Part shown: piece after piece, positions 1-64,000 of the stretch
Layout: each line of letters starts with the position of its first letter
Position numbering within the stretch: position 1 is the stretch's first letter
NCBI GenBank assembly: GCA_024742285.1
Contig: JANSYR010000001.1
Coordinates: 372,001-436,000, forward strand
DNA from: a bacterium
GTDB taxonomy: Bacteria > Myxococcota_A > UBA9160 > UBA4427
DNA: 64,000 nt
Direction of reading: 5' to 3'
Position numbers and translations under genes: made by a program
Notes under the pieces: model-generated
Databases searched by the model: none
Seen by the model: the letters and a program-made list of their open reading frames with translations, nothing else
Told to the model about the DNA's origin: nothing

Positions 1-554
1 CGGCTCGCCTGCTCGATCCCGGCCGCACGAAGGACGTCCTCTTCGGCCGCGTCCCCGCGCACGACCGCGTAGCCCGCCACCTTCGCTCGCTCGATCCGCT
101 CGACGGATTCGTCGATCACCACCAGCTCCTGCCGGGCTTCGGCGAGGCGCTGCGCGAGGATCGCGCCGACCCGGCCGTACCCACAGACGATCACGTGATC
201 CCGCATCTTCTTGATCTCCAGGCCCTGCCGCCGCTCGCGGAGCGCACGGTTGATTTCCCCTTCTGCGACGAACTGGACGAACCCGCCGACCGCGTAGACC
301 GCCGTCGCATAGCCCGCCACGATGAGCCCGCTCGTGAAGAGCCGAAGCCCCTCGTCGTCGACCGGCCGGACTTCGCCGTAGCCGACTCCGAAGATCGTGA
401 TGACCACCATGTAGGTCGCATCGAGCAGCGACCAGCCCGCCGCGACGTACCCCCCGACGCCGACGGCACAGGTCGCCACGAAGAGGGCGAGACCCTGGAG
501 CATGTGCCGCATCGTCGATCGCAAGCCGACTCCGATCTCGCGCCACGCACTCAC
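1..554 (-). CDS. Potassium channel with RCK/TrkA-N domain (3' end outside window)
   Basis: Two-transmembrane ion channel fused to a cytoplasmic NAD-binding regulatory domain, expected to pass K+ across the inner membrane. The reading frame runs off the left edge, so only about 184 residues are visible. A hydrophobic helix (about residues 20-40) precedes the pore loop, whose filter reads TIFGVGYGE (53-61); the usual form is TVGYGD, so the trailing acid is Glu and Phe replaces the second Thr/Val position. A second helix (about 71-97) leads into a Rossmann start with CGYGRVG (124-130). A GTG at 554, just past the upstream gene's stop, is the chosen start; an ATG at 512 would remove 14 residues. 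Family assignment is secure; the ion is inferred from family. Confidence 0.85.
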   Translation of the reverse strand, partial: MSAWREIGVGLRSTMRHMLQGLALFVATCAVGVGGYVAAGWSLLDATYMVVITIFGVGYGEVRPVDDEGLRLFTSGLIVAGYATAVYAVGGFVQFVAEGEINRALRERRQGLEIKKMRDHVIVCGYGRVGAILAQRLAEARQELVVIDESVERIERAKVAGYAVVRGDAAEEDVLRAAGIEQAS

Positions 555-588
555 CGGATCGGGCGCGAACGCGTCAGGGGGTGCGTCG

Positions 589-1341
589 CTAGAGCGGAGG
601 GGCCTTTCGCCAGTCGCGCTCGAGAGCCTGCTCCGAGACCACGGCCGAGCTCGGCGCCGTGACCGGCGCGAGCCAGAACCAATCGTCGACCTCGCCGTCG
701 CGGGTCCGGATCAGGCAGCGACGCGGGCGGAGGCCGAAGCGGCCGAAATGCGCGAGGACGTGGGCCACCAGCCCGCTCGAATCCTTGCCGACGACGTTGG
801 CGTAGACGTGGCCGGGCTCCTCACGGGAGAGCCGGACCGAGATCGAGATGACCGGCGTCGGAAGCGTGGGCACCGCCCTCGGCGACCGGCGAGCCATCTG
901 CAGGAAGTCGTGGCGAAGCGGGCCGCGCGTCGGGGAATCGATCAGGAAGCTCGCGGCCCACACGCCCTGCTTCGTCTTCATCGCCTCGGCCTCGACGACC
1001 TGCAGATCCGTCGCGAAGAGATGGAGACAGAAGTTGCCGAGCCAGTCCGATCCGAATCGGCCCCAGAGGTCGAGCCGGTGCTGCGCGCCTTCGAGATCGC
1101 ACTCGAAGCCGTTCGGCTCGATCGCCGCGCGCGCAGCGACGTCATCCAGCGAACCAGGCATGTCCGCTTCCCCCAGCTTGGCGTTGTCCGTGCCAGGAGA
1201 GGGGTGCAATGCGCATGCCGCGTAGAGTCGCGCCAGATTGCGCTCGAATCGGTCTCGATCGACCCGCTTTGCGACGGTGTGTGAGCGCCTGACCGAACCG
1301 CCTGCATGGAAGCCGGTCAGCGACGCCTTCGGAGCGCGCAC
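589..1341 (-). CDS. Hypothetical protein with ACT-like C-terminal region
   Basis: 250-residue soluble protein of unknown function. The C-terminal part (about residues 165-225) reads like an ACT domain: a beta strand rich in His/Val/Tyr, 'GKDSSGLVAHV' matching the ACT turn-plus-helix, then 'RRCLIRTRDGEVDDWFWL' as the paired strands. This is the arrangement in the GlnD C-terminus, but no nucleotidyltransferase or HD motif is present. The gene ends 34 bp before the potassium-channel start on the same strand and may share its transcript. The start at 1341 is not well supported by a ribosome-binding site, and an internal start is possible. What small ligand it senses, if any, cannot be said. Confidence 0.6.
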   Translation of the reverse strand: MRAPKASLTGFHAGGSVRRSHTVAKRVDRDRFERNLARLYAACALHPSPGTDNAKLGEADMPGSLDDVAARAAIEPNGFECDLEGAQHRLDLWGRFGSDWLGNFCLHLFATDLQVVEAEAMKTKQGVWAASFLIDSPTRGPLRHDFLQMARRSPRAVPTLPTPVISISVRLSREEPGHVYANVVGKDSSGLVAHVLAHFGRFGLRPRRCLIRTRDGEVDDWFWLAPVTAPSSAVVSEQALERDWRKAPPL

Positions 1342-1645
1342 GAACCTGCGCCCCGCCCGCCGAGCGGACAGGCGCCCCAGGCCGCCGAAGAAGGTGCCGA
1401 AGGGCCCGGATCAGGATCCTTCGTGATGGTGATGGTCACCTTCCGCGCCGTCACCCCGTGATGGTGGCGTTCGTATTCGGAAGCGTGGCCGTCCGCGCCG
1501 TGATGATGCTCGTGCTCTCCTGGCTCCCAGACTTCCCCGGAGTAGCCACACCCCACCCCCACGTCGCCGCGACCGGGGGTTGCCAGCGGAGTTAGACTCA
1601 CCGAGCGCCCCGTGGGCGGGGAATGACACGGTCCGAGGAGATGAG
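1342..1645. other. Divergent intergenic stretch; His-rich reading frame only
   Basis: This gap lies between a leftward gene and the rightward thiolase and probably holds promoters for both. A minus-strand frame from a GTG at 1601 down to 1317 encodes about 94 residues with clustered histidines (HEHHH, ERHHHG), reminiscent of metal-binding tails. It has no visible ribosome-binding site, ends in Arg/Pro-rich sequence and runs into the neighbouring gene, so it is not called as a gene. A good ribosome-binding site (gaggag, 1635-1640) for the thiolase lies at its right end. Confidence 0.4.
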
Positions 1646-2809
1646 ATGAGCGGAACGATCCGGGACGAGGCCGCGATCGTCGGAATGGGATCGACGGCGC
1701 TCTCGAGCAAGGGCGGACTCGAAGAGGACGAGCTCACCCTGGCCTGCCTCGCGATCTCCGCCGCGATCGACGATGCGGGTCTCGAGCCGTCGGACGTGGA
1801 CGGTCTCGCGCTCTTCGACATGGAATCGAAGCGCGAGGTCGAAGTCGCGCGCAACCTCGGACTCGGCGAGATCACCTTCTTCGCCGAGGTGGGCTACGGC
1901 GGCGGTGCGGCCTGCGCGACGGTCGGCCACGCCGCGATGGCGGTGGCGTCCGGCCAGTGCGACGTGGCGGTCGCCTGGCGCGCGCGAAAGCGGGCCGCGA
2001 AGAGCACCCGCGTCTGGAGCCAGGCGCCCAAGCGGCTCGATGATTCGGATCAATGGACGCGGCCCGCCGGGCTGCTCCGACCGGTCGACGAGATCGCGAT
2101 GCTGACGCGGCGCTACATGCACGAGTACGGCGTGACCCGCGAGCAGCTCGCGAACGTGGCGCTCACGCTGCGACGCCACGCGAACCGCAACCCGAGAGCC
2201 GCGATGTACGAGAAGACCCTGGACCTCGACCAGTACCTCTCCGCGCGATGGATCTCCGAGCCGCTCTGTCTCTTCGACAATTGCCTCGAGTCCGACGGCG
2301 CCCTCGCGGTCGTGATCACCTCCGCGGAGCGGGCGCGGGACCTGCCGCACGAGCCAATCTACGTCCACGCCTATTCGCAAGGCCTGCCCGAGCAGCATCA
2401 GATCATGAGCAACTTCTTCTGCGAGGATCCGCTTCGCGGCCCCTCCCACGCGGCCGCGCGACGGCTCTGGGCGAACAGCGATCTCAAGCCGCACGACGTG
2501 TCCTGCGCGCAGATCTACGACGCGTTCTCGCCTTTGATCCCGCTCTCGCTCGAGGGTTACGGATTCTGCGAGCGCGGGGAAGGCGCCGCCTTCACGGAAG
2601 ACGGTGGTCTCGACTGGGATGGCGGACGGCTTCCGGTCAACACGTCCGGCGGCAGCCTTTCCGAGGCCTACGTCCACGGCTTCAACCACGTGATCGAAGC
2701 CGTGCGCCAGCTGCGCGGGGAGTCGACTGCTCAGGTCGAGGACGCCTCGAGCTGCCTCGTCACCAGCGGCGAGTGCGTGCCGACGAGCGCGCTGCTCTTG
2801 AGGAACTGA
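1646..2809 (+). CDS. Thiolase-like lipid-transfer protein (SCP-x type acyl-CoA thiolase)
   Basis: 387-residue thiolase-fold enzyme of the SCP-x/nonspecific lipid-transfer class, expected to cleave or condense beta-ketoacyl-CoA or steroid-CoA intermediates in the cytoplasm. The likely nucleophilic Cys is Cys90 in a Gly-rich turn (GGGAACATVGHA), and the conserved His motif HGFNH sits at 344-348 near the C-terminus. The start at 1646 is set by gaggag five bases upstream. The next gene, a DUF35 OB-fold protein, begins 3 bp after the stop; thiolase-DUF35 pairs form hetero-complexes in several degradation pathways (Ltp2/DitF type). That partnership is inferred from family and spacing; the substrate is unknown. 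Confidence 0.85.
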   Translation: MSGTIRDEAAIVGMGSTALSSKGGLEEDELTLACLAISAAIDDAGLEPSDVDGLALFDMESKREVEVARNLGLGEITFFAEVGYGGGAACATVGHAAMAVASGQCDVAVAWRARKRAAKSTRVWSQAPKRLDDSDQWTRPAGLLRPVDEIAMLTRRYMHEYGVTREQLANVALTLRRHANRNPRAAMYEKTLDLDQYLSARWISEPLCLFDNCLESDGALAVVITSAERARDLPHEPIYVHAYSQGLPEQHQIMSNFFCEDPLRGPSHAAARRLWANSDLKPHDVSCAQIYDAFSPLIPLSLEGYGFCERGEGAAFTEDGGLDWDGGRLPVNTSGGSLSEAYVHGFNHVIEAVRQLRGESTAQVEDASSCLVTSGECVPTSALLLRN

Positions 2810-2812
2810 GCG

Positions 2813-3256
2813 ATGGAGTCGGGATGGATCCTGCCGGATCTCTCGAATGAAGCGACCCGCGGCTTCTGGGATGGCTGCGCGGAAGGCGAGCTGCGCATTC
2901 AGACCTGCAGCGACTGCGGAGCGACGCGGATGCCGCCGCGGCCGATGTGTCCCCGGTGTCGCTCGGTGGACTACGGATGGACGGCGATGTCCGGCGAGGG
3001 GCGGATCTGGTCCTTCGTCGTGGCCCACCCGCCGCTCCTCCCGGCCTACGCCGAGATCGCGCCCTACCCGGTGGTGACCGTCGAGCTGCTGGAGGACCCG
3101 ATGATCCGGATCGTCGGCGGCCTGGTCGGCGGTCCCGGCCTCGACGCCGCCTCCGTCGATACGAAAACGATCGAGATCGGCGATCCGGTCCACGTCGTCT
3201 TCGCGAAGGTCGAGGACGTGACGATCCCCCGTTGGACGGGGGCGAAATGGGCGTGA
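2813..3256 (+). CDS. DUF35 Zn-ribbon OB-fold acyl-CoA-binding protein
   Basis: 147-residue partner of the preceding thiolase. The N-terminal helix is followed by a rubredoxin-like zinc ribbon with Cys32-x2-Cys35 and Cys46-x2-Cys49, then an OB-fold (about residues 55-140) with the typical 'G.IWSFVVAHPP' first strand. In known systems such proteins bind the acyl-CoA and complete the active site of a thiolase, aldolase or hydratase. Being only 3 bp behind the thiolase, it is almost certainly co-translated. Nothing appears missing; the length is normal for the family. Confidence 0.88.
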   Translation: MESGWILPDLSNEATRGFWDGCAEGELRIQTCSDCGATRMPPRPMCPRCRSVDYGWTAMSGEGRIWSFVVAHPPLLPAYAEIAPYPVVTVELLEDPMIRIVGGLVGGPGLDAASVDTKTIEIGDPVHVVFAKVEDVTIPRWTGAKWA

Positions 3257-3293
3257 TCAGGCTCCAAGGGAGGATCTGACGAGCGCGGTGGGC

Positions 3294-3785
3294 TCAGTCG
3301 TCGGGCGCGTCCCCGCCCTCGACCAGGACCGGAGCGGGCTCTCGATAGTTCGCAGCGCCGCTCGCGTCCTCCAGTCTCGGCAGGACCTCTCCCTCCTCCG
3401 GACCGATCACGATCACGCCCCGAAAGCGGGCACCTTCCTCCACGACGATTCCGGCGGTATGGATCTCGCCTTCGACGCTCGCTGACTTGTGCAGGATCGT
3501 CTGACGGCGAACGTGGAGGTCGCCGACGACACGGCCGTGGATCTCGACGGACTCCGCCTCGATCGTCGCGTCGACCTCGGCGGGCGCCGCGACCACGACC
3601 GACTTCGAGCCGTGGATCTGCCCCTCGATCCGCCCCTCGATCCGCACGTCGTCGGCAAAACGAAGGTCGCCCGCCAGCACGCTGGCCTCCCCGAGGAAGG
3701 TCTCCGCCGGGACCCCCTTCGGTCTCGAGACCGGACTCGCCGGCGGTACATCCGCTCGCGTTTCTTTCTTCTTCTTGAAGGGCAT
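3294..3785 (-). CDS. Bactofilin (polymer-forming cytoskeletal protein)
   Basis: 163-residue bactofilin (DUF583). A basic N-terminus (MPFKKKKE) and a Pro-rich linker precede the beta-helical core, visible from about residue 31 to 125 as regularly spaced short strands ('VRIEGRIEGQIHG', 'VEIHGRVVGDLHV', 'ASVEGEIHTAG'). Bactofilins polymerise without nucleotide at the inner membrane and scaffold cell-shape or polarity proteins. The C-terminus is short and acidic. The gene begins 1 bp after the stop of the displaced frame of the upstream amidohydrolase on the same strand, so the two may share a transcript. Confidence 0.9.
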   Translation of the reverse strand: MPFKKKKETRADVPPASPVSRPKGVPAETFLGEASVLAGDLRFADDVRIEGRIEGQIHGSKSVVVAAPAEVDATIEAESVEIHGRVVGDLHVRRQTILHKSASVEGEIHTAGIVVEEGARFRGVIVIGPEEGEVLPRLEDASGAANYREPAPVLVEGGDAPDD

Positions 3786-3786
3786 G

Positions 3787-5316
3787 TCACCTCGCTCGCG
3801 CCCGGGATCGGGCCTCGGGACCGATTCGGTCGCTCGCGGGAGAGCCCTTGTGTCGCGGGCTACGGCAGCGGAGACGCAGCGACCTTCTCGACTGCCCCCT
3901 CCACGGCCGTCCCCCGGAAGAAGTCCGGATTCGCCTCCGTTCCGTATAGAAGCGCGCGACGTTCTCGAAGACGAAGCGCCGGAACTGGTCTCGATCGAGC
4001 CAGCCCTTCTCGACGTTCTCCCAGGCCTCTTCGAGGACCTCGGTCATGTCGGGCACGTCCCAGTGGCCGATGTCGGAGCTGAACATCGCCGAGAGCTCGC
4101 TCCCGAACGGGATCCGGTCGCGATCGAAGGCGCTCGCGGTCATCGGGTCGTCGGCCTCACAGCCGAAGAAGAAGTTCGGGACGAAGCGGTCGCGCACGTC
4201 CTCGGGCCGCTCGACCCCGGTCTTCGCGAAGTCGTCATGGGGCCCGTCCGTCGCCCATCGCCCCGGATGATCGTCCGCCCCTTCGACCGCGCGCTCCTGG
4301 AGGACCCCACCGTACTGGCTGGCCAGATCGGCGAAGAGGGCGTCGTCGCGCAGGGTCGGATCGTAGTTCCGGATCGCGTCGGGATTCCGCTTCTCCCAAC
4401 GCGAGAGCAGATCGCCGAAGAGGCCCACGCCCCAGTGGACGCCACCTTCGAGCAGACCGATCCGAAGGCCGGGAAAGCGCTCGGTCACACCGCCGAAGAA
4501 GAGCGACTTGGCGAACGCTTCGCCCGCGGCTCCGAAGTGACCGATGTGATTGTACATGTAGGTCGAGGTCGAGCGGCGAAGTCCGATCCCCATCGAGCCC
4601 GAGTGACATGCGGGCGAGATCCCGAGCTCGACGCAACGACGCCAGAAAGGATCGTAGTCGTACATCGAGTCGAGACCGAGCGTGTCCCACCAGACGTTGT
4701 AGGCGGACCCATCCGGATCCTCGACCCGTCGCTCCACGAGACCGGCGATCATCGCCGCCTTCAGCCCCAGCTCGCCAGTCGCGAACTCGAGCATCTCGAT
4801 CGCTTCCTCCGGCGAATGCATCGGAACGACCGCCGCCGGCGTCATCCGGTCGCTGAACTCCGCGAACGCTTCGGCGGCGTAGCGGTTGATCGCACGGCAC
4901 GCGCCGATCCGCGCCTTCTCGTCCTGGAGCAGGGGGTAGATGAGGGCCGCGCTGCCGTACATGACGGCGAAGTCGATGCCGATCGCGTCGAGTCGCTCCG
5001 CGAGCAGCGCCGGGAACGTGGCGGTCGCGAGGTCGAGCGTGTTCGCGGTGGGCGCCGCCCACCAGGCGGTCCGTGTCGCGCGGCGCCGGAGGCGCTCCGC
5101 GGGGTCCATCCCGACGTAGCCCCAGGTCCCGGTTCCGAGGGCGACGTCGCCGGCGAGCAGCGCGTTGGCGTCGATTCCTTCGTCCGCGAGGTAGGAGGTC
5201 AGCGCGGGTTGGTACTCGAGGTAGTGACCGTCCGCGTCGATCACGGGATGATCGAGGTCGGCGCGAATCCGCTGGGCCTTCGTCATGGAAGGGTTCGTCA
5301 TCGAGGGGGTCGCCAT
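3787..5316 (-). CDS. Amidohydrolase-2 family protein, C-terminus frameshifted by a 5-bp tandem duplication
   Basis: TIM-barrel amidohydrolase (PF04909 type) starting with the family's 'VIDADGHYLE' metal-site motif and keeping 'GLLEGGVHWG' and 'SDIGHWD' near the end. The start at 5316 has AGGAG seven bases upstream. At 3936-3945 the pentamer tccgt is repeated (tccgttccgt). Deleting one copy restores a normal family C-terminus, reading '...RFYTEANPDFFRGT...' and stopping at 3860-3862. As written, the frame is displaced after FYTE into about 50 Arg/Ser-rich residues reaching 3787. The damage is at the extreme C-terminus, so activity may survive. The substrate is unknown; related proteins act on decarboxylation or hydrolysis of small acids. 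Confidence 0.82.
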   Translation of the reverse strand: MATPSMTNPSMTKAQRIRADLDHPVIDADGHYLEYQPALTSYLADEGIDANALLAGDVALGTGTWGYVGMDPAERLRRRATRTAWWAAPTANTLDLATATFPALLAERLDAIGIDFAVMYGSAALIYPLLQDEKARIGACRAINRYAAEAFAEFSDRMTPAAVVPMHSPEEAIEMLEFATGELGLKAAMIAGLVERRVEDPDGSAYNVWWDTLGLDSMYDYDPFWRRCVELGISPACHSGSMGIGLRRSTSTYMYNHIGHFGAAGEAFAKSLFFGGVTERFPGLRIGLLEGGVHWGVGLFGDLLSRWEKRNPDAIRNYDPTLRDDALFADLASQYGGVLQERAVEGADDHPGRWATDGPHDDFAKTGVERPEDVRDRFVPNFFFGCEADDPMTASAFDRDRIPFGSELSAMFSSDIGHWDVPDMTEVLEEAWENVEKGWLDRDQFRRFVFENVARFYTERRRIRTSSGGRPWRGQSRRSLRLRCRSPRHKGSPASDRIGPEARSRARAR

Positions 5317-5397
5317 CACGCATCTCCTGGGCTCGACTCGATGTCACGATAGGTCGCTGGCCCCGGCTGCGCCGCGCTCTCTCGGCAAGGAGACGCG

Positions 5398-6201
5398 CTA
5401 GAGCTCCTCTGTCGCCTCCGGCGCGTCACCCTCGTGCCTCAAGCGCTCGACCGCGACTTCGCCCAGCGGCATCGGGTCCTTCACGCGCAGGCTCTCGACC
5501 CACTCCCGGGTGAAGTCCCGGTCGAGGCCCGCGTGGATCCCGGCGATCGCGACCGAGGCGATCAGAGAACCGAGGGTCGCAAGGGCGCTGTCCTTGTGGG
5601 AGTCCCAGATGTCGCCCTGGGTCCCGAGGTAGGCCATGCCCAGCTCGCCCCCGAAGACGAGCGCGGCGGCCCACTCGATCAGCTCGAAGAGCAGCGAGCT
5701 CGACATCACGACGAGCAGCGGAAAGAGGTACGCCCAGAAGCCGCGCGCGTTCGCGACGCGAAGGAAGATCTCACGCGTCGGATACGTGATCAGGACGCCG
5801 TAGAGGAAGTGCACGAGCCGGTCGTAGTGATTGCGCTCCCAGCCGACCAGGTCGTTGAGCCCCCGGCCGAAGACCGCCTCGAAGCCGGCGTCGTAGGGCA
5901 CCTCCGCGTAGGTGTAGTGCGAGCCGATCTCGTGCAGCACGAGGAAGAGCAGGAGCGAGACGTACGAGATCCGCGACAGGGGAAGCCGGCGAAACGTGAC
6001 GACGAAGAACGGAACCAGCACGAAGACCAGGACGTTCTCGAGCAGCCAGTCCTCCCGGTAGATCGGCGCCCAGGCGAGCGCGAGGAAGACCACGAGGAAG
6101 ATCGCGAGCACGCCCGTCGCGAAGCGGCGATGGGCGTCGGGGTCGAACGCGGTCGGAGCGGTGGGCACCGAATGAGACGCGACGTCGCGGGCGCGACGCA
6201 C
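5398..6201 (-). CDS. DUF2238 (YjdF-type) integral membrane protein
   Basis: 267-residue inner-membrane protein with about six hydrophobic helices. Family signatures are visible: 'HEIGSHYTY', 'YDRLVHFLYG', and 'GTQGDIWDSHKD' before the last helix. The function of DUF2238 is not established; the conserved His/Glu/Asp residues suggest a metal site. A GTG at 6201 is used as start, only 3 bp after the stop of the upstream stress-protein stub, which suggests translational coupling; no strong ribosome-binding site of its own is seen and an internal GTG is an alternative. Confidence 0.85.
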   Translation of the reverse strand: MRRARDVASHSVPTAPTAFDPDAHRRFATGVLAIFLVVFLALAWAPIYREDWLLENVLVFVLVPFFVVTFRRLPLSRISYVSLLLFLVLHEIGSHYTYAEVPYDAGFEAVFGRGLNDLVGWERNHYDRLVHFLYGVLITYPTREIFLRVANARGFWAYLFPLLVVMSSSLLFELIEWAAALVFGGELGMAYLGTQGDIWDSHKDSALATLGSLIASVAIAGIHAGLDRDFTREWVESLRVKDPMPLGEVAVERLRHEGDAPEATEEL

Positions 6202-6204
6202 CGA

Positions 6205-6393
6205 TCAATTCGCCGACGGCGGGACGGTCAGGACGAGACAGGACGCCGTCCGAACGACCGCGACCGCAACGCTGCCGAGAGCGACATGCTTGAAGCCGAT
6301 CAGCCCCCGGCTCCCCATCACGATCAGGTCGGCGTGGCGCTCGAGCGCCTCCCTTGCGTGCTCGCGGTCGCCGAGGGGATTGCGGTGGGACAT
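6205..6393 (-). pseudogene. Universal stress protein, C-terminal remnant only
   Basis: The 62 residues match only the last third of a UspA domain: 'ADLIVMGSRGLIGFKHVALGS' (the ATP-binding G-x2-G-x9-G(S/T) region) and the closing strand 'SCLVLTVPP'. A complete Usp domain has about 140 residues, and no N-terminal half is found in any frame upstream as far as 6576. The remnant has an ATG with AAGGAG seven bases before it, so it could still be translated and coupled to the DUF2238 gene 3 bp downstream. Either a deletion remnant or a mini-protein; the first is more likely. Confidence 0.7.
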
Positions 6394-6576
6394 GGGGAAG
6401 CTCCTTCGCTGCGCGCCGATCGATCAGCGAATACTTCCCCACGTTTGTTCACCCGAGACGGCACGTCAAGGCGGACGATCGCGACGTCGAGAGCGTGTGC
6501 AGGACGCGCCGCCTGTCTCGGCGCGACCGGAGCCGCGCGACGCGCGGCGCCCAGACGGTTCTTCCCTGAGACGCGT

Positions 6577-7230
6577 CTAGCGCAGGATGACGGGCTCCTC
6601 GGGCTGGGACGAGAGAACGGGCGGCGGCTCTTCGTCGGGCTCGAACACGCCCCCTACCCAGCGCACCCGCTCGCCTTCCGGCGTTCGCCCCTGCTGCATC
6701 TTGACGACCATCTGGACCGCGTCACCGGCACGGGTCAGCGAGACCGGAAACAAATCGTCGACCACGAGCGGAACGTCTGCAAAGACGCGGAATCGCGCAA
6801 CGGGCAGCGCGCTGCCCTCTCCACGTCGACCCCGCTCCGAACCGGTCGGAGGATGCACGTCGATCCGCCAATCGAATCGCGCCCCGGAGCGGGCGAGCTT
6901 TCGTCGCGACGGATGGGCGACGAAATGGACGGAATCTCCCTCGTCGACCGGCTCGATCTGGAGATCGGTCGTCTCGGGCAATAGATTGAAGAACACTCTC
7001 CGAATCGAGGATCGGGGCCCCACGCGTTCGGGCTCCATTTCCACCTCGAAGACGAGCGCGCCGTCGTCGTCGGCCTCGACGTGAACGATCCCGTACTCGT
7101 CGACCTGGCCGGTCTGCAGCTCATGGGTCAGGGGAAAGCTCTGTGCCGCGGCGAGGCCGCCGCAACTGAGGGAAACAAAGAGACCGGTGGCGATCGCGAA
7201 CCGCCATCGGAAGGGGCTGAGGTCGGACAT
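6577..7230 (-). CDS. Hypothetical secreted protein
   Basis: 217 residues with a Sec signal peptide (about residues 1-30, 'FAIATGLFVSLSCGGLAAAQ', cut near AAA-Q). The mature part is predicted beta-rich and acidic, with no cysteines and no recognised motif; it ends in a Pro/Glu-rich tail. The start at 7230 is chosen because GGAGG lies nine bases upstream; a start at 7257 would put extra residues ahead of the signal peptide. No homolog is recognised from sequence alone. It is preceded by a long gene-free stretch, so it probably has its own promoter. Confidence 0.7.
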   Translation of the reverse strand: MSDLSPFRWRFAIATGLFVSLSCGGLAAAQSFPLTHELQTGQVDEYGIVHVEADDDGALVFEVEMEPERVGPRSSIRRVFFNLLPETTDLQIEPVDEGDSVHFVAHPSRRKLARSGARFDWRIDVHPPTGSERGRRGEGSALPVARFRVFADVPLVVDDLFPVSLTRAGDAVQMVVKMQQGRTPEGERVRWVGGVFEPDEEPPPVLSSQPEEPVILR

Positions 7231-7733
7231 CGAGAAGATCCTCCGGAGTCGGGCCACCGAACGGCCCGGCTCTCCCCCTCTCGACCGGAATACGCGACCG
7301 AAACGTGACGCACGTCATGCGGTCCCGGGGCTCAAGGGCAGCAAGGATGCCCACGTACTGCCGATTTTCCGTTCGCCTCGACCAGATCTCGGCCCGGGCG
7401 CCAGGTCACGTGCGGCGGGCCCGGCCGAGGGGTGGAGCGCAGCTCGCTCTCGACGCTCGTCGCGCCTTTCGGCGGAACGAGCGGCACCCGATCGAAGCGT
7501 TCGTCGTACCCGACCGGCGCGGGATCACCGTAGCGATCGGGCGGGACGGTGTCCGCAGCGAGCGCGCCGACCGCCACGTGCATCACGGAACCGATTTCGA
7601 GCGTCGCGCGAATCCATCTCGTGTCCCGGTCTTCCGAGGAAGTGCGGTCGCAATCGCCGTTCCGGAGGCGGGTGCTTCCCGAGCGCGCTTCGAGGGCGCC
7701 CCGTGGTCAATCGATGTGACGTCTCCTCGTGTA
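7231..7733. other. Gene-free stretch, about 500 bp
   Basis: Several open frames cross this stretch in both directions, but all are Arg/Pro-rich, lack ribosome-binding sites or continue as antisense of the neighbouring PEP-CTERM gene. An 84-codon minus-strand frame (7332-7586) is the least unlikely but resembles nothing recognised. The stretch follows the stop of the leftward PEP-CTERM gene and precedes the leftward secreted-protein gene, so it should contain a terminator and a promoter, neither of which can be pinned down by eye. Confidence 0.4.
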
Positions 7734-9587
7734 TCAGGACCGATGGACACGCCCGCGGCGGCGAAGCCCGACGAGGAACGCGAAGCCCCCGACGGCGACG
7801 CCAAGGCCGAATCCCGGTTCCGGCACCGAGGTGAACTGTATGGTCTCGCTCGGATTCCGCGGAACGGACACACCCGCGTTCCAGCGATAGTCGACCGCGT
7901 ACGGAGCCTCGACGACGAGGACCGTGTCCGGAACGGCGACGTCGGTCGTTCCGAGAGGAACCTCGCCGCCGTTCGGGTCGCGGAGGACGAGGCTCCCGGA
8001 CTCTGCGGGATCGCCCGGGAACGGCGCGCCGTCGAGCAGGAACGTCGGGACGACGGTCTTCATGGTCAGGTCGACCACGACCGTCTGATCGATGGCGAGC
8101 AGGGTGTCTTCGACCGCGTGGAATCCTTCGTTGCGCGGCACCATGATCGAGCCCGCCTCCCAGTCGTAGACGACGTCGTAGGATCCGACGACGACGCGCG
8201 GCGACGGCGTCGTCTCGTTCGTACTGCGGAGGTCGATCTCGTCCCCCGGCTCTGCGCCGACGAGGGTGAAGCGCCCCCGCTCGAGCTGGCTGGGCGGAAA
8301 GGGCTGACCGTCGACGAGCAGATCGGACGAGACCTGGATCGTCTCGATGTCGATCGCGACGGTTTCGTCCTCGTCGATCCGGACGCTGCTCGCGATCTTC
8401 GCATTCTTGTTTCCGGGCGCGACGGTCCAACCGATCACCCCCCGGTAGAAGACGTCATAGGTTCCCGCGATCAGCCGCCTGGTCGGCGGGGGCTCGTGGG
8501 TCGACCCGAAGTCGATCTCGTCCCCGTTCGGTCCGACGAGCACGATGTCGCCGCGCTCCGCCTGGGACAGAGGAGGAGGACTTCCGTCGAACGTGATCGC
8601 GCGACCCACCTCGAAAGTCGTCACCGGAACGGACAGGACGAGGAGCTGGCTCGGGTTGGCAGGGGGCTGGATGGAGACGTCTTCGAGGACCACCGCATTC
8701 GAGTTCGCCGGCACGAACCCGCCGCCCTGGAGACGCGAGTAGGCTACGTCATAGGTTCCGGCGATCACGACCCGCGACCCCGTCGGGGCGTTCGTCGGAC
8801 CGAAGGCGACCTCGTCGCCGCTCTCGAAGTCGACGAGCCGGAGCTCACCGCGCTCGGCTGAGGAGAGCGGAAAGGGCGCGCCATCCAGGCTGGGGTCGAG
8901 GAAGAGCGGATGGGCGGTCAGGTCGACGGTGTAGTTGCCGTCCCGACGGAGCGTGACCTCGTCGACGACGGCGTGCGTGTTCTGCGGAACGATCGAGCCG
9001 GAACGGTACGAGTAGATGACCTGGTAGGCCCCCGGCACGACGCGCGCGACGATCGGGGAGTTCGCGCCCTGGCCCAGCAAGAACTCCGCCCCTGAGTCGA
9101 CGTGGCGGAGCAGAAAGTCTCCCGTCTCTCCGACCGCTGCCGGGAAGGCCACACCGTTCAGCAGCAGGGTGAAGGTGATCTCGACCGTCGGAACATCGAT
9201 GTCGAACACGCCCGACGCGTCGAAGGCGACGTCAGAGGAAATCGGGGTCCCCGTGTTGATCGGAAGGGACCCGGACGAGAAGAGAAAGTCGTAGAGGACG
9301 CCGTACTCGCCCGGGACGACCCGAAGCGGGCCGTAGGTCTGCATGTTCGTCGCACCGACGGAGATGGCCTCCCCGCGCCGATCGAGGAGCGACAGGATCG
9401 CCACGTCCGCCGCCGAAGCCGGGGTTGGCACCCCGTCGACGAGGAAATCCCCCGAAATCTCGACGCTCGGCACGTCGACGTTCAGCACATGCGCGATCGG
9501 CACGATCTGCGCAGAGGCCCCCGACGCGGCCAGGAAGACGACGGCGAAGACGAAGCACGCAAGCGTTCGGCGGTGGCTCGAGCTCAT
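7734..9587 (-). CDS. PEP-CTERM surface protein with six tandem beta-domain repeats
   Basis: 617-residue exported protein. The signal peptide is residues 1-26 (cut at ASA-Q), and a PEP-CTERM signal closes the chain: VPEPG (588-592), a hydrophobic helix and RRRGR. Between them are six repeats of about 92 residues, each with a 'fdvd.p...f.l.G.pfP' opening, a 'sGdEi.lg.tn.p' middle and a 'v.GtYdVvY' close followed by 'vP.N'. Exosortase would cleave the C-terminus after translocation. The architecture suggests a structural or adhesive surface protein. The start at 9587 is chosen for the signal peptide; GGGAG lies about 11 bases upstream. Two stem-loops precede it. Confidence 0.85.
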   Translation of the reverse strand: MSSSHRRTLACFVFAVVFLAASGASAQIVPIAHVLNVDVPSVEISGDFLVDGVPTPASAADVAILSLLDRRGEAISVGATNMQTYGPLRVVPGEYGVLYDFLFSSGSLPINTGTPISSDVAFDASGVFDIDVPTVEITFTLLLNGVAFPAAVGETGDFLLRHVDSGAEFLLGQGANSPIVARVVPGAYQVIYSYRSGSIVPQNTHAVVDEVTLRRDGNYTVDLTAHPLFLDPSLDGAPFPLSSAERGELRLVDFESGDEVAFGPTNAPTGSRVVIAGTYDVAYSRLQGGGFVPANSNAVVLEDVSIQPPANPSQLLVLSVPVTTFEVGRAITFDGSPPPLSQAERGDIVLVGPNGDEIDFGSTHEPPPTRRLIAGTYDVFYRGVIGWTVAPGNKNAKIASSVRIDEDETVAIDIETIQVSSDLLVDGQPFPPSQLERGRFTLVGAEPGDEIDLRSTNETTPSPRVVVGSYDVVYDWEAGSIMVPRNEGFHAVEDTLLAIDQTVVVDLTMKTVVPTFLLDGAPFPGDPAESGSLVLRDPNGGEVPLGTTDVAVPDTVLVVEAPYAVDYRWNAGVSVPRNPSETIQFTSVPEPGFGLGVAVGGFAFLVGLRRRGRVHRS

Positions 9588-9608
9588 GGCGAGACTCCCG
9601 GCGCCAGC

Positions 9609-9653
9609 GATCTCCGGGGCTGGAGATCGGGACGACTCTCTCGATGAAGAGAG
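9609..9653 (-). promoter_or_regulatory. Two adjacent stem-loops in the leader of the six-repeat PEP-CTERM gene
   Basis: Two hairpins lie 22 to 66 bases upstream of the ATG at 9587. The nearer is a perfect 7-bp repeat, GATCTCC (9609-9615) and GGAGATC (9622-9628), with a 6-base loop. The farther pairs CTCTC (9636-9640) with GAGAG (9649-9653) over 8 bases. They could form in mRNA or act as protein-binding sites. The rest of the gap to the histidine-kinase stop at 9961 shows no gene. Confidence 0.35.
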
Positions 9654-9960
9654 CATATGGGAGCCGAGAGGCCGTTCCGTGGCGGGCTTCACAGAGGCGT
9701 CGATCCGCGACCCCGCGCGCCCTCGCGATCAATCTCGGCACCGTGCGACGGGTCCGACGACAGGAGACGCGCGTCGGCATCACCGGCGGAGCCCTGAAGT
9801 CGAAGCTTCCCGGTCGGATCCGTTCGACGCGTTCCTGCCCTGTTCCAGGCGACGACTCGGCGGCGACCGCAGGCCCGCGGGAACGGATGGCCTCCGTTCG
9901 ACGCATTGCAGTGCCTCGCGCGCGGAACCTTCCCTTTCGTCCGCGAGTAACCGACCCGAC

Positions 9961-11256
9961 CTAGCGTGACGCCTTCGGCAGCTCTACGCGGAAGCGAGAC
10001 CCACGCCCGAGCCGCTCGACGTCGATCATGCCGCCGTGGTCCTCGACGATCGAGTGGCTGATGCTCAAGCCGAGGCCCGTCCCGCCCGCCCGCAACCGCG
10101 TCGTGAAGAAGGGATCGAAGATACGCGGAAGGGTCGTGTCGTCGATGCCGTCGCCATCATCCTCGACCTCGATCACGACCCGATCCCCCTCGCAGGTGGA
10201 ACGAATCGTCACGCGTCGAGCGCCGGGCGTCTCGATCGCGTTGCAGAGCAGGTTCTCGATCACCTGTTCGATCTGGATGCGATTGGCTTCGATGGGCGCC
10301 GTGGGCGCGAGACGTTCGATCGAGACTCGGGGACTCGCCTCGCCGAGGCGGCGGTTCGAGGCGCCCACCACGGCCTCGATGCACTCGTTCGCGTCGAGCG
10401 GAATCTTCTCGATCGCTTCGTCGTTCGCGAATCGCTTGATCCCCTTCACGATCGACTTGCAGCGTTCGACGCTGTCGATGAGACAGTCGACTGCCCGCGC
10501 TCGTACCTCTTCCGACTCGCCGTCGAGGGCCAGTTCGTCGGAAGCCATCCGGATGGAACCGAGCGGGTTGTTGATCTCGTGCGCGATTCCGGACGCGAGG
10601 GTCCCCAGAGCGGCGAGACGCGAGGCGCGGCCGAGGCGCGCATGGGCTTCGGCGAGCTCGCGCGTGCGCTCCTCGAGGACCTCCTCCAGCTCGCGATGCT
10701 GATTCATCAGGTGCTCGTGAGCGTCGAGTCGGTCGATCTCGGCCATGGCCCGTGAGGCGAAGATCGCCAGGATCGTCTGCGCCATCTCGTGCCGTTCGGG
10801 GGGCAGCGGCTCGTCGTCGAGAACGCAGAGTACGCCGATCGGCTCGCCCGGAGACGCGACGAGCGCAGACCCGACGTAGGACTCGACCCCCATCTGCTCG
10901 AGCAGCGTGTCGGATGGGAAGGCATCGCAGACCTGCGCCGGATAGACACAGCAACCCTGCTCGAGGACGTTCTCACAGGGCGAACCCACCAGCTCATACG
11001 AGAAGTTGGGCAAGAGGAGGCCGTTCGACCAGGCCGCGATCGTGTCGACGCGCGCCGCGGCGCCCTCGTCCCGGATACGACCGACGATCGCATGGCGGGC
11101 GTGGAGAACGGACGCGAGATTCTCTACGAGAGACGAGAAGAAGGCGGGGCCCGTGGAACGGGCGGTTCCCTCCATCAGTGCCGCGAGGACTTCCATCGGA
11201 GAGAGGTCCAGCGACGCGCGCTTCATGCGCCGCACTTCGGGAATCGGCGTAGACAT
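9961..11256 (-). CDS. Cytoplasmic GAF-domain sensor histidine kinase
   Basis: 431-residue soluble kinase. An N-terminal GAF domain (about 20-175) carries several cysteines ('GSPCENVLEQGCCVYPAQVC', residues 91-110), which could serve redox or cofactor sensing. A coiled coil (about 185-212) leads to the HisKA helix with the phospho-acceptor His226 in 'GIAHEINNP'. The ATPase domain shows the N box (ENLLCNAIE), G1 (DDGDGID) and G2 (GGTGLGLSIS). No transmembrane segment and no response regulator gene nearby, so it is an orphan kinase; its output is unknown. Downstream on the same strand is a PEP-CTERM gene, about 370 bp away. Confidence 0.88.
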   Translation of the reverse strand: MSTPIPEVRRMKRASLDLSPMEVLAALMEGTARSTGPAFFSSLVENLASVLHARHAIVGRIRDEGAAARVDTIAAWSNGLLLPNFSYELVGSPCENVLEQGCCVYPAQVCDAFPSDTLLEQMGVESYVGSALVASPGEPIGVLCVLDDEPLPPERHEMAQTILAIFASRAMAEIDRLDAHEHLMNQHRELEEVLEERTRELAEAHARLGRASRLAALGTLASGIAHEINNPLGSIRMASDELALDGESEEVRARAVDCLIDSVERCKSIVKGIKRFANDEAIEKIPLDANECIEAVVGASNRRLGEASPRVSIERLAPTAPIEANRIQIEQVIENLLCNAIETPGARRVTIRSTCEGDRVVIEVEDDGDGIDDTTLPRIFDPFFTTRLRAGGTGLGLSISHSIVEDHGGMIDVERLGRGSRFRVELPKASR

Positions 11257-11448
11257 TCCAGGAAGATCGCAGGACCCGCCGTTCCTCGAAATTGGGGAAA
11301 GACCCCACCGAAGGACTCCACGTCAGGTGGATTCGACGCAGGAGACCGGTCGGTGTGCGCTGCGCCGCGCGGGCGGGCGCCGAGAGCCAAGGGTGCCCCG
11401 GATCCGGCGATCCCGAGCTTCGGGAAGAAGCCCGGGAGCGGCGGCCGT

Positions 11449-12324
11449 CTACATCTCGTTCGCGGGCTCGACCAGCGATTCCGCGAGAGGCTCGAACACG
11501 CCGCGAACCGCTTCGGCATTCGGGACGGCCCCCAGCGCCACGACCTGATCGACGCCTGCGTCGCGATAGGCGGCCAGCTCGCTCGCATCGAGCGCGTCGC
11601 CGGGCATCACGGTGATCTCGAGCTCGCTCCGCGTGCGTCCGCGCTCCTCGAGGAACCCGTCCAGCTCGCCGAGGAGTGCCACCATCTGCTCCGGCGTCTT
11701 CATGGCGGCGTTCCAGCCCTGCCCGTACTCGGCGATCCGTCGAAGCGCCGGCCGGCTCTCCCCGCCGAAGATCAGCGGCGGGTGCGGCTTCTGTACGGGC
11801 TTCGGTGCGAAGCGACAAGCGGGCAACGAATAGAACTCGCCCTCGTAGCGCGAGGGATCCTCCGACCAGAGCGCCTTCATGACGGACACGTAATCGTTCG
11901 TGCGAGCGCCGCGACGTTCCCAGGGCGTGCCGAGCGCACGCATCTCTTCCTCGAGCCAGCCCACTCCGATGCCGACGTCGAGGCGACCACCCGAAAGGAC
12001 GTCGAGGGAGGCGATCTCCTTCGCTGCGTAGATCGGATTGCGCTGTGGAAGGATCAGCACGCCCGTCCCGATTCGGATCCGCTTCGTGTGGGCCGCGAAG
12101 AAGGAGAGAACCGGAAAAGGGTCGAGGACGTTCGCGCCGGCGCCGCCGGGCATCCGCCCGTCGTCCGAGTAGGGGTAGCTCGGCGCGTACTCGTCGAAGA
12201 GGACGGCGTGCTCCGGCACCCAGAGCGAGGAGAACCCACACTCCTCGGCGACGCTCGCCACCTCGATCGCCATCTCGGGGGTGGCGAGGTCCGCGGGGAG
12301 CGGAGCGAAGAGTCCGATCTTCAT
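11449..12324 (-). CDS. LLM-class flavin- or F420-dependent oxidoreductase
   Basis: 291-residue luciferase-like monooxygenase fold, TIGR03619-like F420-dependent subfamily by pattern ('GFSSLWVPEHAVL', 'RIRIGTGVLILPQRNPI', 'SGGRLDVGIGVGWLEEE'). It should oxidise or reduce a small organic substrate in the cytoplasm with FMN or F420; the sequence alone does not settle the cofactor. The length is normal. It is transcribed behind the secreted alpha/beta hydrolase (stop 48 bp before this start), so an operon is possible. The substrate is unknown. Confidence 0.85.
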   Translation of the reverse strand: MKIGLFAPLPADLATPEMAIEVASVAEECGFSSLWVPEHAVLFDEYAPSYPYSDDGRMPGGAGANVLDPFPVLSFFAAHTKRIRIGTGVLILPQRNPIYAAKEIASLDVLSGGRLDVGIGVGWLEEEMRALGTPWERRGARTNDYVSVMKALWSEDPSRYEGEFYSLPACRFAPKPVQKPHPPLIFGGESRPALRRIAEYGQGWNAAMKTPEQMVALLGELDGFLEERGRTRSELEITVMPGDALDASELAAYRDAGVDQVVALGAVPNAEAVRGVFEPLAESLVEPANEM

Positions 12325-12372
12325 GGAGCCTCTCTGGACGCGGGCCGTGCTGCCCGCGCGGCAACTGACCGG

Positions 12373-13920
12373 CTAGTGCGACGCCCCTCCGCCCACGTCG
12401 GCGTTGAAGGCCGCGTTGAGGATGTCGAACGCGTCTTCCCTCAGGAGCAGGCCCTGACGACGGAGGGAGAACGTGCTCCAGAAGACCTTGCCGAAGTAGG
12501 AGAAGCGCCTCGGGTAGAGCTCTTCCAGCTGCGCCTCGGAAAACGGAAAGACCGAACCGCTCAAGAAGCACGCGAGGGCGCCGAACTGATCCAGCGGCGG
12601 CGGCAGGGCGGGGTCCGCGAAGTTCATCGATCCATAGGTCGCGAGCGGCGCTTCCATCGAGGGGAGTCGGACGCCGCCGGTCACGTTGCCGAGCGCGTCC
12701 CGAACGAGCGCTCCGTCCTGATCGTCCATCACGCGACCGCGCGGGGCAGGCCAACCGAATCGCGCCTGTCGCTCCATGCGTTCCCAGAGCGCGTTCAACA
12801 CGTTGTTCACGAAGACCGGCCCGTCGGCGGTCGTGTTGATCTCGTTCGCGCAAAGATCCGCGAGCTGGACCGGAGCCGGACCGAAGACACCCGCCGGAAT
12901 GACCTCGATGTCGATGTGGACGGTGTTGTGCGCCCCGCCGGCCACTTCGTAGTACCGATAGGTCGGTGTGTCGGACTGACGGCCGAACACGTTGAAGCCG
13001 AGCGTCTCGAAATCCGTCTGCGTGATCAACTGGTAGACGGGGACCGGTAGATCGGTCCGAACGTTCGTATCGGGGAAGGCCAGGCGCGGGGTGCAGTCGG
13101 GAAAGGCCGGCGACTCGTCCTCGCCGCAGATCGGCCCTCCGTTGATCCTGCGCGCGCGGATCCCGGCCTGGACGAAGTAGCCGTCGGTGACGCCCGGCTC
13201 GTGGAAGGCGCTCGCGTAGGTGATGACGGACCCGGCCTGTTGGGACTCACCGGCCTGAAAGACTCGCTTGACGCGGTAGGCGGAAGGAATCGGCCCGGCT
13301 TCGCCGCCGTTCCTGAGGACGTTCGCGATCTGGCTCATCATCTCGTAGGCCAACCCGTCGTCGGGCAGGCTGAGCGTCGAGTATCGGCTCCCGCAGCTCG
13401 GCGGGAGGATCCCGAGCAGACGACACCCGCCGAGCAGATAGTCGAGTGCCTGGTTGGAGTTCGTCACGCCGACGTAGATGATCCCTTCGCGGGCGAAGTA
13501 TTCGGCGGACGGATCGTAGACGGGTGCCGTGTCGAAGCCGGCGGTCGAGTTCCACCACTCTACGACCACGGTTCCGTTGAACTTGTGCGGATCTGCGGGG
13601 CGGCGGACGATCAATCGCGTCTTGTAGGGAAGATCGGCCGCGATCTCGACCAGGTCCGTCGGTCCGGACGGGGGGTCGTTCTGGTAGTTGAACAGATCGG
13701 CCGCACCCTCGACGAAGAACTCCTCCTCGACGTAGGCCTGAGGCAGATCGGCGACCAGGCGCGTTCCTGGCACGAAGGCCTCGCCCTGTTCCGTCGGGGG
13801 GCGCGTCACCGTCACGGGCGCCGTCGGATCGGCGATGGCCGGAAGGGCGAACGCTACGCCGAGCCCGAGGAGTATCGGGACGAGCAGCGCGATGGTGGAG
13901 TCGGAACGAAAGCGGAACAT
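12373..13920 (-). CDS. Secreted alpha/beta-hydrolase-domain protein (PF20091-like)
   Basis: 515 residues with a signal peptide (about 1-28, 'VLGVAFALPAIAD' region). The body matches large actinobacterial/proteobacterial 'alpha/beta hydrolase domain' proteins: an N-terminal beta sandwich ('TRLIVRRPADPHKFNGTVVV'), the elbow 'VFQAGESQQAGS' with a candidate nucleophilic Ser, and a late 'GGAHNTVH' giving a candidate catalytic His. Six or more Cys suggest disulphides outside the cytoplasm. The start at 13920 has a textbook AAGGAGG six bases upstream. Likely an esterase or amidase acting on an environmental substrate, and possibly co-expressed with the LLM oxidoreductase. The specific reaction is unknown. 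Confidence 0.78.
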   Translation of the reverse strand: MFRFRSDSTIALLVPILLGLGVAFALPAIADPTAPVTVTRPPTEQGEAFVPGTRLVADLPQAYVEEEFFVEGAADLFNYQNDPPSGPTDLVEIAADLPYKTRLIVRRPADPHKFNGTVVVEWWNSTAGFDTAPVYDPSAEYFAREGIIYVGVTNSNQALDYLLGGCRLLGILPPSCGSRYSTLSLPDDGLAYEMMSQIANVLRNGGEAGPIPSAYRVKRVFQAGESQQAGSVITYASAFHEPGVTDGYFVQAGIRARRINGGPICGEDESPAFPDCTPRLAFPDTNVRTDLPVPVYQLITQTDFETLGFNVFGRQSDTPTYRYYEVAGGAHNTVHIDIEVIPAGVFGPAPVQLADLCANEINTTADGPVFVNNVLNALWERMERQARFGWPAPRGRVMDDQDGALVRDALGNVTGGVRLPSMEAPLATYGSMNFADPALPPPLDQFGALACFLSGSVFPFSEAQLEELYPRRFSYFGKVFWSTFSLRRQGLLLREDAFDILNAAFNADVGGGASH

Positions 13921-14076
13921 GGCGGCCTCCTTGTGACTTCTCGTCAACGTCGCCACCTTGGCAGCCTGTTCCCCCGAAAGCAAGCACCGATGATGCGCTG
14001 CCACGCCCTACAGTCTCGGTGAAGCGGAATCACACGAATGTCTGTTCGATGTCGCGGCTCGGCACCTTCTCCACTC

Positions 14077-14206
14077 ACGACCACTGCTTGCGCCGGCGGT
14101 CGATTCGATCGATCTCCGCTTCGTATTCGCCCCGCTCGAAGCGGAACGGGCCGAGCTCCTCGTAGGACCCGCGCCGAAAGCCGTGCCGGCAGGCCCGCCC
14201 GCCCTG
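14077..14206 (-). pseudogene. Unidentified protein C-terminus without a start
   Basis: Within the 445-bp gap between the hydrolase (start 13920) and the beta-hydroxylase (stop 14367), a minus-strand frame ending at 14077 reads like real protein over about 43 residues: 'CRHGFRRGSYEELGPFRF' followed by 'ERGEYEAEIDRIDRR' and a stop. Upstream the frame closes at a stop near 14270 without an ATG or ribosome-binding site. Composition (acidic/basic alternation, aromatic residues) differs from the Arg/Pro-rich shadows around it. Probably the tail of a deleted gene; the family is not recognised. No other feature is seen in this gap. Confidence 0.3.
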
Positions 14207-14366
14207 CAACCCGACCGGGCTCGACGTGAGCCTCGGTGGAACGACCCACGCGCTTCGTGCCGGGCAGCCGATCGGCCATCACTCGATCTCTCATCGCCCG
14301 CCTGCCGAGTCCGACGAAGGTCCTCACGGCAACACGCCTCGCGCGTCGAGTCGCGAGCTCGCGATC

Positions 14367-15029
14367 TCAGCCCTGCGTCGTCGAGAGACGAGACACGATC
14401 TTGCGAACGCGACGACCGACCGCTCCCAGCGTCACGCCCGGCCGCGAGACGATCCGAACGAGGAAGCGGAACAGCGACCCGGGACAGAGGACGTCCACGA
14501 TCAGATGGATTCTCGGCTCATCCGCATCGTTGAACGCCTCGTGGGGCAGTCGATTGTCGAACCACCAGAGCTCCCCCTCACGCATCCGCACCTCTTCCGA
14601 CTCGGCTCGAAGCCGACTCCCGAGCGGACTCCGCAAGACCAGGTGGTAGCGGTCGCGAAGGTGGTAGTAGAGGCCGCGGTCGACGTGTTGGTACACACGT
14701 CCATGCGGGCGCAGCCGGACCAGGGCAGCGCGGCCGACGCGACCGTGCGAACGACGCGTGAGCCGATCGACGAAGGCCTGGACCATCGGGAGCCGTTCGG
14801 CGGCGTCCGTCGGGTGACCGAGGTAGCCGAGCGGACGGCGGCGACGTTCGTCACGAAAGTTCGCGGCGCCCGGATGGAGCGTGATCGCGACCGTCTCCGT
14901 CTCGCGCTGGACCGCCACCTCGGCCTGGCGACGCGGGTCCGCGGTCCAGATCTCGGGGTGCGCATCGATCTCCGAGAGGATCGCGGCGATGTCGACGTCG
15001 AATTCGATCTTACGGAAGCGAGTCGACAT
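14367..15029 (-). CDS. Aspartyl/asparaginyl beta-hydroxylase-family 2OG-Fe(II) dioxygenase
   Basis: 220-residue double-stranded beta-helix enzyme (PF05118 type). The core motif is 'VYQHVDRGLYYHLRDRYHLVL': His115 and Asp117 are candidate iron ligands, His163 in 'NRLPHEAFN' the distal one, and Arg173 (DEPRIHLIVDV) a candidate 2-oxoglutarate contact. It should hydroxylate an Asp/Asn side chain or a related small molecule or lipid chain. It is transcribed away from a tandem pair of ATP-grasp ligases starting at 15187, with 157 bp between starts, suggesting shared regulation. The C-terminus is basic ('GRRVRKIVSRL'). The physiological substrate is unknown. Confidence 0.82.
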   Translation of the reverse strand: MSTRFRKIEFDVDIAAILSEIDAHPEIWTADPRRQAEVAVQRETETVAITLHPGAANFRDERRRRPLGYLGHPTDAAERLPMVQAFVDRLTRRSHGRVGRAALVRLRPHGRVYQHVDRGLYYHLRDRYHLVLRSPLGSRLRAESEEVRMREGELWWFDNRLPHEAFNDADEPRIHLIVDVLCPGSLFRFLVRIVSRPGVTLGAVGRRVRKIVSRLSTTQG

Positions 15030-15186
15030 GGGCGTGGCGTCTACTCCTGTGGTGCACCCCGAGCACGAGACCGTGCGGAGCGTAGCCGAGCGCCCAGCGC
15101 TAGAATCGGCATCGAAGCGGCAACGTCGTGACGGACCGTCCCCACCGGTCGATGGAGCGAACGTGCGGCCGCTCGAATGCGACTCG

Positions 15187-16407
15187 ATGTCTACGCTCCC
15201 CCCCGTCATTCTGTTGGGCAACGACTGCCTGACCGGTCTGCAGATCGCGCGCATCCTCTGGCGTCGCGGAGTCCCCGTCTTCGGACTCGCCGATCGCCCG
15301 GACTCGCCCTACTGCCGAAGCCGCGCGATCGTCCGAACCGTGGCGGACGGGGGCGAGGATGCGCTCGCCTCCCTTCTCGCGCAGCTTCGAACCCGATACG
15401 AGGGGGAGCCGGCCGTGCTTCCCTGCACGGACCGCGCTGCGTTCTTTCTCGCGGAGGCCGCAGGCCGTCTGAAGGGCGGAAGAGCGCGCATCGTCCCTCC
15501 GGCAGCGACCCTCGATCGACTCGGTGACAAGGCCGAGCTCCATCTGCTGGCGCAGGATTCGGGCTGGCGCGTTCCGCAGACGTTGATCGTGCACGACGAG
15601 CCCCAGCTCGCACTCGCGGCGGATCAGCTGGACCTGCCGCTCGTCGTCAAGCCGCCGCGGCGAACCTCCACCTGGCTCGCGGCGAGCGGAGATCGCAAGG
15701 TCTGCCGCTTCGAGGATCGCGAGACGCTGCTGGAGGAAGCGCCTGCGCTGCTGGCGACGACTGACGAGCTCGTCCTCCAGGCGTGGATCCCGGGTTCAGC
15801 CGAGTCGAGTCGGGAGCTCACGATCCTCTATGATGCCGACGCGAAGTACGTCGCTTCGGTCGTGATGACGAAGGTTCGGCAGTGGCCTCCGGACATCGGC
15901 ACGAGCTCGATGGCCCGGGAGATCCGGGACGACGAGATCGTCGCGCACGGCAGGGCGCTCCTCGAGTCCCAGTCCTTCGTCGGGCTCGCGCAGCTGGAGT
16001 ACAAGCGCGACGAGCGGGGGGGGCCGCCGGTCCTGATCGAGATCAACCCCGGTCGGGCGACGTTGAATCAGCCACTCTGCGAAGCGGCGGGCGTCGAGAT
16101 GACGTGGGCCTGGTACTGCGCCGCCACGGATCGCCCCCTCGAGCCTGGCACCCTGGACGTGGTCCATCCCGGCGCCGCATGGGTTTGCTGGAAACGCGAC
16201 CTGCGGGCGGGCTTCCTTGCGTGGCGCAACGGCGAGATCTCGCTTCGTGACTGGTCTCGGTCCTACCGCGGAACGCGCTGGTCGGCGGACGTCTCGATCG
16301 ACGACCCCCTCCCCTCCCTTGTGGATCTCGCCCGGAAGGCCGTTTCGCTGCTCGGGCGGCGATGGCGGCCGATGACCGAGCGAGCGGCGGCCGGGCCGAC
16401 GCCATGA
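15187..16407 (+). CDS. ATP-grasp ligase, first of a tandem pair
   Basis: 406-residue member of the predicted ATP-grasp carboligase group (COG3919-like). The N-terminal Rossmann-like lobe opens with 'VILLGNDCLTGLQIARILWRRG'; the ATP-grasp lobe has the lysine segment 'LPLVVKPPRR' and the Mg-binding end 'VLIEINPG', followed by 'VCWKRDL'. Such enzymes join a carboxylate, via acyl-phosphate, to an amine or thiol. The ATG at 15187 is used because homology with its neighbour starts there. Its stop overlaps the next gene's start by four bases (ATGA), so the two are translationally coupled. Partner candidates: the divergent beta-hydroxylase. The product is unknown. Confidence 0.8.
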   Translation: MSTLPPVILLGNDCLTGLQIARILWRRGVPVFGLADRPDSPYCRSRAIVRTVADGGEDALASLLAQLRTRYEGEPAVLPCTDRAAFFLAEAAGRLKGGRARIVPPAATLDRLGDKAELHLLAQDSGWRVPQTLIVHDEPQLALAADQLDLPLVVKPPRRTSTWLAASGDRKVCRFEDRETLLEEAPALLATTDELVLQAWIPGSAESSRELTILYDADAKYVASVVMTKVRQWPPDIGTSSMAREIRDDEIVAHGRALLESQSFVGLAQLEYKRDERGGPPVLIEINPGRATLNQPLCEAAGVEMTWAWYCAATDRPLEPGTLDVVHPGAAWVCWKRDLRAGFLAWRNGEISLRDWSRSYRGTRWSADVSIDDPLPSLVDLARKAVSLLGRRWRPMTERAAAGPTP

Positions 16408-17579
16408 ACAACGAGGGCCGAACGCTCGTCGTTCTCGTCGGCATCGACCGCCTCCTCGGTCTCCAGCTCGCGCGCATTCTCTGGCGGCGGGGCGACGACG
16501 TGGTCGGCGTCGCCGTCGACGAACGCTCGCACTACTGCGCGACCCGGGCGGCGAATCGAATCCTTCCCGCTGCGCCGTTCCTCGAAGATCCCTGTTCGGC
16601 GCTCGCCTCGCTCGGCGCCGAAGCAGGCCGTCGGCCGATCCTCATCCCTTGCACGGACGAGTTCGTGTGGTGGCTCGACGCGAATCGGACCGCCCTCACG
16701 GAACACGCCGACTTTCTTCTCGCCGACTCCGAGAGTCTCGAACGGCTCTCCGACAAGGCGCGTTTCTGCGAAGAGGCGGGCGCGAGGGGCGAACCGATTC
16801 CACGCACGCGAATCGTGACCGATCCAGCGGAGCTGGACGACGCCACGGAAGCGCTCGGATTTCCCCTGATCGTCAAGCCAGCTCGTCGTTCGCCCGAGTG
16901 GATGCGCGCGACCGGCGGAGCGAAGGTCCTGAAGATCGAAGACGGCGCCGGGGTCGCGAGTCGAGTGCGACCCCTGTTCGGGGTGGGCGTTCCGATCGTG
17001 CTCCAGTCGTGGGTCCCGGGCGGCGACGACTGCATGTATTCAGTCTTCGTCTGCCTCGATCGGGACCATCGACCGGCGATGCCGCCGCTGGTCGTGCAGA
17101 AGCTGCGTCAATGGCCACTCGAGACGGGCGTCGGCTGCCTGGCAAGGCAAGTGGAGGCGCCAGATCTGGCGGAGACCGCGCTCCGCTTCCTCGCCGAGCG
17201 CGAATTCGTCGGGACGGGTTCTCTCCAGTTCAAACGTGACGCCTCGACCGGACGTTTCCTGCTGATTGAGATGAACACGCGGTTCGCACTCAGCTTTCCG
17301 CTCTGCGAGGCCTCCGGGTTGGAAGCGACCCGGATCCACTGCCGATTGGCGGCGGAGGAACAGGTGACGGCCGAGACCGAGATCCCGATCCCGGGACGAA
17401 AATGGATCTGCTGGAAGCGAGACCTCGCTTCCGCGTGGGCACTTCGGCGTCACGGGCGACTGTCCGTTGGCGAGTGGATCCGGTCGCTCGCGGGACCGAA
17501 GCGATCGGCGGATCTCATGCTGGCCGATCCGATGCCCATGCTTCGCGACGCCCTCGGACGGATCACCGGACGACGCTGA
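16404..17579 (+). CDS. ATP-grasp ligase, second of a tandem pair
   Basis: 391-residue paralog of the preceding gene, sharing 'QLARILWRRG' near the N-terminus, 'LIVKPARR', 'KLRQWP' and 'ICWKRDL' at matching positions, and ending the ATP-grasp core with 'LLIEMNTRF'. The two have clearly diverged (for example Asn-Pro versus Asn-Thr after the metal-binding acid), which suggests different acceptors or sequential ligations rather than redundancy. The start at 16404 overlaps the upstream stop as ATGA. The stop at 17579 faces the convergent spermidine-synthase-like gene. The function is inferred from fold only. Confidence 0.8.
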   Translation: MNNEGRTLVVLVGIDRLLGLQLARILWRRGDDVVGVAVDERSHYCATRAANRILPAAPFLEDPCSALASLGAEAGRRPILIPCTDEFVWWLDANRTALTEHADFLLADSESLERLSDKARFCEEAGARGEPIPRTRIVTDPAELDDATEALGFPLIVKPARRSPEWMRATGGAKVLKIEDGAGVASRVRPLFGVGVPIVLQSWVPGGDDCMYSVFVCLDRDHRPAMPPLVVQKLRQWPLETGVGCLARQVEAPDLAETALRFLAEREFVGTGSLQFKRDASTGRFLLIEMNTRFALSFPLCEASGLEATRIHCRLAAEEQVTAETEIPIPGRKWICWKRDLASAWALRRHGRLSVGEWIRSLAGPKRSADLMLADPMPMLRDALGRITGRR

Positions 17580-17718
17580 CGCTCGAGGCCCCGCGGCGTT
17601 CGAACGGAGCCGCTCTCCGGAACGCCCAGATGGCCGGGCAGGTCTTTGCGGTATGTCCCGAAGACGGTCGCTCCGCATCAGGAAACGGGGCTCGCAGATC
17701 GCGGGAAGAACTCGCTGC

Positions 17719-19953
17719 TCAGCGCGCCCGCAGGCGAGCCTGGAGCAGCATCCGCGTATTCCGCTGGCTCAGCTGCGTCGACCAGCCGATACCGGCTGCC
17801 GACCCTCGCTCGAAGCGATCGCGGCCGTACGAGAGGCGCTGGTTGTCGTCGGTTACCCGGGGCCCGCCCGCGCTGATCGCGCGGATCTCGTCGGCGTCGA
17901 GCAGAATCTGCTTCTCGATCTGGGCGAGTGAGTAGTCGAGCGGAATCGTCGCTTCGGAGAAGTCCCACGGCTCGAGGCCGCCGACCAGGACGCCCGTCTT
18001 CGTCTCGGGATCCTGCCACAGGCGCGTGTAGGGGAAGAGCTCGGCGAAGCTTCCGATGATCGCCAACGTGTCCGTCTCGCTGATCAGATGAATCGGGAGC
18101 CACTGTGCGGCGACGCCGCCGATCGCGAGACGATCGCGCACGAGCTCGTAGAACTCGGTCGAGTAGAGGTGGTTGCTGCCCGCGAAGTTGGGGGGCATCG
18201 GCTCGAGCGTGATCAGGTCGAAGCGTTCTTCGGTCCGGCGCAGGAACGCGCGGCCGTCCATCACGGTCGTCTCGACGCGTGCGTCTTCGAGGACGCCGTC
18301 GTTCGTCGAGAAGAGCGGAGCCGCGTCGAAGACGGCGGCGTTCAGATCCACGACGTCGAGGTGTCCCGGGCCGTGGTCCCGGACGGCGTCCGCGGTCTGC
18401 CCGGTCCCCATGCAGATCACGAGGGTTCGTTCGAGGTTCCTCGCAGCCAGGGCCGGGAGATGCCCCATCCAGGGCATGTAGCTGCTCGAGCCGTGTTCGA
18501 GCGACGCGATGAAGCCGTCGATCACGAGCAGGTGGGTCCCCTCGACGTCGACGACCCAGGTCGTGGCGTCCGCGCCTTCACGCACGAAGTCGACCTTGCC
18601 CTCTTCGGGCCAGCCGTGGCCCTGGACGCGATAGCGACCCGAGCTCTCCTCCATCGAGAGCGCCGCGCCGAGCCCGACCACCGCGGCGAGCCCGGCCGCC
18701 ACGACGCTCCGGCGTGTGCGGGACGGGTTGAGCAGCGTCGCGCCGCAGATCGCGAGCCCGACCAGCCAGCTGGCCCGGGTCGCACCGATCGAAGGCAGGA
18801 GCAGGAATCCGGCGACCAGCGAACCGATCACGGCCCCCGCCGAGTTCACGATGTAGAGCCGACCGCTCCCGCTCGTCGAGGCGTGGGTCGCGAGCAGAGA
18901 AGGAAAGATCGTTCCGAGGAGCGCGGCGGGGATTCCGGTCAAGGCCAGGACCCAACCGAACCGCTGGACTCCGAGCTCGACCGAGAAGAGCGTGGGCGCC
19001 ACTGATTCGAAGAGGGTCGGGACCGTGAATCGATCGAGGGCATCGATCAAGGGCGTCGCGACCAGGATCGCCCCACCCGCCACGGGCAGGACGAACGCGA
19101 CCACGTCCCGATCGCGACGACGCGCGAGGCTCGCCAGGGCGGCGCCGATCGAGAGGGCGGTCAGGAACGCCGCGATCGTGACGGCAAACGCCTCGGTCGT
19201 CGACTGCAGCGCGGCGCGAATCGATCGGAACCACGAAACCTCGAGGGCGAAGATCGCCGCGCCGCTCAGGAAGGCGAGAGCCAGCACGCGCGGCGCGGGC
19301 CAGGCGACGTCGCGCTCCACTTCGGCGTCGTCCCCTTCGCCTCCGACCCATAGCCCAAAGACACCGACGGCGAGATTGAGCGCCGCCGCGACCCAGGCCG
19401 TGCGGGTCACGCCCACTTCCGGCAGGACCAGGAAGGTCACCGCCAGGATCCCGACGACGGCCCCGGCCGTATTGAGCGCGTAGGCCGTCGCGACGCTGGT
19501 CCCCGCGCGCCGCGCCGCCGGCGCGATGATCGGGATCGTGGCGCCCATGGCGGTCGCGGGAATGATCAGGATCACGAACGTGCCGGCGAGACGGACGAAC
19601 GGGGCGAGCGCCGGCGCGCTCCGCCAGACCCCGACGTCGAGCGAGGCCAGACCGGCCAGCAGCGGCGGAACGGCCAGGCTCGCCAATCCGATCACGACCT
19701 CGGCGATGCCATAGGCGCGGAGCGGTCGCTCGAGTGCCCCCGCGCGGGCGAGCCGCGCCGCCAACCAGCCGCCGAGACTCATGCCCGCCATCATCGACGC
19801 CAGAGTCACCGCCGTCCCGTAGGCCGACACACCGAGCGCGAGCGCCGCGTGGTGCTGATAGAGGACTTCCCAGCTGAGACCGGCCGCCCCCGAGACGAGA
19901 ACGGCCGCGAGCAGTGGGAACGCGGTGAGCGGCGGACGCGCGGATTCGGACAC
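17719..19953 (-). CDS. Membrane-embedded spermidine-synthase-like fusion protein
   Basis: 744-residue fusion. The first ~430 residues hold about 12 hydrophobic helices in two similar halves ('GAAGLSWEVLYQHHAALALG' and 'AIFALEVSWFRSI'), as in 'fused MFS/spermidine synthase' proteins. The C-terminal ~300 residues are a Rossmann-fold aminopropyltransferase-like domain: 'LVICMGTGQTADAV' as the nucleotide motif, 'DVVDLNAAV' as the acidic strand, and 'FDLITLEPMPP' in place of the usual 'YDVII.D..DP'. The catalytic Asp of polyamine synthases is therefore a Glu-Pro here, so true spermidine synthesis is doubtful. It may process or export a small molecule; a link to the convergent ATP-grasp genes is possible but unproven. 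Confidence 0.82.
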   Translation of the reverse strand: MSESARPPLTAFPLLAAVLVSGAAGLSWEVLYQHHAALALGVSAYGTAVTLASMMAGMSLGGWLAARLARAGALERPLRAYGIAEVVIGLASLAVPPLLAGLASLDVGVWRSAPALAPFVRLAGTFVILIIPATAMGATIPIIAPAARRAGTSVATAYALNTAGAVVGILAVTFLVLPEVGVTRTAWVAAALNLAVGVFGLWVGGEGDDAEVERDVAWPAPRVLALAFLSGAAIFALEVSWFRSIRAALQSTTEAFAVTIAAFLTALSIGAALASLARRRDRDVVAFVLPVAGGAILVATPLIDALDRFTVPTLFESVAPTLFSVELGVQRFGWVLALTGIPAALLGTIFPSLLATHASTSGSGRLYIVNSAGAVIGSLVAGFLLLPSIGATRASWLVGLAICGATLLNPSRTRRSVVAAGLAAVVGLGAALSMEESSGRYRVQGHGWPEEGKVDFVREGADATTWVVDVEGTHLLVIDGFIASLEHGSSSYMPWMGHLPALAARNLERTLVICMGTGQTADAVRDHGPGHLDVVDLNAAVFDAAPLFSTNDGVLEDARVETTVMDGRAFLRRTEERFDLITLEPMPPNFAGSNHLYSTEFYELVRDRLAIGGVAAQWLPIHLISETDTLAIIGSFAELFPYTRLWQDPETKTGVLVGGLEPWDFSEATIPLDYSLAQIEKQILLDADEIRAISAGGPRVTDDNQRLSYGRDRFERGSAAGIGWSTQLSQRNTRMLLQARLRAR

Positions 19954-20076
19954 GGGCGTAGGGTAGCTAGTTCGGCTCCCCTCGCTCGATCCGGAGACCG
20001 GCCGTACTCGTCACCGCAAACCGTTTCGCTAGCGTGGTCACGACGGAGAATTCCTTTCTTCTCGAGGAGTCCGGTC

Positions 20077-22176
20077 GTGGTCGAGCTGGTCTACGAGATC
20101 ATCGAGAACCCCGCCTATCGCCACATCCTCCTCAATCACCTCCCGATCACGGGTCTGGCGGTTGCGACGTGCGTCCTCGCCTGGGGCCTCATCGAGAACC
20201 GCTGGCGCTCGATCGCCTTCGGCCTCGTCCTCTGCGCGGCCATGTCGGCGTCGGCGATCTTCGTGCTCCAGTCCGGCGACGCAGCCTACCCCCTGCTCTT
20301 CGACGAGCTCGATGGCCCGGGGCAGGCGTGGCTCGACGACCATGCGGAGCTTGCGGCGCGATGGGGCCGGTTGATTCCGGCGAACGCATTGTTGGCGCTC
20401 GTCGTCCTGGGAATCGGATGGCGAAGCGAGGCCTGGCGCCGCCCTTCGGGACTCGCCGCCCTCGTGGGTTGCACGATCAGCCTGGGCGCCGCCGGCGTGA
20501 TCGCCTCGGCCGGCGGCCACGTCCGCCACCCGGAATTCCGCGCCGCGGCGGGCGACTCCGCGCCCGTCGCCGCGCGGGAGTCGGAGCCCGCCGGGTCCCG
20601 CGTCGGAATGCGACGCCTGACCGAGGCCCAGTACCGCAACGTCGTCGCCGACGCCTTCGGCCCGGGCCTCGAGATCGCGGGCCGCTTCGAGCCGGAGAAT
20701 CGACGCCACGGCCTGATTGCCGTCGGCAGCGCGCAGGCGACGATCACGGCGAGCGGCTTCGAACAATACGAACGCATGGCGATCGAGATCGCGCGACAGG
20801 CGCTCGAGCCGGACCGGCGCGAGGCGTGGCTCCCGTGCCGACCGCAGGCGGCGGATCGCCCGGATCCCGAGTGCGTCGAAGCGATGCTCCGCGAGGTCAC
20901 GCCCACGCTCCTTCGTCGCCCCATCGACGAGCGGGATCTCCGCGGACGGGTGGCGCTCGCGACGGAGGGGACCGAGACCTTCGGCGACTTCTGGATCGGC
21001 GCGCGCGCCGCGCTCGCGAGCGTGATGATCGCGCCGGACTTCCTCTTCCGCGTCGAGACCGGCGCGCCGGACGCCCTCGGCGACGGAGAGGAGACGCTCT
21101 CCGCCGCGAGCCTGGCGTCGCGACTCTCCTTCTTCCTCTGGAACGCTGGTCCCGACGCCTCGCTGCTGGAGGCGACCCTGAGCGGCGCCCTCGAGACGCC
21201 CGAAGGCTATGCCGCGCAGGTCGATCGGATGATCGCGTCGCCGCGCTTCGAAGCGGGCGTGCGGGCGCTCTTCTCGGACATCTTCCAGTTCGACGGGTTC
21301 GCCGATCTCGCGAAGGATCCCGTTCGCTATCCGATCTTCACTGCGCGCGTCGCCGAACACGCCCGAGAGCAGACGCTTCGCACGGTCATCGAACACCTGG
21401 TGGTACGCGAGGGCGACTACCGAGCGCTCTTCACTTCGCGAGAGAGCTTCATGACCCGCATTCTCGGCCCCGTCTACGCCCTGCCCGTCCGCGCCGAGAG
21501 CGGGTGGGAGGCCGTGACCTTCGGGGCGGGGAGCGGTCGCGGCGGTCTTCTCACCCACGCCAGCTTCAACATGCTCCACGCCCACGCGGGGCGGAGCTCG
21601 GCGACGCTACGCGGCCTCTTCATCCGAGAGGCGCTGCTATGCGAGCGCGTCCCCCCGGCGCCCGCCGACGTCGACTTCGGTCTCTTCAACGCCGACGACA
21701 GTCCGGAACACCGGACCGCCCGCGATCGCCTGGAGGTGCACTCGACGAACGCCTCCTGTCGCAGCTGCCACAAGCTGACCGATCCGATCGGTCTCGCCCT
21801 CGAACCCTTCGACGGCATCGGTCGCCAGCGCGCGTCCGAGAACGGAGCAATGATCGACCCGAGCGGCGACCTCGACGGCCTCGATTTCGCCGACGCGCCA
21901 GGGCTCGGTGCCGCCCTGGCGGATCACGACCGCCTCGGCGCCTGCCTCGCGCGTCACGCCTACCAGGCCGCGATCGGCCGCGCGGCGAAACCGTCGGAGC
22001 GCCGATGGCTGCGGACGCTCGAGGCCCGCTTCGCCGAAGCCGGCCATCGCCTCGCCCCGCTCATCCGTGAGATCGTTCACGCGCCGGGCTTCCGGGCTGC
22101 GCCCACGGCGAAGGCGCCGACGACCTCGCTCGCGGGCGCGAGCGGCGCCTCGGACTCGATCGGAGAAGCGTTATGA
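20077..22176 (+). CDS. Membrane-anchored DUF1587/DUF1592/DUF1588/DUF1585 cytochrome-like protein
   Basis: 699 residues. The first ~150 hold four hydrophobic helices ('HILLNHLPITGLAVATCVLAWG'), resembling DUF2231-type anchors; such anchors are unusual for this family, which is normally secreted. Then come the planctomycete-type domains: DUF1587 ('RRLTEAQYRNVVADAFG'), DUF1592 ('LASRLSFFLWNAGPD'), DUF1588 with a c-type haem motif CRSCH (561-565) followed by 'KLTDPIGLALEPFDGIG', and DUF1585. A GTG at 20077 is chosen because GAGGAG lies seven bases before it. The role is unknown; haem binding outside the cytoplasm is expected. First gene of a six-gene operon. Confidence 0.83.
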   Translation: MVELVYEIIENPAYRHILLNHLPITGLAVATCVLAWGLIENRWRSIAFGLVLCAAMSASAIFVLQSGDAAYPLLFDELDGPGQAWLDDHAELAARWGRLIPANALLALVVLGIGWRSEAWRRPSGLAALVGCTISLGAAGVIASAGGHVRHPEFRAAAGDSAPVAARESEPAGSRVGMRRLTEAQYRNVVADAFGPGLEIAGRFEPENRRHGLIAVGSAQATITASGFEQYERMAIEIARQALEPDRREAWLPCRPQAADRPDPECVEAMLREVTPTLLRRPIDERDLRGRVALATEGTETFGDFWIGARAALASVMIAPDFLFRVETGAPDALGDGEETLSAASLASRLSFFLWNAGPDASLLEATLSGALETPEGYAAQVDRMIASPRFEAGVRALFSDIFQFDGFADLAKDPVRYPIFTARVAEHAREQTLRTVIEHLVVREGDYRALFTSRESFMTRILGPVYALPVRAESGWEAVTFGAGSGRGGLLTHASFNMLHAHAGRSSATLRGLFIREALLCERVPPAPADVDFGLFNADDSPEHRTARDRLEVHSTNASCRSCHKLTDPIGLALEPFDGIGRQRASENGAMIDPSGDLDGLDFADAPGLGAALADHDRLGACLARHAYQAAIGRAAKPSERRWLRTLEARFAEAGHRLAPLIREIVHAPGFRAAPTAKAPTTSLAGASGASDSIGEAL

Positions 22177-22207
22177 TGGAGCGGACGACGCGAGGGAAAG
22201 GTCTGGC

Positions 22208-23572
22208 ATGACTCGACTCCTCACACGCAGGACGATGCTCCGACGGACGCTACGCGGCAGCCTCGGCGGGGTCGGCCTGAGCCTCGCCCTCCCCTATCTG
22301 GACGTCTTCCTGAACGGGAACGGAGATGCCCTCGCGGCGACCGGCGCGCCCCTCCCGACGCGCTTCGGCACCTGGTTCTACGGCTGCGGCATGAATCCGG
22401 ACCGCTGGAATCCGACCGCCCCGGGCCGCGACTTCCCGCTGACGCCCGAGCTCGAGCCGATCGGGCCGGTACGCGATCACGTGACGGTGCTGAGCGGATT
22501 CAGTGTCCTGCTCGCCGGCGAGACCAACCACGTCCATCGAACCGGGGTCTTCGGCACGCTCACCGGCGGCGCACCGATCACGACGACCGAGGTCGACGGA
22601 CCGACCCTCGACGTGCTGATCGCCGACACGATCGGCGACGCGACGCGCTTCCGATCCCTCGAGATGGCCGCGAACGGGATCGCCAAGGACAGCTACAGCC
22701 TGCGCAGCGAGAATGCCCGCAACGCCGCGGAGCCGACACCGCTCTCGCTCTACTCGCGGATCTTCGGACCGGGCTTCGCAGATCCGAACGCGGGTGAGTT
22801 CACGCCGGACCCGCGCACCCTGCTTCGCAAGAGCGTACTCTCGGCAGTGACCGAGGACCGCGCCCGGATCGACCGTCGACTCGGGCAGGCGGACCGAGCG
22901 CGCCTCGACGAGTACTTCACGTCGCTCCGCCAGCTCGAACGTCAGCTCGAGATCCAGCTCTCGGCGCCGCCGCCGCTCGAAGCCTGCCAGCCGCCCGACT
23001 CTCCGCCCGGCTCTCCCGCCGAGGCGCCGGTCTCCCAGGACGTCGAGCACGTCGCCCACAATCACGACCTGATGGCCCGGATTCTCGCGCTGGCGCTCGC
23101 GTGCGACCAGACGCGGGTCTTCAACCTCGTGTTCTCGGCCGGCGCCTCACGCCTCCACACGGTGGGCAGCCCCGACACCCATCACACGCTGACGCACGAA
23201 GAAGCGAAGGACGAGTCCCTCGGCTACCAGCCCAAGGCGACCGCGTTCGTCATGCGGAGCATGGAAGCCTGGGCCCGGTTCGTCTCGACCCTCGCGAGCG
23301 TGCGGGAAGGCGACGGCACCCTGCTCGACCATGCCGTCGTGCTCTGCCATTCCGAGACGTCGGACGCGAACAGCCACAGCGTGACGGGTCTCCCGATCAT
23401 GCTCGCCGGAACCGCCAGCGGTCGGATCCGGAACGGTCTCCACGTCCAGGGTGCCGGCGATTCCGTCGCGCGCATCGGCCTGACCCTTCAGCAGGTGATG
23501 GGCCGTCCGGTTGCGCGCTGGGGCTACCGCGCGAACGAGACGTCCCGCCCGCTTTCCGAGATCCTCGCATGA
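22208..23572 (+). CDS. DUF1552 exported protein, partner of the DUF1592 protein
   Basis: 454 residues. The N-terminus has an arginine pair and a hydrophobic stretch ('TRRTMLRRTLRGSLGGVGL'), compatible with Tat export. Core DUF1552 signatures are 'PTRFGTWFYGCGMNP', 'HVTVLSGFSVL', 'THHTLTHEEAKDES' and 'VVLCHSETSDANSHS'; these His/Ser/Asp-rich motifs resemble the DUF1501/sulfatase-related phosphatase superfamily. It starts 31 bp after the DUF1592 gene; these two families are almost always adjacent and are thought to act together, with an unknown substrate. ATG at 22208 chosen by the signal peptide. Confidence 0.85.
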   Translation: MTRLLTRRTMLRRTLRGSLGGVGLSLALPYLDVFLNGNGDALAATGAPLPTRFGTWFYGCGMNPDRWNPTAPGRDFPLTPELEPIGPVRDHVTVLSGFSVLLAGETNHVHRTGVFGTLTGGAPITTTEVDGPTLDVLIADTIGDATRFRSLEMAANGIAKDSYSLRSENARNAAEPTPLSLYSRIFGPGFADPNAGEFTPDPRTLLRKSVLSAVTEDRARIDRRLGQADRARLDEYFTSLRQLERQLEIQLSAPPPLEACQPPDSPPGSPAEAPVSQDVEHVAHNHDLMARILALALACDQTRVFNLVFSAGASRLHTVGSPDTHHTLTHEEAKDESLGYQPKATAFVMRSMEAWARFVSTLASVREGDGTLLDHAVVLCHSETSDANSHSVTGLPIMLAGTASGRIRNGLHVQGAGDSVARIGLTLQQVMGRPVARWGYRANETSRPLSEILA

Positions 23573-23595
23573 GCCACCCCGACCGAGGAGTCCGC

Positions 23596-24771
23596 ATGTC
23601 CCGACATCGATCGATCGAGTCCACCCGATTCCTCGCGACGCTCGTCGGCGTAGTACTCACCCTCGCCACCTCTGCGGGCTGTGAGCGCGGAACTGCCGCC
23701 GAAGACGCATCGGCCGACGCCACCCCCCGCGTACGCGGCTACGTCATGGCGCGGTGGTGGGACGAGATTCCCCATGACGAGCCCGGCGAATGTCCGGAAG
23801 GACTCAACGTGACCGAGGTCGAGTACTTCCCCGAGCAGTGGCAGACCTACATGGCGGAGCGGACGCGGGTCCGGGAGACCGAGGGGCGACACCTCGAGTG
23901 GGATCATCCGCTCCTTCCGCCGGACGCCTGCCAGGATCCGTTCGCGCAGCCGGATCCGGGCTACCGGACCCTCGACGGACCGGCGCGCGTGGCCGGACTC
24001 GACCTCGACGGCGTGGAATCGACCCTCGCGGACGCGTCGAGCGCCCGATGCGCCCACGACGACTTCGTCGACCCGTCGGGCGTGCGCGGAATCGACAATC
24101 AGCTCTGGCGACTGATGGGTTGCGTTCGCGGCTATCGCCCGAACGACCTGATGGACCGGCTCCACAAGGCGAACACGATGATCAAGGAGGGGGGCTACGC
24201 GATCCTGATGGAGATCGCGGGGATGGACGACCCGGTGAACGACGATCACGTGGAGGTCCAGTTCCTCTCGTCGGCCGCGCCCGTCTCGCTGAACGCGCTC
24301 GGCGAACCGATGGAGCACGTCAGCTTCGACGCCCACGCGGACACCACCTACCACAACGCCGTCGCCACGGGCCGGATCGTCGACGGTGTCCTCACCACCG
24401 ATCCGGTGGATCTTCGTCTCAAGATCAAGCAGCAGACGCAGGACAATGCGGTCTTCTACCGGGACGCACGGATCCGGGCGACCGTCCTCTCCGACGGCCG
24501 GATCGAGGGCGTTCTCGGCGCCTACTGGGACAACGAGAATTTCTGGTCGATGATGAACGACCACATGATCGGCGACCGTCACCAGGGCCGGAACGCCGCC
24601 TTCAACCGCGGCTTCATGTGCGCCGGCCTCTACCACGCGATCCCCCGCGTCGCGGACGGTCACCCCGATCCCGAAACGGGGGCGTGTACTTCGATCTCGA
24701 CGGCGCTCCATTTCGAGGCGAAGCCGGCGTTCGTCATCCGTCCGACGCTCGCCCTGTCCGGAGATCAGTAG
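23596..24771 (+). CDS. Hypothetical lipoprotein in the DUF1592/DUF1552 operon
   Basis: 391 residues with a lipoprotein signal peptide (lipobox TSAGC, Cys29), so anchored to the inner or outer membrane. The mature part has conserved-looking Cys pairs and Asp/His/Trp clusters ('WDHPLLPPDAC', 'DAHADTTYHNAV', 'MMNDHMIGDRHQG') but no motif that is recognised. The start at 23596 has gaggag eight bases before it, and the gene follows the DUF1552 stop by 23 bp, so it is co-transcribed. A periplasmic enzyme or binding partner of the two upstream proteins is the natural guess, but no reaction can be proposed from sequence. Confidence 0.75.
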   Translation: MSRHRSIESTRFLATLVGVVLTLATSAGCERGTAAEDASADATPRVRGYVMARWWDEIPHDEPGECPEGLNVTEVEYFPEQWQTYMAERTRVRETEGRHLEWDHPLLPPDACQDPFAQPDPGYRTLDGPARVAGLDLDGVESTLADASSARCAHDDFVDPSGVRGIDNQLWRLMGCVRGYRPNDLMDRLHKANTMIKEGGYAILMEIAGMDDPVNDDHVEVQFLSSAAPVSLNALGEPMEHVSFDAHADTTYHNAVATGRIVDGVLTTDPVDLRLKIKQQTQDNAVFYRDARIRATVLSDGRIEGVLGAYWDNENFWSMMNDHMIGDRHQGRNAAFNRGFMCAGLYHAIPRVADGHPDPETGACTSISTALHFEAKPAFVIRPTLALSGDQ

Positions 24772-24784
24772 AGCCTTCCCACCC

Positions 24785-25708
24785 ATGCCGACGATTCTCG
24801 CAGTGGACGCGCATCATCACCTCTGGGACCTCGGCGTGTCGCACTACCGCTGGCTGCACCCGAATCCCGACGGCGACCCCTTTCCCGACTTCGAGAAGAT
24901 CTGTCGCGACTACACGATCGCCGACTACCGGGCCGACCTCGCCGGATGTGACGTCGTGAAGTCGGTCCACGTGCAGGCGGAACACGACGCGGACGACCCC
25001 GTGCGCGAGACGGAATGGCTCCAAAGGGTCGCGGACGACCCGGACTCCGGAGGCTTCCCCCACGCGATCGTCGCCGGTATCGACCTGTCCCGACCCGACT
25101 TCGAAGGGGTCCTCGAGGCGCAGGCGGGCCACGCCAACGTCCGGGGCGTGCGCCAGATCCTCGACGCGCATGCGACGGCCGCGTCGGGGGACTCCGCGGA
25201 AGACGCACTCGCCTCTCGGGCAGCACAGCTTCGCGACGAGACGTGGCTCCAACACTTCGGACTGCTCCGACGCTTCGGTCTCTCCTTCGACCTTCAGCTC
25301 TTCGCCTGGCAGCAGGACGATGCCCGCGCTCTGCTGGAGCGCCACGACGACGTCCAGATCGTGCTCAACCACACGTTGATGCCTTTCGATCGGTCGAACG
25401 AGGGGATGGCGCTGTGGCGGCGGGGCCTCGCGTTCTTCGCGCGCCATCCGAACGTCGCGCTGAAGATCTCGGGCCTCGGCATGGCTCCGGGCGGTTGGGA
25501 TCCGGCCGCCAACCATCGATTGATCCTCGAGGCGATCGAGGCCTTCGGGACCGACCGATGCTTCTTCGGCAGCAATTTCCCGATCGACGGGTTGGTGGCG
25601 AACTATCGCTCGATCTGGTCGACTTTCCGGGACGCGATCGATCCGCTCTCGGAGGACGAGCAGGTCGCAATGCTGCGCGGCAACGCGGAGCGCGTGTACC
25701 GGATCTGA
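24785..25708 (+). CDS. Amidohydrolase, fuconolactonase-like (COG3618)
   Basis: 307-residue TIM-barrel amidohydrolase. Starts with 'VDAHHHLWD' (metal-binding His10-His12), includes 'HYRWLHPNP', 'SFDLQLF', 'IVLNHTLMP', 'ALKISGLGM' and 'DRCFFGSNFPIDG' in family order. Relatives hydrolyse lactones such as 2-pyrone-4,6-dicarboxylate or fuconolactone. The length is normal. It begins 13 bp after the lipoprotein gene and is therefore within the same operon, giving a cytoplasmic hydrolase beside exported DUF1592/1552 proteins. Substrate not determinable. Confidence 0.85.
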   Translation: MPTILAVDAHHHLWDLGVSHYRWLHPNPDGDPFPDFEKICRDYTIADYRADLAGCDVVKSVHVQAEHDADDPVRETEWLQRVADDPDSGGFPHAIVAGIDLSRPDFEGVLEAQAGHANVRGVRQILDAHATAASGDSAEDALASRAAQLRDETWLQHFGLLRRFGLSFDLQLFAWQQDDARALLERHDDVQIVLNHTLMPFDRSNEGMALWRRGLAFFARHPNVALKISGLGMAPGGWDPAANHRLILEAIEAFGTDRCFFGSNFPIDGLVANYRSIWSTFRDAIDPLSEDEQVAMLRGNAERVYRI

Positions 25709-25739
25709 CGCGAGCGGCGAACCGAAGGGGAGCGAGACG

Positions 25740-27413
25740 ATGAACGAGATCGCGATTCGAGGAGGAACCGTCGTCGACGGAACGGGCGCGCCCGCCCGCC
25801 GGGCGGACGTCGGGATCCGTGACGGCCGTGTCTGTGAGATCGAGGAGTCCGTTCGAGGCAGCGAAGAGATCGACGCGAGCGGTCGACTCGTCGTCCCGGG
25901 ATTCGTCGACATCCATACCCACTACGATGCGCAGGTTCTCTGGGACCCGAGCCTCGAGCCGTCGAGTCACCAGGGGGTGACGAGCGTCGTTGCCGGCAAC
26001 TGCGGCTACAGCATCGCCCCCACGAAGGAACGCGATCGCGCCTCGCTCATGCGGACCCTCGACAAGGTCGAGGACATGCGGATCGCGACCCTCGAGGCCG
26101 GCGTCTCCTGGGATTTCGAGAGCTATGGCGAGTACCTCGACCTGATCGAAGGCCGCGGCCTCGGAATCCACTTCGGAGGCTACGTCGGACACACCCCCGT
26201 CCGTCTGTACGTGATGGGCGACGACGCCTACGAACGGGAAGCAACGGAATCCGAGATCGAGGAGATGAAGCGGATCGTCGCCGATTCGATTCGAGCGGGC
26301 GCCCTCGGCTTCTCGTCCGATCGGGCAGGGTTCCACCTCGGCGACGGGGGCCGCCCGGTCCCCTCCGTCGTGTCCAGCCAGGCGGAGGTCGAGGCCCTGC
26401 TCGGTGTCGCGGGCGAGATCGGCCAGGGCGTCCTCCACGTCGCCGCAGGCGAAGCGTTCGACTGGGTCTACGACGTCCAGCCGCGAATCGGCCGCGTCTT
26501 GAACTGGTCTTCGATCCTGACCTACCCGGAAGCCTGGAGATCCCGCGCGCCCTGGCGCGAGAAGCTCGATCGACATCTCGCGGGCCGCGCCACCGGTGCC
26601 GACGTCTCCGTTCAGGTCACCTGTCGACCCATCGTGCAACGGATCGTGATGCGGGAACCGACGTCGTTCTATCAGATGCCTTCCTTCCAGGCGCTCGTCG
26701 CGACGCCGGAAGCCGAGCGGGAGAGGGTCTTCGCCGACCGCGACTGGCGAGCACAGGTCGTCGCAGAGTTCGAGTCCGGCGATTGGATCGATCCCGGATG
26801 GGCCACGTTCACGATCGCCGAGTCCGAGGTACACGCGGAGCTCATCGGTCGCTCCGTCCTCGACCTCGCGCACGAACGGGGCGGAACGCCCTGGGACGTC
26901 GTCTGCGATCTCGCACTCGAAGAGGATCTCGCGACGCGCTTCGAGATCGTCTTCGCCAACGACGACCTCGAAGGGGTGAGCGAGCTCCTCCGAGGCGAAG
27001 GCTGCGTCCTCGGCCTCTCGGATGCCGGAGCCCACGTCGGCCAGATCTGTGACGCAGTCATGCCGACGGACTTTCTCGCCGGCTGGGTGCGCGACCGATC
27101 CCTCATGTCGGTCGAAGCGGGGATTCGAAAGGTCAGCGGCGAGGTCGCGCGCGTGGCCGGTCTCGCCGACCGCGGAACCCTCGAGGTCGGGCAGGTTGCC
27201 GACGTGGTCGTCCTCGACTGGGAGCGACTCTCTCCGGGACCGGAGCGACGCGCCTTCGACTTCCCGGCCGGCGGAGAGCGCCTCACCGCGGATGCACCGA
27301 CCGGGATCGAGACCGTCCTCGTCGCCGGCGCAGCGACGCGTCGGGAGGGGAAGTCGTGCCTCGGTTCGCTCGATCGTCTGCCGGGACGGGTCCTTCGCAG
27401 CGTGCCGGGATGA
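25740..27413 (+). CDS. Amidohydrolase-3 protein, N-acyl-D-amino-acid deacylase-like
   Basis: 557-residue metal-dependent amidohydrolase. An N-terminal beta-sandwich strand ('IAIRGGTVVDGTGAPAR') precedes the 'GFVDIHTHYDAQVLWDP' metal motif (His59, His61), 'GNCGYSIAP' as in D-aminoacylases, and 'LGLSDAGAHVGQICDA' carrying the late Asp. The C-terminal sandwich strand ('GQVADVVVLDWERL') closes the fold. The start at 25740 sits 31 bp behind the COG3618 gene. Relatives remove acyl groups from N-acyl-D-amino acids or cleave cyclic amides; the exact substrate is unknown. Confidence 0.87.
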   Translation: MNEIAIRGGTVVDGTGAPARRADVGIRDGRVCEIEESVRGSEEIDASGRLVVPGFVDIHTHYDAQVLWDPSLEPSSHQGVTSVVAGNCGYSIAPTKERDRASLMRTLDKVEDMRIATLEAGVSWDFESYGEYLDLIEGRGLGIHFGGYVGHTPVRLYVMGDDAYEREATESEIEEMKRIVADSIRAGALGFSSDRAGFHLGDGGRPVPSVVSSQAEVEALLGVAGEIGQGVLHVAAGEAFDWVYDVQPRIGRVLNWSSILTYPEAWRSRAPWREKLDRHLAGRATGADVSVQVTCRPIVQRIVMREPTSFYQMPSFQALVATPEAERERVFADRDWRAQVVAEFESGDWIDPGWATFTIAESEVHAELIGRSVLDLAHERGGTPWDVVCDLALEEDLATRFEIVFANDDLEGVSELLRGEGCVLGLSDAGAHVGQICDAVMPTDFLAGWVRDRSLMSVEAGIRKVSGEVARVAGLADRGTLEVGQVADVVVLDWERLSPGPERRAFDFPAGGERLTADAPTGIETVLVAGAATRREGKSCLGSLDRLPGRVLRSVPG

Positions 27414-27468
27414 AGGCCTCGAACCCGATGGACTCCGGCAAGGGCCCTTCTTCCGCACGGAGCGCTCG

Positions 27469-28182
27469 ATGGCGACGTTCGCCCTGATCCACGGCTCGAT
27501 GCACGGCGCCTGGTGCTGGCGGGATCTCGAGCCGGCACTCGCGAAGCTCGGCCACCGGTCCCTCTCGGTCGATCTCCCCTGCGAAGACCCGCTCGCAGGT
27601 CTCGACGAGTACGCGCGAATCGTCATCGACGCACTCGAAGCCGCGCCGAGCGAACGCGTCGACGGAGAGCCGCTCGTCTTCGTCGGCCATTCCCTGGGAA
27701 GCCGAACGGTGCCGGTGGTCGCCGACCGCTATCCGAGCGCTCGAATGGTCTTCCTGTGCAGCGTGCCGACGCCGCTCGGCCCGGTCGACCCCGAGCGGTT
27801 CGCGGGCATGGTCACTCCCGACTACGCGCAGGCGACCTTCGAGTCCCGGGCCGATGGCACTCGCCGGATCGCCGCTGAGGACGCCCGCGAGCTGTTCTTC
27901 CACGATTGCGATCCGGGAATCGCGACCTGGGCCGTGGACCGACTTCGCTGGCAGGGCGACCGCCCCCTCGCGGAACCCTCTCCGCTCTCGCGCTGGCCGG
28001 AACGCCCGACGCAGGTCGTGCTCGCCCTCGACGACCGGGTCGCGCGACCCGAATGGCTCCTCGACGAAGCGCGTCGGTGGATCGGCGGGGGGGCGCCCAT
28101 CACGATGTCGGGCGGGCACTCGCCCATGCTCGCTCGGCCCGAGGCTCTCGCGGAGATCCTGGTTTCGACGCTCCCCGACTGA
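27469..28182 (+). CDS. Alpha/beta-hydrolase (esterase, EstA/AHL-lactonase-like fold)
   Basis: 237-residue small esterase: 'ALIHGSMHGAWCW' oxyanion region, nucleophile elbow GHSLGS with Ser75, and a late 'MSGGHSPML' giving the catalytic His. This pattern matches the plant salicylate-esterase/hydroxynitrile-lyase-like bacterial group. The ATG at 27469 starts the fold directly; a ribosome-binding site is weak (cacggagc). It is the last gene of the rightward operon, 55 bp behind the deacylase, and is followed by a terminator-like hairpin at 28209. Confidence 0.82.
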   Translation: MATFALIHGSMHGAWCWRDLEPALAKLGHRSLSVDLPCEDPLAGLDEYARIVIDALEAAPSERVDGEPLVFVGHSLGSRTVPVVADRYPSARMVFLCSVPTPLGPVDPERFAGMVTPDYAQATFESRADGTRRIAAEDARELFFHDCDPGIATWAVDRLRWQGDRPLAEPSPLSRWPERPTQVVLALDDRVARPEWLLDEARRWIGGGAPITMSGGHSPMLARPEALAEILVSTLPD

Positions 28183-28208
28183 GCGCGATCGGGCGGGGTC
28201 GACGTCCA

Positions 28209-28223
28209 GCCGGGACACCCGGC
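28209..28223. terminator. Hairpin between convergent genes
   Basis: GCCGGG (28209-28214), loop ACA and CCCGGC (28218-28223) make a perfect 6-bp, G+C-only stem in the 61-bp gap between two convergent genes. There is no T-run on either side, so it is at best an atypical, possibly bidirectional terminator. Confidence 0.35.
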
Positions 28224-28243
28224 CCCACCGCTACGGCTTCACC

Positions 28244-28759
28244 TCAATCCGCCGTCGCTCCGCCGGTGAAGTTCTCGCGGTCGGTGTAGGTCCCGGGCTC
28301 TGGCCAGTTGGCCGACTCCGTCTCGCAGATCCGCTCGCGAAAGCGCCAGCGACCGTCGGGACAACGGACGAGCAGATCCCGATAGCGACCGAACGCCATG
28401 ATGTCGGGGGCCCCGCCCTGCTCGCCGCCCGTCGAGTTGACCGCCAACCAGAAGCTCTCCGCTCTCGCGGTGTCGCCGTCGACGCGGATCAGGATCTGCG
28501 AACAGACGTGCTTGGCGTAGATGGCAGGCGGTCGCGGGTAGGCGGCGATGTACGCCCGGAGCTGCTCGTCTCCCTCGACCCGATAGATCTCTGCGAAGTC
28601 TTTCTGCGCATCGTTCACGAGGAAGAGCGCGTCATCGGTGAAACAGTCGCGCCAGACCACTTCTTCTCCGTAGTCCATCGAGTGCGCGTAGAGATCCATC
28701 GTGTGGCGAATCGCCCGCTCGATCTCCCAGTCGGGCAACACGCCGACGAAGTCCTTCAT
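28244..28759 (-). CDS. SnoaL-like/NTF2-fold protein
   Basis: 171-residue single-domain protein of the SnoaL-like group (also the fold of ring-hydroxylating dioxygenase beta subunits). Visible hallmarks: an N-terminal helix 'EIERAIRHTMDLYAHSMDYG', 'WRDCFTDDALFLV' and the closing strands 'GRWRFRERICETES'. No metal site is needed by this fold; it may be an isomerase, hydratase or small-molecule carrier. It lies just behind a dienelactone hydrolase (30-bp gap), suggesting a shared catabolic operon. A second SnoaL-like gene of the window is at 41208. Confidence 0.8.
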   Translation of the reverse strand: MKDFVGVLPDWEIERAIRHTMDLYAHSMDYGEEVVWRDCFTDDALFLVNDAQKDFAEIYRVEGDEQLRAYIAAYPRPPAIYAKHVCSQILIRVDGDTARAESFWLAVNSTGGEQGGAPDIMAFGRYRDLLVRCPDGRWRFRERICETESANWPEPGTYTDRENFTGGATAD

Positions 28760-28789
28760 GATGCCGGATCCTCCCCGTCCGCCCTCGTC

Positions 28790-29536
28790 TCAGGCGGCCA
28801 GATGTCTTTCGAACAGCGAGAGCAGACGCTGGCGATGGCGCTCGTCCGCGTCGGCGTCATAGCCGTGCGCACCGACGAGGGCGAAGCCGTGGTGACAACC
28901 CGGATAGTGCTCGAGAGTGTAGTTCGCACCGGCCTCACGCAGGGCCGCATCGATTCGCTCCGTCTCGCCGGGGATGATGTAGGGATCGTGCTCTGCCACA
29001 CCCAGATAGATTTCGCCGGCCATCCGATCGGCGAGAAGATGCGGGCTATCCTCTCGATCGGTCGCGAGGTTCGCCCCGTGGATCGAGGCCGCCACGGCGA
29101 CCCGATCAGGCAGCCGCCCCGCCGCGAAGAGCGCGAGCGGCCCGCCCATGCAGTAGCCGACGCAGGCGATCCGATCCGGCCTGGCTTCCGGCCTGGCGGC
29201 AAAGAACTCGAGGAAGGCTTCGATGTCGCGGAGAACGCCCTCGTTGGTCACGAGCGCGACCATTTCCATGACACGGGCCTGCTGGTCCGGATCGTCCTGC
29301 AAGGTCGAGTGATCGAGCGGCTCGTAGTCCCCGGAGCGATAGAAGAGATCGGGGACGAGCACGTAGTAGCCGTACTGGGCGAGACGTTCGGCGGAAGCGA
29401 GGAGCGTCGGTCGGATGCCCATTCCGTCCATCAGGTAGACGACGGACGGCCAGGGTCCCTGCCCCGTCGTCGGATGAAAGACATGGGTCGGAACGCGGCC
29501 CTCGCCCGTCCGGATCTCGACGAATTCCCCGTTCAT
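28790..29536 (-). CDS. Dienelactone hydrolase family protein
   Basis: 248-residue alpha/beta hydrolase with Cys129 as nucleophile in GYCMGG, the signature of dienelactone hydrolases, plus 'VPDLFYRSGDY' and a late 'HYPGCHHGFAL' carrying the catalytic His. Expected to open enol lactones in cytoplasmic aromatic degradation, though many family members have other ester substrates. The start at 29536 is preferred over one seven codons upstream because AGGGGGAAG lies directly before it. Divergent from the TauD dioxygenase gene, with about 100 bp between starts. Confidence 0.85.
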   Translation of the reverse strand: MNGEFVEIRTGEGRVPTHVFHPTTGQGPWPSVVYLMDGMGIRPTLLASAERLAQYGYYVLVPDLFYRSGDYEPLDHSTLQDDPDQQARVMEMVALVTNEGVLRDIEAFLEFFAARPEARPDRIACVGYCMGGPLALFAAGRLPDRVAVAASIHGANLATDREDSPHLLADRMAGEIYLGVAEHDPYIIPGETERIDAALREAGANYTLEHYPGCHHGFALVGAHGYDADADERHRQRLLSLFERHLAA

Positions 29537-29638
29537 CGCTTCCCCCTGCACCGACACTGGAGAGATCCGCCGGGCGATCGTGGCTCCCCGGGGTCGGTTC
29601 CTCTTTGATAGCCTACCGACGTGAGAAGGGGAGACCCC

Positions 29639-30496
29639 ATGTCGGTACTCGACGAAATGAAGACCGCCGCGCTGAGCGGATCCCTCGGAGCACTCGTATC
29701 CGGAATCGACCTGCGCGAGGTCGAGGGACCGGAGGAGGTCGCCGCCGTTCGCGCGCTCCTGCTAGACCGACTCGTGCTCGTCTTTCCCGACCAACACCTC
29801 GACGCCGAGGAGCAGCGCGCCGTGATGGCGCGCTTCGGCGAGGTCGAGAAGCACCCCGAGCGACCGCAGGTCCTGGCCGACAGCGACGAGGAAGTCGTCG
29901 TGATCACGCCGTCCGCCGGCGTCTCCGCCGTCTGGCATTGCGACTACGAGCCCGACTTCATGCCCTGCGGCATCTGCTCGCTCAACATGGTCCAGACGGC
30001 CGCGGACGGGGGCGGAGACACGATCTTCGTGAACGCCTACCGGATCTACGACAGCTTCTCGGAGCGCATGAAAGAGCTGCTGGACGGGCTGACCGCGATC
30101 CATCGCAACACCGGCAACAGCGGTCGACAGCGCGACGAGGCGTGGTTCCCGCTGGTCGGGACCCACCCCGAAACGGGTCGACGCGGACTCTTCTACAGCG
30201 CCCACCACGTACAGGACTTCGTCGAGCTGCTCCCGGAGGAGAGCGCCCTCCTGCTCGCCCGCCTGCAGGAGCTCACGCAGAAGCCGAACTTCGCCCTGCG
30301 CCACCACTGGAGCCCCGGCTCGATCGCACTCTGGGACAACCGCGCCGTCCAGCACTACGTCGTCCCGGATTTCGAGGGCGACCGCCTGCTCTATCAGGTG
30401 ACCGTCCGAGCCGAGCCACTCGACCCCCTCCCCGACTACGAGCAGCCGAGCGAGTCCGATCTCGTGTCGGCGACTTCAGAGGTCGCCGCACGCTAG
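29639..30496 (+). CDS. TauD/TfdA-family 2-oxoglutarate dioxygenase
   Basis: 285-residue Fe(II)/2OG oxygenase. The facial triad is visible as His100-x-Asp102 ('VWHCDYEPD') and His239 ('DNRAVQHY'), with Arg249 ('FEGDRLLYQV') placed to bind 2-oxoglutarate. Family members release sulfite, aryl ethers or hydroxylate side chains. The ATG at 29639 is chosen (AAGGGGAG upstream) over a GTG six codons earlier. The MFS transporter gene starts 9 bp after the stop, so an uptake-plus-oxidation cassette is likely. The substrate is unknown. Confidence 0.88.
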   Translation: MSVLDEMKTAALSGSLGALVSGIDLREVEGPEEVAAVRALLLDRLVLVFPDQHLDAEEQRAVMARFGEVEKHPERPQVLADSDEEVVVITPSAGVSAVWHCDYEPDFMPCGICSLNMVQTAADGGGDTIFVNAYRIYDSFSERMKELLDGLTAIHRNTGNSGRQRDEAWFPLVGTHPETGRRGLFYSAHHVQDFVELLPEESALLLARLQELTQKPNFALRHHWSPGSIALWDNRAVQHYVVPDFEGDRLLYQVTVRAEPLDPLPDYEQPSESDLVSATSEVAAR

Positions 30497-30505
30497 GAGC
30501 GGATC

Positions 30506-31780
30506 GTGTCTTCCAGGCCAGAGAGCCAAGCCCGCTACGCGCTCGTTCTCCTCTTTCTCGTGATGATGCTCAACGTGATCGATCGACAGATGCTGTCGAT
30601 CCTGATCGAGCCCATCAAGGCCGAGCTCGGCGTCGGCGACGCGGCGATGGGGCTGCTCACGGGCACCTCCTTCGCGCTCCTCCACGTCGTCGCGATGATC
30701 CCGATCGCGAGCCTCGCCGATCGCCGATCGCGGCGCGGGCTGATCGCCCTGGGCCTCGGTGCCTGGAGCGCGCTGACCGCATTGACGGGGCTCGCGCGCA
30801 GCTTCACCGAGATGTTCTGGATCCGACTCGGATTGGGGGTCGGAGAGGCGACGGCGGTCCCGGCATCCCATTCCCTGGTCTCCGACCTCTTTCCCGTCGA
30901 CCGCCGGGCAACGGCCCTCTCGATGCTGGTCCTCGCCAGTCCGATCGGCCAGATGATCGCCTACGCCGGCGGCGGGTGGGTCAACGAGGCGTTCGGATGG
31001 CGCGCGGCCTTCTTCGTCTTCGGCGTTCCCGGGATCGCGCTCGCGCTCGTGATCCGATCGACGCTCCACGAGCCGGCCAGGGGCCAGGCCGACGGAACGG
31101 CCGGTGAATGGACGCCGGTCCCGCTCGTGGCGGCGCTGCGACAGCTGCTCCAGCGCCCGACCTACCGTCATCTCGCAGCCGCCGGTGCGCTGTCGGCGAC
31201 CGCCAACTACGCGCTCCTCATCTGGTCCGCCCCCCTGTGGATGCGGAGCTTCTCGCTCGACAGCGCCGCCGTCGGAACCTCGCTCGCGCTCGCGACCGGC
31301 CCCGCCAACGCGCTGGGCGTCCTGGTCGCGGGCCGTCTCGCCGATCGAGGGGCAGCACGCGACGCTCGTTGGCTCGTCTGGCTCCCCGCCACGGCCTGCG
31401 TCCTGGCGGTCCCGGCCTCATTGGCCTTCGTGTTCGCCGAGGAGTACGCCGCCGCCGTCGGCGCGGTCGTCCTCGCTTCGCTGCTGGGTTCGATGGTGAT
31501 CGGACCGGTCTTCGCCGCGGTCCAGAGCGTCGCGGCGCCCCCGGTTCGCTCCATGGCCGCCGCGGCCCTCTCGCTTCTCCTCACGGCATTCGGGCTCGGG
31601 ATCGGCCCCCCGCTCGTCGGCATGCTGAGCGACCTCGGGACCTCGGAGCTCGGCGTCGGCGCGCTTCGGCGCGCGCTGGCGGGCGCGATGCTGTGCTTCG
31701 CCTGGGGCGCAGTCCATCTCGTGATGGCCGCGCGGACGATCCGGAGCGACCTCGAGCGGGCATCGATCGGGCGCGCTTGA
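30506..31780 (+). CDS. MFS transporter, Spinster-like
   Basis: 424-residue permease with 12 hydrophobic helices and an N-terminal 'MLNVIDRQMLSIL' motif plus 'LADRRSRRGLIALGLGAWS' (MFS motif A), typical of the bacterial Spinster-like group. Expected proton-coupled movement of an organic acid or lipid-like compound. It uses a GTG start at 30506 with TAGGAG just upstream and follows the TauD gene by 9 bp, so the dioxygenase substrate is a candidate cargo. No truncation. Confidence 0.87.
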   Translation: MSSRPESQARYALVLLFLVMMLNVIDRQMLSILIEPIKAELGVGDAAMGLLTGTSFALLHVVAMIPIASLADRRSRRGLIALGLGAWSALTALTGLARSFTEMFWIRLGLGVGEATAVPASHSLVSDLFPVDRRATALSMLVLASPIGQMIAYAGGGWVNEAFGWRAAFFVFGVPGIALALVIRSTLHEPARGQADGTAGEWTPVPLVAALRQLLQRPTYRHLAAAGALSATANYALLIWSAPLWMRSFSLDSAAVGTSLALATGPANALGVLVAGRLADRGAARDARWLVWLPATACVLAVPASLAFVFAEEYAAAVGAVVLASLLGSMVIGPVFAAVQSVAAPPVRSMAAAALSLLLTAFGLGIGPPLVGMLSDLGTSELGVGALRRALAGAMLCFAWGAVHLVMAARTIRSDLERASIGRA

Positions 31781-31793
31781 TCCCGGTCGGTCG

Positions 31794-32987
31794 TCAGCCG
31801 GCCCCGACCGGCGCGATCGCGTCGACGTCGAACCCGTAGAGTCGAGCCACGTTGTCGCGCAGGATCGCCCGCTGCTCCTCGACCGGAACCTCGGCCAGGA
31901 TCTCCGCCGCGATCTCACGAGAACGCGGGAACGTCGACTCCGTGTGCGGGTAATCGGAGCCCCACATGAGGGTGCCTTCCCCGCAGACGTCGCGGACCCG
32001 GATCCCGACCGCGTCTTCCTGGAAGCTGAGGAAGCAGTTGCGCTTGAAGAAGTCGCTCGGGAGCACGCCGGGCTCGAAACGATGCCAGTCTCCGCGGAGC
32101 GGTCGGTCCGTGTAGCAGTAATCCGCCTGGAAGAGGAAGAAGGGTACCCAGCAGACCTCGTGCTCCACCGATCCGACGCGCAACTTCGGATGCCGTTCGA
32201 AGACACCCGAGAAGATCATCTCACCGAGCGACTTCCGGACGAAATGGTCCTGGAGATAGAAGGCGGCTTCCGAAACCCGCTGTGTACTCTCCTGACCGGG
32301 CTCGGCCGAGAGCAGTCGGCGACCGGTGGCTACGTGCATGCTGAGCGGCATGTCGAGATCGACGGAGGCGCTCCAGACAGGCTCGTACATCGGGTCGTCG
32401 TAGGGCCGGTCTTCCGGCGGCAGAACGGTGATCATCGCTCCGCAGAGCCCGAGCTCCCGCGCCCGCTTCATCTCGCCGACCGCCTCGGCCGGATCGTCCA
32501 CGTTGACGAGCGCGATCCCCTTCAGTCGATTCCGATCGTGGCTGCAGAACTCGGCGATGAAGTCGTTGTAGGCGCGCATGGTCGCCGAGCAGAGCTCCGA
32601 GTCGGGAACGCTGTACGCGAGCAGCGCCTCGCTCGGATAGATCACCGAGCCCATGACGCCGTCGTGGGCGTTCTCCGCGAGGTAGAGCGAAGGATCGTAG
32701 GCCGCCGGGCGGACCTCCTCGAAGCTCGCCGCGGTGATCAGCTCGGTCGCGTCCTTGTCGAAACGATCGCCGGTCTGGACGCCGAGGAAGGACATCGACC
32801 GCTGTCCATCGATCGTCCACCAATCGTGGTCTCCGTCCCGAACGACCCGCGGCTCCCGCCCGCGAAACCGCGCATCGATCCGTTCGGTCCAGAGATCCGG
32901 CGGCTCGATGATGTGCGAGTCGGACGAGATCATCCAATCCACGCCGGTCTCCGAGCCCGACGATCCATTCGTTGAGGATGAAGCCAT
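31794..32987 (-). CDS. Amidohydrolase-2 family protein
   Basis: 397-residue TIM-barrel amidohydrolase with the early 'ISSDSHIIEPPDLW' motif, 'DRNRLKGIALVNVDDP', 'GVFERHPKLRVGSVEHEVCWVPF' and the late 'LMWGSDYPHTEST' metal-site Asp. It resembles the amidohydrolases found with steroid and aromatic degradation genes and is a distant relative of the frameshifted gene at 3787. The start at 32987 has AAGGGG upstream. The stop is 13 bp from the convergent MFS gene's stop. Substrate unknown. Confidence 0.87.
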   Translation of the reverse strand: MASSSTNGSSGSETGVDWMISSDSHIIEPPDLWTERIDARFRGREPRVVRDGDHDWWTIDGQRSMSFLGVQTGDRFDKDATELITAASFEEVRPAAYDPSLYLAENAHDGVMGSVIYPSEALLAYSVPDSELCSATMRAYNDFIAEFCSHDRNRLKGIALVNVDDPAEAVGEMKRARELGLCGAMITVLPPEDRPYDDPMYEPVWSASVDLDMPLSMHVATGRRLLSAEPGQESTQRVSEAAFYLQDHFVRKSLGEMIFSGVFERHPKLRVGSVEHEVCWVPFFLFQADYCYTDRPLRGDWHRFEPGVLPSDFFKRNCFLSFQEDAVGIRVRDVCGEGTLMWGSDYPHTESTFPRSREIAAEILAEVPVEEQRAILRDNVARLYGFDVDAIAPVGAG

Positions 32988-33054
32988 CGCGAACGCCCCT
33001 TTCTCGCATGTCGTCGGGAAGCGGCGAGCCCCGACGCAGTGTCTCCCCCATACG

Positions 33055-35148
33055 CTACACGCAAAGGTCGACCCGCGAGAGGTGGCCCTTCAGCGGCCGC
33101 GAGCGGTGGCGAGAACGCCCGAAGACGCCAACAAACCCGACGCCCGCCGCCACGAGCGATCCGAAGCCGGGTTCGGGCACGGGCCGGTAGACGATCTCCA
33201 ATCGGGGCCCCGAGATCGGCGAGTCCACCGAGACGAAGTTCACGCCGAAATCGAGTTCCTCTCCTGCCGGAACCTCGACGTCGTCGACGTCCCAGCCGGT
33301 CCGAAGGCCGAGGAGGGTGTAGCCCTCGTCGTCGACCCACGAGAGACCCGTCGCGTTGAGTGGGAAGACGACTTCCCCGTTCGGAACGTAGGTCTCGCTC
33401 ACGTCGATGCGTGGCGCGCCTTCCGGCGGAGCGTCGACGGGCTGGAAGACACCGTAGTCGGAGAGCTCCCGCGTCGTCGGATCCGGATCGTTCGTCCGGA
33501 CCAGAATCAGATCGTCGGCCGACTCCGGATGCGTATTCGAGTAGGGATCGCCGAAGAGGGTGTACTTCATCCGCAGCGTCGCGGACTCGATCACCGCGCC
33601 ATCGGGGAGCGCGCGGGTATCGAAGGGAAGGTTCAGCCGCGAGATGATCGAACGCGTCGTGCCGCTGAAGTTCTGGTTCGTTCCGAGGTTGCCTCGCGAG
33701 GCGGTGAGGAGCGTGGCGCTCGTCAGCGTCCGCGCGAAGTCGAAGCTGCTGGCGTTGCGATACAGGCTCATGTCGACCGGCCCGCCGCCGAGGAAGGAGG
33801 CCGTGCAGAGCCCGGTCCCCTCGTCGAAGACGTCGCCCGGCGCGCAGACTTCGGGACCGCAGCCACTCGTGTCGAGCGCGCACGCCGGTCCACAGGCGAG
33901 CGTTCCGTGGGTCCACCCGATCGACGCGCAGGTCGCGCCACCGAGCGTCGTGCCGTCGCACACCTCGCCGTTCGCGTCGTCGATCACTCCGTTGCCGCAG
34001 TACCGCGAAACGGTCACCCGGACTTCGAGGGCAGAGCCCACGACGCCGAGGGTCTCGATCGTGATGCCGCGATCGGTGTCGACCAGGGTCTGCCCGACTT
34101 CGAGCAGGACGTCCGCGGAGTCGACCTCCTGCGATCCCCCGCCCGGCTTCGCGTCGAGCAGGAGCGACGCGCCCGTGGCCTCGGTCGAGAACTCGGGGAA
34201 GAACTCGGTGCCGAGGTGGACCATGGCGCCATCCGTCGCGAGCTCGGAGAAGCCCGCGTCGAATCCGATCGGCTTCCGGTAGCTCACCCAGTAGTCATCG
34301 AGGACCCGGTAGTCGTCGTACGGTCCGCTGGCCGGAATCCGGAGGGCCTTCAGTCCGGCTCCCGTCGTCTCGTAGGGCTCCAGCAGAAACGTGCCCCCTG
34401 CCCCGCCGACCTCGGCGATCTGGTCGTCGAACCACTCGAGCGCGTACTTGCCCGGCGGCGTGTAGTGACCGTCGTTCACGCTGGCTGCGATCACGTCATA
34501 GCGGTCGGTGCCCGTCGCGAAGCAGCTCGCGCCCATCGCCTCGGTCCCACACTCCCAATCCAGGGAGTGCTGGAGACCCCCGAAGCTGTGACCGAGCTCG
34601 TGCGCGACGAGCGGTCCCCAGGGCGCGGCCGGTGCGTTCAAGAGGATGACCGAGAACTCCGCGGGGCCGAGCTCCGTCTCGAAGGCCCACTTCCCGAGTG
34701 TCGACAGGCCGACGAAGCCGCAGTTCGCGTTTCGGGGGAAGACGACGATCCAACGATCGAGGGTCCGGAAGTCGAGTGCGTTGTCGAGCTCGTCGACGAG
34801 CTGCCGCGTCCCGGCTTCGGTTCGAACGAGACAGTGGGTGTCGTCGTACGAGGCCTCGAACTGGCCGACGACGAACTGAAAGCTCTGCACCAGGGAAGCC
34901 CGTCCATAGGAGGCTTCCGCCACGTAGGCCGCGGCCGACGTGGCGTTGCTCGCATCGTAGACGTAGTCGAAGGCGTCGACCCCGGAGAAGTTGGGGGTCC
35001 GATCGTTCGCGAAGTTCACGAACGTGACGAGCGTTTCCTGTGGCCCCAGGACTTCCCCGGGGTCGATCGTCTGCGCCATCGCGGTGAACGGTGGGCACAG
35101 CGCAACGAGCATGGAGAGGAGCAGAGAACGGGCGGGAAGAGCGGCCAT
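33055..35148 (-). CDS. PEP-CTERM-anchored M11-like zinc metalloprotease with Myxo-type Cys repeat
   Basis: 697 residues. A signal peptide (1-25, cut at AMA-Q) precedes a metalloprotease domain with HELGHSFGGLQH (183-194), the HExxHxxGxxH motif of M11/gametolysin-like enzymes. Around residues 380-430 is a cysteine-rich repeat starting 'CGNGVIDDANGEVCDG', typical of Myxococcus-type surface proteins, then a beta-sandwich region and a PEP-CTERM signal, VPEPG at 657-661, followed by a helix and Arg-rich tail. The tail after the sorting signal is about 15 residues longer than usual. It should be an exosortase-anchored surface protease. Divergent from a secreted gene across a palindrome-bearing 199-bp gap. 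Confidence 0.85.
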   Translation of the reverse strand: MAALPARSLLLSMLVALCPPFTAMAQTIDPGEVLGPQETLVTFVNFANDRTPNFSGVDAFDYVYDASNATSAAAYVAEASYGRASLVQSFQFVVGQFEASYDDTHCLVRTEAGTRQLVDELDNALDFRTLDRWIVVFPRNANCGFVGLSTLGKWAFETELGPAEFSVILLNAPAAPWGPLVAHELGHSFGGLQHSLDWECGTEAMGASCFATGTDRYDVIAASVNDGHYTPPGKYALEWFDDQIAEVGGAGGTFLLEPYETTGAGLKALRIPASGPYDDYRVLDDYWVSYRKPIGFDAGFSELATDGAMVHLGTEFFPEFSTEATGASLLLDAKPGGGSQEVDSADVLLEVGQTLVDTDRGITIETLGVVGSALEVRVTVSRYCGNGVIDDANGEVCDGTTLGGATCASIGWTHGTLACGPACALDTSGCGPEVCAPGDVFDEGTGLCTASFLGGGPVDMSLYRNASSFDFARTLTSATLLTASRGNLGTNQNFSGTTRSIISRLNLPFDTRALPDGAVIESATLRMKYTLFGDPYSNTHPESADDLILVRTNDPDPTTRELSDYGVFQPVDAPPEGAPRIDVSETYVPNGEVVFPLNATGLSWVDDEGYTLLGLRTGWDVDDVEVPAGEELDFGVNFVSVDSPISGPRLEIVYRPVPEPGFGSLVAAGVGFVGVFGRSRHRSRPLKGHLSRVDLCV

Positions 35149-35166
35149 ACGGGGCGATCGACTCCG

Positions 35167-35268
35167 GGGATGGGGGTTCCAGGCCCTCGTTGGTGCCGAA
35201 TCCCCAACGCAGGTTCCGTCGGTTCGCTTCTCCAGGAGATGCGAACCGCCTCCTCGGACCCCCATCCC
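35167..35268. promoter_or_regulatory. Nested inverted repeats between divergent secreted-protein genes
   Basis: A 27-bp near-perfect palindrome at 35221-35247 is built as GGTTCGC-T-TCTCC-A-GGAGA-T-GCGAACC: only the T/T pair and the central base break symmetry. It is flanked by a second dyad, GGGATGGGGGTTCC (35167-35180) against GGACCCCCATCCC (35256-35268), which matches except for one base insertion. The palindrome ends 73 bases from the protease ATG and 101 from the other gene's ATG. It could be an operator serving both genes or an extragenic palindromic repeat. Confidence 0.45.
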
Positions 35269-35347
35269 GAACCACGGACACTAACGCGTCGACCCGGTCG
35301 TCGGTTGGGAGCGAGCCCGTCGACACGCGCCCCGTGGAGAACCTTCC

Positions 35348-36967
35348 ATGTCTTCTCTCGACCGGCTTCCCACCGCATGGCATCGCGTCGCGCGGCAATC
35401 GCTCTGGCTGATCATCCTCATCGGCCTCTCCGCACCGACCGCGCAGGCCCAGCTCGGCAGCCCCGTCTGCTGCGCGAAGAACCCCTTCCCCACCACGACC
35501 AACGCCAACGTCGCCGTCCCCGAGCTCTCCCGCATGCTCCCGAGCGGCGGTGTCAAGAGCGAGACCCGCTACGAAGGCGGTCTCCGATGGCGAACGACGC
35601 GAACCCTCTCCCTCTTCGGAGTCACCGCTCGCGGCCTCTCGTCGCGAACCTGGGATACGGACACGCGAAAGTGGAGCGACTGGGATCACCTCGGCAACCC
35701 GTCCGGTGCGCCGATCGAACGCATCTCGAATAGCGGCGACTCCCCCGGCCTGGACTTCGGCTTGCCGCTGGTTCGCGGATGGGGCGCGCACGATCCCGAC
35801 TGGATCGTCTACCAGGGTCTCGGGACCGAATCCGGGAGCAGCACGCCCGACTTCGAGACCGCGCGGATGGAGATCGATGCTCCGCGCGCGAGTCTCGACT
35901 ACGCGGGCCTCACGCCGAACCTGACCACCGCGACCGGCCGCTCGATTCCGAGCTCGTGGGACTACTTCAATCCCCAGGCCGGCCTCGACTCCGTCGCGCA
36001 GACGGGCGTGAACCAATATCGCCGCCACATGTTCGGCACCGGCATGCCCCGCTCGTTCGTGACGTCGACCCGCTTCCAGGACTCGCCGACTCTGCCGTTG
36101 ATCGAGCTTCGACAGCAGACGAAGAACGGGACGCCGACCTGGCACGACCACGGCACGCCGGGCGACCGATTCGGCGTCTCCGTCGGCCCGGGTAGCGCGA
36201 CCTCGGTCATCCACGACTACCTGAACCGCGAAGACCCGCTCGACGCCGAGGAGCAGCACTACGTGTTCGTCGCCACCGACCCGCAGGTCGAGGGCGACAC
36301 GGGAATCAACGCCGGCGAGATCGCCTACCTGCAGGGCGACGGACAGACGTTCGCCTGGCACTCCCTCGGAGCACCGGACGCCTTCGTCAACGGTGCCCCG
36401 GTCGCGGAGAGCTACTACACCGACGTGCCGATCGTGGGAGGCAAGGGGCGCCTGCTCGTCTTCGCCGTCGCACGTGGCGCGCGAGGCGGTTGGCACCTGT
36501 CGACCCACTACCACGACGGCAACGGCTGGAGTGCCGGTTGGGTCGACCAGGGCTCGCCGCCCGGCCTCTACGGAGACAAGTTCCGAATGACTTCCTCCGC
36601 GGTCTGGTATGTCGGTTCGAGCAGGGATCCGGGCAACCTTCGCGTCAGCGCCTTCGGCTACGCGGAGAACGACGGCCCCGAGAACGGGCGGCTCGTCGAG
36701 TTCCACTGGAATGGCGCGACCTGGCAGTGGATGCCGCTCCGCGAGGCCCCCGGCGGACACGGGCTTCGGACCGACCACGCCGTCGTCGTCGACGAAGGGA
36801 GCCGCGATCGGCTGACCGTATTCGTCCGAACCTACGACGGTCGCATCCTCGAATACGTCCGCGAGTATTCGGGCACCAGCGTCTCGAGCGAGACCTGGAA
36901 CGATCTGTCGAACGAGCCGCTGTTCCGTCCGATCGGAACCTTCAGCGGCCTGATGTCGGGTCGCTAG
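35348..36967 (+). CDS. Secreted protein, probable lectin-like beta-propeller
   Basis: 539 residues with a signal peptide (about 1-34, 'IILIGLSAPTAQAQ'). The mature part contains repeated Trp/Gly/Asp blades ('SDWDHLGNPSG', 'TWHDHGTPGDRFG', 'FAWHSLGAPDAF', 'GWVDQGSPPG', 'WQWMPLREAPGG', 'WNDLSNEP'), the spacing expected of a six- or seven-bladed propeller such as fucose-binding lectins. The mature N-terminus has CC ('SPVCCAKNPFP'). No sorting signal, so it is probably released or lectin-bound. Divergent from the M11-like protease; the last 26 bp overlap the convergent nrfA 3' end. Lectin activity is inferred from repeat pattern only. Confidence 0.7.
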   Translation: MSSLDRLPTAWHRVARQSLWLIILIGLSAPTAQAQLGSPVCCAKNPFPTTTNANVAVPELSRMLPSGGVKSETRYEGGLRWRTTRTLSLFGVTARGLSSRTWDTDTRKWSDWDHLGNPSGAPIERISNSGDSPGLDFGLPLVRGWGAHDPDWIVYQGLGTESGSSTPDFETARMEIDAPRASLDYAGLTPNLTTATGRSIPSSWDYFNPQAGLDSVAQTGVNQYRRHMFGTGMPRSFVTSTRFQDSPTLPLIELRQQTKNGTPTWHDHGTPGDRFGVSVGPGSATSVIHDYLNREDPLDAEEQHYVFVATDPQVEGDTGINAGEIAYLQGDGQTFAWHSLGAPDAFVNGAPVAESYYTDVPIVGGKGRLLVFAVARGARGGWHLSTHYHDGNGWSAGWVDQGSPPGLYGDKFRMTSSAVWYVGSSRDPGNLRVSAFGYAENDGPENGRLVEFHWNGATWQWMPLREAPGGHGLRTDHAVVVDEGSRDRLTVFVRTYDGRILEYVREYSGTSVSSETWNDLSNEPLFRPIGTFSGLMSGR

Positions 36968-38435
36968 TCCAGGCAGCCTCTGCGACTCGATCCGACCGGC
37001 GGGCGGCGTCTCTCGAGGCGTCGCCCGTTCGCGTCGACGCGGTTCGCATTTCGGCCCTCGCGCCATTGCGCGCCGCCTCCACGGCCGAGAGGCCTCGCCG
37101 TGAGAAGTCGATCGAATCCGCGAGAATTCGTGCCGCTTCCTGCGGCGCATGGAAGCCCGAGGAGTTCTCGGCCTCGACGTAGTCGACGTAGAAACTGGCC
37201 CGACGCTGGAATTGCTGCGCCTCGGCCAGAAGCGCCTCGTCGACGCCTTCGGCGCGTGCAGCGGTGATCCGGTCGATGAGATCGACGAGAGCGTCGAGCG
37301 CACGGTCGACGACGTGCCGATGGCGAGTCTGGATCGCCTCCGTCCGCGCGACGAGCTCCGCCTCGGCGTACTTGTGACAGGTACCGCACGCGTTGTTGGC
37401 CGCGAGCAGCGGACTGGCCACGTGGTGATCGCTCACCTTCTTTCCCCCGACCGTCTTGTACGGCATGTGGCAGTCGGAGCAGCTCACACCCGAGCGGGCA
37501 TGGATGCCCTGCGACCACATCTCGAACTCCGGGTGCTGGGCCTTGAGCATCGGCGCCCCCGTCTCCGCGTGGGTCCAGTCCTTGAAGCCGTTCGCCTCGT
37601 ACACGGCCCAGGCGTCGTCGACGGTCAGCCCCTTCTGCCATGGATAGGTAAGGGTCTTTCCCGGACCCTCGAAGTAGTACTCGACGTGACACTGACCGCA
37701 GACGTAGCTGCGCATCTCCTGACGAGTCGCGTCCCGATTCACGTCGAAGGCCTCGATTCCCTCGAGCCGCTTCACGTCGGCGATCGCTCGAACGAAGGCC
37801 GGGCGCGTAACGCGAAGCGCCATGGTCTCCGGCACGTGGCAGTCGATACAGGCGACCGCATGGCCCAGATGGGTCCTGGCCTCGTCGTAGGACATCGCGT
37901 TCAGCGCGTCGAACCCCGCGTCGAGGTCCCCGTCACCGAGCGCCTTCATCGCCCCGTAGGTCGAAGCGTGGCAATTGATGCACGTGCCCGGTTGGCCGAC
38001 GTCCTGGCGGCGCGTGTAGATCTGGTCCTCGAGCATGTAGGCGTGACCGCGTTCCTCGCGGAAGTCCTTCGAGAAGGCATAGCCGGCCCACATGCGGCGG
38101 AGCTGGGGGATCGTGTCGAGCTTGCTCTTCGACACGACGTTCCGGGGGTCCCGGCTGCTCGGCTGATTGGGGATCGCCTCGCTCCCGCCGTAGAGCGTCT
38201 GCTCCATGTCGGCCGTTCGGAGGTAGTCCTCGAAGTGGATCGGATAGTTCTTGCCCCACTCCGCGGGATCCGTGGTGTCGTCGTCGAGCTCGACGACCTG
38301 GACGATCGCCGCGCGCGCTTCCTGCTTCCGATCGAAGATGTTCACGAGCATGAAGGCGGTCAACATCGACGCCAGAGCGGCGGCGGCGGCAACCAGGCCG
38401 AGCGTGCGGCCCGACGTTCCTCGCGAGCTGGACAT
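36942..38435 (-). CDS. nrfA: Ammonia-forming cytochrome c nitrite reductase, pentahaem catalytic subunit
   Basis: 497 residues. Reduces nitrite to ammonia with six electrons at the periplasmic face. An uncleaved or Sec N-terminal helix (11-31) precedes five haem motifs: CINCH 152-156, CIDCH 196-200, CGQCH 246-250, CSDCH 319-323 and CGTCH 350-354. The first, which carries the catalytic haem, is CxxCH and not CxxCK as in E. coli; CxxCH forms are known in other NrfA lineages. The active-site 'CGQCHVEYYF' and 'HPEFEMWSQGIHARSG' are intact. Start 38435 has GGAGG six bases upstream; an ATG at 38450 overlapping the nrfH stop (ATGA) is an alternative. About 26 bp of the 3' end overlap the convergent gene. 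Confidence 0.93.
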   Translation of the reverse strand: MSSSRGTSGRTLGLVAAAAALASMLTAFMLVNIFDRKQEARAAIVQVVELDDDTTDPAEWGKNYPIHFEDYLRTADMEQTLYGGSEAIPNQPSSRDPRNVVSKSKLDTIPQLRRMWAGYAFSKDFREERGHAYMLEDQIYTRRQDVGQPGTCINCHASTYGAMKALGDGDLDAGFDALNAMSYDEARTHLGHAVACIDCHVPETMALRVTRPAFVRAIADVKRLEGIEAFDVNRDATRQEMRSYVCGQCHVEYYFEGPGKTLTYPWQKGLTVDDAWAVYEANGFKDWTHAETGAPMLKAQHPEFEMWSQGIHARSGVSCSDCHMPYKTVGGKKVSDHHVASPLLAANNACGTCHKYAEAELVARTEAIQTRHRHVVDRALDALVDLIDRITAARAEGVDEALLAEAQQFQRRASFYVDYVEAENSSGFHAPQEAARILADSIDFSRRGLSAVEAARNGARAEMRTASTRTGDASRDAARRSDRVAEAAWTSDPTSGR

Positions 38436-38446
38436 GGGATCCTCCG

Positions 38447-38944
38447 TCATCGGTCGTGGCCGACCGTCGAATGGCAGCGCGTGCACTCCACGTCCTGCCG
38501 ATCGGTGTGCGCGACGTCCACGAGCCCGGTCAGCGCAGTATGGCAGCCTCGGCAGGCGCCCTCGGTGATGCGCCGATTGAAGTCGGTCAGCTGAAGGTGC
38601 TCGGCGTAGCGACCGGTCGTGAAGGCGAGCGCATGATTGAAGCCGTTGACCGCTTTGGAGCCGTACTTGGCGAGCACGCCCGCGTGGGATGCGTGACAGT
38701 CGTTGCAGGTGGCCACGGTCTTGTGAGACGACTTCGCCCACGCATCCAGGTGTCCCTGCATGACGTGGCAGTTCGCGCACGCCGATGCGTCATCGGTCAG
38801 GTAGGAGGGAACGTTCGCGTAGCCGAGCGTGAACGTACCCAGCCCCACCGCGACGCCGACGAGCGTGGCGGCCCAGACGGCGAGGGCGCGCGGGCCACGA
38901 GCTTGAGTGGAACCCGTTTCCATCGGGCGCCAAGGGTAGAACAT
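38447..38944 (-). CDS. nrfH: Cytochrome c nitrite reductase small subunit (tetrahaem NapC/NirT type)
   Basis: 165-residue membrane-anchored quinol dehydrogenase feeding NrfA. One transmembrane helix (about 20-40) is followed by four haem motifs: CANCH 56-60 (with 'VMQ' after it), CNDCH 80-84, CRGCH 131-135 and CTRCH 154-158. Start 38944 is favoured by GGGAG seven bases upstream; an internal ATG at 38923 would also keep the helix. The stop overlaps the alternative nrfA start, so the two subunits are made together. No nitrite-responsive regulator is seen beside the operon. Confidence 0.93.
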   Translation of the reverse strand: MFYPWRPMETGSTQARGPRALAVWAATLVGVAVGLGTFTLGYANVPSYLTDDASACANCHVMQGHLDAWAKSSHKTVATCNDCHASHAGVLAKYGSKAVNGFNHALAFTTGRYAEHLQLTDFNRRITEGACRGCHTALTGLVDVAHTDRQDVECTRCHSTVGHDR

Positions 38945-39196
38945 CGCGTGCTCCCACGGCGTCACGATCTCGTGGCTCGGTCCCCGTCGAGTTCCGCCGA
39001 TCGGGGCCGGTCCGAGGCGACGAGCGTCGCCGGCCGCGCAGGGGGCGAGTGGGTGGGGCGCGGCGTGGCCGATACCGCGGGTCTGGAAAGCGCCCACGCG
39101 CTCGTCGCGACGGCGTATGATGTGACCGAAGGCGTTGACCCGGACGCGAGTGCCGCGACGACCTTCGCGAGGAGCCATCGCCCCGAGGAGAACCCG

Positions 39197-39952
39197 ATGC
39201 CGAGATCGATCGACTTTCGACGTGTCCCCCACCCTGCCGCCCGGCGCGGGATCTCTACGCGCTGGGTGCCGCTCTTCACGGTACTGGGCTTCCTCGTGCT
39301 GTCGGAATCTGCGGTCGCTCAGGTCTTCTACGACAACCTGGGCAACGCGGACGTGTTCGAGGACGACGACATCGTCTCCTTCATCGGCGACTACGCCAGC
39401 CTCGGCGACACGGAGGACTGGTTCCAGGGCTTTCGCTTCACGAGCGGGGCATCGGGCCCCGTGGCCTCGATCGACGTCGCCGTCGGCAACTATCTCGACG
39501 GGCCCGGCACGATGGAGTTCCGGCTCTACGCTGACGCTGCCGGCGGACTCGGTGCGCTGCTCGGAACGTTCACCGTGACGGCGACGGCGGAGCAGTTCGA
39601 CGGCTCGATCAAGCGCGGCCGCGTCGACGAGGGCTCCGGTGGACCCACCCTCGCGCAGGGCTCCGACTACTGGCTGATGGCCACGGCTGCGACGCCGACG
39701 ATCTGGTTCCGCAACGAGCAAGGCGACGTGCTTCCACGCCTGTGGACACCAGACGGCGTCGGCGGAACACTCAACGCCGATACGCTTGCGGCCGCGGCGT
39801 TTCGCGTGAATGGACCGCCGCCGGTGCCGCTGATGGGACCGACCGCGACGGTGTTGCTGGCCGGCCTCGGAGGCGCGATGGGGTTGCGGGCGCTCCGACG
39901 AACCCACCCGAGTCGACGCGGCACAACATGCGCGAGAACGAGCAGGCGATGA
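39197..39952 (+). CDS. Choice-of-anchor R-like exported protein with variant C-terminal sorting signal
   Basis: 251 residues. Signal peptide about 1-42 (cut at AVA-Q), then 'VFYDNLGNADVF' and 'DWFQGFRFTSGASGPVASIDVAVG', the pattern of choice-of-anchor R beta-sandwich domains that occur with different sorting tails. The C-terminus has 'VPLMGP' (from residue 210) followed by a hydrophobic helix and 'RALRR', which looks like an exosortase signal with PEP replaced. A 16-residue Arg/Ser tail beyond it may be due to loss of an earlier stop, since the gene runs directly into an SDR pseudogene. gaggag precedes the ATG. Confidence 0.72.
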   Translation: MPRSIDFRRVPHPAARRGISTRWVPLFTVLGFLVLSESAVAQVFYDNLGNADVFEDDDIVSFIGDYASLGDTEDWFQGFRFTSGASGPVASIDVAVGNYLDGPGTMEFRLYADAAGGLGALLGTFTVTATAEQFDGSIKRGRVDEGSGGPTLAQGSDYWLMATAATPTIWFRNEQGDVLPRLWTPDGVGGTLNADTLAAAAFRVNGPPPVPLMGPTATVLLAGLGGAMGLRALRRTHPSRRGTTCARTSRR

Positions 39953-40128
39953 GCGGGAGCCTGGTGGGCTGAGTGTCGCCCTACTGCGCGTCGAAGTGGG
40001 GACTGCGCGGCGCCACCAAGGCGGCGGCGCTCGAGCTCGGTCCGCACGGGATCCGCGTGGACCGGGTCTGCCCGCACGGTCCTGCCATGGCGCCGAGTAC
40101 ATGGTGGACGGAGGCCATACGGCCGGTC
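39952..40128 (+). pseudogene. Short-chain dehydrogenase (SDR) remnant
   Basis: Translated in two frames, the stretch gives the second half of a classical SDR. 'SGSLVG', a stop (39970-39972), then 'VSPYCASKWGLRGATKAAALELGPHG' contains the catalytic YxxxK pair, followed by 'IRVDRVCPHG'. After a frame change near 40090 the typical C-terminus 'GAEYMVDGGHTAG' appears. The roughly 50 residues normally between these blocks and the whole N-terminal Rossmann half are missing, so this is a decayed gene with an internal deletion. It fills most of the 307-bp gap between the anchor protein and the serine acetyltransferase. Confidence 0.8.
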
Positions 40129-40259
40129 ACATCTGGTTCCAGACGACTCGAGCCATCCGCGAGGCGGGCGTGATAGGCTCGCGCCACGGTCGCGCCCGGA
40201 CGCCCGGCGTCCGAACGCGACCGACAACCACCTGCACCTGCGCCCACGGAGGAAGCCCC

Positions 40260-41078
40260 GTGCCCGATTTCGACAAGGTCGCCAGCGAGCTCCTGGCTCT
40301 ACGCGAAGGCGGCGACCCGGTCAGCGAAGCGAGCAAGGAAACGCTGCCCTACAAGAGGCGCGTCAAGGACGCACTCGGCGCGCTCCGCGCGCTCGTCACG
40401 GACGATACGCCGACGGACCACCTCGAGAGCGACCTCCGCGTCGTCCACGGGATCGTCGGCGCCCTCGTTCCTGCCGCCACGGCATCTGCGTTCATCGAGC
40501 GGCTCCCCGAGGTCCGGCGCCTCGTCGCGACCGACGTCGCGGCGGCCTACGACCGGGATCCAGCCGCCAACAGCTTCGCCGAGGTGATCGTCGCCTACCC
40601 GTCGATCCTCGCGATGGTCACCTACCGGATCGCCCACGTGTTCTACGCGCTCGGCGAACAGGTCGTCGCGCGGATCATGTCCGAGGACGCGCACAGCGCA
40701 ACCGGCATCGACATCCACCCGGGCGCCCGGATCGGCAACCACTTCTTCATCGACCACGGGACAGGCGTCGTGATCGGCGAGACCTGCATCATCGGCGACC
40801 GCGTGAAGCTCTATCACGGCGTCACGCTCGCCGCGTTCTCGAACAAGGCCGGCCGGGCCGACTCCGGCAAGCGACGACACCCGACGATCGAGGACGACGT
40901 CACCATCTATCCGAACGCGACGATCCTCGGCGGCGACACCGTGATCGGTGAAGGCTCCGTGATCGGTGGCAACGTCTGGCTCACCGAGTCGGTGCCGCGC
41001 TACACGCGGGTCACGGTCGAGGAGCCTAGGCTCCAGCTCCACCAGAAACGTTCGCCGGAGATGGGCGAGGGGATCTGA
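40260..41078 (+). CDS. cysE: Serine O-acetyltransferase
   Basis: 272-residue serine acetyltransferase (EpsC/SatE-like), making O-acetylserine from serine and acetyl-CoA for cysteine synthesis. A helical N-terminal half ends in 'RIMSEDAHSATGIDIHPGA' (DIHPGA 151-156), followed by the left-handed beta-helix with 'HFFIDHGTGVVIGET' (catalytic His166) and 'LYHGVTLAAF'. GTG start at 40260 with GGAGGA upstream. It is longer at the N-terminus than minimal CysE, like the larger cyanobacterial/proteobacterial EpsC type. No O-acetylserine sulfhydrylase gene is adjacent. Confidence 0.9.
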   Translation: MPDFDKVASELLALREGGDPVSEASKETLPYKRRVKDALGALRALVTDDTPTDHLESDLRVVHGIVGALVPAATASAFIERLPEVRRLVATDVAAAYDRDPAANSFAEVIVAYPSILAMVTYRIAHVFYALGEQVVARIMSEDAHSATGIDIHPGARIGNHFFIDHGTGVVIGETCIIGDRVKLYHGVTLAAFSNKAGRADSGKRRHPTIEDDVTIYPNATILGGDTVIGEGSVIGGNVWLTESVPRYTRVTVEEPRLQLHQKRSPEMGEGI

Positions 41079-41108
41079 CGAGCGCCAGCCTTGGTCGAGC
41101 GAAGGAGC

Positions 41109-41132
41109 GCCCCGGCAACCGGTTCGCGGGGC
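41109..41132. terminator. Dyad between convergent genes
   Basis: GCCCCG (41109-41114) pairs with CGGGGC (41127-41132) around a perfect AACCGGTT palindrome (41117-41124), giving 24 bp of nearly complete two-fold symmetry. It lies between the stops of the serine acetyltransferase and the SnoaL-like gene. There is no T-tract, so it could be a weak bidirectional terminator or a protein-binding site. Confidence 0.3.
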
Positions 41133-41207
41133 CGCTGCCGATCATCGTCTCAGGAGAGCGGAGCCGGATGCCGGCGCCATCCGCCGAGTCGAAGCGCTCG
41201 TTCCTGC

Positions 41208-41666
41208 TCAGGTCGCGACGATCGGGGGTTCGAAGTCGCCTGGGAAGTTGTGGCGCCAGGCGAGCTCTTCGTAGCGGCGGGAGATCCGCCAGCCCTCGGC
41301 ATCACGGCGCATCTCGTCGTGGAACCAGATTCCGGAGATCACGACTCGCTCGTCGTCGCCCCGAATCATCTTGACCCCGATGTACTGCATCGAGCGAACC
41401 GAGGCGCGATCGCCGTCGAGTGAGATGGAGGCGTTCGAGCTCAGGTGTTGCGCGGCCGGAAAGCCGGCGAAGACGGCGGCCAGCCATCGCCGCACTTCGG
41501 CTGGAGTGCCGACCGCGCCGTCGTTCTCGGAGTAGTCGATCTCGGCGTCCGGGAAAAAACAGTCCTCCCAGGCCCGCCAATCCCCCTTGTCGAGGGCATG
41601 CGCTTCCCGCACGAGCAGGTCCTGGATCTCGGCGCGGTCGGAGAGTTCGGCGAGCGTGTAAGGCAT
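41208..41666 (-). CDS. SnoaL-like/NTF2-fold protein
   Basis: 152-residue SnoaL-like domain: 'LSDRAEIQDLLVREAHALDKGDW' N-terminal helices, 'WEDCFFPDAEIDYSENDG', 'GIWFHDEMRRDAEGWRISRRYEELAWRHN'. The final 'RYEEL.WRH' is common in the ring-hydroxylating-like SnoaL group. The start at 41666 is set by the start of homology; TTC-rich sequence precedes it with no strong ribosome-binding site. It diverges from the molybdopterin oxidoreductase gene (100 bp between starts), so shared regulation is possible. Function not determinable. Confidence 0.82.
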   Translation of the reverse strand: MPYTLAELSDRAEIQDLLVREAHALDKGDWRAWEDCFFPDAEIDYSENDGAVGTPAEVRRWLAAVFAGFPAAQHLSSNASISLDGDRASVRSMQYIGVKMIRGDDERVVISGIWFHDEMRRDAEGWRISRRYEELAWRHNFPGDFEPPIVAT

Positions 41667-41766
41667 CTCGCCTCGGAAGGTAGGACGAGCCTCCGAGAAT
41701 TGCAGAGGCCCTGGACGCGGTCTGATAGCATCGGAGAGACGTCGGATTGCAGGAGTGAGACACGAG

Positions 41767-43980
41767 ATGGTCGAGCGCACGGGGCATTCGAAGGGGGTCG
41801 CGGTGCGGGAAGCGCTCTCGTTCTGTCGCCAATGCATGGGGATGTGCGGGACCGTCGTGAGCCTCGACGAGACGTCGCGGGTGGTCGGCGTTCGCGGTGA
41901 TCGCGAGGACCCCTCGACCCTCGGCTACGCCTGCTTCAAGGGACTGAACGCCCCGGAGGCCCACAACAGCCCGCAACGTTTCCTCCGACCGATGAAGCGG
42001 ATGCCCGATGGTGAGCTTGCGCCGATTCCGCTCGAGCAGGCCCTCGACGAGATCGCGACGCAGATCGGCGAGCTCGTCGAGACGGACGGTCCTCGCGCCA
42101 TCGCGGGCTACCGCGGCGGCGGGGCGTTCTTCACCTCGTCGTCCGTGATGATGCTCCCCGCGTTCCTCTCGGCGCTGGGCTCTCCGAAGTCCTACAGCTC
42201 CGTCACGATCGATCAGTCCGCCAAGATGGTCGCGCTCGGCCGGCTCGGGATGTGGCCGCCCGGGCGAGTCCCCATGAGCCGCGCCGACGTCTATCTGCTC
42301 GTGGGCGCGAACCCGTTGGTCTCCGTGAGCGCGAACGGTTTCGATACGCGCAATCCGACGAAGCGCCTGCGCGCCGCCCGGGAGCGGGGCATGAAGCTGA
42401 TCGTGATCGATCCGCGGGAGAGCGAGACCGCCCGCTTCGCGGACATCCACATCCAATCGCTCCCCGGCGAGGACTGCGCGGTCCTCGCTGGCCTGATCCA
42501 CCTCGTCCTCGAGAACGGCTGGCAGGATCAGGACTTCTGCGACCGCTACGCGGACGACGTCGAAGCGTTGCGGCGAGCGGTGGCGCCCTTCACGCCAGTT
42601 GCCGTCGCCCAGCGCGCAGGCGTTTCCGAGGCAACCCTTCGAGAAGCGGCGCGTCTCTTCGCGCACGAGTGCAGCTCGGGTCCGGCGGCGGGCGCGACCG
42701 GTCCGGACATGGCCCCCGGCGGCAATCTCGCCGAGCACCTGATCGAGTGCCTGAACATCGTGTGTGGGCGCTACCTGCGCGAGGGCGATCCGGTCGAGCA
42801 CCCGGGCGTGATCCACGCCCGGCAGCCGATTCGCGCCGAAGTGATCCCCGCGCCGCGCTGGTGGGAAGACGGGGCGAAGAGTCGGGTCGGCGGCTTCGGC
42901 CAGCTCGACGGGGAGCTGCCGACGGGGACGCTCCCCGACGAGATCCTCGCCCCCGGCCCCGGGCGCGTACGCTGCCTGATCTCGCATGGCGGCAACCCCG
43001 CTTCAGCGATCCCGGGGATCGAGAAGGTCGAACGGGCCTTCGCTGCCCTCGACCTGCTCGTCGCGATCGAGCCCTTTCCGACGATGACGACGGCGCTGGC
43101 GGACTACGTGCTCCCCCCGACGCTCCAATACGAGCGCGCCGACCTTCCGATCTGGCTCTACGAGAGCCTCTTCTCGCCCGAGCCCTATACGCGATTCACG
43201 CCGGCCATCGCGAAGCCACCGGAGGGCGCGGAAGTCGCGGACGACCACCTCTATTTCTGGGAGCTCGCGAAGCGCCTCGGCCTGACGCTCGAGCTGATGG
43301 GAGAGGCGCTCCCGATGGACGCGGCCCCGAGCACCCGCGAGATCCTCGAGCGGACGGCCGCGCACGCCCCGATCGCCTTCGACGACCTCGAACGGGCGGA
43401 ACGCGGTGTGTTCCTGCCCGGCGAAACCCAGTTCGTCGAGCCGGGCGACCCCGAGAGCCCCCATCGATTCAGCCTGCTGCCGGACGACGTCGCCGACGAG
43501 CTCGCCGGCTGCGCCGCGACGCTCGCCCATCCACCCCTCGGCGACGAGCGTTTCCGCTACCGCCTGGCCGTACGTCGGCTCCGGGACGGGAACAACTCCG
43601 CAGGCCTCGCGTTGCCGTCCATCAAGGCGCGCGTCCCCGTCAACCCGGGCTACATGAATCCCGACGACATGGACGACGAGGGGATCGCGACCGGCGACGA
43701 GATCGAGATCGCATCGCGCCACGGAGCGATCCGTGTCCGCGCGGAGGCCGACCCCTCGCTCCGCCGCGGCGTCGTCTCCGTCTCCCACGGATTCGGCGCG
43801 TTGCCGCGTGAGGGCGCGAAGTACGCGGACGCCGGGGTCAGCACGAATTGGCTGACGAGCACCGACGACTCCGCCCGCGAGTCGATCAACGCGATGCCCT
43901 GGATGACCGGCTTCCCGGTCTCGGTCGAGCGGATCGGAACGAGCGCTCTCGACTCGATCCCGGTGGCGCGGGGCGCGTAG
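41767..43980 (+). CDS. Molybdopterin oxidoreductase, orphan catalytic subunit
   Basis: 737-residue Mo/W-bisMGD enzyme of the formate dehydrogenase/BisC superfamily. A [4Fe-4S] motif is formed by Cys20-x2-Cys23-x3-Cys27 and Cys56 ('YACFKG'). Molybdopterin-binding signatures follow ('VYLLVGANPLVSVSANG', 'LIVIDPRESETARFADIHI', 'LPGEDCAVLAGL') and the C-terminal MGD domain ends near 'GVSTNWLTSTDD'. No Tat signal and no neighbouring iron-sulfur or membrane subunit, so it is probably cytoplasmic with unknown electron partners. The start at 41767 is placed by AGGAG; a GTG four codons upstream overlaps that site. The substrate is unknown. Confidence 0.87.
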   Translation: MVERTGHSKGVAVREALSFCRQCMGMCGTVVSLDETSRVVGVRGDREDPSTLGYACFKGLNAPEAHNSPQRFLRPMKRMPDGELAPIPLEQALDEIATQIGELVETDGPRAIAGYRGGGAFFTSSSVMMLPAFLSALGSPKSYSSVTIDQSAKMVALGRLGMWPPGRVPMSRADVYLLVGANPLVSVSANGFDTRNPTKRLRAARERGMKLIVIDPRESETARFADIHIQSLPGEDCAVLAGLIHLVLENGWQDQDFCDRYADDVEALRRAVAPFTPVAVAQRAGVSEATLREAARLFAHECSSGPAAGATGPDMAPGGNLAEHLIECLNIVCGRYLREGDPVEHPGVIHARQPIRAEVIPAPRWWEDGAKSRVGGFGQLDGELPTGTLPDEILAPGPGRVRCLISHGGNPASAIPGIEKVERAFAALDLLVAIEPFPTMTTALADYVLPPTLQYERADLPIWLYESLFSPEPYTRFTPAIAKPPEGAEVADDHLYFWELAKRLGLTLELMGEALPMDAAPSTREILERTAAHAPIAFDDLERAERGVFLPGETQFVEPGDPESPHRFSLLPDDVADELAGCAATLAHPPLGDERFRYRLAVRRLRDGNNSAGLALPSIKARVPVNPGYMNPDDMDDEGIATGDEIEIASRHGAIRVRAEADPSLRRGVVSVSHGFGALPREGAKYADAGVSTNWLTSTDDSARESINAMPWMTGFPVSVERIGTSALDSIPVARGA

Positions 43981-44111
43981 CGCCGCGGCGGCGGAAATTC
44001 GTCCGCTCTGTGAACCCCTTCACGGAACGCGTCGCGGATCGGCGCGAAGATGGCTGCATAGGAGCGAGCCGCCGATAGGGGCCCGCGGCGCGAGCGCGTC
44101 GGCGAGTCCCA

Positions 44112-44123
44112 GGGAGGCCTCCC
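44112..44123 (+). promoter_or_regulatory. 12-bp palindrome containing the ribosome-binding site
   Basis: GGGAGGCCTCCC is perfectly self-complementary, contains the only plausible Shine-Dalgarno (GGAGG) and directly abuts the ATG at 44124. In RNA a loop-less 12-mer cannot fold fully on itself, but it can dimerise or pair with nearby G/C runs; in DNA it could bind a protein. The spacing of SD to ATG is short. Confidence 0.3.
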
Positions 44124-45239
44124 ATGGAGCACCGCCGAGACCCGAACCACCCCGATTCCACCCTCCGCAAGAACCGAATCCGTCCTGCGCTCGTCGAGAC
44201 ACTGCTTCTCGTGGGCGCCCTCGTGCTGTCGACCCCGAGCGTGTCTGGCGCGATGGGCGAGGCCCGTGCGGACGTCGCGCCCGACGGAACGCCGCGAAAC
44301 GTCGCCAACTTCGGCCTCCAGACCTTCGCGACGTCGATCGGCCCGTATCACGTTCGCGGTCCCGGTGAGTCCTTCGGCGAGGTCGACGTCGCCATCGGCG
44401 TCTTCAGCGCGAGAAGTCGGTGCGTCAACTTCCAGAGCAGCAATTCGAGCGCCTTCATCCGCGACAGCTTCACCGTCGTTCCGCTTCCAGGAACGACCCC
44501 GAGCGGGCCCGTCACGGCGACGCTCCACCTGGACTTCTCCGGCGACATCGACCTGGACACCGAATCGGGCGACGCTCTGACGCCCTCCAACCTCAGCGCG
44601 CTGATCACGGTGAACCTTCAGCGCCTCACCGCGGCGCGGGGGAGGATGATCGATCGCGCCCGCGTCCTGAAGTCCTACGCGGAGAACACCTCTCCGCCCG
44701 CTCCGTCGATCACCGGCCCCCGCGTCGTGACGGCGGACCTTCTCACGACCACGCTCCTCGGGACCGGTCAAGCTCAGGTCTTCGTCGACAGCCGTGTTCG
44801 GTTCGACGGCGTGGTGTCGATCCCGATGACCGCGCCCGTCGGGACGCCCTTCTATTTCGAGGCCTACCTCGGCGTCAGCATGACCTCGGGCGAGGGCTAC
44901 ATGACCTTCGGCGGCTTCGAAGACGGAGGCGTCCTGTCGATCGAGCTGCCGCCCGGCTACACCTTCAACTCCGGCTCGGGCGTACTGTTGAGCCAGGCGC
45001 TCCCCGAGCCGACGGTGGCTTTCTCGCTCGCCGCCGGATGCGCCCTCCTCGCCGGCCGGTCGAATCGATCCCGAAAGAAGCCGATCGCGGACCAGGGCGG
45101 AAGACGAGCGGAGCGCTCGAGACCGACGCTCTCCGCGATCCACGTGGGACGGACGTCGGCGGCGCGTCGCGAAGGAGCACGAGCAGGCCGTTCGAGTCCT
45201 CGAACCACGGGCACGACGTCGTCCGGTCGTTCGGTGTGA
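44124..45239 (+). CDS. PEP-CTERM exported protein with an overlong tail
   Basis: 371 residues. The signal peptide is near 23-50 ('LLLVGALVLSTPSVSGA'), the mature part is beta-rich with no known motif, and a sorting signal follows: LPEPT (from residue 293), a hydrophobic helix and 'GRSNRSRKK'. In PEP-CTERM proteins the chain ends after this basic patch, but here about 50 Arg/Ser/Thr-rich residues follow, lying antisense over the DUF427 remnant at 45190. The normal stop was probably lost through a rearrangement. Sorting may be impaired. Confidence 0.75.
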   Translation: MEHRRDPNHPDSTLRKNRIRPALVETLLLVGALVLSTPSVSGAMGEARADVAPDGTPRNVANFGLQTFATSIGPYHVRGPGESFGEVDVAIGVFSARSRCVNFQSSNSSAFIRDSFTVVPLPGTTPSGPVTATLHLDFSGDIDLDTESGDALTPSNLSALITVNLQRLTAARGRMIDRARVLKSYAENTSPPAPSITGPRVVTADLLTTTLLGTGQAQVFVDSRVRFDGVVSIPMTAPVGTPFYFEAYLGVSMTSGEGYMTFGGFEDGGVLSIELPPGYTFNSGSGVLLSQALPEPTVAFSLAAGCALLAGRSNRSRKKPIADQGGRRAERSRPTLSAIHVGRTSAARREGARAGRSSPRTTGTTSSGRSV

Positions 45240-45339
45240 AGCACTCGCTTCGCAGCGAGTCGGCGGGGCAGTCGCGATTGCCCTCGACGAAGACGGTGTC
45301 GTCACTCTCGGCGAGGATCTCGCCGTTCCGGACGGCCTT
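45190..45339 (-). pseudogene. DUF427 domain remnant, antisense to the preceding gene's tail
   Basis: The minus-strand frame reads 'RNGEILAESDDTVFVEGN', then 'CPADSLRSECFTPNDRTTSCPW', matching the central DUF427 pattern (NG.viAeSd.t.vvEgn.YfP..s...e.f.psd.tt.CPwKG). The usual 'KG.A.Y' after CPW is replaced by 'FEDSN', and no start codon or proper N-terminus is seen upstream; the frame continues through Pro/Arg-rich sequence towards 45480. About one third of a domain remains. The remaining gap up to the HAD gene at 45480 shows no other feature. Confidence 0.65.
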
Positions 45340-45479
45340 CCTGTCTGGTCCTTCGTCGGGCGTCTCGCGGGACGATGGGTCCTGGAGCCCGAGTGGCGCC
45401 CGGAACGGCGTGCGGGGGATCGCTGCAGGGGCGATACTCCCGTCACGGGCGCCGAACGAGCGCCCGGCCGGAGTCTTCC

Positions 45480-46259
45480 ATGGCAGCCCTCCTGCTCGAC
45501 ATGGACGGCGTCCTCTACGAGGAAGAGCGACCGGTGCCCGGCGCAGCCGAGTCGGTCGCCTGGCTGCGTGCGCAACGCGTGCCCTTCCTCTTCCTGACCA
45601 ACACGACCTCCCGACCGCGAAGCGCCCTCGTCGAGAAGCTCGCTCGCCTCGGAATCCCGACGAGCGAGAACGAGATCTTCACGCCTCCGGTCGCCGCCTC
45701 GACCTGGCTCGCGAGTCATGCGGAAGGTCCGTCTGCACTCTTCGTTCCTGCGGCGACCGCGGCGGAGTTCGGGGACGTTCCGCTTCTTCCGAAGGATGCC
45801 GAGTCAGGCGCGGCGAGTGTCGTCATCGGCGACCTCGGCGCCGGCTGGGACTTCGACACGCTCAACCGCGCGTTCCGTCTGCTGATGGGCGATCCTCGTC
45901 CCGCGTTGATCGCCCTCGGGATGACGCGCTACTGGCGCGCCGAGGACGGGCTTCGCCTCGACGTGGCGCCCTTCGTCGCCGCCCTCGAGCGGGCGTCCGG
46001 CGCCGAAGCGATCGTGCTCGGCAAGCCCGCGCGGCCCTTCTTCGAGTCGGCCGCCGAGCGGCTCGGTGCGCGCATCGACGACCTCGTGATGGTCGGCGAC
46101 GACATCGTGGGCGACGTACAGGGAGCGCAACACGCGAGCATGCGCGGCGTCCTGGTCCGCACGGGAAAGTTCCGCGCCACGGATCTCGAGGGAGGGATCC
46201 GTCCCGATGCGGTGCTCGACTCGATCGCCGACCTGCGGACGTGGTGGACCGACGCGTGA
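45480..46259 (+). CDS. HAD-superfamily phosphatase, class IIA (NagD/LHPP-like)
   Basis: 259-residue HAD hydrolase. Motif I 'LLLDMDGVLYEEERP' (Asp7, Asp9), motif II 'FLTNTTSRPRSALVEKLARLG', the class IIA cap, the lysine in 'IVLGKPARPFFESAAERLG', and motif IV 'VMVGDDIVGDVQGAQ'. Relatives include NagD and the eukaryotic LHPP phosphatases and act on small phosphorylated metabolites or phospho-side chains. The start at 45480 begins the fold; no strong ribosome-binding site. Convergent with the RND operon (18 bp between stops). Confidence 0.88.
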   Translation: MAALLLDMDGVLYEEERPVPGAAESVAWLRAQRVPFLFLTNTTSRPRSALVEKLARLGIPTSENEIFTPPVAASTWLASHAEGPSALFVPAATAAEFGDVPLLPKDAESGAASVVIGDLGAGWDFDTLNRAFRLLMGDPRPALIALGMTRYWRAEDGLRLDVAPFVAALERASGAEAIVLGKPARPFFESAAERLGARIDDLVMVGDDIVGDVQGAQHASMRGVLVRTGKFRATDLEGGIRPDAVLDSIADLRTWWTDA

Positions 46260-46277
46260 AGGCGGGGTCCGGGAGCG

Positions 46278-49200
46278 CTACCGGCCCGCGCTGAACCCCG
46301 GCGTGCCCTCGGCCCCGCCCGGATCAGGCTCCGCGACCGAGGACGCGTGCTCCGTCGCGAGTTCCTCGAGGCGCGCCGCCACGCTCCCGGGAAGCGCGGT
46401 CCGTCGCGCGACGATCGAGTACGCGACCGGCACGACGAAGAGCGTGAACAGCGTGGCGAAGCTGACCCCTGCGAAGACGGTGACGCCGATCGCGAAGCGG
46501 CCGCCCGAGCCGGCGCCCTGCCCCGTCATCAGCGGAAGCGCACCGATCGCGGTCGACAGACCCGTCATCAGGATCGGGCGAAGGCGCGTCGCGGCCGCCT
46601 CGCTCACCGCCTCGTCGAAGGCGGCGCCCGCGGCGCGAAGCTGGTTGGTGAACTCCACGATCAGAATTCCGTTCTTTGCGGCGAGTCCGATCAGGATGGT
46701 CATCCCGATCTGGCTGTAGATGTTGAGGCTGCCGCCCAGGAGATAGAGCCCGAGGAGCGCCCCCGCGATCGCGAGCGGCACGGTCAGCATGATCACGAGC
46801 GGATGGACGAAGCTCTCGAACTGCGCGGAGAGCACGAGGAACACGATCAACAGCGCGAGGGCAAAGCTGGTGTAGGCCGCAGCGCTCGACTCGCGGAACT
46901 CGCGTGACTGGGCCTTGTAATCGAAGCGCGCGAACGCCGGCAGCTCGTCGCGTGCGAGCGCGAGCAGATCGTCGAGCACGTTGCCCAGCGTGTGGCCCGG
47001 CGCGACGCCGCCATCGAGCGTCGCGGCGGAGAGGCGGTTCAGTCGCTTCAGCGAACCCGCGTCCGCCAGCTCGCGAGTCTGCACGAGGTTCGACAGCGGG
47101 ATCAGCTTTCCGGTTCGTTCGGAGCGAACGTAGAGATTTTCGAGATCGTGGGGATCGCGACGCTGCTCTTCGCGCGCCTGCAGGATCACCGGATACTCCT
47201 CGCCGCGGTCGACGAAGGTTCCCACCTGTCGGGAGCCCAGCATGGTTTCCAGCGTGCGGCTGATGGTCTGGGTCGTCACGCCGAGATCCGCCGCGCGGGC
47301 GCGATCGATCTCGATTCGGATCTCCGGGCGCGTCGGGCGATAGTCGCCATTCGCGCCGACCAGACCGGGGACTTCGTCGGCGCGTGCGAGGACGCGCTGC
47401 AGCCACTCACCGGCCTGTTCGTGGCTGCTCGCTGCGATCACGAACTGGACGGGCCGCCCCCCACGGTTGCCGAGTCCGCCCGGGCTCATCGCGAAGACCC
47501 GCACGCCCGGGAGCCTGCCGCCCTCTCGGTTCAGGTGCGCCGCCAGCTCGTCGGCGCTCCGGTCACGGTCCTCCCAGTGCTCGAGGACGATGATCCCGAT
47601 GGCCGAGTTCATCCCTTCGCCGGAACCGAAGCCGGGCACGCGAGTGATCGCGTTCCGCACCTCGCCCCGATCGACCATCGGAAAGAGCACCCGGTCCTCG
47701 ATCTGGCGGACGTGGTCGACCGTGTAGTCGAAGCTCGCTCCCTCCGGCCCCTGGAGCACCATCATGAAGGCGCCCCGGTCCTCGCTCGGCTCGAGCTCCG
47801 TCGGCACCTGCTCGAAGAGGAAGTAGATCGCCGCCACGGACACGAGCAGTGCCCCGCCGGCGAGGATCGGTCGACGAAGGGCGACCGCGAGTGCTGCGCG
47901 ATAGGCCCGCGTCCCCGCTTCGAGCGCGGCGGTCGAGACGCGGATGATCGGACCGTCCTTCTCCTTGCGGACGAGCAATTTCGAGCAGAGCATCGCGGAG
48001 AGCGTCAGCGCCACGAAGCTCGAGAGGGCGACCGTGGCGGAGATCGTGATCGCGAGCTCCCGGAAGAGCCGGCCCGTGGCCCCCTCCATGAACGCGATCG
48101 GCACGAAGACGGCGATCACCACGAGCGTCGTCGCGATCACCGCGAAGCCGACCTCTCGCGCTCCGCGCAACGCCGCCAGGAGCGTCGGCTCGCCGAGCTC
48201 GATCCGACGTTGGATGTTCTCCAGCACGACGATCGAGTCGTCGACGACGAGACCGATGGAGAGCACGAGGGCGAGGAGCGTGAGCAGATTCAGCGAGAGA
48301 CCGAAGGCGAAGAGGAACGTCATGCTGCCGACGAGGCAGATGGGAACCGTGACCGCCGGAATCAGCGCCGCGCGACTCGTCCCGAGAAAGAGGTAGATGA
48401 CGATCACGACCAGGATCATGGCGATCACGAAGGTCTGATAGACCTGGTCGACCGACGCCTGGACGTACTCCGAGCTGTCCCAGGAATTCAACAGCTCGAG
48501 GTCTTCGGGCAGCTCGGACTGGACACGCGCGACCTCTTCGCGGACGAGGGACGCGACTGCCGTCGTGTTGGCACCGGACTGCTTGACGATTCCGATCCCC
48601 ATCCGAGGGACACCGTTGCCGCGGTAGTAGGTCCGCCATTCTTCGGGGCCGCGGCTCACGCGCGCGACCTCGGCGAGACGGACGAGATGACCATCCGCCC
48701 CGCGCGCCACCACCATCGATTCGAAGTCGCTCACCTCGCGGTAGCCGCGCTCGACGCGGACGGCGAAGTCGCGTCGCGTCGACTCCAGACGCCCCGCCGG
48801 CAGCTCGATGTTCTCGCGCCGAAGCGCGTCTTCGACGTCGTTGACGGTGAGCTGTCGCGCAGCCAGGGCGACGCGGTCGATCCAGACGCGCATCGCATAA
48901 CGCCGATCGCCGGAGAGGCGCACCCGCGCGACGCCGTCGAGGACCGAGAACCGGTCCACGAGGTAGCGCTCCGCATAGTCGGTGAGCTCGAGGGCGCTGC
49001 GCGTCCGACTGCCGAAGTTCAGCCAGAGGATCGGGCTCGAATCGGCCTCGGCCTTGTAGATCTCGGGCGGATCCGATTCGTCGGGCAGGTCGTCGATCGC
49101 CCTGGCGATGCGTTCGCGCACGTCGTTCGCCGCGTCGGCGATCTCCCGCGAGAGCTCGAACTCGATCGTGATGTAGGACGCGCCGTCGCTGCTCGTGGCC

Positions 49201-49442
49201 TCGATGGTACGAATTCCGTCGATCCCGTTCAGGCGATCCTCGAGGGGCTTGGTGATCCGGCTCTCGACCACGGCCGAGGACGCGCCCGGATAGGAGGTCG
49301 AGATCGAGACGATCGGCGGGTCGACGTCCGGCAGCTCGCGAAGCGGCAGACTCCCGAAGGAGAGCACGCCGAAAGCGACGATCAGCGACGACAACACGGT
49401 CGCCAGCACGGGCCGACGAACCGACACGTCCGACAGGAACAC
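46278..49442 (-). CDS. RND efflux transporter, HAE-1-like (AcrB/MexF-type)
   Basis: 1054-residue inner-membrane proton antiporter subunit. The N-terminus 'MFLSDVSVRRPVLATVLSSLIVAFG' is canonical; two large periplasmic loops separate 12 helices, with the proton-relay acids in 'LVLSIGLVVDDSIVVLENIQRR' and the second-half signature 'LLGLYLLGGSLNIYSQIGMTILIGLAAKNGILIVEF'. Full length. It starts 5 bp after the adaptor gene's stop, forming an adaptor-pump operon. No outer-membrane TolC-like gene or local regulator is present, so the exit channel must be encoded elsewhere. Substrates unknown. Confidence 0.93.
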   Translation of the reverse strand: MFLSDVSVRRPVLATVLSSLIVAFGVLSFGSLPLRELPDVDPPIVSISTSYPGASSAVVESRITKPLEDRLNGIDGIRTIEATSSDGASYITIEFELSREIADAANDVRERIARAIDDLPDESDPPEIYKAEADSSPILWLNFGSRTRSALELTDYAERYLVDRFSVLDGVARVRLSGDRRYAMRVWIDRVALAARQLTVNDVEDALRRENIELPAGRLESTRRDFAVRVERGYREVSDFESMVVARGADGHLVRLAEVARVSRGPEEWRTYYRGNGVPRMGIGIVKQSGANTTAVASLVREEVARVQSELPEDLELLNSWDSSEYVQASVDQVYQTFVIAMILVVIVIYLFLGTSRAALIPAVTVPICLVGSMTFLFAFGLSLNLLTLLALVLSIGLVVDDSIVVLENIQRRIELGEPTLLAALRGAREVGFAVIATTLVVIAVFVPIAFMEGATGRLFRELAITISATVALSSFVALTLSAMLCSKLLVRKEKDGPIIRVSTAALEAGTRAYRAALAVALRRPILAGGALLVSVAAIYFLFEQVPTELEPSEDRGAFMMVLQGPEGASFDYTVDHVRQIEDRVLFPMVDRGEVRNAITRVPGFGSGEGMNSAIGIIVLEHWEDRDRSADELAAHLNREGGRLPGVRVFAMSPGGLGNRGGRPVQFVIAASSHEQAGEWLQRVLARADEVPGLVGANGDYRPTRPEIRIEIDRARAADLGVTTQTISRTLETMLGSRQVGTFVDRGEEYPVILQAREEQRRDPHDLENLYVRSERTGKLIPLSNLVQTRELADAGSLKRLNRLSAATLDGGVAPGHTLGNVLDDLLALARDELPAFARFDYKAQSREFRESSAAAYTSFALALLIVFLVLSAQFESFVHPLVIMLTVPLAIAGALLGLYLLGGSLNIYSQIGMTILIGLAAKNGILIVEFTNQLRAAGAAFDEAVSEAAATRLRPILMTGLSTAIGALPLMTGQGAGSGGRFAIGVTVFAGVSFATLFTLFVVPVAYSIVARRTALPGSVAARLEELATEHASSVAEPDPGGAEGTPGFSAGR

Positions 49443-49447
49443 CGCGC

Positions 49448-50626
49448 CTACCCCCCCTGCTCCGTCGGCTCGAGCGTCGTCGAAGCGTCGGCGCGCGCAG
49501 TTTCTTCGACGACCTCGACGCTGCTCCCGGGAAAGAGCATCGACCCTCCTTCGACGACGACACGCTCGGTCCCGTCGAGTCCGGCGAGAACCTCGACCTT
49601 CCCGCCCGCACGACGACCGGTCCGGAGCTCGATCCGCTTCGCCTTCTCGTCCTCTCCGACGGCGAACACGAAGTTCTTCTCGCCGAGGGGAACGATCGAC
49701 TCCTCGGGCACCGAGAACGCGACGCGCTCGTTAGCGGACAAACCGATGGCCATCAACATGCCGGGACGCAGCGCATGGTCCGGATTCCGCAGGTCGGCGC
49801 GCAGACGCACCGAGCGCGTCTCGGGGTCGATCCTCGTGTCGATCGCCCGAACGACGCCCTCGAATCGTCGATCCGGCCAGGCGGCGGTCGTTGCCCGCAC
49901 GACGACCCCCGGCTCGACCACCGACAGGAAGCGTTCCGGAACCGAGAAGTCGACCTTGATCAGCTCGATGTCGTCGAGCGTGGTGATCGGATCGCCGGGC
50001 TGAACGAGGGTCCCGGGGCTCACGCTACGCATCCCGAGCACGCCAGCGAAGGGCGCGCGGATCAACCGATCGCGCAGCCGCGCCTCGAGCTCCGCGAGCC
50101 GGGCTTCGGCGGCGGCGCGCGCAGAGGTCTGCGTCTCGAGCTGCGCCTGGGAGAGCGAACCGTTCCGGCGCAGCTCGACGGCGCGCTCGTACTGGCGAAC
50201 CGCCTCTTCGTAGTTCGCGCGCGCTTCGCGGAGCTGCGCGGACTCCTCGCGACTCGTGAGCTCGACGAGCACCGCTCCGGCGTCGACGACGGCGCCGTCC
50301 TCGAAGCGTACTCGACTCACGGTCTCGGTGACCTGCGCAGCCACGACGATCGACTCGTTCGCCCGCGCGGTTCCGAGTGCCTCGATGCGGTCGACGAAGG
50401 TGTGCTCGGCGACGTCACCGACGACGACCGGAATCGACCGTCGCATCCCCTGGCCGCCCATGAACTGGTCCGCGGAATCGTCTCCGCATCCGCAAAAGAC
50501 GAGCGCGAACGCGAGCCAGCCTGCCAACCGAAGCGCCGGCCGGGCGGCGGCTCGACGGTCCTGCGCCGCGGGGGCGATCGAGCGATCACACAGCGGGACG
50601 TGCGGCGAACGTACGGGGGACGACAT
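49448..50626 (-). CDS. RND efflux periplasmic adaptor (membrane fusion) lipoprotein
   Basis: 392 residues. A lipoprotein signal ('LAFALVFCGCGDDS') anchors it in the inner membrane. Then come a lipoyl half-motif ('QVTETVSRVRFEDGAVVDAGAVLVEL'), a short coiled coil (about 115-170), the second lipoyl half ('RLIRAPFAGVLGMRSVSPGTLVQPGDPI') and beta-barrel/membrane-proximal domains ('RRFEGVVRAIDTRIDPETRSVRLRA'). It should bridge the RND pump just downstream to an outer-membrane channel. The coiled coil is short, as in MexA-like adaptors without a long hairpin. The first ~25 residues are long for a signal; an internal start cannot be excluded. Confidence 0.9.
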   Translation of the reverse strand: MSSPVRSPHVPLCDRSIAPAAQDRRAAARPALRLAGWLAFALVFCGCGDDSADQFMGGQGMRRSIPVVVGDVAEHTFVDRIEALGTARANESIVVAAQVTETVSRVRFEDGAVVDAGAVLVELTSREESAQLREARANYEEAVRQYERAVELRRNGSLSQAQLETQTSARAAAEARLAELEARLRDRLIRAPFAGVLGMRSVSPGTLVQPGDPITTLDDIELIKVDFSVPERFLSVVEPGVVVRATTAAWPDRRFEGVVRAIDTRIDPETRSVRLRADLRNPDHALRPGMLMAIGLSANERVAFSVPEESIVPLGEKNFVFAVGEDEKAKRIELRTGRRAGGKVEVLAGLDGTERVVVEGGSMLFPGSSVEVVEETARADASTTLEPTEQGG

Positions 50627-51144
50627 CGTGTTGGGCTTTCGGGGCGGCGTGGGCCGAGTCTAGCGCCCCGATCCCGCGTATTCTCGACGCCTTCGCATCG
50701 AGGCCCCAGCCGAGTCGCGCGCGCTCCGGGCAACGACCCGGGAGGAGCTGCTCCGGACGCCCATCGACGAATCGCTCGATGCACGCCCGATGGGCGAGCG
50801 CGTGGAGCGCCTGATCGAGCGTTCTTTCGTCGCCGATGCAGCTGGCCCGCTCCGCGCGAAGATCCAAGGCGCCGTGATCGATTCCCTGATCCGATCCAGC
50901 TGGCGTTTCGCGCGACCTTCGTCGACTTCGTGCCGTCGCGCTCACCGGAGTTCCTGCTCGCGAGCATGGACGAGACCTCGATCGATGATCTCGAGCAAGT
51001 CGCCGACCCACGAGCGTCGCGGACCGCGATTTCTCCGGGTTTCCCCCTATTGAGTGATCCGGCGGGCCCGCCGTTTCGCGAGTAGGCGGATCGGGGCGCG
51101 ATGAGCGGGCTCCGGGTCCCCGGAGCCGGGGTCGAGGAGCGGGC
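50627..51144. other. Gap with a probable decayed gene
   Basis: A plus-strand frame from about 50690 gives protein-like sequence 'TREELLRTPIDESLDARPMGERVERLIERSFVADAAGPL' then 'KIQGAVIDSLI', after which it turns Arg/Ser-rich near 50905. The frame that becomes protein-like there continues 'DPIQLAFRATFVDFVPSRSPEFL' and 'DETSIDDLEQVADPR' to about 51030. The switch suggests one gene broken by a frameshift. No family is recognised and no start is seen. The left part of the gap should hold the promoter of the leftward RND operon. Confidence 0.3.
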
Positions 51145-52119
51145 ATGGGCGGTGATTTCGAGCAGCGGGCGTCTCGGCGTGGCGCTGCGGGTGGCGACGT
51201 CCGGATGTCGGACGTCCCCCAGGAATACGTCGAGGCCTGTCTCGAGCGACTCTCGGAGGAAGGGGTCGAAGGCGAGTCGAGGACGCCACTCCTCCGGGTC
51301 CTCGAGCGCGCGATCCGGCGCGATCAGCTCGTCCTGCCGATGGTGTCCACGACGCTGACGCGGGTTCTCGGGCTGCTCGAGCGCCCCGACGTCGCGATCA
51401 CCGACCTCGCGCTCGCCGTCGAGACGGACCCTGCGCTCGCAACGAAGATCGTGGGCGTCGCGAACAGCAGCGCCTACGCCGGAATCGACTCGGCCTCGTC
51501 CGTCCATGATGCGCTGATGCGTGTCGGTCTCGAGCAGGCCAAGACCATCATCGCCGGCGTCGCCTTCCGGTCCTCCGTGTTCCACATGCCCGGTTTCGAG
51601 CGAGAGATGGACATGCTCTGGCAGCGATCCCTCGCGAACGCGCTCGCCACGCTCGCGCTTCTCGAACACGATCCGCGCTGGCGCGACAGCGCGTTCCTGC
51701 TCGGCCTGGTTCAGGACGTCGGTCGAATCGTCCTGCTCGCCACGGTCGCGGCCGCGACGGCCAGGAAGACGAAGACGCCGAGCGCGGCCACGATCGAGGC
51801 TGCAGGCGACGTGATCCGGTGCGAGCTCGGCGCGATCGCGCTGTCGGCGTGGGCGTTCGACGACGATCTCGTCGACGCGGTCGTCTGGCAGGAGCAGCCC
51901 GAGCAATGCCCGGAGGCCAGTCGGCCGCTCGCCAAGGGCCTCTACGCCGCGGACACGCTGATCCATCTCGGCATGCGCGGCTGGCAGCCCGGCGCGAGCC
52001 CCGAGTCCGACATGATGGTCGGAGAGCTCGTCGAGCCGCTCGGCTTCGAGCTGCAGCAGATGGCCGAGGTCCTTGCCCTCGTGGAGGGCGGCATGTCGGC
52101 CTTCTCGAAGCTCGGCTGA
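51145..52119 (+). CDS. HDOD-domain signalling protein
   Basis: 324 residues with a single HDOD domain (about 55-260), the catalytically inactive HD-related fold used in signalling: 'LPMVSTTLTRVLGLLERPDVAITDLALAVETDPALATKIVGVANSSAY' and 'GLVQDVGRIVLLATV' are typical. No receiver, GGDEF or PilZ domain is attached, so it probably acts through protein contacts. The ATG at 51145 has GAGGAG seven bases upstream; a later ATG at 51205 has none. It is followed by the leader of a PEP-CTERM gene on the same strand. Confidence 0.85.
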   Translation: MGGDFEQRASRRGAAGGDVRMSDVPQEYVEACLERLSEEGVEGESRTPLLRVLERAIRRDQLVLPMVSTTLTRVLGLLERPDVAITDLALAVETDPALATKIVGVANSSAYAGIDSASSVHDALMRVGLEQAKTIIAGVAFRSSVFHMPGFEREMDMLWQRSLANALATLALLEHDPRWRDSAFLLGLVQDVGRIVLLATVAAATARKTKTPSAATIEAAGDVIRCELGAIALSAWAFDDDLVDAVVWQEQPEQCPEASRPLAKGLYAADTLIHLGMRGWQPGASPESDMMVGELVEPLGFELQQMAEVLALVEGGMSAFSKLG

Positions 52120-52269
52120 GCACCCGCGGACGAGTTCCCGGCCGGGAACCTCGTGATTCCGCCGTCGGCCCCTGCGAATGGGTCATTTTCGACACGAATC
52201 TGCGCGGGTTCCGTGTTTCTCTGCCAACCTGGCGCATTCCTTCTGCCACAAGGGCCCGCGCGAAGCCAC

Positions 52270-52322
52270 ACATCTCCGGATCCGAACGTGCGCCCTGCGG
52301 CCACGTTCTTCTTCGGAGATGT
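52270..52322 (+). promoter_or_regulatory. Long leader hairpin enclosing the Shine-Dalgarno of a PEP-CTERM gene
   Basis: An extended stem-loop ends six bases before the ATG at 52328. The outer stem is nine base pairs, ACATCTCCG (52270-52278) with CGGAGATGT (52314-52322); a 5/5 internal loop follows; the inner stem is seven base pairs, GAACGTG (52284-52290) with CACGTTC (52302-52308), extended by GCC/GGC inside. GGAG (52315-52318), the only ribosome-binding site, is fully paired in the outer stem. This is the layout of translational switches or RNA thermometers. Confidence 0.55.
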
Positions 52323-52327
52323 AGAGC

Positions 52328-52984
52328 ATGGGCAGACTCGTCAACCTCGGTTCGGCTCTGATCGCCGGTCTCGTCTTCGTCTTCGCGGGCGCCGCGAGCG
52401 CGGCGCCGATCGGCGTCCTGAACGGACTGACCCAGATCGACGTCACCTCCTTCGGCACGCTGATCTCGCCCGGCTTCGACATCCAGTTGACTCCGGGCGG
52501 GACCGGGGAGGTGGTGTTCTTCGACGGACTGCCCAGCCCCTCGGTCCTCTACGACGTGACCTCGGTGGATCTCATGGCCGGACAGGTCTTCCTCGACGGC
52601 GCAGTGCTCGAGCTCAGCAGGGCCGGAACCACGGTCGAGCTCAGCAACTTCGTGATCGACGCGGCCGCCGGCTTCGTGCTCGCCGACGTGCTGTCGCCGG
52701 GATTCGACGTGAACGCGCAGATTTTCGCGATCAACAAGGCCTGCAGCCTGGCCGACCCGTGCGTCGGTCTCGACGGTACGATCAGCATCGGCGGCCTCGA
52801 GCTGACCGTGACCGGCACCGCAGCGGACGTGCTCACGACCGAACTCGGCGTCGGTGATCTCACCGACGTGGCCTTCGGTGTCGCGACCACGACCTTCACG
52901 CCGATTCCGGAACCGGGAACGGCGGCCCTGATGATGCTCGGCCTCACGGGCCTCGGCCTGGCCGGGAATCGCCGCGAACACTGA
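52328..52984 (+). CDS. PEP-CTERM exported protein
   Basis: 218 residues: signal peptide 1-25 (cut at ASA-A), a compact beta-rich, acidic mature domain with a single Cys pair ('KACSLADPCVG'), and a canonical PEP-CTERM end, IPEPG (193-197), hydrophobic helix and NRREH. Exosortase would remove the tail after export. The mature part is rich in Gly/Val/Asp/Thr like biofilm or sheath-associated exosortase cargo, but no known domain is recognised. Translation is probably controlled by the hairpin just upstream. Confidence 0.85.
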   Translation: MGRLVNLGSALIAGLVFVFAGAASAAPIGVLNGLTQIDVTSFGTLISPGFDIQLTPGGTGEVVFFDGLPSPSVLYDVTSVDLMAGQVFLDGAVLELSRAGTTVELSNFVIDAAAGFVLADVLSPGFDVNAQIFAINKACSLADPCVGLDGTISIGGLELTVTGTAADVLTTELGVGDLTDVAFGVATTTFTPIPEPGTAALMMLGLTGLGLAGNRREH

Positions 52985-53121
52985 GGCGACGCGAGGGCAC
53001 AACCCTTTTTCGGCGCTCGCACCCACTTCGACTGAACCGCTGACCCCTGAACGTCCCGCCGCGACCTCGCGACGGAGCGTTCTCGTCTGAGTCTTCGCGG
53101 TCGTTCGCCTGTCGACGACCC

Positions 53122-53832
53122 TCAGCGGGCGTCGCGCTCGGACGGATCGGCCGGAAAATCGGTCGAGAACACGCCCTTCCGCCCCAGGACGTAGGCCGAC
53201 ACCACTCGCGACTGGAGCTCCTCGCCCTCGTTGAGGTGCGGATAGGGCTCCGCGGGCACCGGCCGGCCCAGGTAATCGCAGAGCGGCTCCCAGCCCTGCC
53301 CGACTTCGTAGACCAGCAGGCGCTCGGCGGGCACCGTCTCGATGACCTCGCGGTTGTGTCGCTCGAAACCGGCGATCCAGGCGTCGCGGTCGGCGCGCTC
53401 GCTGCCCAGGCGTCGATTCACGCGCTTTCCGATCGAATGGATGGCGCGCACGTTGGGAGAGTACAAGCCGGCGAAGCGGATCTTTCTCAAGGCGCGGTGC
53501 ATGGCGGCGAAGGATTCGAACCAGCGCTCGGGATCGCGCACGGTGAGGAGTACCTTCGCCTCGGGGAAGGCCTCCATCAGCTCGCGGTAGAAGAAGCACG
53601 TCGGGAAGTCGAGGGTGGCGGTGTAGTGCCGGAAGAGCCACTGCCAGTCCATGGCGGAGCGGCCCTTCATGAAATCGACCCAGGCCGGGCGATGGCCTTC
53701 GTTGTAGCCGGGACGCGGCTGGAGGATCTCCACGAAGTGGTAGCAGGGCGCGAAACCGAGCATCTCGAGCGCGGCCTTCGTAGAGAGTGTCCCTGTTCTA
53801 CCGAAGCCGGCGCCGATCACCTCGAGGGGCAT
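53122..53832 (-). CDS. P-loop sulfotransferase-family protein
   Basis: 236 residues of the sulfotransferase_4 (PF17784) type: the PAPS-binding P-loop 'GAGFGRTGTLSTKAAL' (7-22), then 'LGFAPCYHFVE', 'AKVLLTVRDPERWFESF' as the 3'-phosphate-binding strand and helix, and 'LLVYEVGQGWEPLCDYLGRPVP'. It would transfer sulfate from PAPS to an alcohol or amine. The length is typical. No PAPS synthesis genes nearby. The start is at the P-loop strand (MPLEVIG). Acceptor unknown. Confidence 0.87.
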   Translation of the reverse strand: MPLEVIGAGFGRTGTLSTKAALEMLGFAPCYHFVEILQPRPGYNEGHRPAWVDFMKGRSAMDWQWLFRHYTATLDFPTCFFYRELMEAFPEAKVLLTVRDPERWFESFAAMHRALRKIRFAGLYSPNVRAIHSIGKRVNRRLGSERADRDAWIAGFERHNREVIETVPAERLLVYEVGQGWEPLCDYLGRPVPAEPYPHLNEGEELQSRVVSAYVLGRKGVFSTDFPADPSERDAR

Positions 53833-53883
53833 CGCGTCACGGTACCACGCGCTCCCAGCGCGAACGACCGCTGCGGAAGGTCC

Positions 53884-54267
53884 TCATGAACGGCCGGCTC
53901 GCGCGCGTCGCTTCGCCCGAAGCCCCCGCGTCGCGTAGATCGCCAGGTTGACGGCGACCACCATCGCCCCGAGCAGCACCTGCACCTCGCGCGTCAGCCC
54001 CGCCGGATACACCAGCGGCACGACGTAGTGCTCGATGAAGCCTCCCGAGTAGCCCGCCTCCCCGGCCGCCCGGCGGAGCACGTTCTCGAGCGGCGTCAGC
54101 GGGCAGATCCAACCCATCGTCACGACGGTTGCTGCCCAGGCCGCGGCGGGCAGATGAATCCACGCGACGCGCGGCCAGCGGAGCGTCAAGAGCCCGCCGA
54201 CGACGGCGAAAGCGATGAAGGCGGCGTGGATCAGGAGGACGACGTCGGCGAAGAAGCGAGTGAGCAT
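53884..54267 (-). CDS. DUF2784 small membrane protein
   Basis: 127 residues with three hydrophobic helices and the DUF2784 pattern: 'ADVVLLIHAAFIAFAVVGG', 'WIHLPAAAWAATVVTMGWICPLTPLEN' and 'FIEHYVVPLVYP'. The conserved Cys-Pro-Leu-Thr and His residues suggest a metal or haem neighbourhood in the membrane, but the function is not known. The ATG at 54267 is used; longer upstream frames are Arg-rich. It lies behind the DLH gene on the same strand with a 62-bp gap. Confidence 0.85.
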   Translation of the reverse strand: MLTRFFADVVLLIHAAFIAFAVVGGLLTLRWPRVAWIHLPAAAWAATVVTMGWICPLTPLENVLRRAAGEAGYSGGFIEHYVVPLVYPAGLTREVQVLLGAMVVAVNLAIYATRGLRAKRRARAGRS

Positions 54268-54329
54268 GTCTCCCTCGGCGCGCGGCTCGACCCCGTCCTT
54301 CCGCCGAGTCGGCCCTGGACCGGCCCGGC

Positions 54330-55208
54330 CTAGGCGAGCGCCGCCGAGAAGAGCGCGAGCAGCCGACTCCATGCGCGCTCGGCCTGGGCCTCGTGGTAGA
54401 CGCGCGAGTCGGGCGGACACCATCCGTGCAGCGCGCCTTCGTAGACCTCGATCTCGGCCGCCAGGCCGTTCTCGTCGAAGGCGCGGCGGAGCGCGTCCTT
54501 CGCTTCGGGCTGTTGCTCGTCGTCGTTCTCGGCGATCGCGAAGAGAAAGCGTGCCTTCATCTCGGGGACGAGGAGATGGGGGCTGTCTTTGCCCGGCGTG
54601 ACGAGGCGGCCTCCGTGGAACGATGCGCCCGCCGCGACCCGGTCCGGTCGGGCGGCCGCGGTCCGCATCGTGTAGGCCCCGCCCATGCAGTAGCCGAGGG
54701 TGCCGATCGGTCGCTGGGGATCGACGGCTGCCTGCGCGTCCAGGTAGTCGACGAAGGTCGCGGCGTCCGCTTGCTGGACGGCGGGCGTGAGCGCACCCAT
54801 CAGCGACATGATCTTCTTCCGGGTCTCGGGGTTCGCGAAATCGGAGCCCGGTTCGGGAATCGGCGCCGGTCCGACCCGGTAGTAGGGATTCACGGAAAGA
54901 ACGGCGTATCCGGAGCTCGCCAACCGCGTCGCCATCTCTTCGATCGCCGGGCGCAGGCCGAACGCGTCGGGCCAGAGCAGGGCGGCCGGGTGACGCCCCT
55001 CCGAGGGATGCACGAAGAAGGCATCGGCCTGCCCGTCCGGTGTCGGGACGACGACGTTCTGCGATTCGAGCCGTGCCGACTCGGCGCCCGCCGGCAGCGC
55101 CATGGCCAGCCCGACACCGGCCGCGACCACGCCCAGCTCCCGCCGAGTCAGGCGAGCCCGTCGGGCGACGTCCTCGTCCATGTCCGCGAAGGTCCTCTCG
55201 TCACACAT
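54330..55208 (-). CDS. Exported dienelactone hydrolase family protein (Tat signal)
   Basis: 292 residues. An N-terminal 'LTRRELGVVAAGVGLAMALPAGAES' has the twin-arginine pair (22-23) and hydrophobic stretch of a Tat signal. The hydrolase domain carries Cys174 in GYCMGG, 'PDAFGLRPAIEEMATRLASSGY' and the late 'GALHGWCPP' His. Unlike the cytoplasmic paralog at 28790, this one should act in the periplasm. Expected to hydrolyse small esters or lactones. The start at 55208 is the first ATG; the preceding gap to the lipase gene is 140 bp. Confidence 0.84.
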   Translation of the reverse strand: MCDERTFADMDEDVARRARLTRRELGVVAAGVGLAMALPAGAESARLESQNVVVPTPDGQADAFFVHPSEGRHPAALLWPDAFGLRPAIEEMATRLASSGYAVLSVNPYYRVGPAPIPEPGSDFANPETRKKIMSLMGALTPAVQQADAATFVDYLDAQAAVDPQRPIGTLGYCMGGAYTMRTAAARPDRVAAGASFHGGRLVTPGKDSPHLLVPEMKARFLFAIAENDDEQQPEAKDALRRAFDENGLAAEIEVYEGALHGWCPPDSRVYHEAQAERAWSRLLALFSAALA

Positions 55209-55348
55209 CGAACGTCTCCTCCCGATCGCCGTGGTAGCGAGATGCTACTCGCCGCGAACCCGATGTGCTGCAATGCGCCGTATCCGAACGCGAACCGCCC
55301 CGAAGCAACGCTTCGAGGCGGCCACGAACGCGGCGAGGGTCGACCCGC

Positions 55349-56593
55349 CTAGAAGTCCGCCCAGCACCCCGGCTCGGAAGGCGTCGGCATCGCGTCCTCG
55401 AGCAGGATTCCGTGATCGTCGTCGAACTCGAGCATCTCTTCATGCATGCGCTGCCAGTAGAGCATGTGGGTGTAGTTGGCGTTGTAGAGGGGGCCGCAGA
55501 GCGGGACGCCGCCGAGCGCGTCGCCCTCGCCGCCATCGAGGAGCAGGTCGCCGTCGTAGTAGAGGTTGTTCATGATGCCGATGTGGAAGAAGAGGGGCTC
55601 CGCCGTGACCATCGGCATCGGGTCGTACTGGATGCCCCAGCGATGCACGTTCGGCGTCACCTCGTTCTCGAAGACCTCCTGCCAGAGGACGTCGCCGACG
55701 GCCGGGGCGCCGAAGACGTGCACACCCTGGACCGGAATCGATTCCTCGAACTCGAGGCGGAAAGCGGTGATCTGGGCGACCGCCCCGCCGAGGCTGTGGC
55801 CGGTCAGCCAGAGACGACGCTGACCGCTGGCGAGGAGCGGCTCGATCTCTTCGAGCACCTCGTCGAAGATCACGTCGGCGGCGTTCAGGAAGCCGCGATG
55901 CATCCCCACCGACCGCACGTCGATCGTCTTGCAGTAGCCGAAGGCGCAGATCGTCGTGCTCTTCTTGCCCCACTCGGGCTTGAAGACCGGATCGAACTGC
56001 AGGTTGTTCTGCATCCAATCGGTTCCCGTCGGGCCGCCGGTCGAGCCTTCGAAGGAGACGATCACGAAGTCGTCGTCGTAGACCACGTAGGCCTTCGAGT
56101 CGCCGACGCCGGCCTCGATTCCGAAGAGCAAGGCAGGGTCCTGTTCGAAGCCCATCTCCTGGGTGGCTTCGCGTGCGTCGTCGAAGCCGAGGTAGGCCAT
56201 CCCCGAGAGCTGGCCGAGGAAGTACGCGTTCGGCATCACGCCGTCGGGATCCGCGTCGAAGTCGGCGATGTCGTAGTCCGCGTCGAAGAAGTCGACCGGT
56301 TCGGGCGCCGGCGGCAGCGGCGAGCCCGGCGCGGCGAGTCCGCCCCCGCTGCCGCTTCCCGTCGACGTCTTTTCGGGACAGGGAGCGAACGCGCCGGTCC
56401 GCGGGTCGATTCGGATGCAGGTCTCGAGTCGGGGATCGACGGTCGGCACCGTCACCGGCTCGCTGCCCGAGTGGACGGTCGCGAGGGAGGAGCGGTCCGC
56501 CGCCGCGGCCTCGTCCGCGAGGATCCCCGCGAAGAGCGTCGCGAGGGCGAAGAGCGGGGCGATGAAGCACAGGCGGTCGAGGGAGCGAAGCAT
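55349..56593 (-). CDS. Secreted class 3 lipase
   Basis: 414 residues with a signal peptide (about 1-31, 'ALATLFAGILADEAAAA') and a Gly/Ser/Pro linker. The alpha/beta-hydrolase domain has 'DDDFVIVSFEGSTG' as the oxyanion strand and the elbow GHSLGG with Ser267, the class 3 (fungal-type) lipase signature, then 'VHVFGAPAVGD' with the catalytic Asp zone and 'YTHMLYW' with a candidate His. It should hydrolyse acylglycerols outside the cell. Paired cysteines ('TICAFGYCKT', 'PLCG') suggest disulphides. It is followed on the same strand by DLH and DUF2784 genes. Confidence 0.87.
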   Translation of the reverse strand: MLRSLDRLCFIAPLFALATLFAGILADEAAAADRSSLATVHSGSEPVTVPTVDPRLETCIRIDPRTGAFAPCPEKTSTGSGSGGGLAAPGSPLPPAPEPVDFFDADYDIADFDADPDGVMPNAYFLGQLSGMAYLGFDDAREATQEMGFEQDPALLFGIEAGVGDSKAYVVYDDDFVIVSFEGSTGGPTGTDWMQNNLQFDPVFKPEWGKKSTTICAFGYCKTIDVRSVGMHRGFLNAADVIFDEVLEEIEPLLASGQRRLWLTGHSLGGAVAQITAFRLEFEESIPVQGVHVFGAPAVGDVLWQEVFENEVTPNVHRWGIQYDPMPMVTAEPLFFHIGIMNNLYYDGDLLLDGGEGDALGGVPLCGPLYNANYTHMLYWQRMHEEMLEFDDDHGILLEDAMPTPSEPGCWADF

Positions 56594-56837
56594 GGTCGGG
56601 ATCTCCAGGTGGTTCTCGCGGCCTGGCGTGCTTGCCTGGCCCGATACCGGGAGTCTCGGCCGATGCGGCCCCTCGAACTGTGAAGCGCTTCAAAGAGCGG
56701 TCGAATTCCGTCGAAATTCCGACCCTTTGCGGACGATTCCGGGCACGCGGGGCCACCTGCAGCCGGGGCGCCGCCGGGCTCTCCGGATCGTCCCGCCGGG
56801 CTGCGTTCGCCCTGGCGCTCGCGTCCCGAGACTCTCC

Positions 56838-57581
56838 TCAGCCGGGAACGCGGAAGGCCCAGACGGCCCAGCCGAGGGCGTCCCGGCCGCAGGCGAAGTA
56901 GGCCTGATCGGCCGCCCGTCGCTTCGCGACCAGATCGGGCAGGTCCGGATCGTCCGGGTGCTCCCGCGCGAAGGCGTCGAGCGCCGCGTTCTGCAACATC
57001 TCGTAGCGGTCCCAATCCTGCAGCGAGGCGTCCGACATCCAGAGCAGTTTGAGTCCCTGCTCGACCGCGACGGCGTGGCAACCGGCCAGGTCATGGAAGA
57101 CTTCGCGCGTGAGTCCCTCGGCCGCGAGGTACGCAGGCGTCGGCGCGGACCGCCAGTGCGGTTCACCGACGACGACGATGCCTCCGGGCTTCGCATGCGC
57201 GGTCAGCGCGCGCAGCGTCCCGGCATGTCCCTCCCAGATCCAGGACGCGCCGAGACACACCGCGACGTCGAAGCGCTCGTCGCTCGCGAAGTCCCTGCCG
57301 TCGCCCTCCACGAGCACGAGGTCGGCGTCGGGTAGCCGCTCCGCCTTCCGCTCGACCGCCCGGGCGAAGTGATAGGGCGACGCGTCGACGCCGACGCCGG
57401 TGACCCCGAAGCACTCGTGCCAGAGCATCAACATCTCGGCGTGACCGCACGCGAGGTCGAGCACCCGCGTCCCGGCCTCGAGCCCGAGCACCTCGCCGAG
57501 CTCGATGATCCGCTCGGGCGAGAACGGATTCATCAGGCCGTGGCGCGCATGCGTCACGTCGTAGTACCGCCACATCTCCAT
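56838..57581 (-). CDS. SAM-dependent methyltransferase
   Basis: 247 residues. Class I Rossmann methyltransferase with motif I 'VLDLACGHAE' (40-49), motif post-I 'TGVGVDASPYHF', motif II-like 'RFDVAVCLGASWIW' and motif III 'KPGGIVVVGEPHWR'. The N-terminus 'MEMWRYYDVTHARHGLMNPFSPERI' matches small-molecule methyltransferases. GAGGAGGG eight bases upstream fixes the start at 57581. Substrate unknown; no linked biosynthetic genes. The 243 bp after its stop, before the lipase, hold no recognised feature. Confidence 0.86.
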   Translation of the reverse strand: MEMWRYYDVTHARHGLMNPFSPERIIELGEVLGLEAGTRVLDLACGHAEMLMLWHECFGVTGVGVDASPYHFARAVERKAERLPDADLVLVEGDGRDFASDERFDVAVCLGASWIWEGHAGTLRALTAHAKPGGIVVVGEPHWRSAPTPAYLAAEGLTREVFHDLAGCHAVAVEQGLKLLWMSDASLQDWDRYEMLQNAALDAFAREHPDDPDLPDLVAKRRAADQAYFACGRDALGWAVWAFRVPG

Positions 57582-57786
57582 CTTCGCCCTCCTCGTCCTC
57601 GTCCTAGATGCGACGCGACGCGACGCGGGATGGGATCGCGAGGCCCGAAGGCCCACTTCGCGCACGTGCCGCGCGATCTCGCTCGGGGCGCAGGCGTCGT
57701 GGGTGTCGTGGGTACCGTTTGCATGGCGAGTGTCTTCGCTCATGCCGATCGAAGCCTACCCGACGACGACCGGAGGGTCGTCGGGC

Positions 57787-58929
57787 TCAGTCGTCGCCGA
57801 GCGCGATCCGCAGGATCCGATCGCCCTTGAAGGAGCCGACGAAGAGCTCGTTGCCGACCTGGAGACCGACCGTGCCAGCGCCCATCGGCTCTCCGTCGCT
57901 CTCGTAGACGACACCGAGATTCATCATCGACTCGGGATCGACCGCAACGATCGCGAAGGGGATCGGGCAGGGCCGATCCGAAGCTGCGAGGCACGCCTCG
58001 AAGAGCTCCGGGTCGTCGATCCCGCGAAGCGAGGCGACGAGAAGACGTCCGTCGGTCGACCAGGTCACGTTGTCCGGCGAGGACACGACCGCGCGTCCGA
58101 CTTCGACACCTCGCGCGACGTCGACCTTCCGGATGCTGTTCTCGCCGCTCGCGTTCATGTAGATCGTTCGGCCGTCCGGAGACGAGGCGATGCCGTTGGG
58201 CATGACGCCGGCAGTGCCGGCAACGACGACGAAGCCCCCTTCCGCGGACCAGTAGAAGGCGGTGCCCGTCGGTCCGTCGGGGAAGCCACCGGACAGGTCA
58301 GCTGCACCGGCGATCGACGCCATCTTCGTCGTGAAGAAGCTCCCGTCGGAGAGGGCCGCGACCTCGTTCAGCGACGCGTCCGGCGGACTCGGCACGCAAC
58401 CGCGCCAATCCACCTGCCAGCCGGTCCCGGTCTCGCGGACCTCGAAGAACTCGACGGCCTCTCGGCTGCCGTGCTGAACGACGAGCAAGGCGAGCCGCCC
58501 GTCGTCTCGACGCACCAGGTCGATGCCATGACTGTTGAAGCCCTCGCCCGGGGCGGTCGTGCATTCGGGTGCGCCCCAGCCCGCTTCCGCGGTCGCCGCG
58601 ACCTCCCCTCCCCGGAAGACGACGGTTCTCGATTCGGAGGCCAGGTCGAAGACGACCAATCCACCCGAATGATCGTCCGCGCTCTGGCCGTACTCACCGA
58701 TCAGGAGCGCCCGGTCTCCGGGGAGCGGAACCATGTCCTCGGGATTCGTGAAGCCGCAGATCGCGCGCGCCGGCCCCTTGCGCCCACACTCTTCCGTGGA
58801 GGAAGGCGTCGAGTCCGGCGCGGAGACCACCGCAGGGCCGTCGCCCTCGCAACCCGCGACGAGGGAGGCGAGCGCGAGCGCCGTGATCAGGGCGCAGAGC
58901 GGGGTGAGTCGAAGGGCTGCTCGGGACAT
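57787..58929 (-). CDS. Beta-propeller lipoprotein, SMP-30/arylesterase-like
   Basis: 380 residues with a lipobox (LVAGC, Cys27). The body has propeller-type repeats ('PEDMVPLPGDRALLIGEYG', 'EGFNSHGIDLVRRDDGRLALLVVQHG', 'MPNGIASSPDGRTIYMNASGENSI', 'PDNVTWSTDGRLLVASLRG') as in SMP-30/gluconolactonase and paraoxonase-like enzymes; Asn/Asp/Glu positions at blade tops could bind Ca2+. A membrane-attached lactonase or esterase is plausible. The start is at 58929. It is upstream of the methyltransferase on the same strand, separated by 205 bp. Confidence 0.8.
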   Translation of the reverse strand: MSRAALRLTPLCALITALALASLVAGCEGDGPAVVSAPDSTPSSTEECGRKGPARAICGFTNPEDMVPLPGDRALLIGEYGQSADDHSGGLVVFDLASESRTVVFRGGEVAATAEAGWGAPECTTAPGEGFNSHGIDLVRRDDGRLALLVVQHGSREAVEFFEVRETGTGWQVDWRGCVPSPPDASLNEVAALSDGSFFTTKMASIAGAADLSGGFPDGPTGTAFYWSAEGGFVVVAGTAGVMPNGIASSPDGRTIYMNASGENSIRKVDVARGVEVGRAVVSSPDNVTWSTDGRLLVASLRGIDDPELFEACLAASDRPCPIPFAIVAVDPESMMNLGVVYESDGEPMGAGTVGLQVGNELFVGSFKGDRILRIALGDD

Positions 58930-59086
58930 GAGGACACTCCTGTCGGTTCACACCGAGACTCTACGACATGGCGCGCCCCTCAGGCACCGCCCCCCCGACG
59001 CGCCCCTGCCCGAAACCGGGGTACCCCAGCCGCATCCGGGAGGAATACACGATGCCCTACCTCCAGCCGCTGGTCCTCCATCTCGC

Positions 59087-59272
59087 GTGTTTCGCGATCG
59101 TACGCGCGACTCGGTACGCATCGTGCTCTGGCTCGCGCCCGGACTTTGCGCGCTCTTCGTCACCAGGATCGTGTACACGGTCCAGAAGCGGTTCGCCTAC
59201 CGCGACGACCAGGCGCGAACGATCACGTTCTTCCCCGCGCGACCGCGACGCGAGCCCACCGCGCTCGAGTGA
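59087..59272 (+). CDS. Small membrane protein, possibly frameshifted
   Basis: A 61-codon frame with one strong hydrophobic helix ('IVLWLAPGLCALFVTRIVYTV') followed by a basic/Arg-rich tail ('FFPARPRREPTALE'). It begins at a GTG without a ribosome-binding site. In another frame an ATG at 59052, with GGGAGGAA about 10 bases before it, opens 'MPYLQPLVLHLACFAIV', which would be a natural first helix; the two fit together if a frame change occurs near 59095. So this may be a two-helix protein broken by a single indel. The surrounding gap (58930-59340) holds nothing else. Confidence 0.35.
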   Translation: MFRDRTRDSVRIVLWLAPGLCALFVTRIVYTVQKRFAYRDDQARTITFFPARPRREPTALE

Positions 59273-59340
59273 ACGTCGGAAGACGGGTCGCCGGGATCGA
59301 TCCGAATCGGGACCGGCGCGCAGTTCCATGAAGGCAGGGC

Positions 59341-61305
59341 TCAGTCCAGATACCCGAGGACGCGGAGCTGCTCACGCTGGGCCGCGGTAAGCGTCATCGC
59401 TGCGTTCTCCTTCTCGTGCGTCGCCAGATCCGGGAGCGAAGACTCCAGGGCGGCCGCGAGTTCCGCGTGGCTGGCAGCGATGTCGTGGCGTTCGAGCGCG
59501 TCGACTTCGAGGTCGAAGAGTTCGACGGGCGTTCCGGCGTGGTCGACGAGCTTCAACGATCCGTCGACGGTGGCCCGGGCGGGGCGCCCATGGTCCAGAC
59601 CGTGTCGCGCGACCTTGAGCGCGTTGGGGAACATCTCGATCTGCACCACGGCTTTGATCGGATCGGGGGAACGCAGGTCGCGCCCCGATCCGATCGTCCG
59701 CCCCGTTCCGATCGCCGCGATCGTGGCGCCGACGTCGATCAGGCCGACCGGTTCGGAGGTCGCGCGAATCCGGTGGCCGAGGGGCGGACTGACGATCAGC
59801 GGAATGCGCGTGACCTCTCCGTACACGGTCGACCCGTGCTCCACGAGCCCGTGTTCTCCGAACGCCTCGCCGTGGTCGGAAGTGATCACGAGCCACGAAC
59901 GGTCGAGGCGTCCACTCCGCTCGAGATCCGCGATCAGCGATCCGAGCGCAGCATCGAGCTCGCGAATCTCTTCGTCGTAGCGTGCCTCCACGAGGGCGAG
60001 CTCGGACGCCTCGTGCTCGGGCTGGGCCGGGCCCGGAGCGACCTCGGGCGAAGCGAACGTGCCGAAGAACTCGCGCTCCGGGACGTAGGGCGCGTGAGCC
60101 TCGAGATAGTTACCGAAGACGAAGCAAGGGGCAGCGCCACACGACTCCAGCGCCTCGACGACGGCGTCGTTGATCGTCGCCGCGGTCGCGAGGCCCTCCC
60201 CGGCCTTGGCGTGCCAGCCGGGCAACCATCTGCGGCGGATCGCCTCGGTGACGGGGGGCCGGGTCGTCACGCCGAGCGGGCGGAAGAAGACCTCGAAGCC
60301 ACGTTCGAGTCCACTCGCCATTTCGAGCCAGCCGTTCGCGAAGATCCCCGCCGTGCGATAGCCGTCGTCGAAGAGGACCTCGGCCAGCGTCTCGACCGCG
60401 TCGAGCTCGACGCTTCGGATCCCGGTCGCTGAGAGCGCGCTCTCGGCCTGCACCCCGTGACGCGACGCGAGCTCGCCCGTGAAGAGCGAGGCGTGGGACG
60501 GAAGCGTCCAGGTCCCGTTCGCGAAGGCCCAGGGATAGGCGACGGCCTGCTCGCGGCGCTCGAGGAACGCTTCGAGCTGGGGCGTCGTCTTCCGGTGGTA
60601 TCCGTAGACCGACATGTGGTCGGCACGAACGGTGTCGAGGACGAGCAGGATCACGTCGGACCGTGGTGATGCGACAGCGTCGGCGACGGAGGGCGACGGG
60701 ATCGTCCGAGTCGGCGCAGGCGCGCCGAGAACGAAGGGGATCGCGACGGTCGCGGCGAGCGACGCGAGGGCGAGCGACGGAAGAAGACCCATCGGACGCG
60801 ATACGGTGGCGAGCCGCTCGCAGGCCGCGTACCCGGCAATCGAGACCAGGATCGCCAGGGATTGGGCGATCGGGACCGAAGCCTCACCCTGAAACGCCGC
60901 GACACCGAGCTTCTCCACGATCCGCTCGGACACGAAGAACCCGACGCTCGACGACAACCCGACGGCGAGACCGAGCCGCCAGGCGCTGGTGGCCAGCGGC
61001 GTCGGCATCGAGAGCGCGGCCAGCGCGAGGCACGCCGCGATCGTGCCGGGGATCGGCCCGAGCAGGATCGCGACCTGCAATCCGGTCCAACCGGAGAGCA
61101 CCGTCGGTACGCGCCATTTCGCGGGGAGCGGAGAGGCGAGCACGCAGAGCGCGAGTGCCAGGGGGAGCGACAGAAAGGCCGAGAAGACGAAATAGCCGAC
61201 GTCCGGATCCCCTCCCCGACCGACGTTGAACACGAAGGCAAAGAGGACCGGACTGAGTACGGCGAACAGGACCGGGGCAGCGAGCGAGCGTAGACGAACG
61301 GCCAT
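59341..61305 (-). CDS. Membrane-anchored sulfatase/phosphatase-superfamily protein without Cys/Ser nucleophile
   Basis: 654 residues: about five to six helices in the first 190, then a periplasmic alkaline-phosphatase-fold domain. The first metal motif 'ILLVLDTVRADH' has Asp224; the nucleophile site reads T-L-P-S-H (267-271), so Thr267 stands where sulfatases have formylglycine Cys/Ser. 'ITSDHGEAFGEHG' gives the last metal Asp-His pair. Thr is the nucleophile in phosphoethanolamine transferases and phosphonate hydrolase relatives. It may modify surface lipids or glycans. Start 61305 is favoured by GGAG at good spacing; upstream ATG (61326) and GTG (61353) lack one. Confidence 0.82.
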   Translation of the reverse strand: MAVRLRSLAAPVLFAVLSPVLFAFVFNVGRGGDPDVGYFVFSAFLSLPLALALCVLASPLPAKWRVPTVLSGWTGLQVAILLGPIPGTIAACLALAALSMPTPLATSAWRLGLAVGLSSSVGFFVSERIVEKLGVAAFQGEASVPIAQSLAILVSIAGYAACERLATVSRPMGLLPSLALASLAATVAIPFVLGAPAPTRTIPSPSVADAVASPRSDVILLVLDTVRADHMSVYGYHRKTTPQLEAFLERREQAVAYPWAFANGTWTLPSHASLFTGELASRHGVQAESALSATGIRSVELDAVETLAEVLFDDGYRTAGIFANGWLEMASGLERGFEVFFRPLGVTTRPPVTEAIRRRWLPGWHAKAGEGLATAATINDAVVEALESCGAAPCFVFGNYLEAHAPYVPEREFFGTFASPEVAPGPAQPEHEASELALVEARYDEEIRELDAALGSLIADLERSGRLDRSWLVITSDHGEAFGEHGLVEHGSTVYGEVTRIPLIVSPPLGHRIRATSEPVGLIDVGATIAAIGTGRTIGSGRDLRSPDPIKAVVQIEMFPNALKVARHGLDHGRPARATVDGSLKLVDHAGTPVELFDLEVDALERHDIAASHAELAAALESSLPDLATHEKENAAMTLTAAQREQLRVLGYLD

Positions 61306-61686
61306 CAGGGGACTCCGAGGCGACATCGCGCGACTCGCTTGCGGCCGCTCCACCGGCGGGCACCCGAGTCGTCAGGGGGGCGCGTGCAACCGGTCCGGAG
61401 ATACACCGCCCGCGGCCGGAATTGGCGCCGGCCTCGGAATCGTCGGGAGATCGTCCCGACGGCGCTTCGCGATCTCCATGAAATGCCCACATGGCTTCAC
61501 GGAAGCGACGCGCGCGCTACGACCCCACGAAGGCGTTGCTGAATCGCGCACGAATCGTTGCGCGGCCGTGACCGAAGGCCGCGCGTCGGATACGTCCTCG
61601 CGACCCACGCTCGTCCTGCGCGCGCTCCGGTCCCCGTCGGCGCACACCGGTCCTCTCGCCTCGTCGGAGTCGAGCTGAGCCGCCCC
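61306..61686. other. Intergenic stretch with two hairpins
   Basis: No gene is seen. At 61560-61584 GCGCGGCC and GGCCGCGC form a perfect 8-bp stem over a 9-base loop, about 100 bases after the molybdopterin oxidoreductase stop, so it may act as its terminator although no T-run follows. At 61441-61461 CGTCGGGA and TCCCGACG form another perfect 8-bp stem over 5 bases, about 136 bases upstream of the sulfatase-like gene. Confidence 0.35.
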
Positions 61687-63996
61687 CTAGAGCGTCTCCA
61701 ACCGCGCGTGGACGTACTTGTGCCAGGGCGTCCCGGCCCACGGATCGCGGTCCGCGCTCGCCGTGAGCTCGTTGGGAGACACTCCCGTCACGACGTCGTT
61801 GCCGTCGGCATCGGGATAGACGAGCCCCAGGCCGTTCGGGATCGAGAGCGTGCCCTCGCGCATCCGATCGCTGGTCTGGACCTGGACCTCGGCGCTGCCA
61901 CGATGGGTGACGACGCGGGCGAAGTCGCCGTCGGCGAGACCGAGCTGCTCGGCGTCCTTGGGGTGGACCGAGAGCTGGGTGCTGTCCTTGCCCTTCATCC
62001 ACTCGGGATCGCGGATGCAGGTATTCGCCGTGTAGCCACGGCGTTCCCCGGCGGCCAGGATCATCGGGAAGTCGGGGCCGCCCTCCGGCACGTGCTGCTC
62101 ACGCAGGCCCCGCATCTCGTCGAGCATCTCGCTCATGTCGAGGCGGACCTTCCCTCCCGGCAGCCGGAACTGGGTCGCCGCGTTGCCCGGCTCGTCGCGG
62201 GAGACGATCGCGCCCGACGGGCTGCCGAGGATGGCCTCGAAGAGACGCTCCCCGAGCGCCAGCCCCTCGCCTTCGTAGCCCGCGGCGCGGACGAGATCGG
62301 GGCTCTGCATGGCGTAGCGATGCGACAGGGCCCAGACGCCGGCGGACGCAGCCATGCCCTCGGGCAGGGTCGGGCCGAGGGTGCGGTAGACGACGTAGGG
62401 CAGGTGCGGACCGATCTTCGGGTTCGAGCCGAGCGCCGCGAAGAAGGCGGGGCCGAAGACGTCGCGCCCCTGCTTCGCGGCCTCCTTCAGCTCGTCGAGC
62501 TCGCCGTCCTCGAAGACACCGAGCGCCTCGATCAATCGTGCGTGGATCTCGGGTTCCGGGAGCGTGCCCTCGCGCGGAGAGAAGATCGGGTGCCGCAGGT
62601 GGAAGAAGTTCTCCGGGTGCTCGAAGTTGAAGAAGGTCGACTCGAGCTTTTCGTACTGGGACGGCGCGGGCAGGACGTAGTCGGCGAGTCGCGCGGTCTC
62701 GGTCATCGCGACCTCGATCACGACGACCGTGTCGAGTCGAGCCATCGCCTCGCGAAAGCGCTTCGCGTCGGGCAGCGAGTGGGCCGGGTTGGAGCTCTCG
62801 ATCAGGATGCCCCGCGCGCGCTCGGGATGATCGGTCAGGATCTCGTCCGGGATCGCCGCGCCGGGCATCAGCCCGCCGAGGATCCGTTCGCCGCTCACCG
62901 GGAGGGTGAGGTAGTCGTGCTCGAAGCCCGCCTCGTCCGCCCGCTTCGCGGCGCCGGTCGAGCTCATGAGCGGGACCATCGGCGTCGGGAGATGCGTACC
63001 GCCGAGACCGTTCGCGAAGCTCCCCCGGAGCGTGAAGAGCAGGATCAAGAGGTAGCTGTTGAGCGTCGAGTGAATAGACATCTCCATCCCGATGTCCTCG
63101 TAGACGGCGATCTTGTCCGTCCGGCCCATCGCCTCGGCGACGGCGACGACGTCCTCGTGCGCCACGCCCGCGTAGTGGGCGTAGTCCGCGACCGGGATCT
63201 GCTCGAGGATCTCGAGCACGGGCTCGTAGCCCGACGCGTGCGCCTCGAGCCAGGCATGGTTCACGAGGTCGTGCTGGACCAGGTGGCCCAGGATCGCGGT
63301 CAGCGCCCAGGCGTCCCGACCCGGGCGAACGGCGAGATGGACGTCGGCCAGGTCGGCGGACTCCGTGCGCCGCGGATCGAGGATCACGAGCGTCCGGTCC
63401 TCGTCCTTCGACAGCTCGCGCATCAGGATCCGCGCGCGCTGGATCCCGTTCGACTGCCAGGGGTTCTTGCCGACGAAGATCGCGACGTCGGCGTGTTCGA
63501 AGTCCCCGTGGTAGAGCGCGCCGAGGGTCCGCTCGCAGGTCCAGTGCCAGCCGGTCTTCTCCTGGGAGAGCGCGTTTCCGCCGTAGCGAATGCCGAGGGC
63601 CGCCTTGACGGCGCCGCTGTACATGCCGCCCAGGTGGTTGCCCTGCCCGCCGCCCCCGTAGTAGAGGATCCGCTCGCCGCCGTGCTCGTCGCGGATCCGA
63701 CCGAAGCGCTCGGCGATCTCGCGAAAGGCCGTGTCCCAGTCGATCTCCTCGAACGTGCCGTCGGGTCTGCGACGCAGCGGGCTCGACAGTCGATCGCGCC
63801 CGTTCTGGTAGTAGTCGAGGCGTGTGGCCTTGTTGCAGGTGTAGCCCTGGGAGACCGGGTGCTGCTTGTCGCCCTTCACGCGGGCGATCGTGCGGCCATC
63901 GTCTCCGACCTTGATCTGCACGCCGCAGTTCGCGTAGCAGAGACAGCAAGCGCTCGGCTGCCATTCGGGATTCGGCGGGGTCGTGGTTTCCGGCAT
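61687..63996 (-). CDS. Molybdopterin oxidoreductase, orphan catalytic subunit
   Basis: 769-residue Mo/W-bisMGD enzyme. [4Fe-4S] ligands are Cys17-x2-Cys20-x3-Cys24 and Cys54 ('QGYTCNKATR'), then 'FRRIRDEHGGERILYYGGGGQGNHLGG'-like family sequence, 'SQEKTGWHWTCERTLG' around the active-site entrance and 'VAIFVGKNPWQSNG'. The C-terminal MGD domain has 'TANTCIRDPEWMKGKD' and 'LSVHPKDAEQLGLADGD'. No Tat signal and no partner subunits inside the window; upstream neighbours lie outside. It differs clearly from the enzyme at 41767, so the two are not a recent duplication. Substrate unknown. Confidence 0.87.
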   Translation of the reverse strand: MPETTTPPNPEWQPSACCLCYANCGVQIKVGDDGRTIARVKGDKQHPVSQGYTCNKATRLDYYQNGRDRLSSPLRRRPDGTFEEIDWDTAFREIAERFGRIRDEHGGERILYYGGGGQGNHLGGMYSGAVKAALGIRYGGNALSQEKTGWHWTCERTLGALYHGDFEHADVAIFVGKNPWQSNGIQRARILMRELSKDEDRTLVILDPRRTESADLADVHLAVRPGRDAWALTAILGHLVQHDLVNHAWLEAHASGYEPVLEILEQIPVADYAHYAGVAHEDVVAVAEAMGRTDKIAVYEDIGMEMSIHSTLNSYLLILLFTLRGSFANGLGGTHLPTPMVPLMSSTGAAKRADEAGFEHDYLTLPVSGERILGGLMPGAAIPDEILTDHPERARGILIESSNPAHSLPDAKRFREAMARLDTVVVIEVAMTETARLADYVLPAPSQYEKLESTFFNFEHPENFFHLRHPIFSPREGTLPEPEIHARLIEALGVFEDGELDELKEAAKQGRDVFGPAFFAALGSNPKIGPHLPYVVYRTLGPTLPEGMAASAGVWALSHRYAMQSPDLVRAAGYEGEGLALGERLFEAILGSPSGAIVSRDEPGNAATQFRLPGGKVRLDMSEMLDEMRGLREQHVPEGGPDFPMILAAGERRGYTANTCIRDPEWMKGKDSTQLSVHPKDAEQLGLADGDFARVVTHRGSAEVQVQTSDRMREGTLSIPNGLGLVYPDADGNDVVTGVSPNELTASADRDPWAGTPWHKYVHARLETL

Positions 63997-64000
63997 GGAG

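Follow-up and report, generated by a model that had tools for sequence, protein, structure and literature searches.

Amidation of glucuronic acid in the capsule of Campylobacter is the task of an ATP-grasp domain, that of Cj1438 (PMC11800379), and in the biosynthesis of phosphonoalamides two ATP-grasp ligases, PnaB and PnaC, act in turn (PMC11867202). ATP-grasp enzymes are also found in company of oxygenases, as in the E-64 pathway, which combines an Fe/2OG oxygenase, an ATP-grasp enzyme and an amide synthetase (PMC12568646), and operons made of an oxygenase and one or two ATP-grasp ligases had been predicted (PMC2922099). Mini-clusters of ATP-grasp and oxygenase genes are of a kind already known.

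The locus studied here belongs to a 64,000-nucleotide stretch of Myxococcota DNA (the window), and encodes a dioxygenase and two putative amide-forming ATP-grasp ligases. These ligases share the ATP-grasp fold with the C-terminal amidoligase of Cj1438, which lies in a polysaccharide locus and forms its amide on a uronic acid; however, Cj1438 represents a TupA-like branch fused to a GT2, whereas those of the window are separate, unfused proteins with no glycan genes near them, the two being likened by fold and context. The presence of two free-standing ligases in one small cluster recalls PnaB and PnaC, and the likeness reaches phosphonates in a Pontiellaceae relative whose ligase follows a PEP mutase, but the window genome holds no PEP mutase above the cut-off, and a phosphonate link was therefore rejected for the window. 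The association of an oxygenase with an ATP-grasp ligase is shared with the E-64 pathway, although the latter is fungal, its ligases are described as another family and its second bond is made by an ANL enzyme (PMC12568646).

The three open reading frames described in an earlier note on this DNA are present. The dioxygenase gene (14367..15029, minus strand) most likely starts at the ATG at 15029, giving a protein of 220 aa, rather than corresponding to a 295-aa ORF from 15254, and it faces the gene of ligase 1 (15187..16407, plus strand, 406 aa), for which the ATG at 15187 is the best choice. Ligase 2 (16404..17579, plus strand, 391 aa) starts at the ATG at 16404, and the ATGA stop/start overlap between both ligases was located at 16404..16407, as had been noticed. 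The GC content at codon positions 1, 2 and 3 was gene-like for the three genes. Values of GC3 were 0.80 for the dioxygenase, 0.83 for ligase 1 and 0.78 for ligase 2, the window averaging 0.86 (sd 0.03), so the dioxygenase lies around 2 sd and ligase 2 around 2.8 sd below the mean, which hints at a foreign origin of these two genes, short of proof. Neither a sigma-70-type consensus nor a peptide ORF was found in the 157-bp gap between the divergent starts (15030..15186), in agreement with the lack of a peptide precursor in the earlier reading, and such a precursor was rejected for the gaps, as none was called. Downstream of ligase 2, after a convergent gap of 139 bp, lies the gene of a fused MFS/spermidine-synthase family membrane protein (17719..19953, minus strand; NF037959, 87 bits versus a cut-off of 40). 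Genes for a histidine kinase, a luciferase-like oxidoreductase, Abhydrolase_10 (at 12373), DUF1592/DUF1552 and amidohydrolase proteins are further neighbours, and within the window no glycan genes were found near the ligases. A large repetitive protein without matches in Pfam and NCBIfam searches is also encoded in the window (7734-9587, minus strand), and a PEP-CTERM-like tail was seen by eye at its end (VPEPGFGLGVAVGGFAFLVGLRRRGR).

The ligases are paralogous, as proposed, with 36% identity over 380 aa. Ligase 2 matched CPSase_L_D2 (E = 3e-8); for ligase 1 no Pfam model matched and the NCBIfam ATP-grasp matches were weak, those of the two ligases including the D-Ala-D-Lac and Ddl families. 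The structural model of ligase 1 (pLDDT 73.6, poorly modelled from around residue 335) showed the expected ATP-grasp fold (VIA Z 25.4, rmsd 3.6, 328 aligned; Foldseek E around 1e-14), so both proteins belong to the ATP-grasp superfamily, ligase 1 by its predicted fold and ligase 2 by CPSase_L_D2. The L-amino acid ligases BL00235 (3vot) and RizA (4wd3), biotin carboxylase and PurK were among the top structural matches of ligase 1, whose fold is as near to carboxylases and PurK as to amide ligases; BL00235 and RizA have the same fold but only 13-18% identity to ligase 1. The best PDB match by sequence was a CPSase (E = 3e-16). This likeness to characterised ligases is remote, and therefore the acid and amine partners are not readable from the sequence.

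Regarding the metal-binding end, for which a clear divergence had been claimed, the motifs do differ, EINPGR in ligase 1 (within LIEINPGR) and EMNTR in ligase 2 (within LIEMNTR, one residue shorter than E-x-N-x-G-R), but in both the metal ligands E and N are retained, as is an R. The E-x-N-x-G-R form was present in seven of the eight clade members with a readable motif, ligase 2 being the only exception, and EMNTR is the usual biotin-carboxylase/CPSase form, common among other ATP-grasp enzymes. Consequently, the NPG/NTR difference is no sign of a dead enzyme, and a degenerate metal site in ligase 2 was rejected. The C-terminal sequences, WVCWKRD in ligase 1 and WICWKRD in ligase 2, follow the W-x-x-W-KRD pattern that, together with E-x-N-x-G-R, marks a ligase clade poorly covered by Pfam. 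Nothing useful was found in the literature on COG3919 or on ATP-grasp enzymes within exosortase loci.

This clade comprises nine ligases from six genomes of two phyla, Myxococcota and Kiritimatiellota, with a support of 100/99 in a tree of 15 sequences. Ligase 2 diverges earlier than the group of ligase 1 and a Pontiellaceae enzyme (94/94), which makes the pair look old rather than the product of a recent tandem duplication. Ligases 1 and 2 are each 43% identical to one Pontiellaceae ligase, in such terms that the closest relative belongs to a different phylum. Among 91 genomes of the class, matches at E<=1e-50 were detected in eight, and clade members in three only (the window genome, G008 and G061). 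The clade was found in 3 of 379 genomes of the phylum (E<=1e-70, four candidates per genome scored) and in 3 of 288 genomes of the class to which the Pontiellaceae genome belongs.

Five of the seven other clade ligase loci sit among polysaccharide genes. The Pontiellaceae contig G379:C18 carries two clade ligases, and between them genes for a Wzy/O-antigen ligase, a GT2, an export protein and Wzz; one ligase is near a polysaccharide deacetylase, a sugar transferase and a flippase (L085), and the other comes immediately after a 2-hydroxyacid dehydrogenase and the PEP mutase (394 bits versus a TIGR02320 cut-off of 320). In G548 (L151) the ligase is flanked by phosphomannomutase, SDR and Gfo/Idh genes; in G406 (L152) it overlaps a more distant ATP-grasp gene, followed by a deacetylase and a MatE flippase; in G008 (L048) it adjoins a GT2; and in contig C300 of G061 (L088) a GT2 is nearby and a CDP-alcohol phosphatidyltransferase adjoining. 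More distant ligases were also found in polysaccharide loci (L051, L052, and plasmids of Bradyrhizobium and Cytobacillus). Most clade relatives are thus in polysaccharide loci, whereas the window ligases are not, and in both of its phyla, Myxococcota and Kiritimatiellota, the clade goes with polysaccharide loci of the cell surface, in one case beside a phosphonate-forming enzyme. A tested clade member could reveal how amide decorations of such glycans arise.

Some of these loci show arrangements of their own. The row of 2-hydroxyacid dehydrogenase, PEP mutase and clade ligase, consecutive within the Pontiellaceae polysaccharide locus (L150:12024-15101), points to a possible phosphonate-amide decoration of a glycan, perhaps via phosphonolactate. 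The overlapping pair at L152:8435-11019, one clade member and one distant ATP-grasp enzyme, lies in a polysaccharide locus of the Kiritimatiellota class. A phytanoyl-type dioxygenase was noticed by eye in L091, but it had no family match and was not counted as evidence.

The dioxygenase matched PF05118, the aspartyl/asparaginyl beta-hydroxylase family (E = 1e-19, 71 bits, cut-off 22.6), and so belongs to this family. It retains the H115-x-D117...H163 residues and the 2-oxoglutarate residues R127, H129 and R173; in an alignment of 21 sequences (the dioxygenase and 20 relatives from viral contigs) H115, R127, H129, H163 and R173 were invariant, and D117 was present in at least 90%. With its iron and 2-oxoglutarate residues invariant or nearly so, it is likely an active Fe(II)/2OG enzyme, judging from the sequence. 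In its structural model (pLDDT 81) the nearest enzyme was proline 3-hydroxylase (Z 15.4, rmsd 2.6, 144 aligned), nearly tied in Z score with a nucleoside-pathway beta-hydroxylase (15.1), cis-4-proline hydroxylase (14.2) and AspH (14.1). Although the family and the core residues are shared with AspH, LpxO, OlsC and the proline hydroxylases, the window enzyme is shorter than these and lies far under the equivalog cut-offs of LpxO (lipid A hydroxylase, NF033391, 21 versus 500 bits) and OlsC (ornithine-lipid hydroxylase, NF052565, 20.2 versus 450 bits), both of which were rejected. It is probably a small-molecule hydroxylase, which may or may not feed the ligases. Its closest relatives (43-44% identical), from the genus-mate G007 and from a Sulfitobacter plasmid, are 57% identical to one another and are encoded by or near an ABC exporter of around 560 aa (the exporters being 32% identical); no ligase was found near either of them by tblastn, so the closest kin sit in another context. 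The rows of dioxygenase relative and homologous exporter lie at L142:9992-14290 in Sulfitobacter and at L049:426-2665 in the Myxococcota genus-mate, and a gene annotated as DUF1611 is also present in the Sulfitobacter locus.

The reading that we favour, though with chances that we consider about even, is that of two carboxylate-amine (amide-forming) ATP-grasp ligases, of a rare clade found mostly in surface-polysaccharide loci, that would decorate sugar acids or amino sugars or else make a small amide. The two amide-type ligations of the earlier note are a sound proposal, given the predicted fold, the intact metal ligands and the relatives in cell-surface polysaccharide loci. We infer that each ligase would use ATP to turn a carboxylate into an acyl phosphate and hand this to an amine, and that it would thereby most likely decorate sugar acids or amino sugars, or else yield a small amide conjugate. 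The ATGA overlap, through translational coupling, suggests that one step comes after the other or that both serve a single product. Acting on an amino-acid-like small molecule, the dioxygenase would carry out a hydroxylation with iron and 2-oxoglutarate, and the only hint that it may feed the ligases is its facing position. A sugar acid or small acid would be amidated for a surface glycan or a small metabolite; against this reading speak the position of the window ligases, stranded away from glycan genes, their remote likeness to characterised ligases and a fold as near to carboxylases and PurK as to amide ligases. In this respect, ATP-grasp enzymes are known with glycans as targets and also with the peptide of the cell wall or the head groups of lipids, and ligases acting on the latter two, like D-aspartate ligase, would agree with the weak matches to the D-Ala-D-Lac and Ddl families and with the CDP-alcohol phosphatidyltransferase gene that adjoins both G061 ligases (L087:2858-4847 in C66 and L088:5486-7551 in C300); the glycan context of most clade members speaks against it, and we hold this target to be very unlikely.

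Whether the three genes act together is a separate matter. The dioxygenase could oxidise a small acid or amino acid, which the ligases would attach through a pair of amide bonds to make a pseudopeptide without any NRPS, with the same logic proven for E-64 and predicted for the operons cited above; this agrees with the divergent 157-bp arrangement and the ATGA coupling, with the nearness of the dioxygenase fold to free-amino-acid hydroxylases (AspH almost tied) and with the low GC3 of the dioxygenase and ligase 2, compatible with a joint arrival. However, the conserved co-occurrence of a PF05118 gene with tandem ligases was not borne out, and the outcome which the earlier note had named as refuting its proposal, that the three genes do not stay together across related genomes, is the one that came up: among the genomes searched, the trio was found in the window genome alone, the only one in the class holding both clades, and tblastn detected neither a PF05118 gene nor an MFS/spermidine-synthase gene near any of the seven other clade ligases. 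The G061 and Pontiellaceae genomes have no PF05118 gene anywhere, and G008 has two, on contigs other than that of the ligase, whose 5.5 kb show its neighbourhood in part. In addition, the nearest dioxygenases accompany an exporter instead, and no transporter, aminotransferase or resistance gene adjoins the trio in the window. Such a mini-pathway is doubtful, and its wider form, a three-enzyme NRPS-free route to a hydroxylated pseudopeptide or a glycan decoration, is somewhat more so. The membrane protein, put forward as a fourth partner, was rejected as its homologue is absent from every other ligase locus, and is probably outside the set. These comparisons give no support to a conserved system of three genes; dioxygenase and ligases may act jointly, to judge from their arrangement alone, and a shared pathway of the three is only a guess. 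It may equally be true or false that the ligase pair and an unrelated dioxygenase arrived separately and share just the divergent gap, a view compatible with the amide-ligase reading. The patchy spread of both (three of the 91 genomes of the class have the dioxygenase at E<=1e-18, and three of the 379 of the phylum a clade ligase at E<=1e-70) agrees with it, as do G007, with the dioxygenase and no ligases, G008, with a clade ligase and no such dioxygenase, and the closest ligase in another phylum; against it, genes whose starts face each other across 157 bp are often under common regulation, and GC3 is low in both parts.

No relative of the ligases was found in viral contigs, and a viral origin of these was rejected. 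PF05118 relatives of the dioxygenase are encoded by 35 IMG/VR viral contigs (L107-L141), several of them being proteins of around 346 aa with an additional C-terminal part.
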